From NCBI RefSeq assembly GCF_030246945.1, contig NZ_CP126742.1:1550001-1614000 (forward strand): a stretch of 64,000 nucleotides of DNA. Reading direction: 5' to 3'. The translations under genes and the position numbers were made by a program. Of this stretch, positions 1 to 64,000 are shown in pieces. Below the pieces are notes generated by a model. That model ran no database searches. It was not told the DNA's origin and saw only the letters and a program-made list of their open reading frames with translations. The stretch is from Microbacterium sp. zg-Y1090 (GTDB taxonomy: Bacteria > Actinomycetota > Actinomycetes > Actinomycetales > Microbacteriaceae). How positions within the stretch are numbered: the first letter of the stretch is position 1; each line of letters begins with the position of its first letter.

Positions 1-933
1 GTACTTGAGCTGGTCGGCAAGGACCTGGGCCGTCTCCTGCGTGAAGCTGCCGGTGATCTGCGGCTTGCCGTCGAGGATCACCGCGTTCATCGAGGGGGCC
101 GACAGGACGTAGCCGTCGAGGATGAACGCGAACTGGTTCAACGGCGGGCTCTGGCCGTACAGCCGCTGGCTGATCTCACCGAACTCGCGGGTGCCCTGAT
201 CGTCGAAGACGAGGTTGACGGCCCACTGGCCGTTCTGCTGCACGATGCCGTGGCTGGCGTCGGCGATCGACGAGCCGTCGAGCTCCACCGGTCCGAGGAT
301 GTACTTGACGCTTCCCGACGGGTCGCAGGTGATCAAGGGCTGGTCGGCGGGTGCGGACGCCGGGTCGTTCTCGGGGTTCGCGCAGTCGTACGCCAGGTAC
401 GCCGCCTCGAGCGCCGGGGTGATCCACGCCAGGTCACTGCCACTGGTGGGCTCGGTTGACGGAGTGGCCTGCAGCGACGGGTCGGGCTCGGGGTACGGCG
501 TGGCGTTGCCGTCCTCGCCGACGAACGTGTTCGCGGGGGCGCCTGTGGCCAGCACGGCGCGCAGCTGCAGCTGCGCCGAGGCCTCGATGCGCTCGCGGGT
601 GGCCTCGTCGGCCTCGCCGGGGATCTGCACGACGACGTTGCGGCCGCCCTCGGTGGTGACGTCGGCCTCGCCGACACCCGAGGCGTCGACGCGCTGGCGG
701 ATGATCGTGACCGCCTGATCCATCTGCTCGGTGCTCGGGTTGGCACCGTCCTCGGTCTGGGCCTCGAGGATGATCTGCGTACCGCCCTGGAGGTCGAGCG
801 CGAGCTCGGGAACCCAGGAGCTCTTACCGAAGACGTACACGCCGAGGGCGTTGATGCCGAACAGCACGGCGGTGATGACCAGCAGACCGGTCAGGGCGCG
901 CCAGGCATGACGGACGGGAGTGGGAGTGGCCAC
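1..933 (-). CDS. secD: Protein translocase subunit SecD (3' part beyond window)
   Basis: This is the N-terminal 311 residues of SecD, the membrane subunit that with SecF helps the SecYEG channel move proteins across the membrane using the proton gradient. A GTG start at 933 gives one membrane segment at about residues 13-35 and the family motif LDLQGG at 46-51, followed by the start of the large extracytoplasmic domain. No stop is reached, so the remaining membrane segments lie left of the window. yajC lies 43 bp upstream on the same strand, the usual yajC-secD order, and secF would be expected next. The upstream ribosome site is weak. Identification is firm; the exact start is less so. Confidence 0.93.
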   Translation of the reverse strand, partial: MATPTPVRHAWRALTGLLVITAVLFGINALGVYVFGKSSWVPELALDLQGGTQIILEAQTEDGANPSTEQMDQAVTIIRQRVDASGVGEADVTTEGGRNVVVQIPGEADEATRERIEASAQLQLRAVLATGAPANTFVGEDGNATPYPEPDPSLQATPSTEPTSGSDLAWITPALEAAYLAYDCANPENDPASAPADQPLITCDPSGSVKYILGPVELDGSSIADASHGIVQQNGQWAVNLVFDDQGTREFGEISQRLYGQSPPLNQFAFILDGYVLSAPSMNAVILDGKPQITGSFTQETAQVLADQLKY

Positions 934-976
934 GTGTGGTCAGCTTTCTCGGGCACCGCGTCAGCGGCGACGCGGA

Positions 977-1423
977 TCAGGCCTGGGGCTTGGCGCCCGG
1001 GTCGGAATCGGTGCCCGACGCGCGCTCGCGGTCGTCATCGATGGAGATGATCTCGCCGTCTGCGACGTCGGCGACATACTCCGCCTCGTCGGCCTCGGAC
1101 TCGATGAACTCGTCCTCGGTGACCGCGCCTTCGGCGGGGTCGACCACGCGCAGGATGGCCTGGCTGTGCACCTTGATCTCCACGCCCGGCGCGATCTCGA
1201 CGATCGCGGGCTGGTCGAGGTTCTCGGGGTCGTACTCGACGATGGTGCCGTAAAGGCCGCCCTGCAGCAGCACCTCGGCGCCGGGGACGGTCTGGCGGGC
1301 CTTGGTCTCCTGCTCGGCCTTCTGGCGCTGCATGCGGCGACGCGAGCTCCAGAACATGAACACCAGGAGCAGACCGAGCATGAGGATGAGGCCGTACTCG
1401 GCGAAGAAGGCAGCGAATTCCAT
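977..1423 (-). CDS. yajC: Preprotein translocase accessory subunit YajC
   Basis: A 148-residue single-pass protein that joins SecD and SecF in the Sec translocase auxiliary complex. The first residues (MEFAAFFAEYG) lead into a hydrophobic segment at about 12-26, then a basic cytoplasmic stretch (SSRRRMQRQK) and the conserved YajC core with GLYGTIVEYD near 57-66. The C-terminal 50 residues are acidic and low in complexity, as in other actinobacterial members. It sits between ruvB and secD on the same strand and probably shares their transcript. Confidence 0.93.
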   Translation of the reverse strand: MEFAAFFAEYGLILMLGLLLVFMFWSSRRRMQRQKAEQETKARQTVPGAEVLLQGGLYGTIVEYDPENLDQPAIVEIAPGVEIKVHSQAILRVVDPAEGAVTEDEFIESEADEAEYVADVADGEIISIDDDRERASGTDSDPGAKPQA

Positions 1424-1504
1424 GGAGGTGAGATCACCTTTCGGTTCGGGCGTGCCGACGCGGAACGACCCAGCACAGGAGATGGCGGCGTAAGCCTTCA
1501 GTGA

Positions 1505-2566
1505 TTATAGGTCATCGATGCGCAACGCCCCGTCACCGTGCGGGACGCGCAGGTGCGCGCAGGCCTCAGGCGTGGCGATGCGTCCTCGCGGCGTGCGCCC
1601 CATGAATCCGATGCGCACGAGGTACGGCTCGACCACCGACTCGATCGTCTCCGCTTCCTCCCCCACCGTCACCGCGAGGGTGCCGAGGCCCACGGGTCCG
1701 CCGCGGAATCGGCGCACGAGCGCATCGAGCACGGCGCGGTCCAGGCGGTCCAGCCCGATGGGGTCGACGTCATACAACTCCAGCGCGGCGTTGACGTCGG
1801 CCTGCGTGGCGGCGGGACGCGTGCCGTCACCGCCGGCGCGGCCGGGCTGGCCGTGGACGATGACGTAGTCGCGCACCCGGCGCAGAAGCCGGTTGGCGAT
1901 ACGCGGGGTGCCCCTCGAGCGCCGTGCGATCTCCGACCGGGCGTGTGCGGGCAGACCGAGACCGAGCACGAGGGCGGAGCGCTCGATCACCTGCTCGAGC
2001 TCGTCGGGCTCGTAGTACTCCAGGTGGGCGGTGAAGCCGAAGCGGTCGCGCAGCGGGTTGGGCAGCATGCCCGACCGGGTCGTCGCGCCGACCAGGGTGA
2101 AGGGGGCGAGCTCGAGCGGGATGCTCGTGGCACCCGCGCCCTTGCCGACCATGATGTCGATGCGGAAGTCCTCCATCGCGAGGTAGAGCATCTCCTCGGC
2201 CGAGCGGGCCATGCGGTGGATCTCGTCGATGAAGAGCACCTCGCCCGGGGTGAGACTCGACAGCAGCGCCGCGAGGTCGCCGGCGTGCTGGATCGCGGGA
2301 CCCGATGACAGGCGCAGCGGCCGGTCGCTCTCGTGCGCGACGATCATTGCGAGCGTCGTCTTGCCGAGGCCCGGGGGGCCGGACAGCAGGATGTGGTCGG
2401 CCGGCCGCTGCTGGATGCGTGCGGCCTCGAGCAGCAGCTGCAGCTGGCCGCGCACCTTGTGCTGGCCGACGAACTCGGCCAGCGACGTGGGGCGCAGGGC
2501 ACCCTCGACGGCCAGTTCGATCTCGTCCTGCGGCTCGGCGGGGTCTCGGACCTCCGTGTCATCCAC
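1505..2566 (-). CDS. ruvB: Holliday junction branch migration helicase RuvB
   Basis: RuvB is the hexameric AAA+ motor that, loaded by RuvA, drives branch migration of Holliday junctions. In this 353-residue protein the Walker A motif GPPGLGKT is at 63-70 and the Walker B motif FIDEIH at about 112-117; a sensor-type GATTRSG follows and a winged-helix DNA-binding domain ends the protein. Its 5' end overlaps the 3' end of ruvA by 8 bp, so the two are translationally coupled. Length and motifs are normal. Confidence 0.97.
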
Positions 2567-3185
2567 CGGCGGGCTCCTTGCGTGCCGGCCCGAGCTGGGC
2601 GAGCGTCAGTCGCAGCAGGGCGGGCACATCGCCGCGATCGCGATCGGATGCCGCCTCGGCCACGCCGCCCACGGCCTCGGTGGCGATCCTCTCGCTCCAG
2701 CCGAGACCGACGAGCGCGGTCACGACCTGCGCGATCACCGCGGCGTCGGCGCGGGGTGCGGGCGCCGCGGCCGACCCGAGCCCGAGCGCCTGCAGCTTGC
2801 CGGCGAGCTGCACCACGATGAGCTTGGCGGTCTTGGGGCCGATGCCCGACACCCGACGGAACGGCGCGTCGTCCTCGGCGGCGACGGCCTGCGCGATCTG
2901 CGCGACGCTGAGCGAGGTGAGCACACCCAGCGCCGACTTCGGACCCACCCCGGAGACGCTGATGAGCTGGAGGAACACGGCGAGTTCGTCGCGCTCGGCG
3001 AACCCGTAGAGCGACAGGGCGTCTTCGCGCACGATGAGGTGCGTGTGCAGCACGATCTCGTCGCCCACGTGGAAGGTGCGCGACAGCTGCGGCGTCACCG
3101 CGATCGAGAAGCCGACGCCGTTGACGTCGACGATCACACTGTCGGGGTCGAGGTGCAGCACGCGGCCGCGCGCAGAGGAGATCAT
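2559..3185 (-). CDS. ruvA: Holliday junction DNA-binding subunit RuvA
   Basis: RuvA binds four-way junctions as a tetramer and docks RuvB. The 208 residues show the N-terminal OB-fold ([10 protein letters not shown]...), two helix-hairpin-helix motifs (VSGVGPKSA near 77-85 and VSGIGPKTA near 112-120), an Ala-rich linker, and a C-terminal domain that contacts RuvB. It lies between ruvC and ruvB in the standard ruvC-ruvA-ruvB order and overlaps ruvB by 8 bp. Confidence 0.96.
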
Positions 3186-3241
3186 GCTCCGAGCCTACGG
3201 GCGCGCTCGGACATTTGTTCTATCGACACGCGCCGCCGGCG

Positions 3242-3811
3242 TCAGCGCCGCACTCGCTCGGCATCCGCCCATGCCCGCTGCGCCGGCGTGAGCGTTCCGG
3301 CGGCCGCGACGGTCGCGGTCGACCCTCCGCGCCAGCCGTGGCAGAGGGCGAGCGCCAGGGCGTCGGCGGCGTCCGCCGGCTGCGGCAGCTCGTCCAGGCG
3401 CAGCACACGGGCGACCATCGTCTGCACCTGCAGCTTGTCGGCCGCGCCGTAGCCTGTCACCGCGGCCTTGACCTCCGACGGGGTGTGGGTCGCCGCAGGC
3501 AGCCCGCGCTCCCCTGCCAGCAGCAGCGCGATGCCGCTCGCCTGCGCGGTCCCCATCACGGTGCTGCGGTTGTTCTGGGCGAACACCCGCTCCACGGCGA
3601 CCACGTCGGGCCGATGTGCGTCGAGCACCGCGCGCAGCCCCGCGGCGATGGCCGCGAGCCGCTGCTCGATGGGCAACGTCGCCTCGGTGCGCACCACACC
3701 GACGTGCACGAGCGACGCCGATCGGTTACGGGCCACGTCGACCACGCCCACGCCGCACCGGGTCAGACCGGGGTCGACGCCGAGCACGCGGAGGATGCCG
3801 GTGGATGCCAT
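3242..3811 (-). CDS. ruvC: Holliday junction resolvase RuvC
   Basis: RuvC is the endonuclease that cuts Holliday junctions in the RuvABC complex. The 189-residue protein carries the four acidic metal-binding positions expected: D13 in [11 protein letters not shown]73 in [10 protein letters not shown], and D146 and D149 in ADAADALAL. The ATG at 3811 follows a TAGCGT box (3818-3823, minus strand) by 6 nt, which suggests a leaderless transcript starting at or next to the start codon. ruvA begins 56 bp downstream. Confidence 0.95.
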
Positions 3812-3881
3812 TCCCCCACGCTAACCCGCGGCGCGCGGCGCCCGGCCCAGGCGCTCCGGGCCGCGGCCGTGCGGGGTGCGG

Positions 3882-4646
3882 TCAGTCCTCGGAGTCGTTC
3901 TCCAGCTCGGCCTGCACCTCGGGGGTGAGGTCGAAGTTGCTGAAGACGTTCTGCACGTCGTCGCTGTCTTCGAGGGCGTCGATGAGCCGGAAGATCTTGC
4001 GCGCGGTGTCGACGTCGATCTCGACCTTCAGGTTCGGCACGAACTCCACGTCGGCCGACTCGTAGTCGATCCCGGCATCCTGCAGCGCCGTGCGCACCTT
4101 GACGAGGTCGGACGCCTCGGTGATGACTTCGAACCCCTGTCCGTGGGGCAGGATCTCCTCGGCGCCGGCGTCGAGCACGGCGAGCATCACGTCGTCTTCG
4201 GTGGTGTTCTCCGACGACACGACGATGACACCCTTGCGTGTGAAGTTGTACGCCACGCTGCCGGGGTCGGCCAGCGTGCCGCCGTTGCGGGTGAGCGCGG
4301 TGCGCACCTCGGCCGCTGCGCGGTTCTTGTTGTCGGTCAGACACTCGATCATGAGCGCCACGCCGTTGGGGCCGTAGCCCTCGTACATGATCGAGGTGTA
4401 CTCGACGGCCTCTCCCCCGATGCCCGCTCCGCGCTTGATGGCGCGGTCGATGTTGTCGTTGGGGACCGAAGTCTTCTTCGCCTTCTGCACCGCGTCGTAG
4501 AGCGTGGGGTTGCCGGAGAGGTCGGCGCCGCCGATCTTGGCGGCGACTTCGATGTTCTTGATGAGCTTGGCGAACGACTTGGCACGACGCGCGTCGATGA
4601 CGGCCTTCTTGTGCTTGGTCGTCGCCCACTTGGAGTGGCCGGACAT
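3882..4646 (-). CDS. YebC/TACO1-family regulatory or translation factor
   Basis: A 254-residue member of the YebC/PmpR/TACO1 family, beginning [14 protein letters not shown], the family signature. Members have been described as DNA-binding regulators and, more recently, as factors that help ribosomes through proline-rich stretches; the sequence does not decide between these roles. The ATG follows a TAGACT box (4654-4659, minus strand) by 7 nt, so a leaderless mRNA is likely. The position just upstream of ruvC is typical of actinobacteria, although here the pdx genes sit beyond an inserted decarboxylase gene. Confidence 0.92.
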
Positions 4647-4729
4647 GCGGAACAGTCTAAAGGGACAGGTACCGCTCGCGCGCGACGCACCCGGTGGTGC
4701 CGAGCGCCACGTCGGAGGACACTGGCGGC

Positions 4730-6109
4730 ATGGACGAGAGGGAACGGGCCCTCGGCGCGGCCTACCGCGCGGCGTTGGGGTTCTTCGACGACCTGGACGA
4801 ACGCCCGGTCTGGCCGCGTGCTGACCTCGATGAGATGCTCTCCGCCTTCGGCCGCTCGCTGCCGGACGGGCCGAGCGATGCCGGCGCGGTGATCGCGGAG
4901 CTGGTCGACCGCGCGGAGCCCGGTCTCGTGTCGATCCCCGGCGGGCGCTTCTTCGGCTTCGTCATCGGCGGCACTGTGCCGGCTGCGCTGGCCGCCGACT
5001 GGCTGGTGTCGGCGTGGGATCAGAACTCGGGTTCGAGCACGATGACCCCCACCGTCGTCGCGCTCGAGCGCATCGCCGGCGCGTGGGTGTGCGAGCTGCT
5101 CGGCCTGGCGGCGACGGCATCGGTCGGCTTCGTCACCGGCGCCCAGATGGCGAACTTCGCCTGTCTCGCCGCCGCGCGGCACGCCATGCTGCGACGCGCG
5201 GGATGGGATCTCGTGCAGCGCGGGCTGCGCGGTGCACCGCCGCTGCGCTTCCTCGCCGGCGCCGACCGTCACGGTGCGGTCGACCGCGCGCTGCGCTTCG
5301 CCGGGGTCGGCAGCGACGAGATCACCGTCGTCGCCTCCGACGATCAGGGGCGGATGCTGCCGGAAGCGCTGTCGCAGGAGCTTGCGGCCGGCGCGGGCGC
5401 GCCGGCGATCCTGTGCCTGCAGGCCGGCGAGGTGCATTCGGGCGCCTTCGATCGGTTCGACCAGCTCATCCCTCTCGCTCGACGCCACGGCGCATGGGTG
5501 CACGTGGACGGTGCGTTCGGTCTCTGGGCTGCAGCGACCCCCATGCTGCGCCATCTCACCGCGGGCGTCGGTCAGGCCGACTCCTGGGCCACCGACGCAC
5601 ACAAGACGCTGAACGTCCCCTACGACTGCGGCATGGCGATCATGCGCGATCCCGCCGACTCGGTCGCCCTCTTCCATGCCGCCGGCGACTACCTCATCCA
5701 TACGAGCCTCGATCCGTGGGACATCACCCCGGAGCTCTCGCGCCGCGGCCGCGGCGTGCCGGCATGGGCTGCGCTGCGTTCTCTCGGCAGAGACGGTGTG
5801 GTCGAGCTGGTCGAGCGGCTCCACCGCAACGCGCGGCAGCTCGAGGCGCGTCTGCGGGCCATCCCCGGGATCAGCGTCGTCAACGACGTCGTCTACACCC
5901 AGGTGATGTTCCGCCTCGACGATGATGACGCGACGCGGCAACTGGGGGCCGCGATCCTCGCCGATGGAACCGCCGCGCTCACCGGCGCCCAGTGGCGCGG
6001 GCGCGCCGTGCTGCGCTGCTCGATGTCGAACTGGGCGACCTCGTCCGCCGATATCGACCGCACGGCGGATGCGATCGCGCGGCTGTCGCCGACGGTGGCA
6101 TCCGCCTGA
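4730..6109 (+). CDS. PLP-dependent decarboxylase (group II-like)
   Basis: A 459-residue fold-type I PLP enzyme of the group II amino-acid decarboxylase family (glutamate, aromatic amino acid or diaminobutyrate decarboxylase-like). The Schiff-base lysine is K292 in [21 protein letters not shown] and the glycine-rich [11 protein letters not shown] near the N-terminus support the fold. The ATG at 4730 is preferred over an upstream in-frame start at 4694 because GGAGG lies at 4714-4718. The substrate cannot be read from the sequence. It sits between yebC and the B6-synthesis genes pdxT-pdxS, converging on pdxT with only 13 bp between stops, so the PLP link may be functional or chance. Confidence 0.85.
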
Positions 6110-6122
6110 CGCCGGAGGTCGG

Positions 6123-6713
6123 TCAGCGCTCGTCCGCCAGTTGCAGCAGCAGCGCGTGGAAGCGATCGTCCCCTGTCACCTCGGGATGGAACGCGGTGCC
6201 GAGGAGCCGTTGCTGACGCACCGCGACGATGCCGCCGTCGCCCAGCGCGGCCAGCACCTCGACACCCGGCCCGACCGAGATCACTCTCGGAGCGCGGATG
6301 AACGCCGCGTGCACCGGCGGGGCGCCGAGCGCCTGCACGTCGAGGTCGGCCTCGAAAGACTCGGCCTGGGACCCGAACGCGTTGCGCTGCACCGTCGCGT
6401 CGATGCCGCCGAAGGTCTGCTGTCCTGGCGCCCCATCGATGATCCGGTCGGCGAGCAGGATGAGGCCCGCGCACGTGCCGTACACCGCCAGCCCCGCCGC
6501 GATGCGCGCGCGGAGCGGGCCGTGCAGCCCGAACGTGCGAGACAGCTTGTCGATGACGCTCGACTCGCCGCCGGGGATGACGAGGGCGTCGACGGATGCC
6601 ACATCCGCGGGCGTGCGGACCGGTACCGCGTCGGCGCCCAGCCGGCTCAGCACGCGCAGGTGCTCGCGCACGTCGCCCTGCAGGGCGAGGACTCCGGCAC
6701 GCCGTGCCGCCAT
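6123..6713 (-). CDS. pdxT: Pyridoxal 5'-phosphate synthase glutaminase subunit PdxT
   Basis: PdxT is the class I glutaminase that releases ammonia from glutamine and feeds it to PdxS in the DXP-independent PLP synthase. The 196-residue protein has the catalytic cysteine C81 in VYGTCAGLILLAD, the acid/base pair H176 and E178 in FHPEVTGD, and the PGGESS oxyanion segment near 48-53. The ATG at 6713 lies 2 nt after the pdxS stop codon, so translation is coupled, matching the 1:1 complex. Confidence 0.96.
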   Translation of the reverse strand: MAARRAGVLALQGDVREHLRVLSRLGADAVPVRTPADVASVDALVIPGGESSVIDKLSRTFGLHGPLRARIAAGLAVYGTCAGLILLADRIIDGAPGQQTFGGIDATVQRNAFGSQAESFEADLDVQALGAPPVHAAFIRAPRVISVGPGVEVLAALGDGGIVAVRQQRLLGTAFHPEVTGDDRFHALLLQLADER

Positions 6714-6715
6714 GA

Positions 6716-7648
6716 CTACCAGCCGCGGTCCGCGAGGCGGTGGGGAGCGGCGAGGTCGGCGACGTTGATGCCGACCATGGCCTCCCCGAGGCCGCGGGAG
6801 GCGTCCGTGACGACCCGCGGGTCGTCGAAGAACGTGACGGCCTTCACGATCGCCGCAGCGCGCGCCGCCGGGTCGCCGCTCTTGAAGATGCCCGATCCCA
6901 CGAAGACCCCGTCGGCACCGAGCTGCATCATCATCGCGGCGTCCGCGGGCGTCGCCACCCCGCCCGCGACGAAGAGCACCACGGGCAGTCGCCCCTGCTC
7001 GGCGACGTCGGCCACCAGCTCGTAGGGCGCCTGCAGCTCCTTCGCCGCCACGTACAGCTCGTCCCTGCTCATGGAGCGCAACCGAGCGATCTCGGCGGAG
7101 ATGGTGCGGATGTGGCGCGTCGCCTCGGACACGTCGCCGGTGCCCGCCTCGCCCTTCGAGCGGATCATCGCGGCGCCTTCGGTCATGCGGCGCAGTGCCT
7201 CGCCGAGGTTCGTCGCACCGCAGACGAAGGGGACGGTGAACGGCCACTTGTCGATGTGGTGGACGTAGTCGGCGGGCGAGAGCACCTCGGATTCGTCGAT
7301 GTAGTCCACGCCGAGCTGCTGCAGCACCTGCGCCTCGACGAAGTGGCCGATGCGCGCCTTCGCCATGACGGGGATCGACACGGCGGCGATGATGTCGTCG
7401 ATGAGCTGGGGATCGCTCATCCGGGCGACGCCGCCCTGCGCCCGGATGTCGGCGGGAACCCGTTCCAGCGCCATCACCGCCACCGCGCCGGCGTCCTCGG
7501 CGATGCGCGCCTGCTCGGCGGTGACGACGTCCATGATCACCCCGCCCTTGAGCATCTCGGCCAGTCCCCGCTTCACGCGGGCCGATCCGGTCGTCGCGGC
7601 CTGCAGCGGGTTCTCCGGCGCCTGCGCGGCGCGCTCAATGTTTGGCAT
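6716..7648 (-). CDS. pdxS: Pyridoxal 5'-phosphate synthase subunit PdxS
   Basis: PdxS condenses ribose 5-phosphate, glyceraldehyde 3-phosphate and ammonia from PdxT into PLP. In the 310-residue TIM barrel the imine-forming lysine is K97 in VMAKARIGH; the phosphate-binding GGVATPADA and GSGIFKS segments lie in the C-terminal half. The ATG lies 7 nt after a TAGCGT box (7656-7661, minus strand), consistent with a leaderless transcript. pdxT follows directly. The gene faces away from pdxR across 41 bp. Confidence 0.97.
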
Positions 7649-7689
7649 AGGCCAGACGCTAGCATGTCCTGAGCTGTAGATTCGAGCAG
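7649..7689. promoter_or_regulatory. Divergent pdxS / pdxR promoter region
   Basis: Only 41 bp separate the two start codons. On the minus strand TAGCGT (7656-7661) sits 7 nt before the pdxS ATG; on the plus strand TAGATT (7677-7682) sits 7 nt before the pdxR ATG. Both look like -10 boxes of leaderless mRNAs. Each -35 region would fall within or beyond the opposing promoter, so the two must compete, and a PdxR operator here could control both. No -35 match or clear operator repeat was seen by eye. Confidence 0.6.
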
Positions 7690-9027
7690 ATGGAGAACGC
7701 GACGGTGACCGACGGGATCACGGGGACGACCGCGGCGGAGATCGCCGACAGCGTGCGCGCCCTCGTCGACAGCGCGCATCTCGCTCCCGGTGACGCGCTC
7801 CCGCCGGTGCGCACACTGGCCGACCGCCTCGGGGTCAACCGCAACACCGTCGTCGCCGCCTACCGCCTGCTCGGCCAGGCGGGGCTCGTCGCGTCGCACG
7901 GCCGCGGCGGCACGAGGGTGGCCTCCCCCGCACCGATGCCCATCGAGGGGTTCGCGCAGGACAGCGTGCTGCGCGACGTCGGCGACGGGAACCCCGACCC
8001 GGCGCTGATCCCCGATCTCACCGGCGCGCTCGCCGCGCTCGCCGGCCGCCCTGTGCTGTACGGCGAACCCGTCATCGACCCCGATCTGGAGCGCTGGGCG
8101 CGCGGCTGGATGACCCCGGACGTCGCAGACCCGGCGGCGATGCGCATCACCGTCACCGGTGGCGCGGTCGACGCGATGGAGCGACTGCTCGCCGGGGCGC
8201 TGGTGCGCGATGACGCCGTCGCCCTCGAGGACCCCTGCTTCCTGTCCAGCATCCGCACCGTGCGTCTGGGCGGCTACCGCCCCGTCCCCGTGGCCGTCGA
8301 CGACGAGGGGATGACCGTCGACGGACTCGCCCGCGCCCTGGCGGACGGCGTGCGGGCGGTGATCTGCACCCCGCGTGCGCAGAACCCGACCGGCGTGAGT
8401 CTCACCGCCCGGCGCGCCGCCGACCTGCGGGCCGTCCTGGGCGACCACCCCCATGTGCTCGTCGTGATGGACGACCACCTCTCGCTGCTGACCGATCGGC
8501 CCTATCACTCGATCGTGGGCGCGTCGCACCGCCGCTGGGCACTGGTGCGCTCGGTGTCGAAGTTCCTGGGCCCCGACATGTGCCTCGCGGTCGCGGCGAC
8601 CGACGCCGAGACCGCCGGTCGCCTGGCGATGCGCCTCAGCCCCGGCACGACCTGGGTCAGTCACCTGCTGCAGCGCCTCACCGTCGCGCAGGTCACCGAT
8701 CCTGCCGTGATGGCAGCGGTGCAGCGCGCCGGCGCGCACTACCTGGCCCGCAACCGTGCGTTCGCCGCACGGCTGAGCGCCCACGGCCTCACCTGCCGCG
8801 CCGGGGACGGACTCAGTCTGTGGGTGCACCTCGGTGTGCCCGCCCGCGCGGTGACCGATCAGCTGATGCGCCGCGGCTGGCTGGCCCGGCCCGGCGACGA
8901 GTTCGCCCTGGCCGACGGCGGGGCGTCCGAGCGCCTGCGCCTCACCGTCCACACCCTGTCCGACGCCGAGGCGGAGCGCCTGGCCGCCGACGTCGCCGCC
9001 GCCGTCCGCATGACGGCATCCCGATGA
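7690..9027 (+). CDS. pdxR: MocR-type transcriptional regulator PdxR
   Basis: A 445-residue MocR regulator: an N-terminal GntR-type winged helix (about residues 8-75, with [16 protein letters not shown] as the recognition region) joined to an aminotransferase-like domain. The PLP lysine K291 in VRSVSKFLG is retained, so the protein can sense PLP. Proteins of this architecture next to pdxST (PdxR of Corynebacterium and Listeria) activate pdxST when PLP is scarce; that role is inferred here from position and domains. pdxY starts 16 bp downstream on the same strand. Confidence 0.88.
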
Positions 9028-9043
9028 GAGAAGGTCCCCTGTC

Positions 9044-9895
9044 GTGAACATCCTGTCGATCCAGTCCGCCGTCGCCTACGGGCACGTCGGCAACTCCGCC
9101 GCGGTGTTCCCGCTGCAGCGCATCGGCGTGGAGGTGCTGCCGGTCTACACCGTGAACTTCTCCAACCACACCGGCTACGGCTCGTGGCGCGGCCCGATGA
9201 TCTCGCCGGACGACGTGCGCGCGGTGATCGCCGGCATCGAGGAGCGCGGCGCGTTCCCCGAGATCGACGTCGTGCTGTCGGGCTACCAGGGCGGCGAGGG
9301 CATCGGCGACGTGATCATCGACACCGTGCGCCGGGTGAAGGAAGCCAATCCGGATGCCGTCTACGCGTGCGACCCGGTGATGGGCAACGCGAAGTCCGGC
9401 TGCTTCGTCGCACCCACGATCCCCGTGCTGCTGCGCGAGCGCGTGGTGCCGGTCGCCGACATCATCACGCCCAACCAGTTCGAGCTCGGCTACCTCACCG
9501 ACACGCAGCCCGCGACGATCGACCAGACGCTGGACGCGGCCGATCTCGCTCGTGCAATGGGTCCGCAGACGGTGCTCGTGACGAGCGTGGAGCGTCCCGA
9601 CCGCGCCGAGGGCACCATCGAGATGCTCGCCGTCGACGACAGCGGCGCCTGGATCGTGCAGACGCCGCTGCTGCCGATGAAGGCCAACGGCTCGGGTGAC
9701 GTGACGGCGGCGCTTTTCACCGCTCACTACCGTCGCTCCGGCAGCGCGGCCGAGGCCCTCGCACGGACGACGTCGAGCGTCTACGACCTGCTGCGCACGA
9801 CGTTCGAGTCCGGCCGGCGAGAACTGGCGCTGGTGGAATCGCAGGAGTACTACGCGCACCCGCTCATGCAGTTCGACGTACGCCAGGTGCGCTGA
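9044..9895 (+). CDS. pdxY: Pyridoxal kinase PdxY
   Basis: A 283-residue ribokinase-family kinase that phosphorylates pyridoxal, the salvage route to PLP. The N-terminus (ILSIQSAVAYGHVGNSAAVF) is the pyridoxal-kinase signature, and ANGSGDVTAALF near 222-233 holds the catalytic aspartate of the GxGD motif. The GTG start at 9044 begins a full-length protein 16 bp after pdxR. De novo synthesis, its regulator and the salvage kinase are therefore contiguous. Confidence 0.93.
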   Translation: MNILSIQSAVAYGHVGNSAAVFPLQRIGVEVLPVYTVNFSNHTGYGSWRGPMISPDDVRAVIAGIEERGAFPEIDVVLSGYQGGEGIGDVIIDTVRRVKEANPDAVYACDPVMGNAKSGCFVAPTIPVLLRERVVPVADIITPNQFELGYLTDTQPATIDQTLDAADLARAMGPQTVLVTSVERPDRAEGTIEMLAVDDSGAWIVQTPLLPMKANGSGDVTAALFTAHYRRSGSAAEALARTTSSVYDLLRTTFESGRRELALVESQEYYAHPLMQFDVRQVR

Positions 9896-9919
9896 CCGGT
9901 CTGCGAGGCGGTGCCGGCG

Positions 9920-10528
9920 TCAGTAGACGCCGTCCGTCTCGCTCCAGGCCGACTCCCACTGCGCGGCGTCGTCGGGGCAGATGAACCGCGTGCCGAACAC
10001 CATCATGCTGACCGCGCCTTCGATGGCCTGCGGGTCGCCTCCGGAGACCGCGTCGATGAGCGGCGAGGAGTTCACGTGGGCGCGGAACGTCTCCACGTCG
10101 ATGGCGTGCCCGTTGAGGATCGACGTCTCGCACGCGTCGAGCGGCAGGGCGAGGGTGATGCTCTCGGCGTTCGCGTCCCAGGTCGCGCCCTGCGACTCGA
10201 CGTATTCACGCTGCGCGGTGACGAGCTCGATCTGGGCGGGCGTCTTCGCCACCAGCGGCGAGCCGTCGAGCGGCTGCTGCTGGTCGGCGAGGAACCTGTC
10301 GCGCTCCGCGAAGGCCGCCGCCATGCCCTCGTCCGCCGCGACATCCTCTGCACCCTCGGAAGGTTCCGGCGTCGGCGCCTCGGCCGTGGCGGACGCATCG
10401 ATGCGCTGGGCGCCCTCGGTGGACGGCGCGGTCGTGCAAGCGGTGAGCGACAGGGCGAGCACCCCCGCGGCGGCTGCAGCGGTCAGCGCGCGCGGCGACG
10501 GCAGGAAGGCGAATCTTCTCGAAGGCAT
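9920..10528 (-). CDS. Predicted secreted lipoprotein of unknown function
   Basis: A 202-residue protein with a lipoprotein signal: a basic start (MPSRRF), a hydrophobic stretch and a lipobox LSLTAC with the lipidation cysteine at about residue 31. The mature part begins with a Thr/Ala/Pro/Glu-rich linker and ends in a small domain with two cysteines (DACETS and RFICPDD). I do not recognise a family with certainty; it recalls small actinobacterial DUF732-like secreted proteins. The ATG lies 6 nt after TAGCCT (10535-10540, minus strand), suggesting a leaderless mRNA. Confidence 0.75.
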   Translation of the reverse strand: MPSRRFAFLPSPRALTAAAAAGVLALSLTACTTAPSTEGAQRIDASATAEAPTPEPSEGAEDVAADEGMAAAFAERDRFLADQQQPLDGSPLVAKTPAQIELVTAQREYVESQGATWDANAESITLALPLDACETSILNGHAIDVETFRAHVNSSPLIDAVSGGDPQAIEGAVSMMVFGTRFICPDDAAQWESAWSETDGVY

Positions 10529-10551
10529 CCCGCCAGGCTAGCGGGGTGCCG

Positions 10552-11094
10552 TCACTCCTGAGGCCACGCTGTGGAAACCGCCTCGCGCACCTCGCCGAGC
10601 AACTGGGGCAGCGCCTTGGTCTTCGCGATGATCGGGAAGAAGTTCGCATCCGTCGCCCACCGCGGCACGATGTGCTGGTGCAGGTGCTCGTCGACGCCCG
10701 CCCCCGCCACCGCGCCCTGATTCATGCCGATGTTGAAGCCGTCGCACCGCGACACCTGGCGCAGCACCCGCATCGCCGTCTGGGTCAGCGCGGCGATCTC
10801 GGCGACCTCCTCCGATGTCGCCTGGTCGTACGTCGCGACGTGCCGGTAGGGGCAGACGAGGAGATGTCCGGAGTTGTAGGGGAAGAGGTTCAGCACGACG
10901 TAGGCGGTGCGTCCGCGGTGGACGATCAGCCCGTCGGCATCCGACTTCTCCGGAGCGGCGCAGAACGGGCAGGCCGCCCGCATCGCCTCCGGTCCGGCGT
11001 TGATGTACGCCATACGGTGGGGCGTCCACAGCCGCTGGAACCCGTCGGGAACGCCCGCGAGGGTCGCGGCGTCGACGAGTTCCTGCTCGCTCAC
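10552..11094 (-). CDS. HIT-domain nucleotide hydrolase/phosphorylase
   Basis: A 180-residue histidine-triad protein. The HIT motif is [10 protein letters not shown] near the C-terminal third, and a CPFC pair near residue 40 probably binds zinc, as in the Ap4A phosphorylase-like branch. The GTG at 11094 overlaps the thrS stop by 4 nt (GTGA), so it is coupled to thrS. In other actinobacteria a HIT gene also follows thrS, which suggests a role in clearing dinucleoside polyphosphates made as synthetase side products; that role is an inference. Confidence 0.9.
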
Positions 11095-13100
11095 GCGAGG
11101 TCCTCCGCCGTGTCGACGAGCTTCTTCTCGGCGATCGCGCGCATCACCAGGGCGATGGCGTCGTCGACGGGCACCCCGTTGGTCTGGGTGCCGTCGCGGA
11201 AGCGGAACGACACGGTGCCGGCGGAGCGGTCCTGCTCCCCCGCGATCAGCTGCAGCGGCACCTTCTGCGTCGTGTGCGTGCGGATCTTCTTCTGCATGCG
11301 GTCGTCGGAGTGATCGACCTCGGCGCGCACGCCCTGCATGCGCAGCCGGTCGACGATGCCGTCGAGGTAGGCGCCGTACTGCTCCGCCACCGGGATCGCG
11401 ACGACCTGCACGGGCGCCAGCCACACCGGGAAAGCCCCCGCGTAGTGCTCGAGCAGGATGGCGAAGAAACGCTCGATCGAGCCGAACAGCGCCCGGTGGA
11501 TCATGATCGGACGGTGCTTCTCGCCGTCGGGACCGGTGTACTCCAGGTCGAAGCGCTCCGGCAGGTTGACGTCGACCTGCACGGTCGACAGCTGCCAGGT
11601 GCGCCCGATGGCATCACGGGTCTTCAGGTCGATCTTCGGCCCGTAGAACGCGGCCTCGCCGGGGACCTCGGTGACCTTCAGTCCGCTGGAATGGGCGACA
11701 TTGCGCAGGGCATTGGTGGAGTACTCCCAGAACTCCTCGGAGCCGATCCACTTCTCCTTCTCGTCGTCGCGCATCGACAGCTCGAGCTCGAAGTCCTCGA
11801 GACCGAAGTCGCGCAGCATCGAGAGCACGAACTCCAGCACCCGCGTGGTCTCCGCCTCGAGCTGGTCCGGCGTGACGAACAGGTGCGAGTCGTCCTGGGT
11901 GAAGCCGCGCACGCGGGTGAGGCCGTGGAGCGCCCCGGAGAGCTCGTTGCGGTAGACCGTGCCGTTCTCGGCGAGGCGCATCGGCAGATCGCGGTAGCTG
12001 CGTGCCCGCTCCTTGTAGATGAGGATGTGCATCGGGCAGTTCATGGGCTTCAGGTAGTAGTCCTGGCCCTGCTTGACGATGTTGCCCTCGGCGTCGCGCT
12101 CCTCGTCCATGCGGATGGGCGGGAACATGCCCTCGCGGTAGGTCACGAGGTGGTTGGACTGCAGGAAGAGGTCTTCCTTCGTGATGTGCGGCGTGTAGAC
12201 GTAGGTGTAGCCGCCCTCGAGGTGACGGCGACGGGCGTGCTGCTCCATCTCGCCACGGACGACGCCGCCCTTGGGGTGCCACACCGACAGGCCGGAGCCG
12301 ATCTCGTCGGGGAACGAGAACAGGTCCAGCTCTTTACCGAGCTTGCGGTGGTCGCGCTTGGCCGCCTCCTCGAGACGCTGCTGGTATGCCCGCAGCTCGT
12401 CCTTCGTCGGCCAGGCGGTGCCGTAGATGCGCTGCAGCTGCGGGTTCTTCTCGCTGCCGCGCCAGTAGGCGCCGGCGATGCGGGTGAGGTCCCAGCCGTT
12501 GCCGATCATGCGGGTCCCGGGAACGTGGGGGCCGCGGCAGAGGTCCTTCCACACGGTCTCGCCGTCGCGGCTCACGTTGTCGTAGATGGTGAGCTCGCCG
12601 GCGCCGACCTCGACGGAGGCGCCCTCTGCGGCATCCTTCGAGCCGCCCTTGAGGTCGATCAGCTCGAGCTTGAACGGCTCGTCGACCAGCTCCGCGCGTG
12701 CCTCCTCGTCGGTGACGACGCGGCGGACGAAGCGCTGGCCCTCACGGACGATGCGCTCCATCTCCTTCTTGATGGCCTTGATGTCCTCGGGGGTGAAGGG
12801 CTCCTCCACGCCGAAGTCGTAGTAGAAGCCGTTCTCGATGGGCGGGCCGATGCCGAGGTTCGCCTGCGGGCGGATGCGCTGCACCGCCTGCGCGAGCACG
12901 TGGGCGGTGGAGTGCCGCAGGATCGACAGACCGTCGGGGCTGTCGATCGTCACCGGGTCGACGTCGTCGGTCTCTTCGACGGTCGTGGCGAGGTCTTTCA
13001 GCTCGCCGTTCACGCGCAGCGCGATCACGCTGCGGTCGGGGAACAGGGCGAACCCGTCGGCGGGGTAGGTCACGTCTGAGGGGATCACGACGTCAGTCAC
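11091..13100 (-). CDS. thrS: Threonyl-tRNA synthetase
   Basis: ThrS charges tRNA-Thr. The 669 residues follow the family order: an N-terminal TGS-like domain, an editing domain with [11 protein letters not shown] near 102-112, the class II catalytic core ([20 protein letters not shown] region, then the motif 3 segment [13 protein letters not shown]) and an anticodon-binding domain. The GTG start at 13100 has GGAGAAG 5 nt upstream. The 137-nt leader carries a Thr-rich peptide gene and competing hairpins, so expression is probably attenuated by charged tRNA-Thr. Confidence 0.97.
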
Positions 13101-13105
13101 AGGAA

Positions 13106-13161
13106 CTTCTCCAGAAGGTGGCTCGGAACAATGGCTGCTCAGCTTCGGGCGCTCGGCGCCC
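13106..13161 (-). promoter_or_regulatory. Candidate attenuator hairpins in the thrS leader
   Basis: On the minus strand a perfect 6-bp stem GGGCGC-CGA-GCGCCC lies at 13147-13161. GAAGC (13142-13146) can extend it by pairing with GCTTC (13177-13181), which overlaps codons 19-21 of the leader peptide. The stem CTTC-TGGA-GAAG (13106-13117) covers the thrS ribosome-binding site. A ribosome stalled on the late Thr codons would cover GCTTC and change the folding. There is no U-run after the stem, so control may act on translation or on a U-poor actinobacterial terminator. The pairing is read by eye, not calculated. Confidence 0.5.
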
Positions 13162-13168
13162 TGCCCGC

Positions 13169-13237
13169 TCAGGCCTGAAGCGTTCGCGTGCCGGTGGCCG
13201 CGACGACGGTCGCAGCGGCAATCCGGCGCAGTTCCAT
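13169..13237 (-). CDS. thrS leader peptide, 22 codons with four Thr codons
   Basis: A short open frame reads [20 protein letters not shown] plus QA and a TGA stop, ending 68 nt before thrS. Thr is at positions 10, 15, 17 and 19 (ACC, ACC, ACG, ACG), 18% of the peptide and clustered at its end. The ATG is 7 nt after TAGAAT, so it would be translated from a leaderless mRNA, as is known for trp and leu leader peptides in streptomycetes and mycobacteria. Position, start and Thr clustering point to ribosome-mediated attenuation of thrS. No homology search was possible. Confidence 0.6.
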
Positions 13238-13244
13238 GCGGACG

Positions 13245-13250
13245 ATTCTA
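13245..13250 (-). promoter_or_regulatory. -10 box of the thrS leader transcript
   Basis: TAGAAT on the minus strand, 7 nt before the leader-peptide ATG, fits the TANNNT consensus for the principal sigma factor and places the transcript start on the ATG itself. No convincing -35 element is seen. The divergent permease gene starts 20 bp away at 13270. Confidence 0.5.
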
Positions 13251-13269
13251 GTGGGGTGCGCGGGCGACC

Positions 13270-14430
13270 ATGATGGATGCCGTGAAGCTCGCCGTGATCG
13301 GAGCCGTCCTCCTGCTGGCGGGCGGCGGTGCCGTGCTCGGCGGAGTGCTGCCCGCGGCGGACGCCCTGGCGATCGCCGATCGCGTCTGGCCGATCCTGCT
13401 GTTCGTCGTCGCGGTCACCGTCGTGGCGGAGCTCGCCGCCGCAGCGGGCGTCTTCGACGTCGTCGCGGCGTGGCTGGCACGGCTGGCGCGTGGCCGCACC
13501 GTCGTGCTGTGGCTCGCCGTGGTGGCGCTGGCCGTCGTCGTCACCGCTTTCCTGTCGCTGGACACCACAGCGGTGCTGCTGACGCCGGTCGTCGTCGTCG
13601 TCGCCCGAGCCAACGGCCTGAATCCTCTGCCTTTCGCCTTCACCACCGTGTGGCTGGCCAACACCGGGTCGCTGTTCCTGCCGGTGTCGAACCTGACGAA
13701 CCTGCTCGCCGCCCACCGGCTCGATGACGGCACCCCATGGGGGTTCCTCGCACTGCTGGGGCCCTCCGCGGTCGTGGCGGTCGCGGTGAGCGTCGCGCTG
13801 CTGCTCGCGATCCACCGGCGGCATCTGCGGGGTCGCTACGTCCCCGCCCCGGCGCCGCGGGTCGCCGACCGCGTGCTGCTGCGCGCGGCATCGGTCGTGG
13901 TGCTCGTGCTGCTTCCGCTGCTCGTGTCGGGGGTGCCGCCGTGGCGGCCCGCCCTGGCCGCGGCGGCGGCGATGACGTGTCTGTACGCCTGGCGGCGACC
14001 CGGCCGGCTGCGGCTGGGGCTCGTGCCGTGGCACCTGGTGGTGTTCGCCTCGGGGCTCTTCCTCGCCGTCGGTGCGCTGCAGGCGGCGGGCGCGGGAGCC
14101 CTGATCGCCGCCGTAGCGGGCTCGGGCGATGACCTGGTGTCGCTGTGGCGACTGGCCGGCGCGGGACTGGTGGTCTCCAACGCGATCGACAACCTGCCGG
14201 CGTACCTCGCGCTCGAGCCGGTCGCCGACTCGCCCGTGCGGTTGGCCGCGCTGCTCATCGGGGTGAACGCGGGGCCACTGATCACCCCCTGGGCGTCGCT
14301 GGCGACACTGCTGTGGCACGATCGCCTGCGCGCGGTCGGTGTCGACGTGCCGTGGCGGCGCTACGTGCTGCTCGGCCTCGTCGCCGCTCCGCTGATCGTC
14401 GCGCTCGCCGTCCTGCCGCTCGCCCGCTGA
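13270..14430 (+). CDS. ArsB/SLC13-like integral membrane permease
   Basis: A 386-residue protein that is almost wholly hydrophobic, with about ten predicted membrane segments in two halves. Each half has a polar break in the ion-transporter superfamily style (TAVLLTPVVVVVARANG... NTGSLFLPVSNLTNLL in the first half; VVSNAIDNLPAYLAL... GVNAGPLITPWASLA in the second). These Asn/Thr/Ser-rich re-entrant motifs match ArsB, NhaD and SLC13 permeases. Arsenite, sodium/proton or carboxylate substrates are all possible; no arsR or arsC gene lies nearby, so arsenic is not favoured by context. Confidence 0.75.
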   Translation: MMDAVKLAVIGAVLLLAGGGAVLGGVLPAADALAIADRVWPILLFVVAVTVVAELAAAAGVFDVVAAWLARLARGRTVVLWLAVVALAVVVTAFLSLDTTAVLLTPVVVVVARANGLNPLPFAFTTVWLANTGSLFLPVSNLTNLLAAHRLDDGTPWGFLALLGPSAVVAVAVSVALLLAIHRRHLRGRYVPAPAPRVADRVLLRAASVVVLVLLPLLVSGVPPWRPALAAAAAMTCLYAWRRPGRLRLGLVPWHLVVFASGLFLAVGALQAAGAGALIAAVAGSGDDLVSLWRLAGAGLVVSNAIDNLPAYLALEPVADSPVRLAALLIGVNAGPLITPWASLATLLWHDRLRAVGVDVPWRRYVLLGLVAAPLIVALAVLPLAR

Positions 14431-14452
14431 GTCGGCCGCATCGCCACCGCCG

Positions 14453-14632
14453 TCAGTGGTGAGCGCGTTCGCCCGTGCCGCCGCCCGGACCGTGCACGAC
14501 GAGCGCCAGCGCTGCGGAGACCGCCAGCACTCCGCCGACGAAGACCAGCGGGCTCAACCCGGAGTCGAGCAGGAACGCCAGCCCGAACAGGTAGAAGCCG
14601 AGCAGGAACAGGATCGAGTACACGATGAACAT
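14453..14632 (-). CDS. Small two-segment membrane protein, 59 aa
   Basis: A 59-residue frame starting MFIVYSILFLLGFYLFG. Two hydrophobic segments (about 2-22 and 28-48) are joined by DSGLSP, and a Gly/His-containing tail ends ERAHH. GGAGG lies at 14638-14642, 5 nt before the ATG, a good ribosome site. It lies between the convergent permease (stop 22 bp away) and the ACT-domain gene upstream on the same strand. Family not recognised. Confidence 0.7.
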   Translation of the reverse strand: MFIVYSILFLLGFYLFGLAFLLDSGLSPLVFVGGVLAVSAALALVVHGPGGGTGERAHH

Positions 14633-14687
14633 GGATGCCTCCGTCGGTCCGGTTCTCAGATGCTAGCCAAAGAGCGCGGCAAGACGG

Positions 14688-15194
14688 TCACCCGAGCGCG
14701 ATGTCGACCTGGATCTCGCCCGCCAGCTTCTCGAGCGCGGTCGTGATGGCCGCGGCATCCACCTCCGCCGGCACCCGCACGTCGACCGTCGCCTCGAACA
14801 GTGTGCCGCCGGCCATCGGCGCCTCACGGGTGCGGCTCGCGAAGGAGTCGATGCTCGCGCCGAGGCCGGCCAGTGTCGCCGTGACGTCACGGACGATCCC
14901 CGGCCGGTCGTTGCCCAGCACGGTGAAGCCCACATGACCGGTGGCGGCCGCGGACGGCTCGCCGCCGGCGTGCGTCGTGACCCGCAGCAGTCCCGCGAGA
15001 CCCTCGAGGTCCGCCTGCAGGGCGTCGACCCGGTCGTCGGGAACCGACACCAGCACGATGCCGGCGAAGGCGCCGGCGAGCTCGGCCAGTTCGCTGCGCT
15101 CCCAGTTGCCGCCGTGGGCGGCGACGGTGTCGGCGAGGGTGCGGACGAGTCCGGCGCGGTCATCGCCGACGACGGTGAGGACGAGATGTGCCAT
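14688..15194 (-). CDS. Double ACT-domain protein (GcvR-like)
   Basis: A 168-residue protein made of two ACT domains: VLTVVGDDRAGLVRTLADTV (about 5-24) opens the first, and VGFTVLGNDRPGIVRDVTAT (about 93-112) opens the second. This matches the glycine cleavage repressor-like GcvR family, which lacks a DNA-binding domain and senses amino acids. Target and ligand are unknown. The ATG is 6 nt after TAGGCT (15201-15206, minus strand), so a leaderless mRNA is likely. Confidence 0.85.
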   Translation of the reverse strand: MAHLVLTVVGDDRAGLVRTLADTVAAHGGNWERSELAELAGAFAGIVLVSVPDDRVDALQADLEGLAGLLRVTTHAGGEPSAAATGHVGFTVLGNDRPGIVRDVTATLAGLGASIDSFASRTREAPMAGGTLFEATVDVRVPAEVDAAAITTALEKLAGEIQVDIALG

Positions 15195-15265
15195 GCGGTG
15201 AGCCTAGCCGTGCCGACACGCGGGGGTGGCTGGGCCATCGCGCGCTCGAAGACAGCGGCCATGAC

Positions 15266-16594
15266 TCAGCGGCGCAGCGGCAGCGGTTCACCCAGCCCGT
15301 ACAGGTGCAGCGCACCGGGACCACCGGCGAACATCTCCGCGATGCCGTCGATGGCGGGCACCGGGACGGTGTCGAGGGTCACCTCGTCCGGCGCCGTGAA
15401 CGTCGCATCCTGTGCCCCCGGTGCGTGCGGGTCGCCGCCTTGCGGTGCGGTGCGCACGCGGGCGAGCTGGGTGTGAGCGGCATGCCCGGGGGCGGCTTCG
15501 TCGAGATGATCGGCGTAGACGCAGGGCACTCCGCCGACGACGCCCTGCCTGCGCAGGTCCGAGACACCGAGGTCGCCGAGCGGGTATTGGCCGTCGCAGT
15601 TGAACGCCCACCCGCCGGCGCCGGCGGCGACCGCCGACGCATGCAGCTGCGCGCCGCACGAGGGCACCAGGTGCAGGTCGATCCGCCCGCGGGCACCGGG
15701 CCACGGGCTGCGCGCGTCGCTGCGACGCAGTCGGCGGTCGGTGTGGTCCAGACACACCTCCACCGCGGTGTGCAGCGGATCGCCCGCGGCCGGCAGCGCG
15801 AAGACGGCGTACGGATCGAAGGGCGCGCGCTTCAGGTCGCCGCCCGACAGGTCCAGCGCGGGGTACGAGGCGAGCGCCTCGGTCACGACGGCTCTGTCGG
15901 CGACGTCCCACAGCACGAAGTCCTCGTTCGAGTCGAAGTACTTCTCAACGGAGGCGACGGTCGCATGCCACGGTTCGAGCACCCCGTCGAGCGGTGTCGT
16001 GCCGAGGACGAGCGCTCGATTGCGCACCTGCACGAGTGGCGCGGCATGCGCGCTGCGGATCAGCCCGACCATCGCGCCGAAGTACGCCTCCCTCATCGAC
16101 CCCGAGGTGGCCCGCCAGGCTTCTGCCAGGCGGCGGACGAGGTCGTTGCGCGTCCGGGCCTCGGGCGAGGAGAGCACGGCGTCGATGTCGGCGACCTCCG
16201 CGGTGAGCGCCGACCCCATGACCATCAGGAAGTGCGGGTAGTCGGCCGGGTCGAACTGTTCGCGCAGCAGCGCCGCGATCGTCTGCACCGGGTCGGGGTC
16301 GCCGGGCGCGGTCAGGTAGGGCCCGGCGGGCCCATGCCAGAACGACTCCGGTGCGACGAAGACATTGAGCACGCTCGGGTCGCCGAGGTCGTGCAGCTGT
16401 GCGCGCGCGAGATCCACCGCGGTCGTGAGCACTCGGCAGCGTCCCCGGATGTCGGCATCCGGATCGTGCAACCCGCGGTACGACCCGGCCATCGCACCGG
16501 GACCGCCGGAATAGCCGACCGTGACGATGTCGGCCGGCGAGGTGGGGATGGCGTAGCCCAGGAACCGGACCCGCTCGTACGGGGCAGCGATCAT
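15266..16594 (-). CDS. Nitrilase-superfamily-like protein of unknown function
   Basis: A 442-residue protein that I cannot assign firmly. Two segments resemble the carbon-nitrogen hydrolase active site: NVFVAPESFW (about 80-89) is like the catalytic-Glu strand and EVCLDHTDRRLR (about 285-296) is like the catalytic-Cys strand. A lysine motif between them is not obvious. HLVPSCGAQLHASAV and FNCDGQYPLGD add conserved-looking Cys/Asp positions. The ATG at 16594 is used because upstream in-frame codons are low-complexity Arg/Ala-rich shadow sequence. It stands alone between the ACT gene and the tRNA cluster. Confidence 0.5.
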   Translation of the reverse strand: MIAAPYERVRFLGYAIPTSPADIVTVGYSGGPGAMAGSYRGLHDPDADIRGRCRVLTTAVDLARAQLHDLGDPSVLNVFVAPESFWHGPAGPYLTAPGDPDPVQTIAALLREQFDPADYPHFLMVMGSALTAEVADIDAVLSSPEARTRNDLVRRLAEAWRATSGSMREAYFGAMVGLIRSAHAAPLVQVRNRALVLGTTPLDGVLEPWHATVASVEKYFDSNEDFVLWDVADRAVVTEALASYPALDLSGGDLKRAPFDPYAVFALPAAGDPLHTAVEVCLDHTDRRLRRSDARSPWPGARGRIDLHLVPSCGAQLHASAVAAGAGGWAFNCDGQYPLGDLGVSDLRRQGVVGGVPCVYADHLDEAAPGHAAHTQLARVRTAPQGGDPHAPGAQDATFTAPDEVTLDTVPVPAIDGIAEMFAGGPGALHLYGLGEPLPLRR

Positions 16595-16726
16595 GCGGCA
16601 TCCTCCCCGCGGCGCCGCCGTCCGGGTGCCGCTGCGTGCGCGGGACGCTACACCCGCCGGCCGGCCGCCGCCACGGGCCCGCTGCCGGCGGCGAGGCACG
16701 GGGCGCCGGCGCGCGGAGGAAAGGAA

Positions 16727-16752
16727 AAAGCCCCCGGTCTCCCGGGGGCTTT
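16727..16752 (-). terminator. Terminator of the Gly-Cys-Val tRNA operon
   Basis: An 11-bp stem AAAGCCCCCGG / CCGGGGGCTTT (16727-16737 with 16742-16752), read on the minus strand, is followed by TTTCC. It lies just 3' of tRNA-Val(GAC). Confidence 0.85.
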
Positions 16753-16755
16753 CAG

Positions 16756-16830
16756 TGGTGCGCGATACTGGGATCGAACCAGTGACCTCTTCCGTGTCAG
16801 GGAAGCGCGCTACCGCTGCGCCAATCGCGC
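16756..16830 (-). tRNA. tRNA-Val (GAC)
   Basis: A cloverleaf reads on the minus strand from GCGCGAT at 16830; the acceptor pairs with ATCGCGC. The anticodon loop CTGACAC between CTTCC and GGAAG gives anticodon GAC. The T-arm has GGTTCGATCC. The encoded CCA is at 16756-16758. It is the last gene of the three-tRNA transcript. Confidence 0.95.
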
Positions 16831-16854
16831 CCGTCAGGGCTGTTGAGTTGTGAG

Positions 16855-16928
16855 TGGAGGTGGCGACGGGATTCGAACCCGTGTAAACGGCTTTGCAGGC
16901 CGGTGCCTAGCCGCTCGGCCACGCCACC
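16855..16928 (-). tRNA. tRNA-Cys (GCA)
   Basis: The acceptor stem GGTGGCG (16928 downward) pairs with CGCCACC. The anticodon arm GGCCTGCAAAGCC gives GCA. The T-arm carries GGGTTCGAATCCC. The discriminator is U and an encoded CCA follows at 16855-16857. It is the middle gene of the Gly-Cys-Val cluster. Confidence 0.95.
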
Positions 16929-16981
16929 GTGTGGTTTGACCCCACGTGCCAAGGATCCTCCGGAGAGGATCCCTACACTCG

Positions 16982-17054
16982 AGCGGATGACGAGACTCGA
17001 ACTCGCGACCCCAACCTTGGCAAGGTTGTGCGCTACCAACTGCGCTACATCCGC
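16982..17054 (-). tRNA. tRNA-Gly (GCC)
   Basis: The acceptor GCGGATG (17054 downward) pairs with CATCCGC. The anticodon arm ACCTTGCCAAGGT gives GCC. The T-arm carries AGTTCGAGTCT. CCA is not encoded, unlike in the other three tRNAs here. First gene of the minus-strand tRNA transcript. Confidence 0.95.
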
Positions 17055-17086
17055 ATTTCGCACCGGATCGCTCCGGCACTTGAATG

Positions 17087-17115
17087 ACTTTAGCCGACTC
17101 CGAGCCGAGTGCAAA
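17087..17115 (-). promoter_or_regulatory. Promoter of the Gly-Cys-Val tRNA operon
   Basis: On the minus strand TTTGCA (17110-17115) and TAAAGT (17087-17092) are separated by 17 bp, a good fit to -35 and -10 boxes. They place the start about 25 nt before the tRNA-Gly 5' end. Confidence 0.65.
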
Positions 17116-17202
17116 ACCAGGCGCGCCCCGCGCGTGTCTCGCCCCGATGGTGCGGAGGCGCCTTCGGCATCCGGTATGCTCGTTGAGGCCCCTCGGGGCG
17201 AC

Positions 17203-17278
17203 GGGCGATTGGCGCAGTTGGTAGCGCGCTTCCTTCACACGGAAGAGGTCATCAGTTCGAGTCTGGTATCGCCCACCA
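17203..17278 (+). tRNA. tRNA-Val (CAC)
   Basis: The acceptor GGGCGAT (17203-17209) pairs with ATCGCCC (17268-17274). The anticodon loop TTCACAC between CTTCC and GGAAG gives CAC. The T-arm has AGTTCGAGTCT, and the encoded CCA is at 17276-17278. A possible -10 box TATGCT lies at 17175-17180. It is transcribed away from the Gly-Cys-Val operon. Confidence 0.95.
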
Positions 17279-17281
17279 TCA

Positions 17282-17312
17282 GAAAGGCCCCCGGTGAACC
17301 CGGGGGCCTTTC
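17282..17312 (+). terminator. Terminator of tRNA-Val (CAC)
   Basis: A 13-bp perfect stem GAAAGGCCCCCGG / CCGGGGGCCTTTC with a 5-nt loop, followed by TTGTT, starts 4 nt after the tRNA CCA end. Confidence 0.88.
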
Positions 17313-17360
17313 TTGTTCCCGCCCGCCGGGGCCCCGGGGTCGCACCGCGCACAGCCACGA

Positions 17361-17882
17361 TCAGGCCGCGGTCTTCCACCCGTACCGCCGACCCAGCTCC
17401 GCCGCGACGCGGTCGAACGCGCCCCGGTCGACGGCAGCGCCCTCGCGTCGCATGCCGGCGGCGTGCACGCTGTAGATCTGGTCGACGTCGGCCCACGACG
17501 GTCGGCCCTTCGAATCCCACTCCCCCGCGCCGATCGGGATGTAGTCGCGGTCAGCATCGCGCGGCCTGCTGGTCAGTTTGACCGCGTACACCCGATCGGC
17601 ACTCTCGCGCGCGATCACCAGCACCGGGCGGTCCTTGCCGCGTCCGTCGCGCTCGGCGTACGGCACCCAGGTCCAGACGACCTCTCCCGCATCCGGCTCG
17701 TCGTCGGTCTCGGGAGCGTAGGCGATGCGCAGGGCGCCGGCCCGGGGCGGCGTCACCTCGAGGGTCGCCGTCGCGCCGGCCTGTCCGGGCGACGAGCCGA
17801 CACCGGGCCGGGACGGTGCCGCGGGGCGCACAGACGCACGCAGGCGGCTCATCAGCCGCCGAATCAGACCGGGGGTACCCAC
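17361..17882 (-). CDS. PemK/MazF-family protein without a visible antitoxin
   Basis: A 173-residue protein (GTG start) whose C-terminal 110 residues match the PemK/MazF fold of RNA-cleaving toxins: VVWTWVPYAE, the basic GRGKDRPVLVIARE strand-turn and YAVKLTSRPR are typical. The first 60 residues are a Pro/Ala/Ser-rich extension starting with a basic stretch (IRRLMSRLRASVRP), longer than in classical MazF. No small antitoxin frame lies next to it; the neighbours are tRNA-Val and amtB. It may be one of the widespread stand-alone actinobacterial members with another role. Confidence 0.75.
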   Translation of the reverse strand: MGTPGLIRRLMSRLRASVRPAAPSRPGVGSSPGQAGATATLEVTPPRAGALRIAYAPETDDEPDAGEVVWTWVPYAERDGRGKDRPVLVIARESADRVYAVKLTSRPRDADRDYIPIGAGEWDSKGRPSWADVDQIYSVHAAGMRREGAAVDRGAFDRVAAELGRRYGWKTAA

Positions 17883-17948
17883 GGACTCACCCTAAGCGCG
17901 GCAAGGCCTCAGCGGCCGGTTCCCCCGTCGCGATGCGGACATGCGGAA

Positions 17949-17978
17949 GGGGCGCCGCGGCCGTAGCCGCGACGCCCC
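17949..17978 (-). terminator. Terminator downstream of amtB
   Basis: On the minus strand GGGGCGTCGCGGC pairs with GCCGCGGCGCCCC (one G-T pair) around a 4-nt loop, starting 24 nt after the amtB stop, and is followed by TTCC. Confidence 0.7.
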
Positions 17979-18001
17979 CGATCGTGGGTGGCTTCAACCC
18001 G

Positions 18002-19228
18002 TCAGTCGACGAGCGCGTAGCCCTCCTCGCCGTGCACGACGGTGTCGACACCGGCGATCTCGTCCTCGTTCTTGATGCGGAAGCCGAGGGTCTTCTGGAT
18101 CGCGAAGCCGAGGATGCCGGCGACGACGAAGGAGTAGACCAGCACGCCCACCGCGGCGATCACCTGGATGATCAGCTGCTCGGCGTTGCCGCCGACGAAC
18201 AGGCCGGTCTCGGTGGCGAAGAAGCCGAGGTAGATGGTGCCGATGAGGCCACCGACGAGGTGGATGCCGACCACGTCGAGGGAGTCGTCGAAGCCGAGCT
18301 TCCACTTCAGCTCGACGGCCAGGGCGCAGACGGCACCGGAGACGACACCGAGGAGCAGGGCCCAGCCCGGCGTCAGGTTGGCGCAGGCGGGGGTGATGGC
18401 GACGAGACCCGCGACGGCGCCGGACGCGGCACCGATCGACGTGGCCTTGCCGTCTTTCAGCTTCTCGATGACGACCCAGCCGAGCACAGCGGCGGCGGTC
18501 GCGCCGATGGTGTTGATGCCGATGAGGCCGACCCCGGCCATGTCCTCCGAGAGCCACTCAGCGCCGGCGTTGAACCCGAACCAGCCGAACCACAGGATCG
18601 CAGCACCGAGCATCACCAGCGGCACGTTGTGCGGCTTGTGGATGCCCTTCTGGAAGCCGATGCGCTTGCCCAGCACCAGGGCGAGGGCCAGAGCCGCCGC
18701 ACCGGCGTTGATGTGCACCGCGGTGCCACCGGCGTAGTCGATCACCTCGGTGCCGAAGCCCATGCTCGAGCCGAGGTTGAAGATCCAGCCACCGCCCCAG
18801 ACCCACGCGGCGACCGGGAAGTAGACGATCGTCGCCCAGAGGCCCGCGAACAGCATCCAGGAGCCGAACTTGGCGCGGTCGGCGATGGCGCCGGAGATGA
18901 GCGCGACCGTGATGATCGCGAACGTGGAGCCGAATGCCACACCGATCAGCGAGGTGTTGGCGTCGTCACCGGAAGCGAGGCCGCTGAGGGCGAAGTCGCT
19001 GAACGGGTTGCCCGCGAACTCCCACGGGCTGCCGACCGCGCTCATGTTGTAGCCGTACAGGATCCACAGCACGCTGATGAGTCCGAGTGCGCCGAAGCTC
19101 ATCATCATCATGCTGACGACACTCTTGGCCTTGACCAGACCGCCGTAGAAGAAGGCGACACCGGGCGTCATGAAAAGCACGAGCGCGGTGGCCATGATCC
19201 CCCAGGCGATGTTGCCGGGTGCGTCCAT
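18002..19228 (-). CDS. amtB: Ammonium transporter AmtB
   Basis: A 408-residue Amt/Mep/Rh channel with about 11 membrane segments that brings ammonium into the cell. The pore histidines are in AVHINAGAAAL (about residue 167) and VGIHLVGGLIG (about 318); GVAFFYGGLVKAKS near the N-terminus is a family signature. There is no glnK gene beside it. A GlnR-type box 114 nt upstream suggests induction under nitrogen limitation, shared with glnA at the other end of the window. Confidence 0.96.
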   Translation of the reverse strand: MDAPGNIAWGIMATALVLFMTPGVAFFYGGLVKAKSVVSMMMMSFGALGLISVLWILYGYNMSAVGSPWEFAGNPFSDFALSGLASGDDANTSLIGVAFGSTFAIITVALISGAIADRAKFGSWMLFAGLWATIVYFPVAAWVWGGGWIFNLGSSMGFGTEVIDYAGGTAVHINAGAAALALALVLGKRIGFQKGIHKPHNVPLVMLGAAILWFGWFGFNAGAEWLSEDMAGVGLIGINTIGATAAAVLGWVVIEKLKDGKATSIGAASGAVAGLVAITPACANLTPGWALLLGVVSGAVCALAVELKWKLGFDDSLDVVGIHLVGGLIGTIYLGFFATETGLFVGGNAEQLIIQVIAAVGVLVYSFVVAGILGFAIQKTLGFRIKNEDEIAGVDTVVHGEEGYALVD

Positions 19229-19341
19229 AGGTGTTACCTCACATTGATCAGTGACAGGGACACGTCTCGGCTGGGTACGGGTTCGCCGCGGCGTGTTCGC
19301 CCAGTCTCCTCATGCGCCGTTTCTGACACCGTGCAGGTCGT

Positions 19342-19357
19342 GTTTCGGGGCCGTTAC
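19342..19357 (-). promoter_or_regulatory. GlnR-type box upstream of amtB
   Basis: The minus strand reads GTAAC-GGCCCC-GAAAC, an exact match to the actinobacterial GlnR pattern gTnAC-n6-GaAAC. A second, poorer half-site pair (GAAAC-n6-TTTAC) lies 15 bp further upstream at 19373-19388, so two dimers may bind. The site is within the 189-bp gap between amtB and the zapE 3' end. Confidence 0.65.
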
Positions 19358-19417
19358 GCCCGGGCATCCCCGGTAAACATCACGTTTCGGGAAGCCGCGA
19401 ACGCGCTCCCGGAACCC

Positions 19418-20446
19418 TCAGGAGTGAGTGAGAGCGACCAGCCGCGAGATCGCGCGGAGGTACTTCTTGCGGTAGCCGCCGGCGAGCATGTCCTCGCCGA
19501 ACACGCCGTCGAGGGCGACACCCGTGGCGCGGATGGGGATCTGCGCGTCGTACGCGCGGTCGACGAAGGCGACGAACCGTAGCGCCGCGGACTGGTCCTC
19601 GAGCTGCACCACATCGCGGAGGCCGACCGTGTCGACGCCCTCGATCAGCCGGATGTAGCGGGAGGGGTGCACGCTCGCGAGGTGCGCCACGACAGCGGAG
19701 AAATCGTCGTCGGACACGGTCCCGGCGGCCGCGGCATCCGTCATCGCCTGCGCATAGCCGGCGTCGTCGAGCACGACGGCGTGCCCGTCGACCGCGCGCT
19801 GACGGTAGTCGGTGCCGTCGATGCGCATCGTCTGGAAGCTCTCGGACATCGCGTGGATCTCGCGCAGGAAGTCCTGAGCGGCGAACCGTCCCTCCCCGAG
19901 CGCATTCGGCGGGGTGTTCGACGTCGCAGCGAGGCGCGTGCCGGATGCCACCAGCTCCCCCAGCAGCCGCGTCATCACCATCGTGTCGCCGGGGTCGTCG
20001 AGTTCGAACTCGTCGATGCACAGCAGTTCGGAGCCGCGGAAGAGCTCGACGGTCTTCTGGTAGCCCAGGGCGCCGACCAGTGCGGTGTACTCGATGAACG
20101 AGCCGAAGTACTTCCGGCGGGCGGGCACGGCGTGGTAGATCGCGGCCAGCAGGTGCGTCTTGCCGACGCCGAAGCCGCCGTCGAGGTAGACGCCGGGCTT
20201 GAGCTCCGGGGTCTTCTTCGCCCGGCGGAAGAACCCGCCGCGGGCTGCGGGCCCGCCACCGCCGGCGAACGCGGTGAGGGTCTCCTTCGCCTCCTGCTGC
20301 GAGGGGTAGGCCTCATCGGCGCGGTAGGTGTCGAAGGTGGCGTCGGCGAACTGCGGCGGCGGGACGAGGGAGGCGACCATCTGATCACCGGTGACCTGGG
20401 GCTGGCGTTCGCTCAGATGCACGATGCCCGTGCCGGTGGTGGTCAT
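19418..20446 (-). CDS. zapE: AFG1/ZapE-family cell division ATPase
   Basis: A 342-residue P-loop ATPase of the AFG1-like family; in E. coli ZapE associates with the Z-ring. Walker A GFGVGKTH is at 91-98, Walker B LLCIDEFEL at 141-149, and the sensor-like ATSNTPP is near 175. The ATG lies 8 nt after TAGGAT (20455-20460, minus strand), so the mRNA may be leaderless. The division role is carried over from proteobacteria and has not been read from the sequence. Confidence 0.88.
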   Translation of the reverse strand: MTTTGTGIVHLSERQPQVTGDQMVASLVPPPQFADATFDTYRADEAYPSQQEAKETLTAFAGGGGPAARGGFFRRAKKTPELKPGVYLDGGFGVGKTHLLAAIYHAVPARRKYFGSFIEYTALVGALGYQKTVELFRGSELLCIDEFELDDPGDTMVMTRLLGELVASGTRLAATSNTPPNALGEGRFAAQDFLREIHAMSESFQTMRIDGTDYRQRAVDGHAVVLDDAGYAQAMTDAAAAGTVSDDDFSAVVAHLASVHPSRYIRLIEGVDTVGLRDVVQLEDQSAALRFVAFVDRAYDAQIPIRATGVALDGVFGEDMLAGGYRKKYLRAISRLVALTHS

Positions 20447-20488
20447 GGGTGTCGATCCTAGTCGCGGGGTGGACAGCGGGAGACCGGA

Positions 20489-21712
20489 TCAGCTGTGCGC
20501 TGCAGGCTCCGCGGCGGTCAGACCATGCGCGCGCAGCCACCGGGTGATGCGGTCGTTCCAGCGCTGCTGGTCGTAGTTCCACAGCTTCGCGTGCCGCGCG
20601 ACCTCGAACACCTCGAACTCCACGAGGTCGGGCCGGGCCACGAGCAGATCGTGCGATGCGTCGGAGGGGACGAAGCCGTCGTCGTCACTGTGGAGGATGA
20701 GGATGGGATGCCGCAGCTCGCCCGCCCGTGCGACGACGTCGAGCTTGTCGAACGGGATCGGCCCGCCTGCACGCGTGACCGCACCCGCCCACTCGGTGCC
20801 GAGCGCACCGAGGGCCAGCTGGGTGACGGGGCCGGGCACTTTGAGTTTCTTGGCCTGATAGTCCAGCACGATCCGCCAGTCCACGACCGGCGATTCGAGC
20901 ACGACGCCCGCGATGAGGTCGCCGTGGGGAGAGTTCAGCTCGACCTGCAGGGCGATCGCGCCGCCCATCGACCACCCCATCAGCACCACGCGACGCGCGC
21001 CGTGACGGCGGGCGAAGCCGAGCGCGGCATCGATGTCACGCCATTCGGTGGCGCCCAGCGTGTAGGTGCCGGTGCGGCTGCGCGGGCCCTCGCCGTCGTT
21101 GCGGTACGCCACGATCAGCGACGTGATGCCGGCGGCGTGGAAGACGGGCACGGCGCGCAGGCATTCCGCGCGGGTCGTGCCACGGCCGTGCACCTGGACG
21201 ACCCAGGTGTCACCGGGGCCGGCGGCGGGGAAGAGCCAGGCCGGGCACGGCCCGATCGGACCGCCGATGAGTTCGTCGGTGAACGGCAGCTGCAGCTGCG
21301 CCGGATCGTCGTAGTACCAACCCGAGAAGGCAGCCTGCGGCGCCAATCGCGACTCCGCCGGCACGTGCGTGAGCAGCTTGCGGGTGACGGTGCCCGCGTC
21401 TTCGCCGAGCACCGACCCCAGCTTGAGGTAGGGCGCCGTGCCGCTGGTGAACAGCCCATACCGGCCCGGCAGCTCGGTGTCGGCGGTGCGCGTGAGGGTG
21501 ATCGTCTGCGCCGCGGCGTCGACGTCGACGATGGTCGTGTCGGGGACGCGACCGGCGGGGGTCACGACGCGGCGCGCCATGCGAACCGCCAGAACGCCCA
21601 TCGTCGCGAGGACGCCGCTGAGCGCGGTGGCGAGGAAGACGAGAACGCCTCCGACCACGGCGGGGGCGGTGAGAGAGGCGCCGGGCGGGACGGCGCGCCT
21701 GGAAGCCATCAT
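20489..21712 (-). CDS. Membrane-anchored alpha/beta hydrolase
   Basis: A 407-residue protein with an N-terminal membrane segment (about 15-45), a region of about 120 residues without a known motif, and a C-terminal alpha/beta-hydrolase domain. The nucleophile is S248 in GWSMGG; HSDDDGFVPSDAS supplies a likely acid, and the VFEVARHAKLWNYD segment holds the histidine. The oxyanion region VQVHGRGTTRAE precedes. The substrate is unknown. It shares a short promoter gap with the divergent DUF3000 gene. Confidence 0.82.
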   Translation of the reverse strand: MMASRRAVPPGASLTAPAVVGGVLVFLATALSGVLATMGVLAVRMARRVVTPAGRVPDTTIVDVDAAAQTITLTRTADTELPGRYGLFTSGTAPYLKLGSVLGEDAGTVTRKLLTHVPAESRLAPQAAFSGWYYDDPAQLQLPFTDELIGGPIGPCPAWLFPAAGPGDTWVVQVHGRGTTRAECLRAVPVFHAAGITSLIVAYRNDGEGPRSRTGTYTLGATEWRDIDAALGFARRHGARRVVLMGWSMGGAIALQVELNSPHGDLIAGVVLESPVVDWRIVLDYQAKKLKVPGPVTQLALGALGTEWAGAVTRAGGPIPFDKLDVVARAGELRHPILILHSDDDGFVPSDASHDLLVARPDLVEFEVFEVARHAKLWNYDQQRWNDRITRWLRAHGLTAAEPAAHS

Positions 21713-21737
21713 GGTGCGCTCACTCTAGTCTGTCGAC

Positions 21738-22328
21738 GTGGATGATCCGCGCCCTCCGGAGGGGCCCCTCACGTTCGCCGAAGCGGTGGACCGGGTGCGT
21801 TCGCTGACGTTCCGTTCCGACTTCGTCGTGCGGGAGATTCCCGCGCCCGGCGGCCTCGCCCCCGACGCCATCGCCCTCGCCGGCGACGTGCGTCCGCAGG
21901 AGCACGGCGTGGACTCTCCCTACGGCACCGGCCGGTTCATCCTGCTGCACGACGACGCCGGCGTCGCCGCCTGGGGCGGGGCGTGGCGCATCGTCTGCTT
22001 CGCGCAGGCCCCGCTGGAGACCGAGATCGGAACCGATCCGCTGCTGGCCGACGTGGCGTGGTCCTGGCTCGTCGACGCGCTGGACGCCCGCGGCGCCCGC
22101 TACGACGCGGCATCCGGCACCGCCACCAAGACCCTCTCGAAGGGGTTCGGCACCCTGGCGGACCAGGGCGACGGCGCACAGATCGAGTTGCGCGCCTCCT
22201 GGTCGCCGGCCGGCGACGTCGCGCACCACGTGCAGGCGTGGGCAGAATTGACGTGCATGTTGGCGGGACTGCCGCCAGGGTCGGAGGAAATCGCTGTGTT
22301 CGGACCGCGCCGGAGCGCCCGTGGCTGA
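21738..22328 (+). CDS. DUF3000 domain protein
   Basis: A 196-residue actinobacterial protein of the DUF3000 family, function unknown. It is soluble and acidic, with the conserved-looking PQEHGVDSPYGTGRFILLHD and WAELTCMLAGLPPGSE. The GTG at 21738 is 6 nt after TAGTCT (21726-21731), indicating a leaderless mRNA. Its 3' end overlaps the RNase D-like gene by 8 bp, the usual pairing in Microbacteriaceae. Confidence 0.85.
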   Translation: MDDPRPPEGPLTFAEAVDRVRSLTFRSDFVVREIPAPGGLAPDAIALAGDVRPQEHGVDSPYGTGRFILLHDDAGVAAWGGAWRIVCFAQAPLETEIGTDPLLADVAWSWLVDALDARGARYDAASGTATKTLSKGFGTLADQGDGAQIELRASWSPAGDVAHHVQAWAELTCMLAGLPPGSEEIAVFGPRRSARG

Positions 22329-23517
22329 GTATCGGGTCATCGAGGACGCCGAAGGGCTGGCCGCCGCCTGTGCGGCGCTGACCGCGGGTCACGGGCCGGT
22401 GGCCGTCGACGTCGAGCGGGCCAGCGGTTTCCGCTACTCGCAGCGCGCCTACCTCGTTCAGGTGTTCCGGCGGGATGCCGGGGTGTTCCTTTTCGACCCG
22501 CCCGCGATCGGCGACATGACCCAGCTGCAGCGTGCGATCGGCGGCGAGGAGTGGGTGCTGCACGCCGCCAGCCAGGACCTGCCGTCGCTGCGTGAGATCG
22601 GCCTCGAGCCGCCGTCGATCTTCGACACCGAACTGGCGGCGCGCCTCCTCGGCCACGAGCGCGTGGGCCTGGGTGCCGTGGTCGAGGACACCCTGGGCAT
22701 CACCCTCGACAAGGCGCATTCCGCGGCCGACTGGTCGACCCGCCCACTCCCGCAGGCCTGGCTGGAGTATGCCGCGCTCGACGTGCTGCTGCTCGTCGAC
22801 GTGCGCGACGCGCTGGCGGCCGAGCTCGACGAGCAGGGCAAGACGGCGCTGGCCGCGGAAGAGTTCCAGGCGGTGCTCGACCGCGCGCCGAAGCCTCCCC
22901 GCGAGGACCCGTGGCGCCGGCTGAGCGGCTTGCACACCGTGCGCGGACGCCGTTCGCTCGCCGTCGCCCGGGCCCTGTGGACCGCGCGGGAGGAATATGC
23001 CCGGGAGCAGGACGTGTCTCCCGGCCGGCTCGTCCCCGACCGCTCCCTGGTCGCCGCCGTCCTCGCCGATCCCGCGAGCAAGCAGGAACTGTCCAAGCTG
23101 AAGGACTTCACCGGCCGCGCCAGCCGCTCGCAGCTGGACCGCTGGTGGGCGGCGATCGAGGCGGGCCGCGCGGACACCGCCCTGCCGCCGGAGCGCGTCA
23201 CCGGGGACAGCATGCCGCCGCCGCGCGCGTGGGCGGACCGCAACCCGGCCGCCGACGCGCGCCTGAAGGCCGCACGCCCCGCCGTGGAGCAGGTCGCAGC
23301 AGACCTCGGGATGCCGATGGAGAACCTCCTCACACCCGACACGCTGCGCCGCGTGGCGTGGTCGCCGCCCGCGGAGGTCGACGTGGCATCCATCGGTCAG
23401 GCCCTCGCCGACCTGGGTGCCCGTCGCTGGCAGATTGAACGGACTGCACAGGTGATCACCGACGCATTTGTGCGTTCCGTGCAAGCAGCGTCGGGCGAGC
23501 CGGAAAACGCTTCGTAG
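22321..23517 (+). CDS. rnd: RNase D-like 3'-5' exonuclease with HRDC domain
   Basis: A 398-residue protein with an N-terminal DEDD exonuclease domain: the first acidic pair is in VAVDVERASGFRYSQ (about 22-36), the second in HAASQDLPSLREIGL (about 81-95), and the third in WLEYAALDVLLLVD. It is followed by an HRDC domain and a C-terminal helical region. It probably trims stable RNAs such as tRNA 3' ends. The GTG start lies inside the end of the DUF3000 gene, so translation is coupled. Confidence 0.88.
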   Translation: MAEYRVIEDAEGLAAACAALTAGHGPVAVDVERASGFRYSQRAYLVQVFRRDAGVFLFDPPAIGDMTQLQRAIGGEEWVLHAASQDLPSLREIGLEPPSIFDTELAARLLGHERVGLGAVVEDTLGITLDKAHSAADWSTRPLPQAWLEYAALDVLLLVDVRDALAAELDEQGKTALAAEEFQAVLDRAPKPPREDPWRRLSGLHTVRGRRSLAVARALWTAREEYAREQDVSPGRLVPDRSLVAAVLADPASKQELSKLKDFTGRASRSQLDRWWAAIEAGRADTALPPERVTGDSMPPPRAWADRNPAADARLKAARPAVEQVAADLGMPMENLLTPDTLRRVAWSPPAEVDVASIGQALADLGARRWQIERTAQVITDAFVRSVQAASGEPENAS

Positions 23518-23590
23518 GTTCAGCCCAACCGATTCCTGCCGGTTCCCGGGTCTTCCTAGGCTGGCGGAAATCCCTATTTTTGGAGGCAGA

Positions 23591-24796
23591 GTGGCCGAGA
23601 TTTCGGACGTCTTCTTCGTCGATGGCATGCGGACCCCGTTCGGGCGCGCCGGCGAAAAAGGCATGTACTGGAACACCCGCTCCGATGACCTCGCCGTCAA
23701 GGCGACCATCGGGCTGATGGAACGAAACCCGAATGTTCCCGCGGACCGCATCGACGACGTCGCCATCGCCGCGACGAGCCAGACCGGCGACCAGGGGCTG
23801 ACCCTCGGACGATCGGTGGCGATCCTGGCCGGGCTGCCGCAGACGGTCCCCGGCTTCGCGATCGACCGCATGTGCGCGGGCGCCATGACGAGCGTCACCA
23901 CCATGGCCGGCTCCATCGGCTACGGCATGTACGACGTGGCCCTCGCCGGCGGCGTAGAGCACATGGGCCACCACCCCATCGGCACCAACGCCGACCCCAA
24001 CCCGCGCTTCGTGGCGGAGAAGATGGTCGACCCGGGCGCCCTCAACATGGGCGTCACGGCAGAGCGCATCTTCGACCGGTTCCCGCACCTCACCAAGGAG
24101 CGCTCCGACCGCTACGGCATGCTGAGCCAGCACAAGCTGCAGGCCGCCTACGACGCCGGCAAGATCCAGCCCGACCTGGTGCCCGTCGCGATCAAGGGTG
24201 CCGACGGCGCCTGGGGCCTGGCCACGGCCGACGAAGGCCGCCGTCCGCAGACGACCATGGAGGACCTGGCGAACCTGAAGACGCCCTTCCGTCCGCACGG
24301 GCGGGTCACCGCCGGCACCTCGTCGCCGCTGACCGACGGGGCGACGATGTCGCTGCTCGCCGGCGGCCGTGCGGTGAAGGAGCTGGGACTGGCGCCCAAG
24401 ATGCGCCTGGTCTCGTTCGCCTTCGCCGGCGTGCAGCCGGAGATCATGGGCATCGGCCCCATCCCCTCCACGGAGAAGGCGCTGCGCAAGGCAGGCCTCG
24501 ACATCTCCGACATCGGGCTGTTCGAGCTCAACGAAGCGTTCGCGATCCAGGTGATCTCGCTGCTGGACCATTTCGGCATCGCCGACGACGACCCGCGCGT
24601 CAACCCCTGGGGCGGCGCCATCGCCGTCGGTCACCCGCTCGCGGCATCCGGCGTGCGCCTCATGATCCAGCTCGCCGCCCAGTTCGCCGAGCGCCCCGAC
24701 GTGCGCTACGGACTGACCGCGATGTGCGTCGGCCTCGGCCAGGGCGGCTCGGTCATCTGGGAGAACCCCCACTACGACGGCAAGAAGAAGAAGTAG
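23591..24796 (+). CDS. fadA: Acetyl-CoA acyltransferase (3-ketoacyl-CoA thiolase)
   Basis: A 401-residue thiolase that cleaves 3-ketoacyl-CoA in the last step of beta-oxidation. The acyl-carrying cysteine is C95 in DRMCAGAMTS; NEAFAIQ, the histidine in AVGHPLAASG and the second cysteine in TAMCVGLGQGG complete the active site. The GTG at 23591 has GGAGG 4 nt upstream (23582-23586). The multifunctional partner gene begins 8 bp downstream, so the pair acts as a FadA-FadB unit. Confidence 0.94.
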   Translation: MAEISDVFFVDGMRTPFGRAGEKGMYWNTRSDDLAVKATIGLMERNPNVPADRIDDVAIAATSQTGDQGLTLGRSVAILAGLPQTVPGFAIDRMCAGAMTSVTTMAGSIGYGMYDVALAGGVEHMGHHPIGTNADPNPRFVAEKMVDPGALNMGVTAERIFDRFPHLTKERSDRYGMLSQHKLQAAYDAGKIQPDLVPVAIKGADGAWGLATADEGRRPQTTMEDLANLKTPFRPHGRVTAGTSSPLTDGATMSLLAGGRAVKELGLAPKMRLVSFAFAGVQPEIMGIGPIPSTEKALRKAGLDISDIGLFELNEAFAIQVISLLDHFGIADDDPRVNPWGGAIAVGHPLAASGVRLMIQLAAQFAERPDVRYGLTAMCVGLGQGGSVIWENPHYDGKKKK

Positions 24797-24804
24797 GACC
24801 CGCG

Positions 24805-26958
24805 ATGACCGATTACGAATCGATCGACTTCTCCCCGATCCTCTCCCCCGCAGCGACCGACGGCGAGGTCGTCACGCACTCGCCCGTGCGCGACATCACG
24901 CTGCCCAGCGGCAGGGTGCTCGCCCTGATCACGCTCGACAACGGGCGCGACCACAACCGGCCCAACACCCTGGGCCCGGCCACCCTCGCGGAGCTCGGTG
25001 AGACCCTCGCCGGTCTCACGGCGCGCGCGGCCGCCGGAGAGATCCAGGCGGTGGGCATCACCGGCAAGCAGTACATCCTCGCCGCCGGCGCCGACCTGTC
25101 CGACATCTCCCGTCTCGGCTCCAAGGACGACGCGCGCCTGGTCGCGCAGTTCGGCCACAAGGTGATCGGCGCCCTGGGCGACCTCGGCGTCCCCTCGTTC
25201 GCCTTCGTGAACGGACTGGCGCTCGGCGGCGGGCTCGAGATCGCGCTGAACTCCACCTACCGCACCGTCGACGCGTCGGCCGCGGCGATCGCGCTTCCCG
25301 AGGTCTTCCTCGGGATCATCCCCGGCTGGGGCGGCGCCTACCTGCTGCCGAACCTGATCGGCATCGAGAACGCCCTCGAGGTCGTCATCTCCAACCCGCT
25401 CAAGCAGAACCGCATGCTCAAGCCGCAGCAGGCGTTCGACCTCGGCATCATGGACGCCATCTTCCCGGCGGCGAACTACCTCGAGAACTCGCTGCAGTGG
25501 GCAGACGGCGTGCTCGCCGGCTCGGTGAAGGTCACCCGCAAGAACGAGCCGGGCAAGATGGAGCGCCTCACCAAGTGGCCCATCGCGATCAAGATGGCCC
25601 GGGGCATGCTCGAGTCGAAGATCGGCACCGTCCCGCGCTCGCCGTACGTCGCACTGGACCTGCTGGACAAGGCGAAGAGCGGCACCAAGGCCGAGGGCTT
25701 CGCCCGCGAGGACGAGGCACTGGCCGAGCTCATCACCGGCGACCAGTTCGCGGCATCCATGTACGCGTTCGATCTCGTGCAGAAGCGTGCCAAGCGCCCC
25801 GTGGGCGCGCCCGACAAGCAGCTGGCCAAGAAGGTCACGAAGGTCGGCATCATCGGTGCCGGGCTCATGGCGAGCCAGTTCGCCCTGCTGTTCGTGCGTC
25901 GCCTGCAGGTGCCGGTGCTCATCACCGACCTCGACCAGGCGCGCGTGGACAAGGGTGTGGCGTACATCCACGAGGAGATCGGCAAGCTCGAGGCGAAGGG
26001 TCGACTCGACGCCGACGCGGCGAACCGGCTGCGCGCGCTCGTGCGCGGCACGACCGACAAGACCGAGTTCGCCGACTGCGACTTCGTCATCGAGGCGGTG
26101 TTCGAGGAGCTCGGTGTCAAGCAGCAGGTGTTCGGCGAGATCGAGAAGATCATCGCCGAGGACGCCATCCTCGCCACCAACACCTCCTCGCTGTCGGTGG
26201 AGGAGATCGGCGCGACCCTCGCCCACCCCGAGCGCCTGGTCGGGTTCCACTTCTTCAACCCGGTGGCGGTCATGCCGCTCATCGAGATCGTGAAGACCCC
26301 GCACACCGCCGACGCCGCACTGTCGACGGCGTTCGTCGTCGCCAAGGGACTGGGCAAGAACGCTGTGCTCACCGCCGACGCCCCCGGGTTCGTCGTGAAC
26401 CGCCTGCTCGCCAAGGTGATGGGCGAGGCGGCCCGCGCCGTCTACGAGGGCACTCCCCTGATGACGGTGGAGAAGGCCTTCGCCCCGCTCGGCCTGCCGA
26501 TGACACCGTTCCAGCTGATCGATCTGGTCGGCTGGAAAGTCGCGGCCCACGTGCAGGACACCATGGTCGCCGCCTTCCCCGACCGGTTCTACGCCAACGA
26601 GAACTTCCACGCTCTCGCGCAGCTGGAAGCCGTGGTGGAGAAGGACAAGGGCGGGCGCGTCTCCGGCTGGACGAAGCAGGCTGAGAAGGTGCTCAAGGGC
26701 GCCATCGGCTCCTCGCCGGCATCCCCCGACGAGATCCTCCGCCGCGTGCAGGACGGTCTGGCGCAGGAGATCCGCATCATGCTGGACGACGAAGTGGTAC
26801 CGGAGGTCGAGGACATCGACCTGTGCCTCATCCTCGGCGCCGGCTGGCCGTTCATCGACGGCGGCGCCTCGCCGTACCTCGACCGCGAGGGCGCGTCGGA
26901 GCGCGTGTTCGGCGACACGTTCCACCACCCGCCGATCCGAGGCATCGCGCACCGCTGA
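24805..26958 (+). CDS. fadB: Multifunctional beta-oxidation protein (hydratase/3-hydroxyacyl-CoA dehydrogenase)
   Basis: A 717-residue fusion enzyme. The N-terminal crotonase domain (NGLALGGGLEIALNSTYR, about 137-154) hydrates enoyl-CoA. The NAD-binding domain starts at KVGIIGAGLMASQFALL (about 347-363), and the C-terminal dehydrogenase domain contains VGFHFFNPVAVMPLIEI with the catalytic histidine. With the thiolase 8 bp upstream it forms the fatty-acid oxidation complex. A much longer open frame extends upstream on top of the thiolase gene; the ATG at 24805 is chosen because that extension is an out-of-frame shadow. Confidence 0.95.
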   Translation: MTDYESIDFSPILSPAATDGEVVTHSPVRDITLPSGRVLALITLDNGRDHNRPNTLGPATLAELGETLAGLTARAAAGEIQAVGITGKQYILAAGADLSDISRLGSKDDARLVAQFGHKVIGALGDLGVPSFAFVNGLALGGGLEIALNSTYRTVDASAAAIALPEVFLGIIPGWGGAYLLPNLIGIENALEVVISNPLKQNRMLKPQQAFDLGIMDAIFPAANYLENSLQWADGVLAGSVKVTRKNEPGKMERLTKWPIAIKMARGMLESKIGTVPRSPYVALDLLDKAKSGTKAEGFAREDEALAELITGDQFAASMYAFDLVQKRAKRPVGAPDKQLAKKVTKVGIIGAGLMASQFALLFVRRLQVPVLITDLDQARVDKGVAYIHEEIGKLEAKGRLDADAANRLRALVRGTTDKTEFADCDFVIEAVFEELGVKQQVFGEIEKIIAEDAILATNTSSLSVEEIGATLAHPERLVGFHFFNPVAVMPLIEIVKTPHTADAALSTAFVVAKGLGKNAVLTADAPGFVVNRLLAKVMGEAARAVYEGTPLMTVEKAFAPLGLPMTPFQLIDLVGWKVAAHVQDTMVAAFPDRFYANENFHALAQLEAVVEKDKGGRVSGWTKQAEKVLKGAIGSSPASPDEILRRVQDGLAQEIRIMLDDEVVPEVEDIDLCLILGAGWPFIDGGASPYLDREGASERVFGDTFHHPPIRGIAHR

Positions 26959-26973
26959 CGCGGCTGCCCGCAG

Positions 26974-27003
26974 GACGGCCCCGGGCTTCGGCTCGGGGCC
27001 GTC
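26974..27003 (+). terminator. Terminator of the fadAB operon, with the intergenic gap beyond
   Basis: A 10-bp perfect stem GACGGCCCCG / CGGGGCCGTC is topped by GGC-TTCG-GCT, a UUCG-type tetraloop, 15 nt after the fadB stop. The remaining gap to pepN (27004-27234) is GC-rich and shows no gene by eye; two GTGCAC/GTGCAC-like words are its only visible repeats. Confidence 0.8.
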
Positions 27004-27234
27004 TTCGCGTGTGCGCCCCTGTCCCTGTGCTCCCTGCAGGGCGACGGGCTCGTCGCGCCGCCGCGTGCACAGCGGCGGCGGCTCCGCGGGTGCGCGTGCA
27101 CAACGACGGGGATCGGCGCGGGAACACCCGCGACAGCTGCGGTCGCCAGGCGGAACCGCACGCTCTTCCGAGGTTGTGCACGCGCGGCACGCAAGGGGGC
27201 GCGCGGCCGCGTCGGCGGGGCCGTGCGCGGCCGG

Positions 27235-29733
27235 TCAGACCAGGTCGGCCTGCACGGAACGGACGCGGAGGTCGCGGGCGAGGTGATCGCGCTGCTCGAC
27301 CACGATGCGGCGGAGCGCGCCGGGAGCGTCGCGGTGCGCGGCGAGCCAGGCGTCCACGGCATCCGTCGTCTCGCCGTCGGGGAACAGACCCCGCACGAGG
27401 CGCGCGGCGATCTCGATGCTCCGCGTGGACCAGACCTCCAGGATGCGGTCGAAGTAGCCGTCCGCGACGGACTCGAGGAGGTCGTTCCGCCCGCCCGCCC
27501 TGGCGCCGCGGATCGTCGCGCTCAGGTGATCGTTCGTGAGCGAGGCGTCGTCCCATGCGGCGTGCCACGCCGCCACGCGCACGTGCGAGGAGGGACGCGC
27601 GGCCAGCGCGGCGATCCGTGCCGTGGCGCCCGTGGCCGTGGCATCGCGGGCGTACTCGGCGACGATGTCCGGCTCCTGCGCGTGGCCCGTGGCCGACAGC
27701 GCCAGCCACCAGGACCAGCGCAGGTCCGGATCCAGCCGGAGCCCCGCCGGCGGCGGCGTCGTCCCGGCCAGCAGCGCACGCAGGTCGTCGGCGCGGGCGT
27801 CGCTGAACTCCGCCGCCGCGCCGAGCGCGCGCGCCCACGACAGCTGCGCATCAGAACCGGGCTCGGCGGCGAGCATCGCGTCCCAGCACGCCTGAAGCCA
27901 TGCGGATGCCGCGGCGTCCCGCCGGTCGGCAGGGACGTAATGCGTCAGCGTGAACAGGGCGCGCGCGTGCACGTCGGCCATGAGCGCCGCGTTCGTCTCC
28001 CCCGCGGCGTGCCGGACGGCGATCCGGAGGAACCGCTCGGCGGCGAGCTCCCCGTCGCGCGTCGCGTTCCACAGCGTCGCCCAGATCACTCCCCGCGTGA
28101 CCGCATCCTCGATGGTGGCGAGGCCGCGTTCGACGGCATCCACCGACCGCGCGTCCAGCCGCTCCTTCGCGTAGGAGCGATCGTCGTCGTTCGGCACGAT
28201 GAGGTCGGCTTCCGAGACCTCCGATGCGGCGATGGGGGTGTGCTCCCCCACGACGTCCACCTCGGCGGCCTCCACGCGGGTGAGCCGTTCGCCCTCGAAG
28301 GCATAGAATCCCACCCGCATCCGATGCGGCCGGTCCATGTCCTGCACGACGGCCAACGGATGCCGGTCCACGCGCACCGTGGGCAGTCCGGTGGTCTGCA
28401 ACCACGCCCGCGACCACGCGCGCAGGTCGCGGCCGGACGCGGCCTCGAGTTCGGTGAGCAGATCGTCGAGCGTGGTGTTTCCGAAGGCGTGCGCGGCGAA
28501 GTAGCGCCGCGCACCCTCGAAGAAGGCTTCCTCGCCCACGAACGCGACGAGCTGCTTGAGCACCGCCGCGCCCTTGGCGTAGGTGATGCCGTCGAAGTTG
28601 AGCTTGGCCGCTTCGAGGTCGGGGATATCCGCCACGATCGGGTGGGTGGTCGGCAGCTGGTCCTGCTGGTAGGCCCAGGCCTTGCGCCGCGCGGCGAACG
28701 TGACCCACGCGTCGGTGAAGCGGGTGACGGCGACGGCCGCGTGGGCGCCCATGTAATCGGCGAACGACTCCTTCAGCCACAGGTCGTCCCACCACTGCAT
28801 CGTCACGAGGTCGCCGAACCACATGTGCGCCATCTCGTGCAGGATCGTGTTCGCCCTGCCCTCGCGCTGCGCGACGGTGGCGGCGCCGCGGAACACATAC
28901 GCCTCGGTGAAGGTGACGAGCCCGGGGTTCTCCATGGCGCCGAGGTTGTACTCGGGCACGAAGATCTGGTCGTACTTGCCCCACGGGTAGGGGAAGGCGA
29001 ACGCGTCGGTGAAGAAGTCCAGTCCCTGCCGGGTCACCTCGATGATCTCGTCCGTGTCGAGGTGCGCGGCCAGCGACCGACGGCAGAGCACACCGAGGTC
29101 GATCGTCTGGGCGTCACGCTGCCACGCGCCATCGACCCGTTGGTACGGACCGGCCGCCACGGCGGTGATGTACGACGACAGCGGCGGGGTCGGGGCGAAG
29201 CGCACGCGCTGCGCGCCGGCATCCGTCGATGACTCGACAGCAGGTTGGTTCGAGAGGACGTGCCATCCCGCGGGCGCAGTGACGACGAAGGTGTACCGCG
29301 CCTTCATGTCGGGCTGTTCGAAGCACGCCATCACGCGTCGCGAGTCGGCGGGCTCGTACTGCGTGTAGAGATAGGTCTCACCGTCGACGGGGTCGACGAA
29401 CCGGTGCAGCCCCTCCCCCGACCGGCTATACGCTCCGCGCGCGACGATGCGCACCCGGTTCTGCGGTGCCAGCCCGGTGAGGCGGATGCGCGCACCGTCC
29501 CAGTCCACCGGCACGGACACGCCGTTGACCTCGACCCGCTCGACGGCTTCCCCGAGGAAGTCGACCCATGTCTCGTCGGTGCGGGCCTCGAACGTCAGCT
29601 CGCTGACGGTCGGGAAGCCCGTGCGGTCGGCATCTACGGCGCCCGTGAGGTCGAGCTCGACCCGGATGTCATGCACGGTCACCGCCGCGGAACGGGCAGC
29701 GGTCTCGTCGCGGGAGAGGTTGGCGGTGCTCAT
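27235..29733 (-). CDS. pepN: Aminopeptidase N (M1 family)
   Basis: An 832-residue zinc aminopeptidase that trims N-terminal residues from peptides in the cytoplasm. The exopeptidase motif GAMENPG and the zinc motif HEMAHMWFGD, followed by the distal glutamate in LKESFADYMG, are all present in the expected order (residues about 272 to 325). The C-terminal half is the helical ERAP-like domain. GGAGGG precedes the ATG. The length is normal for the actinobacterial family. Confidence 0.95.
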   Translation of the reverse strand: MSTANLSRDETAARSAAVTVHDIRVELDLTGAVDADRTGFPTVSELTFEARTDETWVDFLGEAVERVEVNGVSVPVDWDGARIRLTGLAPQNRVRIVARGAYSRSGEGLHRFVDPVDGETYLYTQYEPADSRRVMACFEQPDMKARYTFVVTAPAGWHVLSNQPAVESSTDAGAQRVRFAPTPPLSSYITAVAAGPYQRVDGAWQRDAQTIDLGVLCRRSLAAHLDTDEIIEVTRQGLDFFTDAFAFPYPWGKYDQIFVPEYNLGAMENPGLVTFTEAYVFRGAATVAQREGRANTILHEMAHMWFGDLVTMQWWDDLWLKESFADYMGAHAAVAVTRFTDAWVTFAARRKAWAYQQDQLPTTHPIVADIPDLEAAKLNFDGITYAKGAAVLKQLVAFVGEEAFFEGARRYFAAHAFGNTTLDDLLTELEAASGRDLRAWSRAWLQTTGLPTVRVDRHPLAVVQDMDRPHRMRVGFYAFEGERLTRVEAAEVDVVGEHTPIAASEVSEADLIVPNDDDRSYAKERLDARSVDAVERGLATIEDAVTRGVIWATLWNATRDGELAAERFLRIAVRHAAGETNAALMADVHARALFTLTHYVPADRRDAAASAWLQACWDAMLAAEPGSDAQLSWARALGAAAEFSDARADDLRALLAGTTPPPAGLRLDPDLRWSWWLALSATGHAQEPDIVAEYARDATATGATARIAALAARPSSHVRVAAWHAAWDDASLTNDHLSATIRGARAGGRNDLLESVADGYFDRILEVWSTRSIEIAARLVRGLFPDGETTDAVDAWLAAHRDAPGALRRIVVEQRDHLARDLRVRSVQADLV

Positions 29734-29799
29734 CCCTCCATGCTTTCACGCCTCGCGGACCTGGCCCGCCGGAGCGCGCGGAGTCATGCGGCGGACCGC

Positions 29800-31779
29800 T
29801 CAGCCGCGGTCGTCGGCCCCCGGGGGCACTCGGTCGTGCGCCGCGGCGGCCTCCGCCGACCAGGCGGTACCCGACTCGGCGTGCGGGCGCGCCACCGGCA
29901 CCCGGATGCCGAGCACCTGCGACACGACGTCCTGCGCGATCTTCGCCGCGCTCAGTCCGGCGTCGGCGAGGATCTGCTCCCTGCTGGCGTGGTCGATGAA
30001 CTCGTCCGGCAGGCCGAGCTCATCCACGGCGGTGTCCACGCCCGCCTCACGCAGCACCTGCCGCACGCGCGTGCCGATGCCGCCGACACGGATGCCGTCT
30101 TCGAGCGTGATCACAAGACGGTGGGCGGCGGCGAGGCTCACGACCGAGGGCTGCACGGGCACGACCCAGCGCGGGTCGATGACCGTGGCGCCGATGCCCT
30201 GCGCGCGCAGCCGCACGGCGACGTCCATCGCCAAGTGCGCCATGGGCCCGATGCCCACCAGCAGCACGTCCTCGGCGCCGTCGCGGGCGAGCACGTCCAC
30301 GCCGTCCTCGAGGCGCTCGATGGCGGGGAGATCCGCCCCGACGGATCCCTTGGGGAAGCGCACGACGGTCGGTGCGTCCTCGACGGCGATGGCCTCGCGG
30401 AACTCCTCGCGCAGCCGCTCGGCGTCGCGCGGCACGGCTATGCGGATGTGCGGCACCAGCTGCAGCATCGCCAGGTCCCAGACGCCGTGATGGCTCGGGC
30501 CGTCCGGCCCCGTCACGCCGGCACGGTCGAGCACGAACGTCACCCCCGCCTTGTGCAGGGCGACATCCATCAGCACCTGGTCGAAGGCGCGGTTCATGAA
30601 GGTGGCGTAGAGGGCGACCACCGGATGCAGGCCGCCGTACGCGAGACCGGCGGCCGAGGCCACCGCGTGCTGCTCGGCGATGCCCACGTCGTAGACCCGA
30701 TCCGGGAACCGTTGCGCGAAGGGCAGCAGCCCGGTGGGGCGCAGCATCGCAGCGGTCATCGCGATGATGTCCTCGCGCCGCTCCCCTGCGGCCACGAGCT
30801 CCTCGGAGAACACGTCGGTCCAGGAGCCGGATCCGGCGCCGCCGATCGCCTCGCCGGTGATCGGGTCGATGCGGCCGACCGCGTGGAACTGGTCCGCCTC
30901 GTCGCTGCGCGCAGGGGCGTAGCCGCGGCCCTTCTCCGTGATGGCGTGCACGATCACCGGTGCGCCGTACGACTTCGCCAGCTCCAGCGTCTCCAGCAGC
31001 GACTCCATGTCGTGCCCGTCGACGGGACCGAGGTACTTGATGTCGAGATTGGAGTACAGCGCGACGTTGTTGACGAAGCGCGACAAGAAGCCATGGGTTC
31101 CACCGCGGACGCCGCGATAGAACGCGCGGGCGGCGGGACCGAGGCGGCGGGACAGCGATGCCGAGCCGCGGTGCAGCGTGCGGTAGGTCTCGGCGGTGCG
31201 CACGCGGTTGAGGTAACGCGCCATGCCGCCGATCGTCGGGGCGTAGGAGCGCCCGTTGTCGTTGACGATGATGACCAGGTTGCGGTCGTTGTCGTCGGTG
31301 ATGTTGTTGAGCGCCTCCCACGTCATGCCACCGGTGAGGGCGCCGTCGCCGACGACCGCGACCACGTGCCGGTCGTGCCGGCCGGTGCGGGTCAGCGCCC
31401 GGGAGATGCCGTCGGCCCAGCTCAAAGAGCTGGATGCGTGGGAGGACTCCACGACATCGTGCGGGCTCTCGCTGCGCTGCGGGTAGCCGGCCAGGCCGCC
31501 ACGGGAGCGCAGCATCGAGAAGTCCTTGCGCCCCGTGAGCAGCTTGTGCACGTAGGACTGGTGGCCGGTGTCGAAGATGATCGGGTCGTCCGGCGAGCGG
31601 AACACGCGGTGGATGGCGAGGGTGAGCTCGACCACCCCGAGGTTGGGACCCAGATGACCGCCGGTGCGTGAGACGTTGTCGATGAGGAACTGGCGGATCT
31701 CCCCGGCCAGCTCGTCGAGTTCGGCGGGGGTGAGGCGGTCCAGATCGCGCGGGCCGTCCACCGAATCAAGCAACGACAT
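29800..31779 (-). CDS. dxs: 1-deoxy-D-xylulose-5-phosphate synthase
   Basis: The first enzyme of the MEP isoprenoid pathway, a thiamine-diphosphate enzyme that joins pyruvate and glyceraldehyde 3-phosphate. The 659 residues show the ThDP/Mg motif VGDGALTGGMTWEALNN (about 142-158), the transketolase pyrimidine domain with VGIAEQHAVASAAGLA, and a C-terminal domain with LPDEFIDHASR. GGAAGAGG precedes the ATG. In this organism DXP feeds isoprenoids and thiamine but not PLP, which is made by PdxST. Confidence 0.96.
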   Translation of the reverse strand: MSLLDSVDGPRDLDRLTPAELDELAGEIRQFLIDNVSRTGGHLGPNLGVVELTLAIHRVFRSPDDPIIFDTGHQSYVHKLLTGRKDFSMLRSRGGLAGYPQRSESPHDVVESSHASSSLSWADGISRALTRTGRHDRHVVAVVGDGALTGGMTWEALNNITDDNDRNLVIIVNDNGRSYAPTIGGMARYLNRVRTAETYRTLHRGSASLSRRLGPAARAFYRGVRGGTHGFLSRFVNNVALYSNLDIKYLGPVDGHDMESLLETLELAKSYGAPVIVHAITEKGRGYAPARSDEADQFHAVGRIDPITGEAIGGAGSGSWTDVFSEELVAAGERREDIIAMTAAMLRPTGLLPFAQRFPDRVYDVGIAEQHAVASAAGLAYGGLHPVVALYATFMNRAFDQVLMDVALHKAGVTFVLDRAGVTGPDGPSHHGVWDLAMLQLVPHIRIAVPRDAERLREEFREAIAVEDAPTVVRFPKGSVGADLPAIERLEDGVDVLARDGAEDVLLVGIGPMAHLAMDVAVRLRAQGIGATVIDPRWVVPVQPSVVSLAAAHRLVITLEDGIRVGGIGTRVRQVLREAGVDTAVDELGLPDEFIDHASREQILADAGLSAAKIAQDVVSQVLGIRVPVARPHAESGTAWSAEAAAAHDRVPPGADDRG

Positions 31780-31840
31780 CGGTCCTCTTCCTGTCTTCGG
31801 ACGGGGTGCCCACTCTACCCGCGCCTGCCGGGAGAGGGAT

Positions 31841-31880
31841 GGGAACAGGCCCGGAGCCGTGGGGCTCCGGGCCTGTTCCC
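31841..31880 (-). terminator. Long perfect hairpin after acnA
   Basis: An 18-bp perfect stem GGGAACAGGCCCGGAGCC (31841-31858) pairs with 31863-31880 around GTGG. It starts 7 nt after the acnA stop and separates it from dxs, which is transcribed the same way. There is no long U-tract. Confidence 0.85.
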
Positions 31881-31886
31881 GGTCAG

Positions 31887-34754
<2,868 letters not shown>

Positions 34755-34830
34755 GCGTGTCTCCTTCGTCGGCCGCGGGAGGGGGCGTGATCACGCCCGT
34801 GCTCCATCTTCCCCCGGGGCGGAGGGCCGG

Positions 34831-34849
34831 GCTAGTGAGGCCCACCTAA
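34831..34849. promoter_or_regulatory. Weak DtxR/IdeR-like iron box upstream of acnA
   Basis: GCTAGTGAGGCCCACCTAA matches the DtxR/IdeR 19-bp consensus at about 12 positions, concentrated in the right half (CACCTAA). It lies about 80 nt before the acnA start. Iron control of aconitase is known in Corynebacterium, through DtxR and RipA, but this match is marginal. Confidence 0.25.
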
Positions 34850-34865
34850 CTCTGCCGGGGTGCGA

Positions 34866-34889
34866 ATTTATCTTGATATCAAGATAAAT
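34866..34889. promoter_or_regulatory. 24-bp perfect AT-rich palindrome (operator-like)
   Basis: ATTTATCTTGAT is followed at once by its exact reverse complement, giving a 24-bp perfect palindrome with no loop. It is the most AT-rich short stretch nearby. The core TATCTTGATATCAAGATA looks like MarR-family operators such as the MhqR site. It lies 112-135 nt upstream of acnA and 3 bp after the stop of the DUF3159 gene. No MarR gene lies in the window. A terminator role is unlikely because there is no loop. Confidence 0.6.
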
Positions 34890-34892
34890 GTA

Positions 34893-35642
34893 TCACTCCG
34901 GTGGGCGGCGGTAGAGAGCGCGCGCGGCGAGCCACGTCACCGCCACGAGTGGCGCGAACAGCGGCAGCCCCATGACGAGCTTGAGCGTGCCGAGGGTGGC
35001 GACATCGCCGGCGAGGTAGAGCGGGAACTGCACGGCGAGCCGCGCGTAGAAGAGCATCGCCCACGCGATCGCGAGCCAGAAGAACACGCGCCGTTTTCGG
35101 GGATCCCGCCGCCAGGCGGCGCCCTCCCCCATCAGGTACCCGGCGGCGAGGCCGATGAGCGACCAGCCGATGAGCGCGGAGACGAGCAGGGCGGTGCCGT
35201 ACGCGGCGTTGGTGATGAAGCCCGGGATGAAGTTGTCCTCGCCGCGGCCGGTCAGCAGGGCAAGGCCGGCGGCGACCGCGGTCGCGATGAGCCCGCCGAT
35301 GGCTGCTGATGGCGGGGTGCGCTGCACCAGCCGCACCACCGTGAACACCAGGGCGAGGCCGACGGAGAGGCCCAGACTCAGCGGCAGATTCGCTTCGCCC
35401 GTGGCCCGGTCGATGGTGAGGGTGTAGGCGACGACGAAGACCAGACCGGGCAGCACCGATTCCAGCACGCCACGCCAGCCGCCCATGGCGCGCCATACGA
35501 CGTGGCCCGTGGGTCGGTCATCGGTCGGGTCCAGCCCCGCGCGACGCGCAGCCCCGCTGAGCGCCTGCCCGAGGACGTCGCTCGCGCGCGGCTCCGGAGG
35601 CTCGAGCGCGTCGTCGCGCGGATCGTCGGCCGGGGTCGTCAC
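34893..35642 (-). CDS. DUF3159 membrane protein
   Basis: A 249-residue protein of the actinobacterial DUF3159 family, function unknown. A soluble N-terminus of about 60 residues (DDPRDDALEPPEPR...) is followed by about six membrane segments; GEDNFIPGFITNAAYGTALL and RVFFWLAIAWAMLFYARLAVQ are typical. The GTG start overlaps the end of the DUF3710 gene by 4 nt (GTGA), so dut, DUF3710 and DUF3159 are a coupled operon. Confidence 0.88.
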   Translation of the reverse strand: MTTPADDPRDDALEPPEPRASDVLGQALSGAARRAGLDPTDDRPTGHVVWRAMGGWRGVLESVLPGLVFVVAYTLTIDRATGEANLPLSLGLSVGLALVFTVVRLVQRTPPSAAIGGLIATAVAAGLALLTGRGEDNFIPGFITNAAYGTALLVSALIGWSLIGLAAGYLMGEGAAWRRDPRKRRVFFWLAIAWAMLFYARLAVQFPLYLAGDVATLGTLKLVMGLPLFAPLVAVTWLAARALYRRPPE

Positions 35643-36241
35643 GCGCTGCCCGGCGTCGCCGGCATCTTCAGCGGAATCAGGTCGCGCGGGGGCATCGGTG
35701 TTCCGCCGCGCACGACGACGAGAGAGCGGAAGAGGTCCTCCACCCGCGCTGCCGCCTCGGTGTCCGAGGTCGCGGCGCCGCCGATCACGCCGCGCAGGAA
35801 CCAACGCGGCCCGTCGACCCCGACGAAACGCGCCAGGCGCATGCCCGTCGCGCCGTCGGCCCCGGCGACCACCGGCACCTCGGCGAGCAGTTCCGGCCCG
35901 AGGGGACCCTCGCGCTCCTCGACCCGGCCACCCTGCTGACGCACCTGCTGACGGATCTGCTCGCGGGTCTCGTCCCACAGACCGCTCGAGCGCGGTGCCG
36001 CGAAGGGCTGCACCTGCAACGTGGAGTCGGCGTAGTCGAGTCCGACCGCGACGATGCGCTTGGTCTGCTCCTCGACCTCGAGCCGGAGGTTCAGGCCCTC
36101 GCGAGGCAGCACCTTGATACCGCCCAGGTCGATGTAAGGGCGGACGGGATTGGCCTCGGACTCGTCGAACGGCCCCATCTGCGCCCGGTCCTCCGGTCCC
36201 GCCTTGCGCGGCGGCTGCTCCTGCGGCGACTGATCGGTCAT
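35639..36241 (-). CDS. DUF3710 protein
   Basis: A 200-residue soluble protein of the DUF3710 family, found beside dut in most actinobacteria and of unknown function. VRPYIDLGGIKVLPREGLNLRLE (about 33-55) opens the conserved core, and GPRWFLRGVIGG is near the C-terminus. The first 25 residues are low-complexity. It overlaps dut by 4 nt (ATGA) upstream and DUF3159 by 4 nt downstream. Confidence 0.88.
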   Translation of the reverse strand: MTDQSPQEQPPRKAGPEDRAQMGPFDESEANPVRPYIDLGGIKVLPREGLNLRLEVEEQTKRIVAVGLDYADSTLQVQPFAAPRSSGLWDETREQIRQQVRQQGGRVEEREGPLGPELLAEVPVVAGADGATGMRLARFVGVDGPRWFLRGVIGGAATSDTEAAARVEDLFRSLVVVRGGTPMPPRDLIPLKMPATPGSA

Positions 36242-36690
36242 GCGTGGGTTCCTGTCTTGTGGTAGCCCGTGGAGCCGAAGCCGCCGTCCCCGCGGACGCT
36301 GTCGGGCAGCTCCGCGACGGGGATGAACCGCACCGGCGGCACCGGCATGACGATGAGCTGCGCGATGCGGTCGCCCACGGCGACGTCGTACGCCTCGCCG
36401 GCATCCGTGTTCAGCAGCGCGACCTTGATCTCGCCGCGGTAGCCCGCGTCGACGGTTCCGGGCGCATTGACGATCGTGATGCCGTGCTTGGCCGCCAGGC
36501 CGCTGCGCGGCACGACGAACGCCGCGTAGCCGTCGGGCAGCGCGATGCGCACACCGGTGCCGACGAGGGCACGGGCTCCGGGCTCGAGACGCACCGCCTC
36601 GGCGGCGACCAGGTCGGCGCCCGCGTCACCCGGGTGCGCGAACGCCGGCACCACGGATGCAACAATGGGGACGTCCACGGAATCGGTCAC
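36238..36690 (-). CDS. dut: Deoxyuridine 5'-triphosphate nucleotidohydrolase
   Basis: A 150-residue trimeric dUTPase that removes dUTP and makes dUMP for thymidylate synthesis. Conserved motifs are in order: AHPGDAGADL, PRSGLAAKHGI, NAPGTVDAGYRGEIKV, and the C-terminal P-loop-like GGFGSTGY. The GTG at 36690 lies 6 nt after TAGCCT (36697-36702, minus strand), a leaderless arrangement; this box abuts the start codon of the divergent DUF3093 gene. Confidence 0.95.
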   Translation of the reverse strand: MTDSVDVPIVASVVPAFAHPGDAGADLVAAEAVRLEPGARALVGTGVRIALPDGYAAFVVPRSGLAAKHGITIVNAPGTVDAGYRGEIKVALLNTDAGEAYDVAVGDRIAQLIVMPVPPVRFIPVAELPDSVRGDGGFGSTGYHKTGTHA

Positions 36691-36702
36691 CCCACGAGGC
36701 TA

Positions 36703-37179
36703 ATGCAGAAGACAGCGGCCGGCACACGCCCGGCATACGCATACCGCGAGCGGCTCACCCCCTCACTCTGGGCGCTGGTCAGCGCCGCGGTGGTGGGGCC
36801 GATGGCGGCGCTGGTGCTCACCGCCTTCAACCCGACCGTCGGCCTGATCGTCGGCGGCATCCTGGCGGTGGCGGTTGTCGCGCTCATGCTCGCGCTGTCC
36901 CCCGTGATCGAGGTGCGCGACGGCTGGCTGTACGCCGGCAAGGCGAAGATCGAGCTGCAGTTCCTCGGCGATCCCGACGTCTTCGTCGGCGAAGACGCAC
37001 GCCGCGCGCGGGGGCCGGAACTGGATCCGCGTTCGTGGATGCTCGTGCGGCCCGGAATAGACGGCCTCGTGCGCGTGCCCGTCGACGATCCTCGCGATCC
37101 CGTCCCCTGCTGGGTCCTGTCAAGCAGAACGCCCGACCGCCTCAGCGCGATCATCCGCGCTGCGCGGCCGGGCGTCTGA
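36703..37179 (+). CDS. DUF3093 membrane protein
   Basis: A 158-residue protein of the DUF3093 family (unknown function): two adjoining membrane segments (about 23-65, with VGPMAALVLTAFNPTVGLIV) and a cytoplasmic C-terminal domain ending DRLSAIIRAARPGV. It is divergent from dut with 12 bp between start codons. A family link to dut is conserved in actinobacteria; no role is known to me. Confidence 0.85.
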   Translation: MQKTAAGTRPAYAYRERLTPSLWALVSAAVVGPMAALVLTAFNPTVGLIVGGILAVAVVALMLALSPVIEVRDGWLYAGKAKIELQFLGDPDVFVGEDARRARGPELDPRSWMLVRPGIDGLVRVPVDDPRDPVPCWVLSSRTPDRLSAIIRAARPGV

Positions 37180-37188
37180 GCGGCGTCG

Positions 37189-37482
37189 TTACGCCGAGCA
37201 CTCCACGCAGACGGCGCCTGCGGCCGTCTCGTGATCGATCTGCGACCGGTGCTTCACCAGGAAGCAGTTCGCACAGGTGAACTCATCCTCCTGCGGCGGG
37301 AGCACGACGACGTCGAGCTCCAGGTCGGACAGATCGGCGCCCGGCAGCTCGAACCCCGACGGGTTGTCGGAGTCCTCGACGTCGACAGCGCCGGAGAGCT
37401 TGTCGGGAACACGCTCCTTGAGCGCTTCAATCGACTCGCTGTCATCCTCGGTCTTGCGCGGTGCGTCGTAATCGGTGGCCAT
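37189..37482 (-). CDS. DUF4193 zinc-ribbon-like protein
   Basis: A 97-residue acidic protein of the DUF4193 family, universal in actinobacteria and of unknown function. The C-terminus holds a four-cysteine ribbon, FTCANCFLVKHRSQ ... GAVCVECSA, likely to bind zinc. It converges with the DUF3093 gene and is divergent from sepH. Confidence 0.88.
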   Translation of the reverse strand: MATDYDAPRKTEDDSESIEALKERVPDKLSGAVDVEDSDNPSGFELPGADLSDLELDVVVLPPQEDEFTCANCFLVKHRSQIDHETAAGAVCVECSA

Positions 37483-37703
37483 TCTCGAGCGTCTCTACTT
37501 CCAGTTCATGCGGGCGTGATCGCCCATCGGGCGGCGACAGTTTGCATCACGGGATCCCTTTTCGCAAATGCCCCCAGGACATCCGCAGGTCTGCTCCCAT
37601 CGCGATGCGTGAAACTCGCGGCGCGCCCTGGGTATTCCCGGGTGTGGGGGTCGTGCTGTGACAGCATGGGCGGCACCACGGCAGATTCGGAGGGGTGTTT
37701 CGC

Positions 37704-38744
37704 ATGGAACAGCTCAAGGTGATCGGCACCGAAGACGGCACGCTCGTCCTCGCAACCGAGACGGGCGAGCGTTTCGCCCTTCCCGTCGACGACGTGCTGC
37801 GCGCGGAACTGCGCAAGGCTCGCCGAGACCGCGACGGTGAACGCCGCGCGCCCAAGGCCAGCCCGCGCGAGATCCAGTCGCACATCCGCTCGGGCATGTC
37901 CGCCGCCGAGGTGGCGGAACTGCTGGGCGCACGGCTCGAGGACGTGCAGCGCTACGAAGGCCCGGTGCTCGCCGAGCGCGAGCACATCGTCGGCCAGGCA
38001 CTGGCGGTCCCGGTGCTCGTGGGCAGTGAGCTCGAGCCCGACGCGCAGCCGACCTTTGGAGCCGCAGTGCGCGCGAAGCTCGCCGAGGCCGGTGCCGCGG
38101 GCGAGCGTTGGACGAGCTGGCGCGAGCAGACGGGCTGGATCGTCAAGCTCGAGTTCACCGCGAACGACGTCGACCACGACGCCCGCTGGACCTTCGACCC
38201 CCGACGCAGCACGCTCGCCCCGCAGAACAGCGATGCGACGCAGCTGTCACGCCAGGGCGCGCTGCCGGAGGGGCTCATCCCGAGGCTGCGTGCACTGGAC
38301 CACCCGATGGGCAAGGACGACTCCCGCTTCGACAGCGGCGCGTTCGGTCCGCGACGCCCTGCCGAGCCCGAGGCAGAGTTCGAGGTGCCGGACGTGCGCA
38401 CCCCGACGGCCCCGGCTGTGCAGTCCGCGGCGATCAAGCGCGCGCCCGACGCGCCGGTAACGACGTCATCCGAGACAGCCGACCTGCTCGAGGCGCTGCG
38501 CCGCCGTCGCGGTCAGCGCGAGCCGCTCCCCGGCGCGACGCAGCCCGAGCCGTCGTCGACCTCGCCGTCGCCCATCGCCCTCTTCGACAACGCCGAGCCG
38601 TCCCGCCAGGCGCCCGCACAGGAAACCGTGGACGAGCACCCCGCTTCCGGCCCGGCATCCGAGGGGACACGCCGCCGCGGCGGACGGCCGTCGATGCCGT
38701 CGTGGGACGAGATCGTCTTCGGCGCCCGCACCGAAGAGTCCTAG
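37704..38744 (+). CDS. sepH: Septation protein SepH
   Basis: A 346-residue member of the SepH (DUF3071) family, which binds FtsZ and promotes Z-ring assembly in Streptomyces and mycobacteria. The N-terminal 180 residues hold the conserved domain with a helix-turn-helix-like segment (IQSHIRSGMSAAEVAELL, about 56-73); the rest is a disordered Pro/Ser/Ala-rich tail ending in a short basic/hydrophobic patch. The ATG at 37704 is chosen over GTG 37695 because GGAGGGG ends 8 nt before it. The stop overlaps that of the convergent phosphatase gene. Confidence 0.9.
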   Translation: MEQLKVIGTEDGTLVLATETGERFALPVDDVLRAELRKARRDRDGERRAPKASPREIQSHIRSGMSAAEVAELLGARLEDVQRYEGPVLAEREHIVGQALAVPVLVGSELEPDAQPTFGAAVRAKLAEAGAAGERWTSWREQTGWIVKLEFTANDVDHDARWTFDPRRSTLAPQNSDATQLSRQGALPEGLIPRLRALDHPMGKDDSRFDSGAFGPRRPAEPEAEFEVPDVRTPTAPAVQSAAIKRAPDAPVTTSSETADLLEALRRRRGQREPLPGATQPEPSSTSPSPIALFDNAEPSRQAPAQETVDEHPASGPASEGTRRRGGRPSMPSWDEIVFGARTEES

Positions 38745-39871
38745 GCGGCGTACGCGCCCAACCGGATGAGCGGCACGATCCGCTCCTCCGCGGTGAGCGA
38801 GCCGTGCTGCCCGACCATGCGCTGCGATCCTTTGTCCGCCACCCGGTCGTCGTAGTACGCCACGCCTGCGCGCGCCGCCACGAGGACGTCGCCGATGCGC
38901 GGGAGCACCTCGGAGTCTGTCGGTCCGAACAGGCCCGCCTGCACGGCGTCATCGCGCCCCATCACCCAGGAGCGTCCGCTCTCGGCCGCCTGCCAGGCCG
39001 CCAGCACGGCGTCGGCCCGGCCGGGTTCCGCGTACAGGTGCAGCATCCGCGGCTCGCCGGCGATGACGCGCACATCGTCGACCAGTCCGTCGCCCTCCTG
39101 CAGCAGCAGGTGACGGTGCCGGGGGACGTCGACCATGCCGTGGTCCGCGGTGACGAGCACGCCGGTCCCCGATGCCGCCCGCCGCGTCAGCAGCCGGGCC
39201 GCGGCATCCACCCGTTCGAGCCCCGCGGACCACTCGTCCGACTCCCAGCCGTGACGGTGTCCGAGCGAGTCGAGCTCGGGCGCGTAGAGGTAGACCAGCG
39301 CGCCGGGGTGATCGGCGGCAAGCTCTGCCGCGCGTTCGACACGTTCGTCGAGATCGTCGGCGCCCACGAAGCGGCCGCCGCGGAGAATGGCCTCGGTGAA
39401 TCCGGTCGCGGCGTACTCGGAGCGCGTCACCACGAAGCACGGCCGGCCGGCGCGGTGCTCCCGCTCGAGGAGCGGCTCGGACCGCTGCCAGGTGAGCGGG
39501 TCGAGGCCGTGGGTCTCCCACCCCTTCAGCTGATTCGGCGCCTCGTCGGTGCCGGGGATGCGCAGCCGATACCCGACGATGCCGTGGGTGCCGGGACTCC
39601 GACCGGTCAGCAGGCTCGTCAGCGCCGCGGCCGTCGTACTCGGGAACACGGTGTGCGCGATGTCGCGCTTGGCCATCGCGCCGGCAAGGTACCGGGCGTG
39701 ACCTGCGCGGGCGGCGAGGTTGGCCCGGCCGAGGCCGTCGATGACGAACACGATCGCGCTCGACGCCGGCGGCAGCCAGTCGTCTGCGCCGTCCAGCGAG
39801 GCCAGCATGTGGGGCACGACACCGGTGAGGCTTCGGGCGCTCGGCGGGTCCGCGGGTAGGCTGAGAGGCAT
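38741..39871 (-). CDS. Alkaline-phosphatase-superfamily (NPP-type) protein
   Basis: A 376-residue nucleotide pyrophosphatase/phosphodiesterase-like metalloenzyme. [10 protein letters not shown] (first metal Asp), the nucleophile Thr in [26 protein letters not shown], the second-metal pair in [11 protein letters not shown], and TADHGMVDV with the last Asp/His are all present. No signal peptide is seen when the ATG at 39871 is used. The substrate is unknown. Its stop codon shares bases with the sepH stop (CCTAGG), and its 5' end faces parC. Confidence 0.85.
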
Positions 39872-39941
39872 CGCGGCCAGTCTCCCACACGGGATGCGCG
39901 GCCACTTCTCCCGCCCGTCACCCGAGGACGCATCTCCGTAC

Positions 39942-42410
39942 ATGGCTGCATCGCGCAAAGACCCCGCCCCCGCCGCCGCCCTCGTCGAACGCATCGAGGA
40001 TGTGGACGTCTCCACCGAGATGCAGGGCTCGTTCCTGGAGTACGCCTACTCGGTGATCTACTCCCGCGCCCTGCCCGACGCCCGCGACGGCCTGAAGCCC
40101 GTGCAGCGACGCATCCTCTACCAGATGGCCGAGATGGGCCTGCGCCCCGACCGCGGCCACGTCAAGAGCGCCCGCGTCGTCGGCGAAGTCATGGGAAAGC
40201 TGCACCCGCACGGCGACACCGCGATCTACGACGCCCTCGTCCGCCTCGCACAGCCCTTCGCGCTGCGCGTTCCGCTCGTCGACGGCCACGGCAACTTTGG
40301 CTCCCTCGACGACGGACCGGCCGCCGCCCGATACACCGAAGCCCGCCTCGCGCCGGCCGCCCTCGCCCTCACCGAGAGCCTCGACGAGGACGTCGTCGAC
40401 TTCATCCCCAACTACGACGGCCAGTTCCAGCAGCCCGAGGTGCTCGCTGCGGCGTTCCCCAACCTGCTCGTCAACGGCACCACCGGCATCGCCGTCGGCA
40501 TGGCCACGAACATGGCCCCCCATAACCTCATCGAGGTGGTGGGCGCCGCCGTGCATCTGCTGGACAACCCCGATGCCACGCTCGAGGAGCTCATGGAGTT
40601 CGTGCCGGGGCCGGACCTGCCCGGCGGCGGCGTCATCGTCGGGCTCGACGGGGTGAAGGATGCCTACGCCACCGGCCGCGGCACGTTCCGCACGCGGGCC
40701 AAGGTGTCGATCGAATCGCTCGGTCCCCGCCGCACCGGCCTCGTCGTCACCGAGCTGCCGTACATGGTCGGTCCGGAGCGCGTGATCGAGAAGATCAAGG
40801 ACGCCGTCACCGCCAAGAAGCTCACCGGCATCGCCGACGTCGCCGACTTCACCGACCGCAATCACGGCCTGCGGCTGGTCATCGGCATCAAGACCGGCTT
40901 CGACCCGCAGGCGGTGCTGGCCCAGCTCTACCGACTCACGCCGCTGGAGGATTCCTTCGGCATCAACAACGTCGCCCTCGTCGACGGTCAGCCACAGACC
41001 CTCGGCCTGCGCGAGCTGCTGCAGGTGTACCTGCAGCACCGCATCCGCGTCGTCACCCGCCGCAGCCGCTACCGTCTGGCCCGACGCCAGGAGCGCCTCC
41101 ACCTCGTGGAGGGACTGCTGATCGCGATCCTCGACATCGACGAGGTCATCCAGGTCATCCGCGCGTCCGACGACAGCGACCAGGCTCGCACCCGCCTCAT
41201 GGATGTGTTCGACCTCTCGCAGGCGCAGGCCGAGTACATCCTCGAGCTGCGACTGCGCCGCCTGACGAAGTTCTCCCGCGTCGAGCTCGAAGCCGAGCGC
41301 GACCAGCTGAAGACCGAGATCGCCCACCTCGAGGAGCTGCTGGCCAGCGACGTGCTGCTGCGCGCGCAGGTCGCCCGCGAACTCGACGCCGCGGCCGAGA
41401 CGTACGGCACGCCGCGTCGCACGCTGCTGCTCAACGGCGGTCCGCCCGTGTCGGCGCGCTCGCGCGCGGCCGCCCCGGCCGACCTGCAGATCGCGGATTC
41501 GCCGTGTCGGGTGTTCCTCACGGCCACCGGCCGCATGGTGCGCGCCGACCTCACCGAGGACGCCCCCAACCGAGGCATCGTTCCTCCGGCACGACGCAGC
41601 AAGCACGATGCGATCCGTTCGAGCGTGGACACCACCACGCGCGGCGATCTCGGGGCCGTCACCAGCACCGGTCGTCTCGTGCGCTTCTCCCCCGTCGACC
41701 TGCCTTCGGTCCCGGGCAACTCCGTGCAGCCGGCGGCCGGCACGCGCGCCGACCAGTATCTGGGCCTTGCCGGCGGCGAGCACGTCGTCGCACTGGTTCC
41801 GCTGACCGATCAGCCTCCGGTGGCGCTCGGCACCGCGCAGGGCATCGTCAAGCGCGTGTCTCCAAGCGAGATCGGCACGAAGCACGACGTCGAGATCATT
41901 GCGCTGAAACCCGGCGACCGCGTCGTCGGAGCCGCACCCGCGCCCGACGACGCGACCCTGGTGTTCGTCACAACCGACGCGCAACTGTTGCGCTTCGACG
42001 CGGCCGCCGTGCGTCCGCAGGGGCGGACGGCCGGCGGCATGGCCGGCATCCGTCTCGCTGACAAGCAGCAGGTGGTCTACTTCGGGGCCGTCGCCGCGGG
42101 CAGCGAAGACGAGGCCGTCGTCATCACGATCGCCGACACGTCGCAGACCCTCACCGGCACGGATGCCGGCAGCGGCAAAGTGACCGCCTTCAGCGAGTAC
42201 CCCGCGAAGGGTCGCGCGACCGGCGGTGTGCGCGCGCAGCGCTTCTTGAAGGGCGAGGACACTCTCTCGCTCGCATGGGTCGGTGTCGAGCCGCGCGCGG
42301 TCGGACCCGACGGCGCCGTCCGCGCGCTTCCCGACCCCGGCGCCAAGCGAGACGCGTCAGGTCAGCCGTTGGCCGACGTCGTGGGCGCAGTGGGCACCGT
42401 CGTCGCCTAA
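39942..42410 (+). CDS. parC: DNA topoisomerase (type IIA) subunit A, ParC-type
   Basis: An 822-residue type IIA topoisomerase A subunit. [10 protein letters not shown] is at about 49-58, the catalytic tyrosine is Y131 in [10 protein letters not shown], and a coiled gate and a beta-pinwheel C-terminus follow. The C-terminus lacks a clear gyrase-box, so topoisomerase IV (decatenation) is favoured over gyrase; the convergent B subunit lies 1.4 kb away. Actinobacteria with two A/B pairs have gyrAB near the origin. The ATG at 39942 starts the conserved protein; an upstream extension overlaps the divergent phosphatase. Confidence 0.88.
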
Positions 42411-42443
42411 CTTCTCCCGGTTCGTTGCGAGACCCCGCGGTGC

Positions 42444-42630
42444 GTTGAGCGAGCGCAGCGAGACGAAACGCCCGTGCACTACCCTCCCGCGGCCCGTTGA
42501 GCGGGCGCAGCGAGACGAAACGCCCGTGCCCACCCTCCCTCGGCCCGTTGACCGAGCGCAGCGAGACGAAACGTCGACACGTGCACTACCCCTCCCGCGG
42601 TGCGTTGAGCGAGCGCAGCGAGACGAAACG
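42444..42630 (+). repeat. Four copies of a 27-bp intergenic repeat after parC
   Basis: Copies at 42444-42470, 42496-42522, 42547-42573 and 42604-42630 begin GTTGAGCGAGCGC and end GAGACGAAACG, with 0-1 mismatches. Spacers are 24-30 bp and C-rich. All point in the direction of parC transcription. The unit has only short self-complementarity (CGTT/AACG ends). The 281-bp gap contains no other feature except the start of the GIY-YIG gene region. Confidence 0.9.
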
Positions 42631-42691
42631 ACGCCCCGAACCCTGTGGAATCCGCGTCTCGCAGCCCACCGCAACCGCGTACCGTCACGAC

Positions 42692-42985
42692 ATGCCCCAC
42701 GTGTACATGCTCGAATGCGCGGACGGCACGCTCTACGTCGGAAGCACGATCGACCTCGAGCGCCGCCTCGCGCAGCATGCGGCGGGCGAGGGCGCCGCCT
42801 ACACGCGGCGCAGGCTTCCGGTCACCCTCCGTTGGTATGCCGAGTTCGCCCGGATCGAAGACGCCTTCCAATGGGAGAAGAGGCTCCAAGGGTGGAGCCA
42901 TGCGAAGCGCCTCGCCTTCGCGGCGGGCGGACTTGATGCCGTGCGCGGCTGGAGCGCGCGGGAGCGGCGTGAGCGAAAAGGGTGA
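42692..42985 (+). CDS. GIY-YIG nuclease-domain protein (YhbQ-like)
   Basis: A 97-residue single-domain GIY-YIG protein. HVYMLECADGTLYVGSTID (residues 3-21) is the GIY...YIG core, R-rich LERRLAQHAAGEGAAYTRRR holds the catalytic Arg and His region, and the glutamate is in DAFQWEKRLQGW. This is the small UvrC-like class (YhbQ/UPF0213), whose substrate is uncertain. The last residues (SARERRERKG) run into the next repeat block. It is bordered by repeats on both sides. Confidence 0.88.
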   Translation: MPHVYMLECADGTLYVGSTIDLERRLAQHAAGEGAAYTRRRLPVTLRWYAEFARIEDAFQWEKRLQGWSHAKRLAFAAGGLDAVRGWSARERRERKG

Positions 42986-42988
42986 CCG

Positions 42989-43062
42989 CGTTTCGTCTCG
43001 CTGCGCTCGCTCAACGACCGGTGGGTGCGTCCAGCCGCTTCGTCTCGCTGCGCTCGCTCAAC
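42989..43062 (-). repeat. Two inverted-orientation copies of the 27-bp repeat
   Basis: Copies at 42989-43015 and 43036-43062 carry the same unit as after parC but on the minus strand, 20 bp apart. They lie between the stops of the two convergent GIY-YIG-like genes, in the orientation of the minus-strand one. Confidence 0.9.
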
Positions 43063-43089
43063 GACCGGGGGTGGAGTGGCCGCGACACG

Positions 43090-43482
43090 TCACCGGTTCA
43101 GCCGCCTGCGGTAGTCCTCCAGCGACTGGACGATCGAGTCGGTGACATCTCCGGGTTCTTCCGCCGCCTCAGCTCCCCCGGACAGGCGCGAGATCAGGTT
43201 CTCCTTCGCCGCCCGGCGGTCGACGCCCTCAGGGATCACCCAGGCGAGGACATCGAAATCCCGATGCGCGTACTCCGGCACCGTCGCCCGGACGCGTCCG
43301 AGCTGCGGATCGTCGCTCTCCAGGTGCAGATGCGCGCGCAACTCGGGATCGAAGCCGGTAGCGCCGACGTAGGCCACCTCTCCCGTGCGGGTATCGACCC
43401 AGATGTAGAGCCACGACCCGGTCGGCTGAACGCCTCCCTGGCGGATAGTGAGGATGCGGGCAGGGCTGAGGGGCATGGACAC
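43090..43482 (-). CDS. GIY-YIG-like small protein
   Basis: A 130-residue protein whose WLYIWVDTRTGEVAYVGATGFDPE segment (about 24-47) resembles the GIY-YIG core (YIW ... YVG), followed by an HLHLESDD histidine region. EGVDRRAAKENLISRL could supply the distal glutamate. It is more diverged than its neighbour and the activity is uncertain. The start is GTG 43482 or ATG 43476; neither has a clear ribosome site. Repeats border both ends. Confidence 0.65.
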   Translation of the reverse strand: MSMPLSPARILTIRQGGVQPTGSWLYIWVDTRTGEVAYVGATGFDPELRAHLHLESDDPQLGRVRATVPEYAHRDFDVLAWVIPEGVDRRAAKENLISRLSGGAEAAEEPGDVTDSIVQSLEDYRRRLNR

Positions 43483-43514
43483 ACCCTATTGACGGATGCC
43501 GGCTGGGCGCGGCG

Positions 43515-43766
43515 CGTTTCGGCTCGCTGCGCTCGCTCAACGACCGGAGGTCGGACACGGGCGTTTCGTCTCGCTGCGCTCGCTCAACGACCGGAGGGCG
43601 GACACGGCGCGTTTCGGCTCGCTGCGCTCGCTCAACGACCGATGGTCGGACACGGCGCGTTTCGTCTCGCTGCGCTCGCTCAACGACCGATGGTCGGACA
43701 CGGGCGTTTCGTCTCGCTGCGCTCGCTCAACGACCGGTGGGCGGGCATGGCCGTTGCTCGCTCAAC
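43515..43766 (-). repeat. Tandem array of the 27-bp repeat downstream of parE
   Basis: Five full copies start at 43515, 43562, 43610, 43658 and 43705, a 47-48 bp period; a 12-bp truncated copy sits at 43755-43766. Spacers are near-identical (GACCGATGGTCGGACACGG-like) and contain a GACC-n3-GGTC hairpin, so the whole 47-bp unit is repeated. The orientation follows parE, whose stop is 13 bp away. Translated, the array reads RFVSLRSLNDR-type repeats, but there is no sign that it is expressed as protein. Confidence 0.9.
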
Positions 43767-43778
43767 GACCGGAACGGG

Positions 43779-45860
43779 TCAGGCGTCGATGCGCTCGCGG
43801 GCGAGTCGGTCGCTGGAGTCGACGATGAACTCGCGGCGCGGGGCGACGTCGCTGCCCATCAGCAGTTGGAAGACGTTGTTCGCCGCGTCGGCGTCCTGCA
43901 CGCGCACGCGACGCAGCGTGCGTCCGGCCCGGTCCATCGTGGTGGTCGCGAGCTGATCGGCATCCATCTCGCCGAGGCCCTTGTACCGCTGGATCGGCTC
44001 CTGCCAGCGCTTGCCAGACTTGGTGAGCTTGGCCAGCAGCGCGTGCAGCTCGGCCTCGCTGTACGTGTAGATGGTCTCGTTCGGCTTCGACCCGGGGTTC
44101 ATCACGATGACGCGGTGCAGCGGCGGCACGGCGGCGTAGACGCGGCCCTCCTCGATCAGCGGACGCATGTATCGGAAGAACAGGGTGAGCAGCAGCGTAC
44201 GGATGTGAGCGCCGTCGACGTCGGCGTCGCTCATCAGGATGATCTTGCCGTAGCGCGCCGAGGCGAGGTCGAACGAGCGACCGGAGCCGGCGCCGATCAC
44301 CTGGATGATCGCCGCGCACTCGGCGTTGGAGAGCATGTCGCTCACTGACGCCTTCTGCACGTTGAGGATCTTGCCGCGGATCGGCAGCAGCGCCTGGTAC
44401 TCGCTGTTGCGCGCATGCTTGGCCGTGCCGAGGGCCGAATCGCCCTCGACGATGAACAGCTCCGACTGCTCCACGTCGTTCGTGCGGCAGTCGGCGAGCT
44501 TGGCCGGGAGCGACGAGGATTCCAGCGCGTTCTTGCGCCGCTGGGTCTCCTTGTGGGTGCGCGCCGAGATACGCGCCTTCATCTCCGAGACGACCTTGTC
44601 GAGCACCAGCGCGGTCTGTGCCTTGTCATCGCGCTTGCTCGACGCGAACCGGGCGGCCAGCTCGCGGGTCACGACGTTCGCGACGATCTGGCGCACCGCG
44701 GGCGTGCCCAGGATCTCCTTGGTCTGACCCTCGAACTGCGGTTCGGCGAGCCGCACCGTGAGCACAGTAGTCAGCCCGGCGAGGATGTCGTCCTTCTCCA
44801 GCTTGTCGTTGCCGACCTTGAGGCGGCGGGAGTTCTGCTCGACCTGCGCGCGCAGCACCTTCATCAGGCCCTGCTCGAAGCCCTGCTGGTGCGTGCCACC
44901 CTTGGGGGTGGCGATGATGTTCACGAAAGAGCGCGTCACCGTGTCGTAGCCCGTGCCCCACCGCAGAGCGATGTCCACGACGCACTCCCGCTCGACGTCG
45001 GTCGGGATCATCGCGCCGGTCGGCTGCAGCACGGGCACCGTCTCGGTGAACGTGCCGGTTCCGGTCAGACGCCACACGTCGGTGACGGCCGCGTCGGGTG
45101 CCAGGAACTCCGCGAACTCGGAGATGCCCCCGTCGAAGCGGTAGCTGGTCTCGACCGGCTCCTCCCCCGCGGGCACGGCGCGCTCGTCACGGATGACGAT
45201 CTCGAGGCCCGGGACGAGGAACGCCGTCTGACGGGCACGCTGCACGAGCTCGTCGAGGTTGAAGGCGGCATCCTTCGTGAAGATCTGCCGGTCCGCCCAG
45301 TACCGGATGCGCGTGCCGGTGACACCCTTCGGCGCCTTGCCGGCCACGCGCAGTTCGCTGGCGTTCTGAAACGGCGAGAAGTCGGCGTCGGGAGTCGGGC
45401 CGGAGAACACCCCGGGCTCGCCCCGGTGGAACGACATCGCCCACGTCTTGCCGCCCCGATCCACCTCGACGTCGAGGCGCTCCGACAGCGCGTTGACCAC
45501 CGAGGCACCGACACCGTGGAGGCCGCCCGAAGCCGCGTACGAGCCGCCGCCGAACTTGCCGCCGGCGTGCAGCTTGGTGAGCACGACCTCGACACCCGAC
45601 AGGCCCGTGCGCGGCTCGATGTCGACCGGGATGCCACGCGCCCGGTCACGCACCTCGACGCTGCCGTCGGCGTACAGGATGATCTCGATGCGGTCGCCGT
45701 GGCCTCCGAGGGCCTCGTCGACGGAGTTGTCGATGATCTCCCAGAGGCAGTGCATGAGGCCACGGGAGTCGGTCGAGCCGATGTACATGCCGGGGCGCTT
45801 ACGGACGGCCTCGAGGCCCTCCAGCACCTGGAGATGATGGGCGGAGTACTCGGCGGTCAC
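43779..45860 (-). CDS. parE: DNA topoisomerase (type IIA) subunit B, ParE-type
   Basis: A 693-residue ATPase subunit. The GHKL ATP site is in EIIDNSVDEAL and GGLHGVGASVVNALS, the transducer domain follows, and the TOPRIM metal motifs are EGDSALG and DADVDGAHIRTLL. A large TOPRIM insert is absent, as in ParE. GTG 45860 gives the family-typical start AEYSAHHLQVLEGLEAVRK; the longer open frame upstream is not supported. It converges on parC, and the two probably form topoisomerase IV, although a second gyrase-like pair cannot be excluded. Confidence 0.9.
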   Translation of the reverse strand: MTAEYSAHHLQVLEGLEAVRKRPGMYIGSTDSRGLMHCLWEIIDNSVDEALGGHGDRIEIILYADGSVEVRDRARGIPVDIEPRTGLSGVEVVLTKLHAGGKFGGGSYAASGGLHGVGASVVNALSERLDVEVDRGGKTWAMSFHRGEPGVFSGPTPDADFSPFQNASELRVAGKAPKGVTGTRIRYWADRQIFTKDAAFNLDELVQRARQTAFLVPGLEIVIRDERAVPAGEEPVETSYRFDGGISEFAEFLAPDAAVTDVWRLTGTGTFTETVPVLQPTGAMIPTDVERECVVDIALRWGTGYDTVTRSFVNIIATPKGGTHQQGFEQGLMKVLRAQVEQNSRRLKVGNDKLEKDDILAGLTTVLTVRLAEPQFEGQTKEILGTPAVRQIVANVVTRELAARFASSKRDDKAQTALVLDKVVSEMKARISARTHKETQRRKNALESSSLPAKLADCRTNDVEQSELFIVEGDSALGTAKHARNSEYQALLPIRGKILNVQKASVSDMLSNAECAAIIQVIGAGSGRSFDLASARYGKIILMSDADVDGAHIRTLLLTLFFRYMRPLIEEGRVYAAVPPLHRVIVMNPGSKPNETIYTYSEAELHALLAKLTKSGKRWQEPIQRYKGLGEMDADQLATTTMDRAGRTLRRVRVQDADAANNVFQLLMGSDVAPRREFIVDSSDRLARERIDA

Positions 45861-46056
45861 AATCCTCAAGCCTATCCGCCGCCCCTGACAGCGCCCTCGC
45901 CGACACACACGCGTCGGATGACGAAGGCACCCAATGACGACCCGCATCGTACGCGCACAGCGAAATGTGCCCGGATCTCGGCATGATCCCGGCATCCGCG
46001 TGGTTGTATGAGATGAGTCTGCAACCAGTAGCGAGACATCCCGAGGAGGCACCGAG

Positions 46057-46281
46057 ATGAGCATCACATCGACCCCGACCGACCAGACCGCCGTCCTCGA
46101 CTACCGCCTGACCGCGGCGGACCGGTGCGACTCCTGCGGAGCGCAGGCGTACATCGCCGCCGAGGTCAACGGCAGTGAACTGCTGTTCTGCGCCCACCAC
46201 GGTCGCAAGTACGAAGAGAAGCTGCGCGCTGTGGCGACCAGCTGGCACGACGAGACGGCCCGTCTGGCCGACGCCCTCTGA
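46057..46281 (+). CDS. DUF7455 small zinc-ribbon-like protein
   Basis: A 74-residue actinobacterial protein of the DUF7455 family. CDSCGAQAYIAAEVNGSELL and FCAHHGRKYEEKL form a Cys2/His-Cys knuckle that probably binds metal. GAGGAGG lies 8 nt before the ATG. It sits divergent from parE with 196 bp between them, a gap holding no other gene. Confidence 0.85.
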   Translation: MSITSTPTDQTAVLDYRLTAADRCDSCGAQAYIAAEVNGSELLFCAHHGRKYEEKLRAVATSWHDETARLADAL

Positions 46282-46360
46282 CCATCGGCCGACACGGCCG
46301 CCTGCGGTGCCCCGCCTAGACTGGCGGGGCACCGCTTTCTTCGTCCAGGGAGGACAATCC

Positions 46361-47386
46361 ATGGCCTCTGGTGGCCTCGCGCTCCAACACCGTCTCCGCG
46401 TTCTGCTGCAGCGCGCCCGCCGCATCGACGTCTCCTCGGTGACCGATCGGGCTCGCTTCACGGCGAAGGTGCACGGACGCAGCTACCCCGTGATGCTCGC
46501 GGACATGCTCTGGTCGGCGGCACGACACCGGGTCGGGTTCAACGACTACCTGGAGTTCGACTTCGCGATCCTCACGAAGGCCGAGCGCGCGACGTGGGTC
46601 ACCAGCCCCCTCGCTCTGGAACTGTCCAACCGCTACGACGACCCCGCGTACGTGCACCACTTCCACCACAAGGTGGACTTCAACAAGCGGTTCGACCGCT
46701 TCCTCGGCCGGGAGTGGCTGGAACTCGTTCCCGGCAACGCCGCCGAGCTCCAGGCGTTCGCCGAGCGGCATCCCGTGCTCATCGCCAAGGTGCCCGTGAG
46801 CAAGTCAGGTCTGGGGGTCCGCCGCTTCTACGCGTCCGAGGTGACCGATTGGGAGGCATTCCACGCCGAGCGACTCGCCGCCGGCGAGGTGCTGATCGAG
46901 GAGAAGATCGAGCAGCACCCCGACATCGCCGCGACCTGCCCCGGCACGGTGAACACCACGCGCGTCACCACGTTCGTCAAGGATGACGGAACGGTCGAGA
47001 TCATCAACATGGCGCAGAAGTTCGGGCGCGGCGAGGTCAGCGACCAGGGCGGTTTCGGGGGCTTCTACACGGTGCTCGACGAGAACGGCCATGCCCTCGG
47101 CAAGGGGTACGACATCCACGGCCACCTCTACGAGACGCATCCCGAGACCGGTTACCGCATCGCCGACTTCCAGCTGCCACTGATGGACGAGGTGCGGGCA
47201 CTCATCACCGAGGTCGCACTCGTGATCCCCGAGGTGCGGTACGTCGGGTGGGACATCGTCGTCGGACCGGATGCTCCACTGCTCGTGGAGGGCAACTGGG
47301 GCGCGGGCGTGTTCGAGAACAAGCCGACCGCCACCGGCATCCGCCACGGTCACCTGCCGCGCTACCGCGCCGCGATGGGCTTCTGA
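46361..47386 (+). CDS. ATP-grasp enzyme (sugar-transfer-associated type)
   Basis: A 341-residue protein resembling the sugar-transfer-associated ATP-grasp family found in surface polysaccharide loci. PVLIAKVPVSKSGLGVRRF (about 129-147) is the ATP-binding lysine strand, GEVLIEEKIEQHPDI the linker, NTTRVTTFVKDDG the purine/base strand, and WDIVVGPDAPLLVEGNWGAG the Mg-binding end with the Glu/Asn pair. GGGAGG lies 7 nt before the ATG. No polysaccharide genes lie near it, so its substrate is unknown. Confidence 0.78.
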   Translation: MASGGLALQHRLRVLLQRARRIDVSSVTDRARFTAKVHGRSYPVMLADMLWSAARHRVGFNDYLEFDFAILTKAERATWVTSPLALELSNRYDDPAYVHHFHHKVDFNKRFDRFLGREWLELVPGNAAELQAFAERHPVLIAKVPVSKSGLGVRRFYASEVTDWEAFHAERLAAGEVLIEEKIEQHPDIAATCPGTVNTTRVTTFVKDDGTVEIINMAQKFGRGEVSDQGGFGGFYTVLDENGHALGKGYDIHGHLYETHPETGYRIADFQLPLMDEVRALITEVALVIPEVRYVGWDIVVGPDAPLLVEGNWGAGVFENKPTATGIRHGHLPRYRAAMGF

Positions 47387-47396
47387 CCCGCGACAC

Positions 47397-47438
47397 GAAG
47401 AAGGCGGTCGCGAGAGGATTCTCGCGACCGCCTTCTTC
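47397..47438. terminator. Bidirectional terminator between the ATP-grasp and CofE-like genes
   Basis: An 18-bp perfect stem GAAGAAGGCGGTCGCGAG (47397-47414) pairs with 47421-47438 around AGGATT. The A-rich start and T-rich end suit both strands, and it sits between convergent genes. Confidence 0.88.
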
Positions 47439-47449
47439 GGTCGGCGTGG

Positions 47450-48162
47450 TCAGGCGTTGCGGACGATCCCCAGCGGGGTGGACTGATGCCCCTGCCCCAG
47501 CGGGTTGTCGCGCAGGATCCGCACGAGACGCGCCTCAGCGGCCTTGTCCAGCGTGGACCCGAGGATGTTGCCGCCGATGTCGTTGATGTCGACCACCGCG
47601 ACGTCGGCCGTGCCGCCGAGCATCTGCTTCAGGTGTGCGGCGACCTCGCGTGGGCGCTCGGGACCCAGCACGACCGCCTTGTTGTACGGCGGGATCGTGC
47701 CGCTCGTCGGTCCGTCGATCGCGCGGGCCTTGTCGCCGGCGATGCGGTAGAAGTCGCCCTTGCGGCCGAACGCCTTGGTCACCGCGGCGACAGCCGCGGC
47801 GAACAGGATGCGCGGCGTGCCGCACTCGCGCAGCGCCATCTCCATCGTCTCGGGCATGCCCAGACCGATGCCGTACGAGGTCTTGGTGACGTACTTCGAC
47901 AGGAACGTCGCGAGCTTGCGCGGCTTCACCGAATCGATGGGATACGACCGGCCCTGCGTGATCGCGACGATCTTCTCCGTGACGAACAGCAGATCGCCTG
48001 GGCGCACCACGTCGGCGGCGTACTCCCGCACGAACGTGTCGAGGTCGTCTCCGGGCATCACGACGCGCGTGCGGATCGGGATGCGTTCGAAGGTGCGGCC
48101 TTCCACCGTGACGGTGAGGGCCTTGCCGTCGTTGGGCACAGCCGACATCGGAACGTCGCCCA

Positions 48163-48163
<1 letters not shown>
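47450..48163 (-). CDS. CofE-like F420-0:gamma-glutamyl ligase family protein
   Basis: A 237-residue protein of the F420-0 ligase (CofE) fold. PGDDLDTFVREYAADVVRPGDLLFVTEKIVAI is the family N-terminal pattern, and KGDFYRIAGDKARAIDG and VVDINDIGGNILGS provide conserved metal/phosphate-site residues. CofE adds glutamate to coenzyme F420, but no F420 genes (cofC, cofD, fbiC) are in the window and many Microbacteriaceae are not known to make F420. The ATG shares its A with the rpoD stop (TGATG), so it is coupled to the sigma factor gene. Confidence 0.78.
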
Positions 48164-49575
<1,412 letters not shown>

Positions 49576-49788
49576 GTTTCGCCTTTCACCGAGGAATGAA
49601 CATCGGTTGGTTCTCGGACACTAGTAAGACCCTTGTCAAGTCCGCCGGGTCTCCGCGGAGGGAGCCACGATCGGTCGACAACGGGTCAGGTCCTTCATTG
49701 TCTCATACGTTCCTGACGCACCCCGACGGCGCGCACAAGAGTCGAACGCCGCCGCGCCGCCGCGCATTCCCGCTCGGACCGGACCCGG

Positions 49789-50730
49789 TCAGGAGCCGAA
49801 GCCGCCGCCGGCGCTCTTGTCGTCGCCGTCGCTGCGCGGCCGCGTGGCGAGGAAGCGCTCGAGTTCGGCGGCGAGCTCGTCCGCGCTGGGAAGGTCGCCG
49901 GTGTGGATGATCGGCTGCGCGAGCGTGGAGCCGGCCATGTAGGAGTCGTACCGCTCTTCCAGCCCGTGCAGCATGCGGCTGAGCTCTTCGCTCGCCGAGA
50001 CCTGCTCGGTGACCTTCTCGACGAACTCCCGGTTCTCCTCCCGCAGCTCGTCGCCGTCGAACACGAGCCCGGTCGCGACGGTGAGGCTGTCGAGGGCGGT
50101 CAGCGCAGCGGCGGGGTACTCGGTGTCGGCGAGGTAATGCGGCACCAGCAGAACGAAGCCCGCCACCTGACTGCCGGACTCGGCGAAGCGGTACTCGAGG
50201 AGATGGCCGATCGTCGCCGGCACCTGGGTGTGCGGCTTCCATACCGAGTGCGCTTCGGTCAGCTCGCTCCGGGTGCCGCTGACGGTGGTACCCAACGGGC
50301 GGGTGTGCGGCACGGGCATCGGGATGGCGTGCACCCAGGTGACGGTGGACACCTCCAGCCCTTCGGCCAGACCCAGCACGGTCTCGGTGAACGCCTCCCA
50401 GCCGAAGTCGGGCTCGTATCCGGCCAGCAGCACGAACGGCTGCCCGACGGCGTCGTGGGCAAGCGAGAGCTCCAGCCGCGGCGCGCGGTAGTCGGTGAGG
50501 TGATCGCCCTGGAAGGACACGATCGGGCGGCGCGCGCGGTAGTCCAGCAGAGCGTCGTTGGAGAACGAGATGACCGGTGCCGGGTCGAGGTCGGCGCGCA
50601 TGTGCTCGATCACGCCGGCGACGGCGCCGCCGGCATCGGTGAAGCCGGTGAGCGCGATGACCATCGGCAGCCCCGCGGGCACCGGCGGCGCCGAAGCGAC
50701 ACGCTCATAGAGAGGTCCGGGATAGGGCAT
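49789..50730 (-). CDS. PAC2-family protein
   Basis: A 313-residue member of the PAC2 (proteasome assembly chaperone 2-like) family common in actinobacteria. MVIALTGFTDAGGAVAGVIEHM (about 23-44) and the PISFSNDALLDYRARRP segment are family-typical, and the C-terminal 70 residues form a charged helix-rich tail ending GDDKSAGGGFGS. Its role outside proteasome assembly is unknown. The ATG lies 6 nt after TAAAGT (50737-50742, minus strand), likely leaderless. It is divergent from pepA. Confidence 0.87.
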   Translation of the reverse strand: MPYPGPLYERVASAPPVPAGLPMVIALTGFTDAGGAVAGVIEHMRADLDPAPVISFSNDALLDYRARRPIVSFQGDHLTDYRAPRLELSLAHDAVGQPFVLLAGYEPDFGWEAFTETVLGLAEGLEVSTVTWVHAIPMPVPHTRPLGTTVSGTRSELTEAHSVWKPHTQVPATIGHLLEYRFAESGSQVAGFVLLVPHYLADTEYPAAALTALDSLTVATGLVFDGDELREENREFVEKVTEQVSASEELSRMLHGLEERYDSYMAGSTLAQPIIHTGDLPSADELAAELERFLATRPRSDGDDKSAGGGFGS

Positions 50731-50813
50731 GCATCAACTTTACGAGGCGTGCGACCGGGCCCGGCCGCCGCGCCTCCCGCTGACAGCGAACACGACGAAC
50801 CTAGGATGGGAGG

Positions 50814-52289
50814 ATGCCGTTCCCCGAGCTCGCGCACAGTACCCGCCCCCTGACAGAGGCCGAGGCCGACGCCCTCGTCCTCGCCCTTCCCCCGCTGGAC
50901 GCCGCCGGCGACGCCCTGCAGACGTGGCCCGGCCTTGCCGACGCCCTCACCGCGTTCGGCTTCACCGGCGCCCCCGGCGCACAGCAGCGCCTCTTCCTTC
51001 CACAGATCGCTGCGGTGCCGCTCATCGTGGTCGGCACGGGGAAAGAGCCGGATGCCGCAGCCATCCGCGACGCCGTCGGTGCCGCCGTGCGCACCGCCAC
51101 CGGCTTCGACACCCTCGCCGTGGCGGCTCCGCTCGCAACCGGTGACCCGTGGCGTGCCGCCGCAGAAGGCGCGGTGCTCGGCGGGTACCGTTTCGCCGGC
51201 TACAAGAGCGACGAACCCGCATCGCAACGCGCGAAGCGCGTGGTGCTGCACACCCCCACCGCGCCCGCCGAGGCCGACGTCGCCGCCGTCGCCGCGCTGG
51301 GCGAGGCGGTCGCGCTGGTGAAGGACCTCGTCAACATCCCCGCCGAGTGGCTCTCCCCCGCCGACTTCGCCGACCGCTCCATCGATGCCGTCGCCGACCT
51401 CCCCGTCACCGTGACCGTGCTCGATGAAGAGCAGCTCCGGGAGCAGGGCTTCGGCGGCATCCTGGGCGTCGGACAGGGCTCGGACCGCCCTCCGCGGTTC
51501 GTGCAGGTCGACTACGCCCCCGCGAACGCCGAGCGCCACATCGCCGTCGTCGGCAAGGGCATCACGTTCGACACCGGCGGACTGTCACTGAAGCCCGCCG
51601 CGAGCATGGTGGGCATGAAGTACGACATGTGCGGCGCGGCCGTAGCTCTCGCGGTCGTGCGCGCGGCTGCGGCCATGCAGCTGCCGGTGCGTGTCTCGGG
51701 CTGGCTGTGCCTGTCGGACAACATGCCCTCCGGCCGGGCGACGCGCCCCGGCGACGTCCTGCGGATGCTGGACGGCACCACCGTGGAGGTGCTCAACACC
51801 GACGCGGAGGGCCGGCTGGTTCTCGCCGACGGACTCGTCGCGGCCAGCCGCGCGAAGCCGGACGTCCTCGTCGACATCGCCACCCTCACGGGGGCGATCA
51901 CCGTGGCCCTCGGCACGCGCCACACCGGTGTCATGGGTGAGGATGCCGCCGTGCAGGCCTTCCTCTCCGCCGCGGAGCGCGCCGGAGAGGCCGCGTGGCC
52001 GCTGCCGCTGCCGCCGCACATGCGGGAGGAACTCGACTCCCCCATCGCCGACCTGCAGAACGCCAAGATCGGCGACCCCGCCGGCGGTTCGCTGTTCGCC
52101 GGACTGTTCCTGCAGCACTTCGTCGGACGGGTCTCGGATGAGCCTGAGGCGGAGCGCATCCCGTGGGTGCACCTGGACATCGCCGGTGCGGGCTGGAACA
52201 AGGGCTCCGGGTTCGGTGCGACCGACAAGGGCCCCACCGGCACGATGGTGCGCAGCCTCCTGGAGTTCATCGCGGCGGGAGGCCGCTGA
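50814..52289 (+). CDS. pepA: Leucyl aminopeptidase PepA (M17)
   Basis: A 491-residue two-zinc M17 aminopeptidase. The metal ligands are in VGKGITFDTGGLSLKPA (about 247-263) and in NTDAEGRLVLADGL (about 328-341), the family signature. The ATG at 50814 sits 6 nt after TAGGAT (50802-50807) and the same gap spells GGGAGG, so it could be read leaderless or with a ribosome site. The stop shares its last base with the lpd start (TGATG). Confidence 0.95.
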   Translation: MPFPELAHSTRPLTEAEADALVLALPPLDAAGDALQTWPGLADALTAFGFTGAPGAQQRLFLPQIAAVPLIVVGTGKEPDAAAIRDAVGAAVRTATGFDTLAVAAPLATGDPWRAAAEGAVLGGYRFAGYKSDEPASQRAKRVVLHTPTAPAEADVAAVAALGEAVALVKDLVNIPAEWLSPADFADRSIDAVADLPVTVTVLDEEQLREQGFGGILGVGQGSDRPPRFVQVDYAPANAERHIAVVGKGITFDTGGLSLKPAASMVGMKYDMCGAAVALAVVRAAAAMQLPVRVSGWLCLSDNMPSGRATRPGDVLRMLDGTTVEVLNTDAEGRLVLADGLVAASRAKPDVLVDIATLTGAITVALGTRHTGVMGEDAAVQAFLSAAERAGEAAWPLPLPPHMREELDSPIADLQNAKIGDPAGGSLFAGLFLQHFVGRVSDEPEAERIPWVHLDIAGAGWNKGSGFGATDKGPTGTMVRSLLEFIAAGGR

Positions 52290-53659
52290 TGGCCGAGCAC
52301 GCGGCCGACATCGTCATCCTCGGCGGCGGCAGCGGCGGCTACGCCGCGGCGCTGCGCGCGGCAGAGCTCGGCAAGAGTGTCGTGCTCATCGAGAAGGACA
52401 AGCTGGGCGGCACGTGCCTGCATCGCGGATGCATCCCGACCAAGGCGCTGCTGCACGCCGGCGAGGTCGCCGACAGTGCGCGGCACGCCGGCGATGTCGG
52501 CGTGCGGGCGACGTTCGGCGGTGTGGATATCGATGCCGTGCGCGCCTACCGCAAGGCGATCGTGGCGAAGAAGCACTCCGGGCTGCAGGGACTCATCTCC
52601 GCACGCGGCATCACGGTCGTCCCCGGTGCCGGGCGGCTGACGGCGGATCGTGCGGTGCAGGTCGGCGAGGATCTCTACCGGGGCGCCGACGTGGTGCTCG
52701 CGACGGGGTCGTACAGCCGCACCCTGCCCGGCCTGGACATCGGCGGCCGCATCCTCACCAGCGAGCAGGCACTCGAACTCGCCGAGGTTCCCGAGCGCGT
52801 GATCGTGCTCGGCGGCGGCGTCATCGGAGTGGAATTCGCCAGCGTCTGGCGCTCGTTCGGCTCCGAGGTGACGGTGGTCGAGGCGCTCGACCACCTGGTC
52901 CCCACCGAGGATGTCGCTCTCAGCAAGGCGCTCGAGCGCGCCTTCCGCAAGCGTGGCATCACCTCCCGGCTGGGGGTGCGGTTCGCCGGCGCTTCACAGA
53001 CCGACGATGCGATCACCGTCCGTCTCGAAGACGGCACGGAGCTGGTCGCCGACTACCTGCTGGTGGCCGTGGGCCGCGGTCCCGCCACCGACGGCCTCGG
53101 CTTCGAGGAGGCCGGCGTGGGCCTGGATCGCGGATTCGTCGTCGTCGACGACGACCTGCGCACGACCGCGCCGGGCGTGTGGGCCGTGGGCGACATCGTC
53201 CCGGGCCTGCAACTGGCCCATCGCGGCTTCCAGCAGGGCATCGCCGTCGCCGAGCGGATCGCCGGTCGCACCGTGCCGAGCATCCCCGACTCGCTGATCC
53301 CCCGGGTCACCTACAGCAGCCCTGAGGTGGCATCCGTCGGACTCACCGAGGCGGCGGCGCGGGCGGCGCACGGCGACGCCGTCGTGGCCTACGAATACAA
53401 CCTCGCAGGCAACGCCCGCAGCGAGATCATCGGCACGGCCGGCGTCGTGAAGGTCGTGCGGCTCGCCGACGGGCCGGTGCTGGGCGTGCACCTCGCAGGA
53501 GAACGCGTCGGCGAACTCATCACCGAGGGGCAACTCGCGGTGGGCTGGGAGGCCCATCCCGAGGACATCGCGCCTTTCATCCACGCGCATCCCACGCAGA
53601 GCGAAGCGCTCGGCGAAGCCTTCCTGGCTTTGTCGGGCAAGCCGCTGCACGCACGCTGA
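52289..53659 (+). CDS. lpd: Dihydrolipoamide dehydrogenase
   Basis: A 456-residue FAD enzyme (E3) that reoxidises lipoyl groups of 2-oxoacid dehydrogenases. The FAD motif [14 protein letters not shown] is at about 9-22, the redox disulfide is in [15 protein letters not shown] (about 42-56), the NAD motif [13 protein letters not shown] is central, and the C-terminal [14 protein letters not shown] holds the catalytic His-Glu pair. It overlaps pepA by 1 nt; sucB follows 64 bp later. Confidence 0.95.
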
Positions 53660-53723
53660 CACCCCGTCGCGTGCCCGGACAACTAAGCTGGTTCAGAATC
53701 GCCATCAGAAGGAGACAAAGCTC

Positions 53724-55445
53724 ATGAGCACTTCCGTGGTCCTCCCCGCGCTCGGCGAGAGCGTCACCGAGGGAACGGTCACCCGCTGGCTCAAGCAGGT
53801 CGGGGACACGGTCGAGGCAGACGAAGGTCTGCTGGAGATCTCCACCGACAAGGTCGACACCGAGATCCCGTCGCCCATCAGCGGTGTGATCGAAGAGATC
53901 CTCGTCCAGGAGGACGAGACGGTCGAGGTCGGCGCCGTGCTGGCGAAGATCGGCGACGGCTCCGGAGCCGCCGCCCCCGCTGACGAAGCGCCCGCCGCGG
54001 AGACCCCCGCACCGGCCGAGCAGCCTGCCGCTGAGCAGCCCGCCGCCGAGGCCCCTGCAGAATCGGCTCCGGCCGAGCAGCCCGCACAGCCCGCCGCCTC
54101 CGACTCGGGAGACGCCAAGGACGTGGTCCTGCCGGAACTGGGCGAAAGCGTCACCGAGGGTACCGTGACCCGCTGGCTCAAGCAGATCGGCGACGACGTC
54201 GCGGTCGATGAGCCGCTCCTCGAGATCTCGACCGACAAGGTCGACACCGAGATCCCCGCGCCGTTCGCCGGCAAGCTCGTCGAGATCCTCGTGCAGGAGG
54301 ACGAGACCGTCGAGGTCGGCGCTGCGCTTGCCCGCATCGGCTCCGGCGCGCCCGCCCCCGCAGCAGAGGCTCCGGCTCCGGCCGCCGAGTCCGCGCCCGC
54401 CGAGGCTCCGGCCCCCGCCGAGGAGAAGAGCGCCCCGGCGCAGTCCGCTCCCGCCGCCGCACCGGCGCCCGCCGAGGCTCCCGCGCCGCAGAAGCAGGAG
54501 GCGGCACCCGCCGCGGCCCCGCTCTCCGTCGCCGCGGACGACGACACGCTGACCTACGTCACCCCGCTCGTGCGCCGCCTGGCTCAGCAGCAGGGTGTCG
54601 ACCTCACCAAGGTCAAGGGCACCGGCGTCGGCGGACGCATCCGCAAGGAGGACGTGCTCGCTGCCGCCAAGGCGCCGGCACCCGCCGAGGCGGCTCCGGC
54701 TGCCGCTGCCCCCGCCGTCGAGGTCTCCGAGCTGCGCGGCACCACCCAGCCGATGTCGCGTCTGCGCAAGGTCCTCGCCGAGCGCGCGGTCGCCTCGATG
54801 CAGCAGACGGCGCAGCTGACCACGGTGGTCGAGGTCGACGTGACCAAGCTCTCGGCTTTCCGCGACCAGGTGAAGGGCACGTTCCTGGAGAAGACGGGCG
54901 ACAAGCTGTCGTTCCTTCCCTTCTTCGCACTGGCCGCCGCTGAGGCGCTCAAGACGTACCCCGTCATCAACTCGACCGTGGACGGCGACAAGATCGTCTA
55001 CCCGGCGACCGAGAACCTCTCGATCGCGGTCGACACCGAGCGCGGGCTGCTGACCCCGGTGCTGCGCGACGCGGGCGACAAGAACCTCGCAGAGATCGCA
55101 CACGAGATCGCCGACCTGGCTGCCCGGACGCGCAACAACAAGCTGAAGCCCGACGAGCTCGCCGGCGGCACCTTCACGCTGACCAACACCGGCTCGCGCG
55201 GCGCGCTCTTCGACACGCCTGTGGTGTTCCTGCCGCAGACGGCCATCCTCGGCACCGGAACCGTCGTCAAGCGGCCCGGCATCGTTCAGGTCGACGGGAA
55301 GGATGCCATCTCGGTGCGCTCCTACGTCTACCTCGCCCTGTCGTATGACCACCGTGTCATCGACGGCGCCGACGCAGCGCGCTTCCTGAGCGCGATGAAG
55401 GCGCGCCTCGAGGCGGCAAACTTCGAGGGATCGCTCGGCATCTGA
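53724..55445 (+). CDS. sucB: Dihydrolipoamide acyltransferase (E2) with two lipoyl domains
   Basis: A 573-residue E2 subunit of a 2-oxoacid dehydrogenase complex, annotated in relatives as 2-oxoglutarate dehydrogenase succinyltransferase. Two lipoyl domains carry lipoyl lysines K43 and K172, each in STDKVDTE, joined and followed by Ala/Pro/Glu-rich linkers. The E3/E1-binding domain spans about 275-310 ([19 protein letters not shown]), and the catalytic domain has [13 protein letters not shown]. In actinobacteria the succinyl activity often lies in the OdhA fusion, so pyruvate dehydrogenase E2 is an alternative. AAGGAG precedes the ATG; lpd lies upstream. Confidence 0.9.
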
Positions 55446-55451
55446 ACCCGT

Positions 55452-56918
55452 TCATGGCTGATCCGCGACGTCGTAGGCGTCGCGGATCAGCCATTTCCGC
55501 TCCACCTCGACGATGACGAGCAGGCGATCCGGCTGCGCCCCCGGCACCGAGGGTGAGACCCGCAGCACCGCGACGCCACCATAGTCGTCCACCAGCGTGA
55601 TCCGACGCTCCTCGGGACGCTCCGCCAGGATCCCGTCGACCACCGGCCGCCCCGGCGTCTCGCGCAGCCGGTTCAGGCAGGCTTCGTCGCCGCAGGCCGA
55701 CGCCGCGTCGAGCAGCGTCCGCCCCCGCTGCTCGGGGTCTTCTGCCGCCCGCGCATCCTCAGCACCGGCGGCATCCGCGCTCCCGCTGGCAGCCTGCGCC
55801 GCGGCATCCGCATCCGGCTGCGCGCCGGGTGACTCGAGCGCCGGCGGCGGTCCGGTGGCGGTGCCCGGTGACCCCGGGGTGGGGGACGGCGACCGCCGTG
55901 CGTCGATCGTCTGCCCGGTGGGCGCAGCGGGCGGCGCGGATTGCTCCGGCCACATCATGCCCGCGGTCAGCACAGCCGCCGCGACGGCGACCCCGATGAG
56001 CGCAGGGCGTCGTCGAGGTCGTGCGGCGGCGCGCGCCGACGCAGGCGGCTCCGCACCCACCCCCGCCGCCGCCGCGGAACCCGCCCCCGGCGCATCCCGT
56101 CTCCGGCGCTGCCGGGGGCGCCGAACCCGGGGCTCGCTGCGGCGCCGCGTCCACCACACCCGCACGTCGTCGCGCGCGCGCAGCACGCGGTCGGCGACAT
56201 CGGCGTCGACGTGGCGCGCGACGGCGGCCCGCAGCGCCGATCGCGACGGTGCCGCCGCGTGGTCGACCGCCGCAGCCACCGAGCGGGCTGCCGCCGGGGC
56301 GGGCACGCTCGTGATGAGCGCGGCCGGCTCCGCGGCGGCGAACAGCAGATCCTCCGCCTGCATGATCGCGGACGCGTTGCCACCGATGGCGTCGTGCGCA
56401 GCATGCAGCGCCGTGCTCAGCACCGGGTCGGCCGAGGACGCCGCCAACTCACTCAGGAGGTTGCGAGTCTCGGTCGCCGCGTTCTCATCGCCGGTCAGCG
56501 CGAGAACCGGTCGCCCGTCCTCGGCGATCCACCATTTCCCGGGCGCTTCGGCGCCCGCCTCCTCCGTGCCACGCAGCAGACTGACCGCCACCGTCACCGC
56601 CTCCCCCGCCGTCAACGGCGCCCGCACGCGGTCGCGCTGGTGCAGCAGCACGTCGAGTCGTCCGCGACACAGATCGAACACCGCCTCGTGCCCCGTCGCC
56701 GTGCGCACGACATCGGTGGGCGCCAACAGGTGCCCTCCCGTCGGGGCGCGCCACACCTCGCTGCCGGCGAGCAGCGCGGCATCCACGTGCAGCGTGCTGC
56801 GGCCGTCATCCTCCCGCACGATCACCCCGGGCCAGGGCGCACCGTCTGCGGCGACCCGCACGACGGTGCCGCCACCGAGGAGAGAGCCGGCGGAGCGCAG
56901 GCGATCAGGGGGATTCAT
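55452..56918 (-). CDS. Large Ala-rich single-pass membrane protein, unknown
   Basis: A 488-residue protein with a cytoplasmic N-terminal region that resembles a regulatory or kinase-like fragment (LAPTDVVRTATGHEAVFDL, ATETRNLLSELA), a basic stretch (RRPRQRRRRD), one membrane segment (IGVAVAAAVLTAGMMW), then a Pro/Ser/Ala-rich extracellular linker and a C-terminal domain with a CGDEACLNRL cysteine pair. I do not recognise the family; the architecture recalls actinobacterial protein-kinase-associated sensors. It converges with sucB, 6 bp between stops. Confidence 0.65.
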   Translation of the reverse strand: MNPPDRLRSAGSLLGGGTVVRVAADGAPWPGVIVREDDGRSTLHVDAALLAGSEVWRAPTGGHLLAPTDVVRTATGHEAVFDLCRGRLDVLLHQRDRVRAPLTAGEAVTVAVSLLRGTEEAGAEAPGKWWIAEDGRPVLALTGDENAATETRNLLSELAASSADPVLSTALHAAHDAIGGNASAIMQAEDLLFAAAEPAALITSVPAPAAARSVAAAVDHAAAPSRSALRAAVARHVDADVADRVLRARDDVRVWWTRRRSEPRVRRPRQRRRRDAPGAGSAAAAGVGAEPPASARAAARPRRRPALIGVAVAAAVLTAGMMWPEQSAPPAAPTGQTIDARRSPSPTPGSPGTATGPPPALESPGAQPDADAAAQAASGSADAAGAEDARAAEDPEQRGRTLLDAASACGDEACLNRLRETPGRPVVDGILAERPEERRITLVDDYGGVAVLRVSPSVPGAQPDRLLVIVEVERKWLIRDAYDVADQP

Positions 56919-57037
56919 GCCCCCGATTGTGCGCACGGGTGAGGACACGGATGCGTGGTGAATGCGGCATCCGGGGATAACCAGCGCTTCCCGTCGGCGG
57001 TGCAGGAGACGAGGCGCCGAAAGGTAGGCTGGTGGGC

Positions 57038-57748
57038 ATGGCCGCACGCACTCCCGCACCAGAGAAGCGCCCTGGTCTGATCTCTCAGATCAAGTCGCTG
57101 TTCGTCTTCACCAAGAACGTCTACCCGTGGCTCGGGTGGCTCCTCATCGGCATCATCGTGCTGGGCATCGCCCTGGGCGTGCTCGTCGGGTTCCTCATCC
57201 CGCCCACGGCGGTGTGGAGCATCATCCTCTGGGGCGTCAGCGGTCTCATGGCCGGCGTCCTCGCCGCGATGATCACGATGACACGCCTGTCGACACGTGC
57301 GATGTACCAGAAGATCGACGGCATGCCCGGCGCGGCCGGACACATCCTCTCCACGGGGCTGGGACGCAAGTGGCAGGCGAACGAGATGCCCGTGGGCGTG
57401 AACCCGAAGTCGCAGGATGCCGTGTATCGCGTCATCGGTCGCGGCGGCGTCGTCATCGTTGCCGAGGGTGCGCGCGGCCGTCTGACGCGCCTCGTCGCCG
57501 ACGAGCGCGCCAAGGTGCAGCGTGTCGCGTCCGGCGTGCCGGTGACCGTGCTCTACATCGGTCACGGCGAGGGCGATGTGCCGATCTCGAAGCTGGCATC
57601 CACCATCAAGGCACTTCCGAACAAGATCGACCGCTCGACGATGGCGGCCGTCATCAAGCGCGTCGACTCGGTGTCGAAGTCCGTGACCTCGCTGCCGATC
57701 CCGAAGGGCATCGACCCCACGAAGGTCCGCGCTCCGCGTCCCCGCTGA
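57038..57748 (+). CDS. DUF4191 membrane protein
   Basis: A 236-residue protein of the actinobacterial DUF4191 family, usually found next to RDD and glnA genes. A short basic N-terminus is followed by two membrane segments (about 30-50 and 58-80) and a cytoplasmic domain with GMPGAAGHILSTGLGRKW and IGRGGVVIVAEG. The ATG lies 7 nt after TAGGCT (57025-57030), leaderless-like. Function unknown. Confidence 0.88.
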   Translation: MAARTPAPEKRPGLISQIKSLFVFTKNVYPWLGWLLIGIIVLGIALGVLVGFLIPPTAVWSIILWGVSGLMAGVLAAMITMTRLSTRAMYQKIDGMPGAAGHILSTGLGRKWQANEMPVGVNPKSQDAVYRVIGRGGVVIVAEGARGRLTRLVADERAKVQRVASGVPVTVLYIGHGEGDVPISKLASTIKALPNKIDRSTMAAVIKRVDSVSKSVTSLPIPKGIDPTKVRAPRPR

Positions 57749-57763
57749 CGCCGCTGCCCGGCC

Positions 57764-58186
57764 TCAGGCGCGGACGAGCACCGTGCCGGCTGCCTTGTCG
57801 TGCAGGCCGCGGCCGTCGGCATCCCAGATCGCTGCCGGGATCACCAGCACCAGCAGCAGCGTGCGCAGCACGGGACGCCACAGCCCCGGCCAGCCGCCGG
57901 TGGCGAGGTTGACCCGCATGCCGAGCAGTCGGTGACCCGGGCTCCCGCCCAGGGTCGGAATGAACACGATCTGCAGGCCGGCGAAGAGCGCCAGGATCAG
58001 CAGCGGCGGAGCCGAGTAGTCGCCGACCGTCGCGAGGGTGATCGCGATGGCGACGATGTAGGCGCTGGTGTAGTCGATGAACAGCGCGCCGACACGCCGA
58101 CCGAGCGGGGCGAGACTGCCGGCACCTGTCGCCGGGAGACCCAGTCGCTCGCCGGGATACGTGTCGTCGAGGGGGGTTTCTGGCAC
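57764..58186 (-). CDS. RDD-family membrane protein
   Basis: A 140-residue RDD protein with about three membrane segments; GRRVGALFIDYTSAYIVA is the RDD signature (R-x6-D), and GHRLLGMRV the second conserved piece. Some RDD proteins have been linked to ion exchange, but no role is proven here. The GTG at 58186 is 6 nt after TAGGCT (58193-58198, minus strand). It converges with DUF4191 and diverges from glnA. Confidence 0.87.
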   Translation of the reverse strand: MPETPLDDTYPGERLGLPATGAGSLAPLGRRVGALFIDYTSAYIVAIAITLATVGDYSAPPLLILALFAGLQIVFIPTLGGSPGHRLLGMRVNLATGGWPGLWRPVLRTLLLVLVIPAAIWDADGRGLHDKAAGTVLVRA

Positions 58187-58209
58187 GTCTCCAGCCTATC
58201 CGGCCTCGC

Positions 58210-58225
58210 GTAACATGGCTGAAAC
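58210..58225 (+). promoter_or_regulatory. GlnR-type box upstream of glnA
   Basis: GTAAC-ATGGCT-GAAAC exactly matches gTnAC-n6-GaAAC, 90 nt before the glnA start. It is the second such box in the window; the other precedes amtB. Confidence 0.65.
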
Positions 58226-58315
58226 ATGGGGGATACTGCCGAGCAACTCCCCCCGACTACGGTCGGAAGTGCCCGCCCGCCGGGTCCCGACACCAGCCCC
58301 ACCTTTGGAGAACGC

Positions 58316-59740
58316 ATGTTCCGTGATTCATCAGAGGTGCTGAAGTTCATCCAGGACGAGGACGTCAAGTTCCTCGACATCCGTTTCACGGATCTCCCGG
58401 GTGTCCAGCAGCACTTCAACATTCCCGCCTCCACGGTCGACGAGGAGTTCTTCACCGTCGGCCAGTTGTTCGACGGGTCCTCGATCCGCGGATTCGCGAA
58501 CATCCACGAATCGGACATGCAGCTGATCCCGGATGTCTCGACGGCGTACCTCGACCCCTTCCGCGAGGCGAAGACGCTGGTGATGATCTTCGACATCTAC
58601 AACCCGCGCAACGGCGAGATCTACGCCAAGGACCCGCGTCAGGTCGCCAAGAAGGCGGAGAAGTACCTCGCGTCCACCGGCATCGCCGACACCGCGTACT
58701 TCGCCCCCGAGGCGGAGTTCTACATCTTCGACGACGTGCGCTACGAGGTGAAGCAGAACTCGAGCTTCTACCACGTCGACTCTGAAGAGGGCGCCTGGAA
58801 CACCGGCCGCGTGGAAGAAGGCGGAAACCTCGCCAACAAGACCCCCTTCAAGGGCGGCTACTTCCCCGTCAGCCCGGTCGACAAGCAGGCCGACCTGCGC
58901 GATGACATCAGCCTGCGTCTCATCGACGCCGGCCTGCACCTGGAGCGCGCCCACCACGAGGTGGGCACCGGCGGACAGGCGGAGATCAACTACCGCTTCG
59001 ACACCATGGTGCACGCGGCAGACGACATCCTGAAGTTCAAGTACATCGTCAAGAACACCGCGCTCGAGTGGGGCAAGGTCGCGACCTTCATGCCCAAGCC
59101 CCTCTTCGGTGACAACGGTTCGGGCATGCACACCCACCAGTCGCTGTGGCGCGACGGCAAGCCGCTGTTCTACGACGAGAAGGGCTACGCCCAGCTCTCG
59201 GACACCGCACGCTGGTACATCGGCGGCATCCTGGCCCACGCGCCGGCGCTGCTGGCGTTCACCAACCCGACGTTGAACTCCTACAAGCGCCTGGTGAAGG
59301 GCTATGAGGCTCCGGTCAACCTGGTGTACTCGGCCGGCAACCGCTCCGCAGCCATCCGCATCCCGATCACGGGTTCGAACCCGAAGGCCAAGCGCGTGGA
59401 GTTCCGTGCGCCCGACGCCTCCGGCAACCCGTACCTCGCGTTCGCCGCTCAGCTCATGGCGGGCATCGACGGCATCCAGAACCGCATCGAGCCGCACGAG
59501 CCGGTCGACAAGGACCTGTACGAGCTTCCCCCCGAGGAGGCCAAGAACATCCCGCAGGTTCCGAACTCGCTGCTGGACTCGCTCGAGGCGCTGCGCGCCG
59601 ACCACGACTTCCTCACGCGCGGCAACGTCTTCACGCCCGAGCTGATCGAGACGTGGATCGAGTACAAGATCGAGAACGAGATCAAGCCGATCGCGGCGCG
59701 TCCGCACCCGTTCGAGTACGAGCTGTACTTCGGCGTCTGA
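58316..59740 (+). CDS. glnA: Glutamine synthetase type I
   Basis: A 474-residue GSI-beta-type glutamine synthetase that makes glutamine from glutamate and ammonium. [10 protein letters not shown] (about 50-59) and [14 protein letters not shown], with metal and substrate residues, are present; [15 protein letters not shown] carries the tyrosine that is adenylylated in this subclass. The ATG at 58316 has GGAGA 5 nt upstream; longer upstream readings are not conserved in character. The GlnR-like box suggests nitrogen control, with GlnE-type adenylylation as a second layer. Confidence 0.97.
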
Positions 59741-59790
59741 TTCCGAGGGGTCTTAGGGACCGCACTCCCGGTTCCGAGGCCAGCAATTTA

Positions 59791-59826
59791 CTGAGCCCCA
59801 GACAGCAGATGCTGTCTGGGGCTCAG
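59791..59826 (+). terminator. Terminator of glnA
   Basis: A 16-bp perfect stem CTGAGCCCCAGACAGC (59791-59806) pairs with 59811-59826 around AGAT, followed by TCTATCTC. It marks the end of the core region. The next 145 bp before the following gene hold no feature that I can support. Confidence 0.88.
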
Positions 59827-59972
59827 TCTATCTCTGGACGTTTACGGACGGCTACGGGGAGTAAACGGACAGGTTCTCGGACAGTGCGGATGACCGCTTC
59901 CGCGCACGCGCAGCGACGGCAAGAGGCACAGGCGAGACGCGGCGGGCCCGCAGCGTGTGGTTCGCTGGTCGG

Positions 59973-60614
59973 ATGGCCGCCGTGATCGCCCCATCTGACG
60001 ACGACGAACCCTTCGACGAGGGCGAAGAAGAGGCGTCCGCCCACGAGGGCGACGTGCCGGCCGACGACACTTCGGGAGAGACCCCGCAGCACACGCGCAT
60101 CCGTTTCACGATTCGTGGCGACGACGGCGAGCCGCTGGACCCGAAGGATCTGACCGCGTTCAAGGGGGCACTCCCCTCGGGTTCGCTGGGACGAATCTTC
60201 GACGACGACTTCATGCGGTCTGTGACCAGCCCGTTCATGCAGCAGACCGAGACGCTGAAGCTCAGCGACTCCCTGATATGGCTCCTCGGCCAGACGTCCG
60301 ACCCCGGTGCCTTCGGGTCCGACGGGCTGAAGGTCACAGGCCTTACTAGCAACGCCTTCTTCTTTCCCGAAATGAATGCTTCGACATCGCAGTTGATCTC
60401 CTCGGCGATCGACCCTTCCGCGTGGGTGAAGGACTACGAGGGGCTCGCCGGCGCCGCATGGATGGAGAACATTCCGCCACTCATCGACACCGGCTGGATG
60501 AAAGACCTGCCCGGACTCACCGGTGTCGGGTCGATCACTGGCAACCTGTTCACGGACGCGCAGATGCGGGCGATACTCCCGGCGATCGTCATGCCAAATC
60601 TCGGCTTGGCGTGA
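59973..60614 (+). CDS. Unrecognised acidic protein ending at an IS element
   Basis: A 213-residue frame with an acidic N-terminus (DDDEPFDEGEEEAS) and a central part rich in Ser, Phe and Gly; SLIWLLGQTSDPGAFG and TDAQMRAILPAIVMP are its most hydrophobic pieces. There is no signal peptide and no family I recognise. The start could also be GTG 59955; neither has a good ribosome site. The last three codons are formed by the IS inverted repeat, and if the IS is removed the frame stays open (LGLA-PILFTPGACMRW...), so the gene has probably been cut. Confidence 0.55.
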   Translation: MAAVIAPSDDDEPFDEGEEEASAHEGDVPADDTSGETPQHTRIRFTIRGDDGEPLDPKDLTAFKGALPSGSLGRIFDDDFMRSVTSPFMQQTETLKLSDSLIWLLGQTSDPGAFGSDGLKVTGLTSNAFFFPEMNASTSQLISSAIDPSAWVKDYEGLAGAAWMENIPPLIDTGWMKDLPGLTGVGSITGNLFTDAQMRAILPAIVMPNLGLA

Positions 60615-60639
60615 GGAACGAACTGGTGACAGGTGCGGT

Positions 60640-61375
60640 TTAGGCCGCGAGTGTGAGCGGCTCGGTTAGCTTGGCCTCGAACTCGATGGGCGTCAACCCG
60701 CCGAGGGTGTCTTGAGCTCGTTGGCGGTGGTACTTCCGCTCGATCCAGACGACGATCGCGAGCCGCAGTTCCTGCCGAGTCGCCCACCTCTGCTGGTTGA
60801 GGACGTTCGTTTGAAGAAGCGACCAGAAGCTCTCCATCGCGGCGTTGTCTCCGGCGGCGCCGACGCGGCCCATCGATCCGACCATGTCGTGACGGCGCAG
60901 CTCGCGGGCCATCGCTCTGCTGCGAAATTGGCTGCCTCTATCGGCATGCAGAATGCACCCGGCGACGTCACCTCGTCGCGCGACGGCGTTGCGGAGCGCG
61001 TCGACGGCGAGTTTCGAGGTCATCCGGTCGGAGATCGAGTACCCGACGATCCGGTCGAATGCACGTCCTTGATCGCGCAGCAATACAACTTGCCCTCGGC
61101 CGTGCGGTGCTCCGTGATGTCGGTCAGCCACACCCGGTTCGGCGTCTCAGCACGGAACGCCGGGCCTCGTCGGCCAGGTATCGGTACCCGGACGTGGGGT
61201 CGTCGTGGTGCGCGTCATGCAACGCGTTGATCCGGTGCGCCCGGAGCACGTCAGCGTCCCGCACAGGGTCGTTACGCCACCTGTAATAGGGCTGGCGGGC
61301 GAGCTTGAGGACCCGACACGACACCGTCACGGGGATCCCCGCGTCGGCGAGCTCGGCAACGAGCGGGTATGTCAT
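60640..61375 (-). pseudogene. IS3 transposase OrfB, broken (DDE integrase domain)
   Basis: The protein is spread over three frames. The N-terminus (MTYPLVAELADAGIPVTVSC) runs to about 61170 and stops. A middle part reading VWLTDITEHRTAEGKLYCC (first catalytic Asp) lies in another frame, and the rest (RIVGYSISD, HADRGSQF with the second Asp, and AAMESFWSLL with the Glu) lies in a third. One base appears lost near 61058 (TCGACCGG where TCGAACCGG is expected), and about 45 codons are missing between YLADEAR and the middle part. No single active protein can be made. Confidence 0.85.
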
Positions 61376-61677
61376 TTTGGAGAGCCACCGAGTTTCAGGT
61401 TCGCCTGCGACAGATACGCCGCAGCCCGCCTGAGAACCTCGTTCTCCTGCTCGAGCAACCGGATACGTTTCTTCAGCTCGCGCGCTTCCGCAGCATCGGC
61501 CGCAGTCTGACCGGGACGATTGCCGTCCTCGACATCGGCCTGGCGGAGCCAGTTCTGCAACGTTGCTTCGCTGATACCGAAGTCGGTGGCGATCTGCTTG
61601 ATGGTGACGCCACTCTCGCGAGGCCTCTCGACCGCGACAACGTCCTCACCGAACTCCTTGGGGTACGGACCGGGCAT
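61372..61677 (-). CDS. IS3 transposase OrfA
   Basis: A 101-residue OrfA with an N-terminal helix-turn-helix (KQIATDFGISEATLQNWL, about 27-44) and a C-terminal leucine-zipper (LKKRIRLLEQENEVLRRAAA). It overlaps the orfB start by 4 nt in the -1 frame at CCAAAATGA, the site where IS3 elements make an OrfAB fusion by frameshifting. OrfA itself is intact. Confidence 0.88.
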   Translation of the reverse strand: MPGPYPKEFGEDVVAVERPRESGVTIKQIATDFGISEATLQNWLRQADVEDGNRPGQTAADAAEARELKKRIRLLEQENEVLRRAAAYLSQANLKLGGSPK

Positions 61678-61841
61678 GATGACATCCTTCCCGCCAGCGC
61701 TCCCAGCACTAACGATCAGTTGTCACCGATTCGTTCCTCACGCCCATCCTCTTCACCCCCGGCGCCTGTATGCGCTGGATGCAGCGCGAGCCGAGGAATA
61801 TCGCTTTCCGATTCCGGGAAGCGACGACCTCCCTATTCGAG

Positions 61842-62009
61842 CTAACGCGGCCCTCCGCGGCGACGGATTACCGTCGCGGTTGCGAGTACGCTCACACCAC
61901 CAAAACCTACGAGCATCATCAGCCCTGCAACCCAGGCGCTCGCGCTGGAAAGCATAAGGACCAATCCTCCAACCGCGGCGATTGCGGCGATCACAGCGAG
62001 CGCTTTCAT
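61842..62009 (-). CDS. Small two-segment membrane protein, candidate immunity protein 2
   Basis: A 55-residue frame (MKALAVIAAIAAVGGLVLML...) with two hydrophobic segments joined by SSASAW and a basic end (ATVIRRRGGPR). GGAGG lies 4 nt before the ATG (62014-62018), a strong ribosome site. It starts 10 bp after the detached RHS tip. Its layout and its end (V/I-RRR) resemble the 63-aa protein at 62550. Role as immunity protein is inferred from position and pairing. Confidence 0.6.
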   Translation of the reverse strand: MKALAVIAAIAAVGGLVLMLSSASAWVAGLMMLVGFGGVSVLATATVIRRRGGPR

Positions 62010-62019
62010 CATTCCTCCG

Positions 62020-62271
62020 TCAGTAGCATGAGTCGTACACGCCCCAAGCGGACCCTACATATCCCGCGAGAGCGAGCCCCACCATAATCGAGCCGCCCAG
62101 CGTCACGGGGGCGGTGAGTATGGCGCCGACCAAGCCCGCAGTCCCCACTAGCGCAAACGTAAACGCCCACCCGCACGACATGTAGCCGGTGGGGTCGGTG
62201 TTGTTGATGGGGTCGCATCCGGCGTAGGCGTATCGGTTGGGTCTGCCGCACGGATAGGTGACGGGTTGCAG
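62020..62271 (-). pseudogene. Detached (orphan) RHS C-terminal tip
   Basis: An 83-codon frame with no start codon. It opens with the RHS core end, NRYAYAGCDPINNTDPTG, which parallels NRYGYAAGDPINNVDPTG in the RHS gene at 62745, then diverges into a different 54-residue tip (YMSCGWAFTFALVGTAGLVG ... VYDSCY) that is hydrophobic and Gly-rich with three cysteines or more. It directly follows the stop of a transposase remnant in the same frame. This is what orphan rhsCT modules look like; expression would need recombination with the full gene. Confidence 0.7.
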
Positions 62272-62448
62272 TCACGCCGCGAGGGCGACGTCGGTGTTCA
62301 TGATTGCTTCGTACTCGATGGGGTCCAAACCGTGGAGCCGCTTCTGTCGACGGCGCCGGTGGTAAGTGCGTTCGATCCAGGTGACGATTGCGATACGGAG
62401 CTGGTCCCGGGTGTCACAAGATCGGCGGTTGAGGACGTTCTTCTGCAG
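62272..62448 (-). pseudogene. IS3-family OrfB C-terminal remnant
   Basis: Fifty-eight codons reading LQKNVLNRRSCDTRDQLRI ... TWIERTYHRRRRQKRLHGLD and ending TDVALAA align with the end of the OrfB at 60640 (LQTNVLNQQRWATRQELRL, WIERKYHRQRAQDTLGGL, PLTLAA). It is a different IS3 element, as about half the residues differ. The N-terminal nine-tenths is missing, and the upstream codons belong to another frame fused at LQ. Confidence 0.82.
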
Positions 62449-62526
62449 CTTGCGCAACTGATTCCGCATGCAGCTCCCGCAGCCGCAGCCGCAGCCGCCG
62501 GCGCCTAGATCCAATCCGATTCCCAT
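62449..62526 (-). other. Start of a Gly/Cys-rich small open frame
   Basis: After the 63-aa gene, GGGGAG stands 5 nt before an ATG at 62526, which reads MGIGLDLGAGGCGCGCGSC then MRNQLRK before running in frame into the transposase remnant. The alternating Gly-Cys stretch is unlike its surroundings. It may be the head of a third small gene of the RHS cassette cut by the IS, or chance. No family recognised. Confidence 0.3.
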
Positions 62527-62549
62527 GGCGACTCCCCAGCCGGTGCGGC

Positions 62550-62741
62550 TCAACGCCGACGCATAGTCACGACGATTCCGACTGTCGACGCGAGGAGCAG
62601 TAATACACCCAGGACGGGCACCGACCAGCTTGACGCCCACCCGAGAGCGAGAGATCCGACGATCAAGATCGCTCCCAGGATCAATCCAGCTGAGTAGACG
62701 ATTACCAGCGCGGCCTTCGTAGCGTTCTTTTGCATGGTCAT
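62550..62741 (-). CDS. Small two-segment membrane protein, candidate immunity protein 1
   Basis: A 63-residue protein (MTMQKNATKAALVIVYSAG...) with two hydrophobic segments (about 9-30 and 37-58) joined by GWASSW and ending VVTMRRR. It starts 3 bp after the RHS stop, so translation is coupled. Small two-pass proteins directly after an RHS tip are in the place where immunity genes sit. Base composition is lower in GC than the core genes. Function is inferred only. Confidence 0.65.
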   Translation of the reverse strand: MTMQKNATKAALVIVYSAGLILGAILIVGSLALGWASSWSVPVLGVLLLLASTVGIVVTMRRR

Positions 62742-62744
62742 TAC

Positions 62745-64000
62745 CTAACTGAGCGCCTGCGTAACTAGTGATCCGACGAAGCCCCCAATGGCGCCCGAAA
62801 CAAAGCCCGCTAGAGCACCCGATCCACAGCCAGCTAGAGCCGTCGGCCCGCCTGGTGATGTGGCTACAGCGCCGATGGCACATCCGGCTGCCGCGCTACC
62901 CACGCCGCCCGCCAGGCCAGCGACGGACGCGTCTGAGAGGCTAATGCGCCCAGTGGGGTCAACATTGTTGATGGGATCACCGGCGGCGTAGCCGTATCGG
63001 TTGGCGTTGCTGGGGTCGAGAGGGCTGTCGAGGGTGTCTTGTTGGGTCCAGCGGCCGAGGGTGGGGTTGTACCAGCGGTTTCCGAAGTGCACCCACCCGG
63101 TGGCGCGGTCCTGGATGCCACCCTGGAACAGGAACGGGTTCTGGGAGAGCCCGGTGCCGCCGCTGTTGGAGGTGACGGTCGGGAGCCCGTACGGGTCGTA
63201 CTGGTAGGTGTAGCCGGTGCCGGCGAAGTCGCGGAGGATGGCGGTGGGGTTTCCTGTGCCGTCGTAGACGTACAGGCTGACGGTGCCGGTGGAGGTGCGC
63301 AGCATCAGCGGCTGCCCGGTGACCGGGTCGTTGTCGACGTACGCGGTGACCGAACCGATCTTGGCTTGCTCGATGACGGGTTGGCCGACCTGGTTGGTGC
63401 GACCGTAGACGAGGTTGTAGGTGGCGGTGGGAGTCTGCTGCTGCAGCACCTCGACCTGGCTGGTGCCGGCGTACTTGTACCCGAAGGTCCCGCTGGCGTT
63501 GGTGGCAGAGGTCATCTGCTCGGCGCCGTTGTAGGCGTAGGTGCCTGCGGTGTCGGCGGTCATGTTGCCTGCGCCGTCGAATGTGTACCCGGTGGTGGTG
63601 ACCTGGTTCGCCGCGTTGAAGGTGAGGGCCTGTGAGGTCGTGGTGCCGCCAGTGGTGCCTGCGGTGAGGCGGTTTCCGCGGGCGTCGTAGGTATAGGTCC
63701 AGGTGGTGGGGTTGGTCCCGCCGGTCTGGGAGGCGCCGGTCAGTCGCCCTGCCCCGTCGTAGCTGTAGCTGGTGACCTGCCCGGTGATGTTGTTGCGTTC
63801 CCATTGCAGCTTCGCCCGGTCGCCGGATGTCTGCGCTGCGCAGGTGGGGGCAGGAGTCCCGGTGTTGTAGCAGTAGGAGATGTCGCTGATCGTGGTGACG
63901 GTGCCATCGTTGGTCATCGACTCCGCGATGGCGCGGCTGACTCGGCCGCTGGCGTCGTAGTCCTGGTGGGTGTGGCCGCGCCAGCTGGTGTTCGCGGCGT
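62745..64000 (-). CDS. RHS-repeat protein with hydrophobic C-terminal tip (5' part beyond window)
   Basis: The last 417 residues of an RHS/YD-repeat protein; the frame is open to the window edge. YD-type repeats are visible (SYSYDGAGRLTG, TYTYDARGNRLT, GYTFDGAGNMTA, YQYDPYGLPT). The RHS-associated core is FLFQGGIQDRATGWVHFGN and RWYNPTLGRWTQQD, closing at NNVDPTG. After it comes a 67-residue Gly/Ala-rich tip (ISLSDASVAGLAGGVG ... GSLVTQALS) with no known enzyme motif and two or three possible membrane-spanning stretches. RHS proteins wrap and deliver C-terminal toxins; the tip here may insert into membranes. A 63-aa membrane protein follows. Confidence 0.85.
   Translation of the reverse strand, partial: AANTSWRGHTHQDYDASGRVSRAIAESMTNDGTVTTISDISYCYNTGTPAPTCAAQTSGDRAKLQWERNNITGQVTSYSYDGAGRLTGASQTGGTNPTTWTYTYDARGNRLTAGTTGGTTTSQALTFNAANQVTTTGYTFDGAGNMTADTAGTYAYNGAEQMTSATNASGTFGYKYAGTSQVEVLQQQTPTATYNLVYGRTNQVGQPVIEQAKIGSVTAYVDNDPVTGQPLMLRTSTGTVSLYVYDGTGNPTAILRDFAGTGYTYQYDPYGLPTVTSNSGGTGLSQNPFLFQGGIQDRATGWVHFGNRWYNPTLGRWTQQDTLDSPLDPSNANRYGYAAGDPINNVDPTGRISLSDASVAGLAGGVGSAAAGCAIGAVATSPGGPTALAGCGSGALAGFVSGAIGGFVGSLVTQALS

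Follow-up and report, generated by a model that had tools for sequence, protein, structure and literature searches.

The window, a stretch of 64,000 nucleotides from Microbacterium sp. zg-Y1090, contains the 3' part of an RHS gene and two tip/partner pairs, all elements of which lie on the minus strand, together with two IS3-family elements. The features are listed below in coordinate order:

60603..61749, minus strand: second IS3-family element, downstream of the orphan pair, with inverted repeat and ORFs
61842..62012, minus strand: partner 2 of 56 aa, with two hydrophobic segments and a good ribosome site
62023..62184, minus strand: orphan tip of the second pair, 54 aa, its two Cys each close to one end
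62185..62238, minus strand: second RHS core-end relic, NRYAYAGCDPINNTDPTG, 18 aa, starting at the base that follows the IS3 end
62239..62451, minus strand: IS3-family remnant, C-terminal end of orfB plus right terminal repeat (PF13333, E 3.7e-6)
62550..62741, minus strand: partner 1 of 63 aa, with two hydrophobic segments, a predicted immunity protein
62745..64000, minus strand: main RHS gene, 3' part, its uninterrupted 1108-aa frame extending past the window (whole frame, L009:7748-11071 plus stop)
62748..62948, minus strand: main tip, 67 aa, two mid-tip Cys, GxxxG-rich and hydrophobic, predicted membrane-acting toxin
62949..62969, minus strand: NNVDPTG core end of the main RHS protein

The main RHS protein matched PF05593 (E 1.1e-13) and the TIGR03696 Rhs core (E 1.2e-18), with PF25023 staying under cut-off, and its N-terminus resembles a signal peptide as judged by eye. 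By sequence homology it is a YD shell related to the solved RHS/teneurin shells, namely the teneurin-like 9pt5 (E 2e-33), Rhs 8h8a (E 3e-31) and Tse5 8cp6 (E 1e-20), and its tip is predicted to be enclosed. We also looked for the two self-cleavage motifs of the DPxGL type, which lie ~17 residues apart. The second is present as DPTG, its aspartate aligning with an invariant column (D995 of P0003, 53 aligned relatives), and the place of the first is taken, in the window and its relatives, by QQDTLD, of which the Asp is invariant and which has no proline.

The stop codon of the main RHS gene occupies 62745-62747, and partner 1, which has no strong ribosome site, starts with an ATG at 62741, 3 nt past that stop. 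Searching with the main tip returned 6 of 149 genomes at E <= 0.01, its own counted; the match in G009 (49%, E 1.7e-7) is a confirmed RHS tip that sits on a different RHS core, and the other four are weak (E 1e-4 to 0.009), with internal stops in two. The first-pass annotation had raised the possibility that the small proteins occur independently of RHS genes, and the searches did not bear it out: across 361 genomes of the genus, partner 1 had besides itself one weak match (31%, within a 492-aa frame), and the protein database held no relative of partner 1 or partner 2 at E <= 0.001 (only 3 and 8 word-sharing candidates). Known families for the partners were discarded, the matches being sub-threshold only (e.g., DUF4282, E 0.0043).

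The second pair lies ~310 nt from the main one. Its tip ends at a stop at 62020-62022, and partner 2 opens with ATGATG, the second ATG standing 10 nt past that stop with GGAGGA ahead. There is no start codon upstream of the orphan tip in the relic frame, and an ATG at tip residue 2 has no visible ribosome site. The relic core end aligned with TIGR03696 over 19 residues (positions 58-76, E 7.8e-4, under the curated cut-off), and it shares with the live RHS gene a stretch of 55 nt at 80% identity, of which the longest exact run is 12. A related pair is found at the M. oleivorans P10 locus, whose tip is 36% identical to the orphan tip over 47 codons (z 4.2) and whose partner is 37% identical to partner 2 (dN/dS ~0.28; z only 4.6). 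Between the two pairs lies the IS3 remnant, which had escaped the first-pass annotation; it matches IS3 copies on plasmids in blastn, and its terminal repeat, mapped with L104, abuts the first base of the relic. The IS3 element on the other side of the orphan pair has 29-nt terminal repeats (86%), an open orfA and an orfB split over two frames.

Both pairs had been described in the first-pass annotation as they were found here, an RHS gene ending in NNVDPTG plus a 67-aa tip with a 63-aa two-segment protein 3 bp on, and a startless frame with a different 54-aa tip and a second small two-segment protein 10 bp on. It had further proposed that the second pair is a swap cassette, and this held for the module though not for its function. 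The anatomy of an orphan module is present, with a startless core fragment, a tip and an immunity-like gene 3' of a full RHS gene, much as in the Rhs orphan modules of Salmonella LT2 described in PMC3967940, where a core-end fragment with another tip and an immunity-like gene also lies downstream of the full RHS. The window differs from those orphans in its short shared core, its IS3 border, its Gram-positive host and its membrane-type tips. Recombination between the second tip and the live core could in principle replace the main tip, as with the Salmonella orphans, and the pair would then be a functional reserve; its open frame, the retained ribosome site of partner 2 and the longer tandem core ends kept in relatives would suit such a role. 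We consider it unlikely, given that activation of the LT2 orphan used 522 bp at 95% identity (PMC3967940), whereas the stretch shared here falls short of homology sufficient for tip replacement and the pair is bordered by an IS3 end. On these two grounds a working swap cassette in this genome was rejected. Since so little sequence is common to the relic and the live gene, we read the second pair as a displaced fragment, better swap candidates being found in relatives such as G1104.

In G1104, tandem core ends carrying unrelated tips are 95.5% identical over 398 nt and the first gene is intact; in G678 they are 99.2% identical over 399 nt, and the first gene is full length but runs in three frames. 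The core/tip junction is sharp in both. Although both the window's relic and the orphan of G328 start near RYAYAG, a fixed border of orphan fragments was rejected: in the window an IS end forms the border, and in other tandem core ends RY is preceded by 24 to 246 aa of open core. Tips on core fragments recur elsewhere. In G434 a pair belongs to an intact RHS, and its homologue in G479 (tip 65%, partner 32%) is attached to a core fragment of 142 aa; the G273 tip follows core residues 763-1041, the M. oleivorans P10 tip follows residues 923-1041 in two frames, and the tips of G187, G328 and G343 are likewise on core fragments. The P10 tip is >70% identical to that of P0017, a 958-aa RHS protein. 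Of the 9 core-end places within the genus, only 2 have a frame >1000 aa, namely that of the window and one in G059. The places mapped in five other genomes proved to be core fragments, and decay may thus have affected many copies.

Among 69 proteins, mean pairwise identity was 65% for the core and 24% for the tip, compared with 22% against shuffled tips, and only 7 of 2346 tip pairs were >40% identical. The locus thus shows the conserved core and hypervariable C-terminal tip of polymorphic RHS toxin systems, as the first-pass annotation had anticipated, rather than the conserved C-terminus it had named as the contrary outcome. On the tree of the 69 cores the tip classes are scattered, though not wholly at random (23 changes vs 25.7 in shuffles, 11 of 200 of which were as low).

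We then turned to what follows the tips, counting hydrophobic segments with a plain hydropathy window; by this measure the tips and partners both look membrane-bound, as had been proposed from the letters. Among the 37 of 41 locus tips that are 40-130 aa long, 34 are followed by an ORF of 45-130 aa with at least two hydrophobic segments, compared with 117 of 3000 random positions; the exceptions are a tip without a follower, a follower without a segment and a single-segment follower. Co-variation was assessed in 35 of the 41 (four were left out by length, one for want of a follower, and L082, whose follower has no segments). Similar tips tended to have similar partners (Mantel r 0.50, 0 of 5000 permutations), in keeping with the expectation that each tip travels with its own small protein, and correcting for core similarity left r at 0.50 (0 of 3000). 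This co-variation depends on a handful of homologous pairs: when those of tip z >= 15 were left out, r fell to 0.14 (reached in 8 of 3000 permutations), Spearman being 0.09, and partners with z >= 6 accompany only 4 of the 9 tip pairs that have z >= 6. In a second sample, with followers of any length accepted, at least two segments were found behind 9 of 12 short tips and 1 of 8 large ones (one of these having no follower), indicating that follower and kind of tip are linked. The position, membrane class and co-variation of the small protein would fit a specific immunity function.

Hydrophobic, Gly-rich C-termini with membrane-protein followers would also be expected if the tips were anchors or plugs holding the RHS shell on the producer's surface and the small proteins their docking partners. 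This seems to us improbable, however, as anchors need not vary in nearly every strain, with tip identity at 24% vs 22% for shuffled tips, nor be stored as tandem alternatives, and the two-segment follower tracks the kind of tip.

The composition of the tips is distinctive. Ala and Gly make up 37% of their residues, GxxxG occurs 362 times vs 239 +/- 12 in shuffles, and net charge is negative in 79 of 100 and positive in 8. Known Pfam domains were tried and rejected, none of 10 scanned tips giving a match above cut-off. That the tips act inside the target's cytoplasm, as Rhs enzymes usually do, and are hydrophobic only secondarily, has in its favor that the Rhs tip activities listed in PMC8636562 are enzymatic, but their shortness, the lack of Pfam matches, the Ala and Gly content, the even cysteines described below and the membrane-type followers make it a very remote prospect.

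The number of cysteines, a regularity overlooked in the first-pass annotation, was even in all 100 non-redundant tips of 40-130 aa (none in 3, two in 86, four in 11), whereas the binomial expectation for 100 tips is 50.8 +/- 5.0 even and 26.4 +/- 4.4 with two. This set was drawn from 111 entries, 6 being left out as >70% identical to another tip and 5 by length: P0067 (143 aa, 3 Cys), L060 (20 aa, no Cys), L073:6397 (20 aa, 1 Cys), L087 (464 aa, 6 Cys) and L064:4330 (144 aa, 3 Cys, a reading that fuses tip and partner). The rule is absent from the last 110 residues of the core, where 22 of 67 have one Cys, and from the partners, where 8 of 35 do. In 54 of the 86 two-Cys tips one Cys lies at most 12 residues from each end, vs 6.0 +/- 2.4 at random.

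The second sample, for which parity had been predicted beforehand, comprised 25 places, 4 already in the set and 21 others. All 12 complete tips of 40-130 aa had an even count; 11 of these tips are on core types other than the window's, which L142 shares, and the tip of L131 is cut by the end of its contig. The prediction had also called for a follower of 45-130 aa with two segments, which 8 of the 12 have. L121, L125, L126, L130 and L142 lie at previously returned places, though only the L126 tip had been seen before. Among the 8 large tips (170-466 aa), 2 had an odd number of Cys. It is highly improbable that even parity merely reflects shared ancestry or the way in which the tips were collected, although most of them belong to a single core family within one order and 70 of the 111 entries were returned by a query that included a two-Cys tip: tip pairs with >40% identity are rare, all 37 locus tips of 40-130 aa are even and came from core-only queries (apart from the window's own and two from a 417-aa query), and the 12 short tips of the second sample were even throughout.

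Taken as a whole, the sequence data point to a polymorphic RHS locus whose tips are probably disulfide-bonded, damage membranes from outside and are countered by membrane immunity proteins, the second pair probably being displaced and IS-cut. The RHS protein would be exported through its signal peptide and fold as a YD shell. Behind the DPxG core end, the even cysteines of the tip would be joined as disulfides in the oxidising extracellular space, and the tip would be cut at the core end, where two aspartates are invariant, and held within the shell as in the solved relatives. On contact with another cell, the tip may enter the cytoplasmic membrane from outside and make it leak, and the small membrane protein encoded behind each tip is presumed to bind and neutralise it in the owner's membrane. 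Tips may be exchanged by recombination at the core/tip junction wherever tandem core ends persist, which is the case in some relatives. The second pair in the window would be an older one that was displaced from its core, with an IS3 insertion or a deletion on the IS side having cut it off, and may now be an immunity relic or a decaying fragment. This reading would address the question of how, in Gram-positive bacteria, an RHS tip gets to its target without an injection machine: a tip oxidised outside the producer and acting on the outer face of the target's membrane would need no cytoplasmic entry.

The closest parallels differ from the window in several respects. According to PMC13018210, the teneurin-like protein of Bacillus inaquosorum is also a Gram-positive YD shell with a hydrophobic C-terminal domain (CTD), which is enclosed and cleaved, and which halts E. 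coli growth and admits propidium iodide only if exported; almost all genes of this type have another gene directly downstream. The Cys of that CTD bonds to the FN-plug of the shell, whereas tips of the window type carry their own even set, and the protein has 2237 residues against 1108 here, where many alternative tips with two-segment partners are found. Tse5 of Pseudomonas aeruginosa is likewise an RHS shell that cleaves itself at the core end and delivers a tip which forms pores, but it is a type VI effector of a Gram-negative (PMC10684867). The sequence relation found between it and the window's protein is that of the shell. The CDI ionophore toxins of PMC11630599, compared by description only, are similar in having diverse membrane-depolarising tips and small, highly polymorphic hydrophobic immunity proteins, and differ in CdiA delivery, membrane-protein receptors and five-helix bundles. 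The Cdz bacteriocins of Caulobacter (PMC5380434) are small contact-dependent glycine-zipper killers with a small membrane immunity protein, but are free proteins of 84-86 aa with type I export, whereas the window's live tip is the C-terminus of an 1108-aa RHS protein and not a free small peptide with its own exporter, as in the class IIb or Cdz type. Tox-WTIP, which Zhang et al. 2012 (PMC3482391) list as pore-forming among polymorphic toxins, also ends RHS-type proteins with two membrane-spanning helices; it is proteobacterial and has RxxR and W-TIP motifs, and the RxxR and Wx[ST]IP motifs are absent from both window tips as read from their sequence. No title describing the tip class with two-segment partners on RHS shells was found in the open-licence literature.

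More broadly, we give an even chance to the proposition that secreted RHS shells of actinobacteria carry an undescribed, hyperdiverse group of membrane toxins that are disulfide-bonded, mostly acidic and of glycine-zipper type, that each of these has its own two-segment membrane antidote and that they are exchanged via tandem core ends, and that the even-Cys rule marks outside-acting tips, separable from cytoplasmic ones by sequence alone. Cysteine parity is a cheap sequence mark, the two-segment partners are small and divergent enough to evade homology search, and the tandem core ends in relatives such as G1104 offer natural material for observing tip replacement. Purifying selection was looked for in homologous pairs, which gave pN/pS of 0.38-0.61 or dN/dS of 0.19-0.48, with synonymous sites mostly saturated.

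The end of an RHS gene crosses the right border of the window on the minus strand, and the whole gene, in locus L009, encodes a protein whose start, judged by eye, resembles a signal peptide and whose YD-repeat core matched RHS_repeat, YD_repeat_2x and Rhs_assc_core in domain searches. Two pairs, each consisting of a tip (the residues behind the conserved end of the core) and a partner (the small ORF downstream of it), lie here as the first-pass annotation had described them.

L009:7748-11071: whole RHS gene, single frame, 1108 aa
62949-62969, minus: main core end, NNVDPTG
62748-62948, minus: main tip, 67 residues, Gly/Ala-rich, two Cys
62550-62741, minus: partner 1, 63 aa, two hydrophobic segments, starting 3 nt past the tip stop
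62185-62238, minus: second core end, 18 aa, NRYAYAGCDPINNTDPTG, startless, about 310 nt after partner 1
62023-62184, minus: second tip, 54 aa, two Cys, different from the main tip
61842-62012, minus: partner 2, 56 aa, two hydrophobic segments, GGAGGA site
60603-61749: second IS3 element, past partner 2
L009:11564-12871: third IS3-family element, some 490 nt upstream of the RHS gene, 23-nt terminal repeats (96%), two open frames

This core type is rare and scattered: matches to the core end turned up in 7 of 366 genomes from the genus, 21 of 398 from the family and 15 of 396 from the order (each count including the window's own genome), and a frame longer than 1000 aa was found at two of the nine core-end places of the genus, that of the window and one of genome G059. 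Only core fragments were mapped at the loci examined in G187, G211, G273, G328 and G343 (L062-L066), with or without a tip and partner, and no match to an entire gene of this core type was obtained there; such lone modules may be retained for immunity, or may be decaying. In one of these genomes, Microbacterium oleivorans P10 (G211; L065 / L021), the core fragment ahead of the tip is split over two reading frames. Searching proteins with the final 124 residues yielded 70 RHS proteins, in 69 of which the core had a mean identity of 65% over 110 residues, whereas the tips averaged 24%, compared to 22% when shuffled, and exceeded 40% in only 7 of 2346 pairs.

We then considered the make-up of the tips, using 70 from proteins and 41 from loci, which after removal of six near-copies and five of odd length left 100 tips of 40-130 aa. 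The P10 tip was among those excluded, being >70% identical to one already in the set (by eye, that of P0017, a 958-aa RHS protein). None of the 100 contained an odd number of cysteines: three had none, 86 had two and 11 had four, while at equal Cys frequency chance would give 50.8 +/- 5.0 even tips and 26.4 +/- 4.4 with two. All 37 locus tips were likewise even. Three entries excluded for their length did have odd numbers: a tip of 143 aa, one fused in frame with its partner, and a stump of 20 aa. The rule was absent from the final 110 residues of the core (a single Cys in 22 of 67) and from the partners (a single Cys in 8 of 35). In 54 of the 86 two-Cys tips the cysteines lie near opposite ends, each no more than 12 residues from its terminus (6.0 +/- 2.4 at random), and in 29, including the main tip of the window, the pair lies no more than 31 residues apart. 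GxxxG is over-represented (362 versus 239 +/- 12) and 79 of the 100 tips are net acidic. The simplest reason for so strict a parity would be disulfide bonding outside the cytoplasm. The four-Cys tips of P0034, P0036, P0041, P0069, P0070, L081, L111 and L113 are mostly less hydrophobic, some leading with CxxxC (e.g., YCFGICFG), and perhaps adopt a different fold.

For 36 of the 37 locus tips an ORF of 40 aa or more begins within 160 nt, and 34 are followed by one of 45-130 aa with at least two hydrophobic segments, as compared to 117 of 3000 random positions under the same rule. Similar tips tend toward similar partners (Mantel r 0.50, 0 of 5000 permutations; the same after removing core similarity), a signal carried mostly by a few pairs: r was 0.14 without pairs of tip z at least 15 (8 of 3000 permutations), Spearman was 0.09, and in only four of nine tip pairs with z at least 6 did the partners also reach 6. 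Searched against 361 genomes of the genus, partner 1 matched itself and, weakly, one other sequence; at E <= 0.001 the protein database yielded no relative of either partner. In L064 (G328), no stop separates the tip behind the core end at nt 4330 (reverse complement) from its partner, so that the two form a single open frame of 144 aa, a natural fusion; an extra partner-like gene lacking a tip comes next, by eye like the partner of G187 (L063).

Before inspecting RHS proteins found via another core type, we set the expectation that short tips would be even in Cys and have membrane-type followers. Of 25 places, 21 were new to the set (the tip of L126 had already been seen), comprising 12 short complete tips, eight large tips and one cut by its contig; one short tip (L142) carries the window's core type and the other 11 other types. 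All 12 short tips were even (ten carry two Cys, one carries six and one lacks Cys) and eight had a follower of 45-130 aa with at least two segments, while among the large tips two were odd, one had a follower with at least two segments and one had no follower. The followers of two short tips, L121 and L125, lack segments, and the C-terminal halves of these tips look soluble. The six-Cys tip (L140, from G828; 98 aa) contains CNNHDNCYD, which we take to be reminiscent of secreted phospholipase A2, and the next protein (132 aa) has four hydrophobic segments. The type of follower thus tends to match the type of tip.

Sequence comparison relates the window's core to shells of solved structure, a bacterial teneurin-like protein ranking first and Rhs proteins and Tse5 next, and the Asp of QQD and that of DPTG are invariant in 53 relatives. 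C-terminal cleavage of P. laumondii Rhs1 requires the Asp of its second DPLGL motif (PMC8636562), and the hydrophobic CTD of a B. inaquosorum teneurin-like protein is cleaved and enclosed, halts growth of E. coli and permeabilises cells only if exported (PMC13018210). Most likely, then, the window codes for an RHS toxin whose tip is predicted to damage membranes from outside, accompanied by a predicted membrane immunity protein. RHS toxins, orphan modules, pore-forming Rhs tips and membrane immunity proteins are already known, and the proteobacterial Tox-WTIP was placed among pore-forming toxins by Zhang et al. (PMC3482391); searches of open-licence papers turned up no account of a class of actinobacterial tips showing strict Cys parity and two-segment partners.

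The second pair had been proposed to be a swap cassette, a role not supported for this genome: the window's two core ends have 55 nt in common at 80%, no exact run exceeding 12, and so we read the second as a probable relic. Between the pairs an IS3 transposase survives as its C-terminal end (PF13333, E 3.7e-6), 74-78% identical to the twelve plasmid copies listed. One of these, on a Gordonia plasmid, has the right terminal repeat TGTCACCTATCCCTGCACCAGGCCC; the copy in the window ends with CGTCACCTATCCGTGCGGCAGACCC at 62239 and the relic begins one base on, at 62238, suggesting that the second core was severed by IS3 insertion or by a deletion from the IS side. With the third element upstream of the RHS gene, the locus has insertion elements on both sides.

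Elsewhere, tandem core ends are retained in G328, G678, G479, G527 and G1104, and G441 carries a further, shorter match to the core. G479, G527 and G1104 each have a whole first gene with a core fragment after it, the fragment's tip, as read, being unlike the first in G479 and G1104 (in G527 it was read from the fragment only); the first gene of G678 is full length, in three frames, and G328 has only core fragments. The two core ends of G1104 are 95.5% identical over 398 nt and the first two of G678 99.2% over 399 nt, with unrelated tips behind them. Homologous pairs also recur between genomes: that of a whole RHS gene in G434 matches one on the G479 core fragment, from another genus (tip 65%, partner 32% identity), that on a 279-aa core fragment in G273 matches one on a 17-aa core end in G328 (55% and 50%). 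The main tip of the window has a relative on a different RHS core in G009. The window's second pair resembles that of the P10 locus (36% and 37%), whose core fragment is frame-broken.

Around the locus, a 219-aa frame (window 59955-60614, plus strand) terminates within the terminal repeat of the IS3 element at 60603, which may have cut a host gene by its insertion. At L009:15314-17153, two similar adjacent genes with 75-78% identical stretches, which we take to resemble alpha/beta hydrolases, represent a possible tandem duplication.
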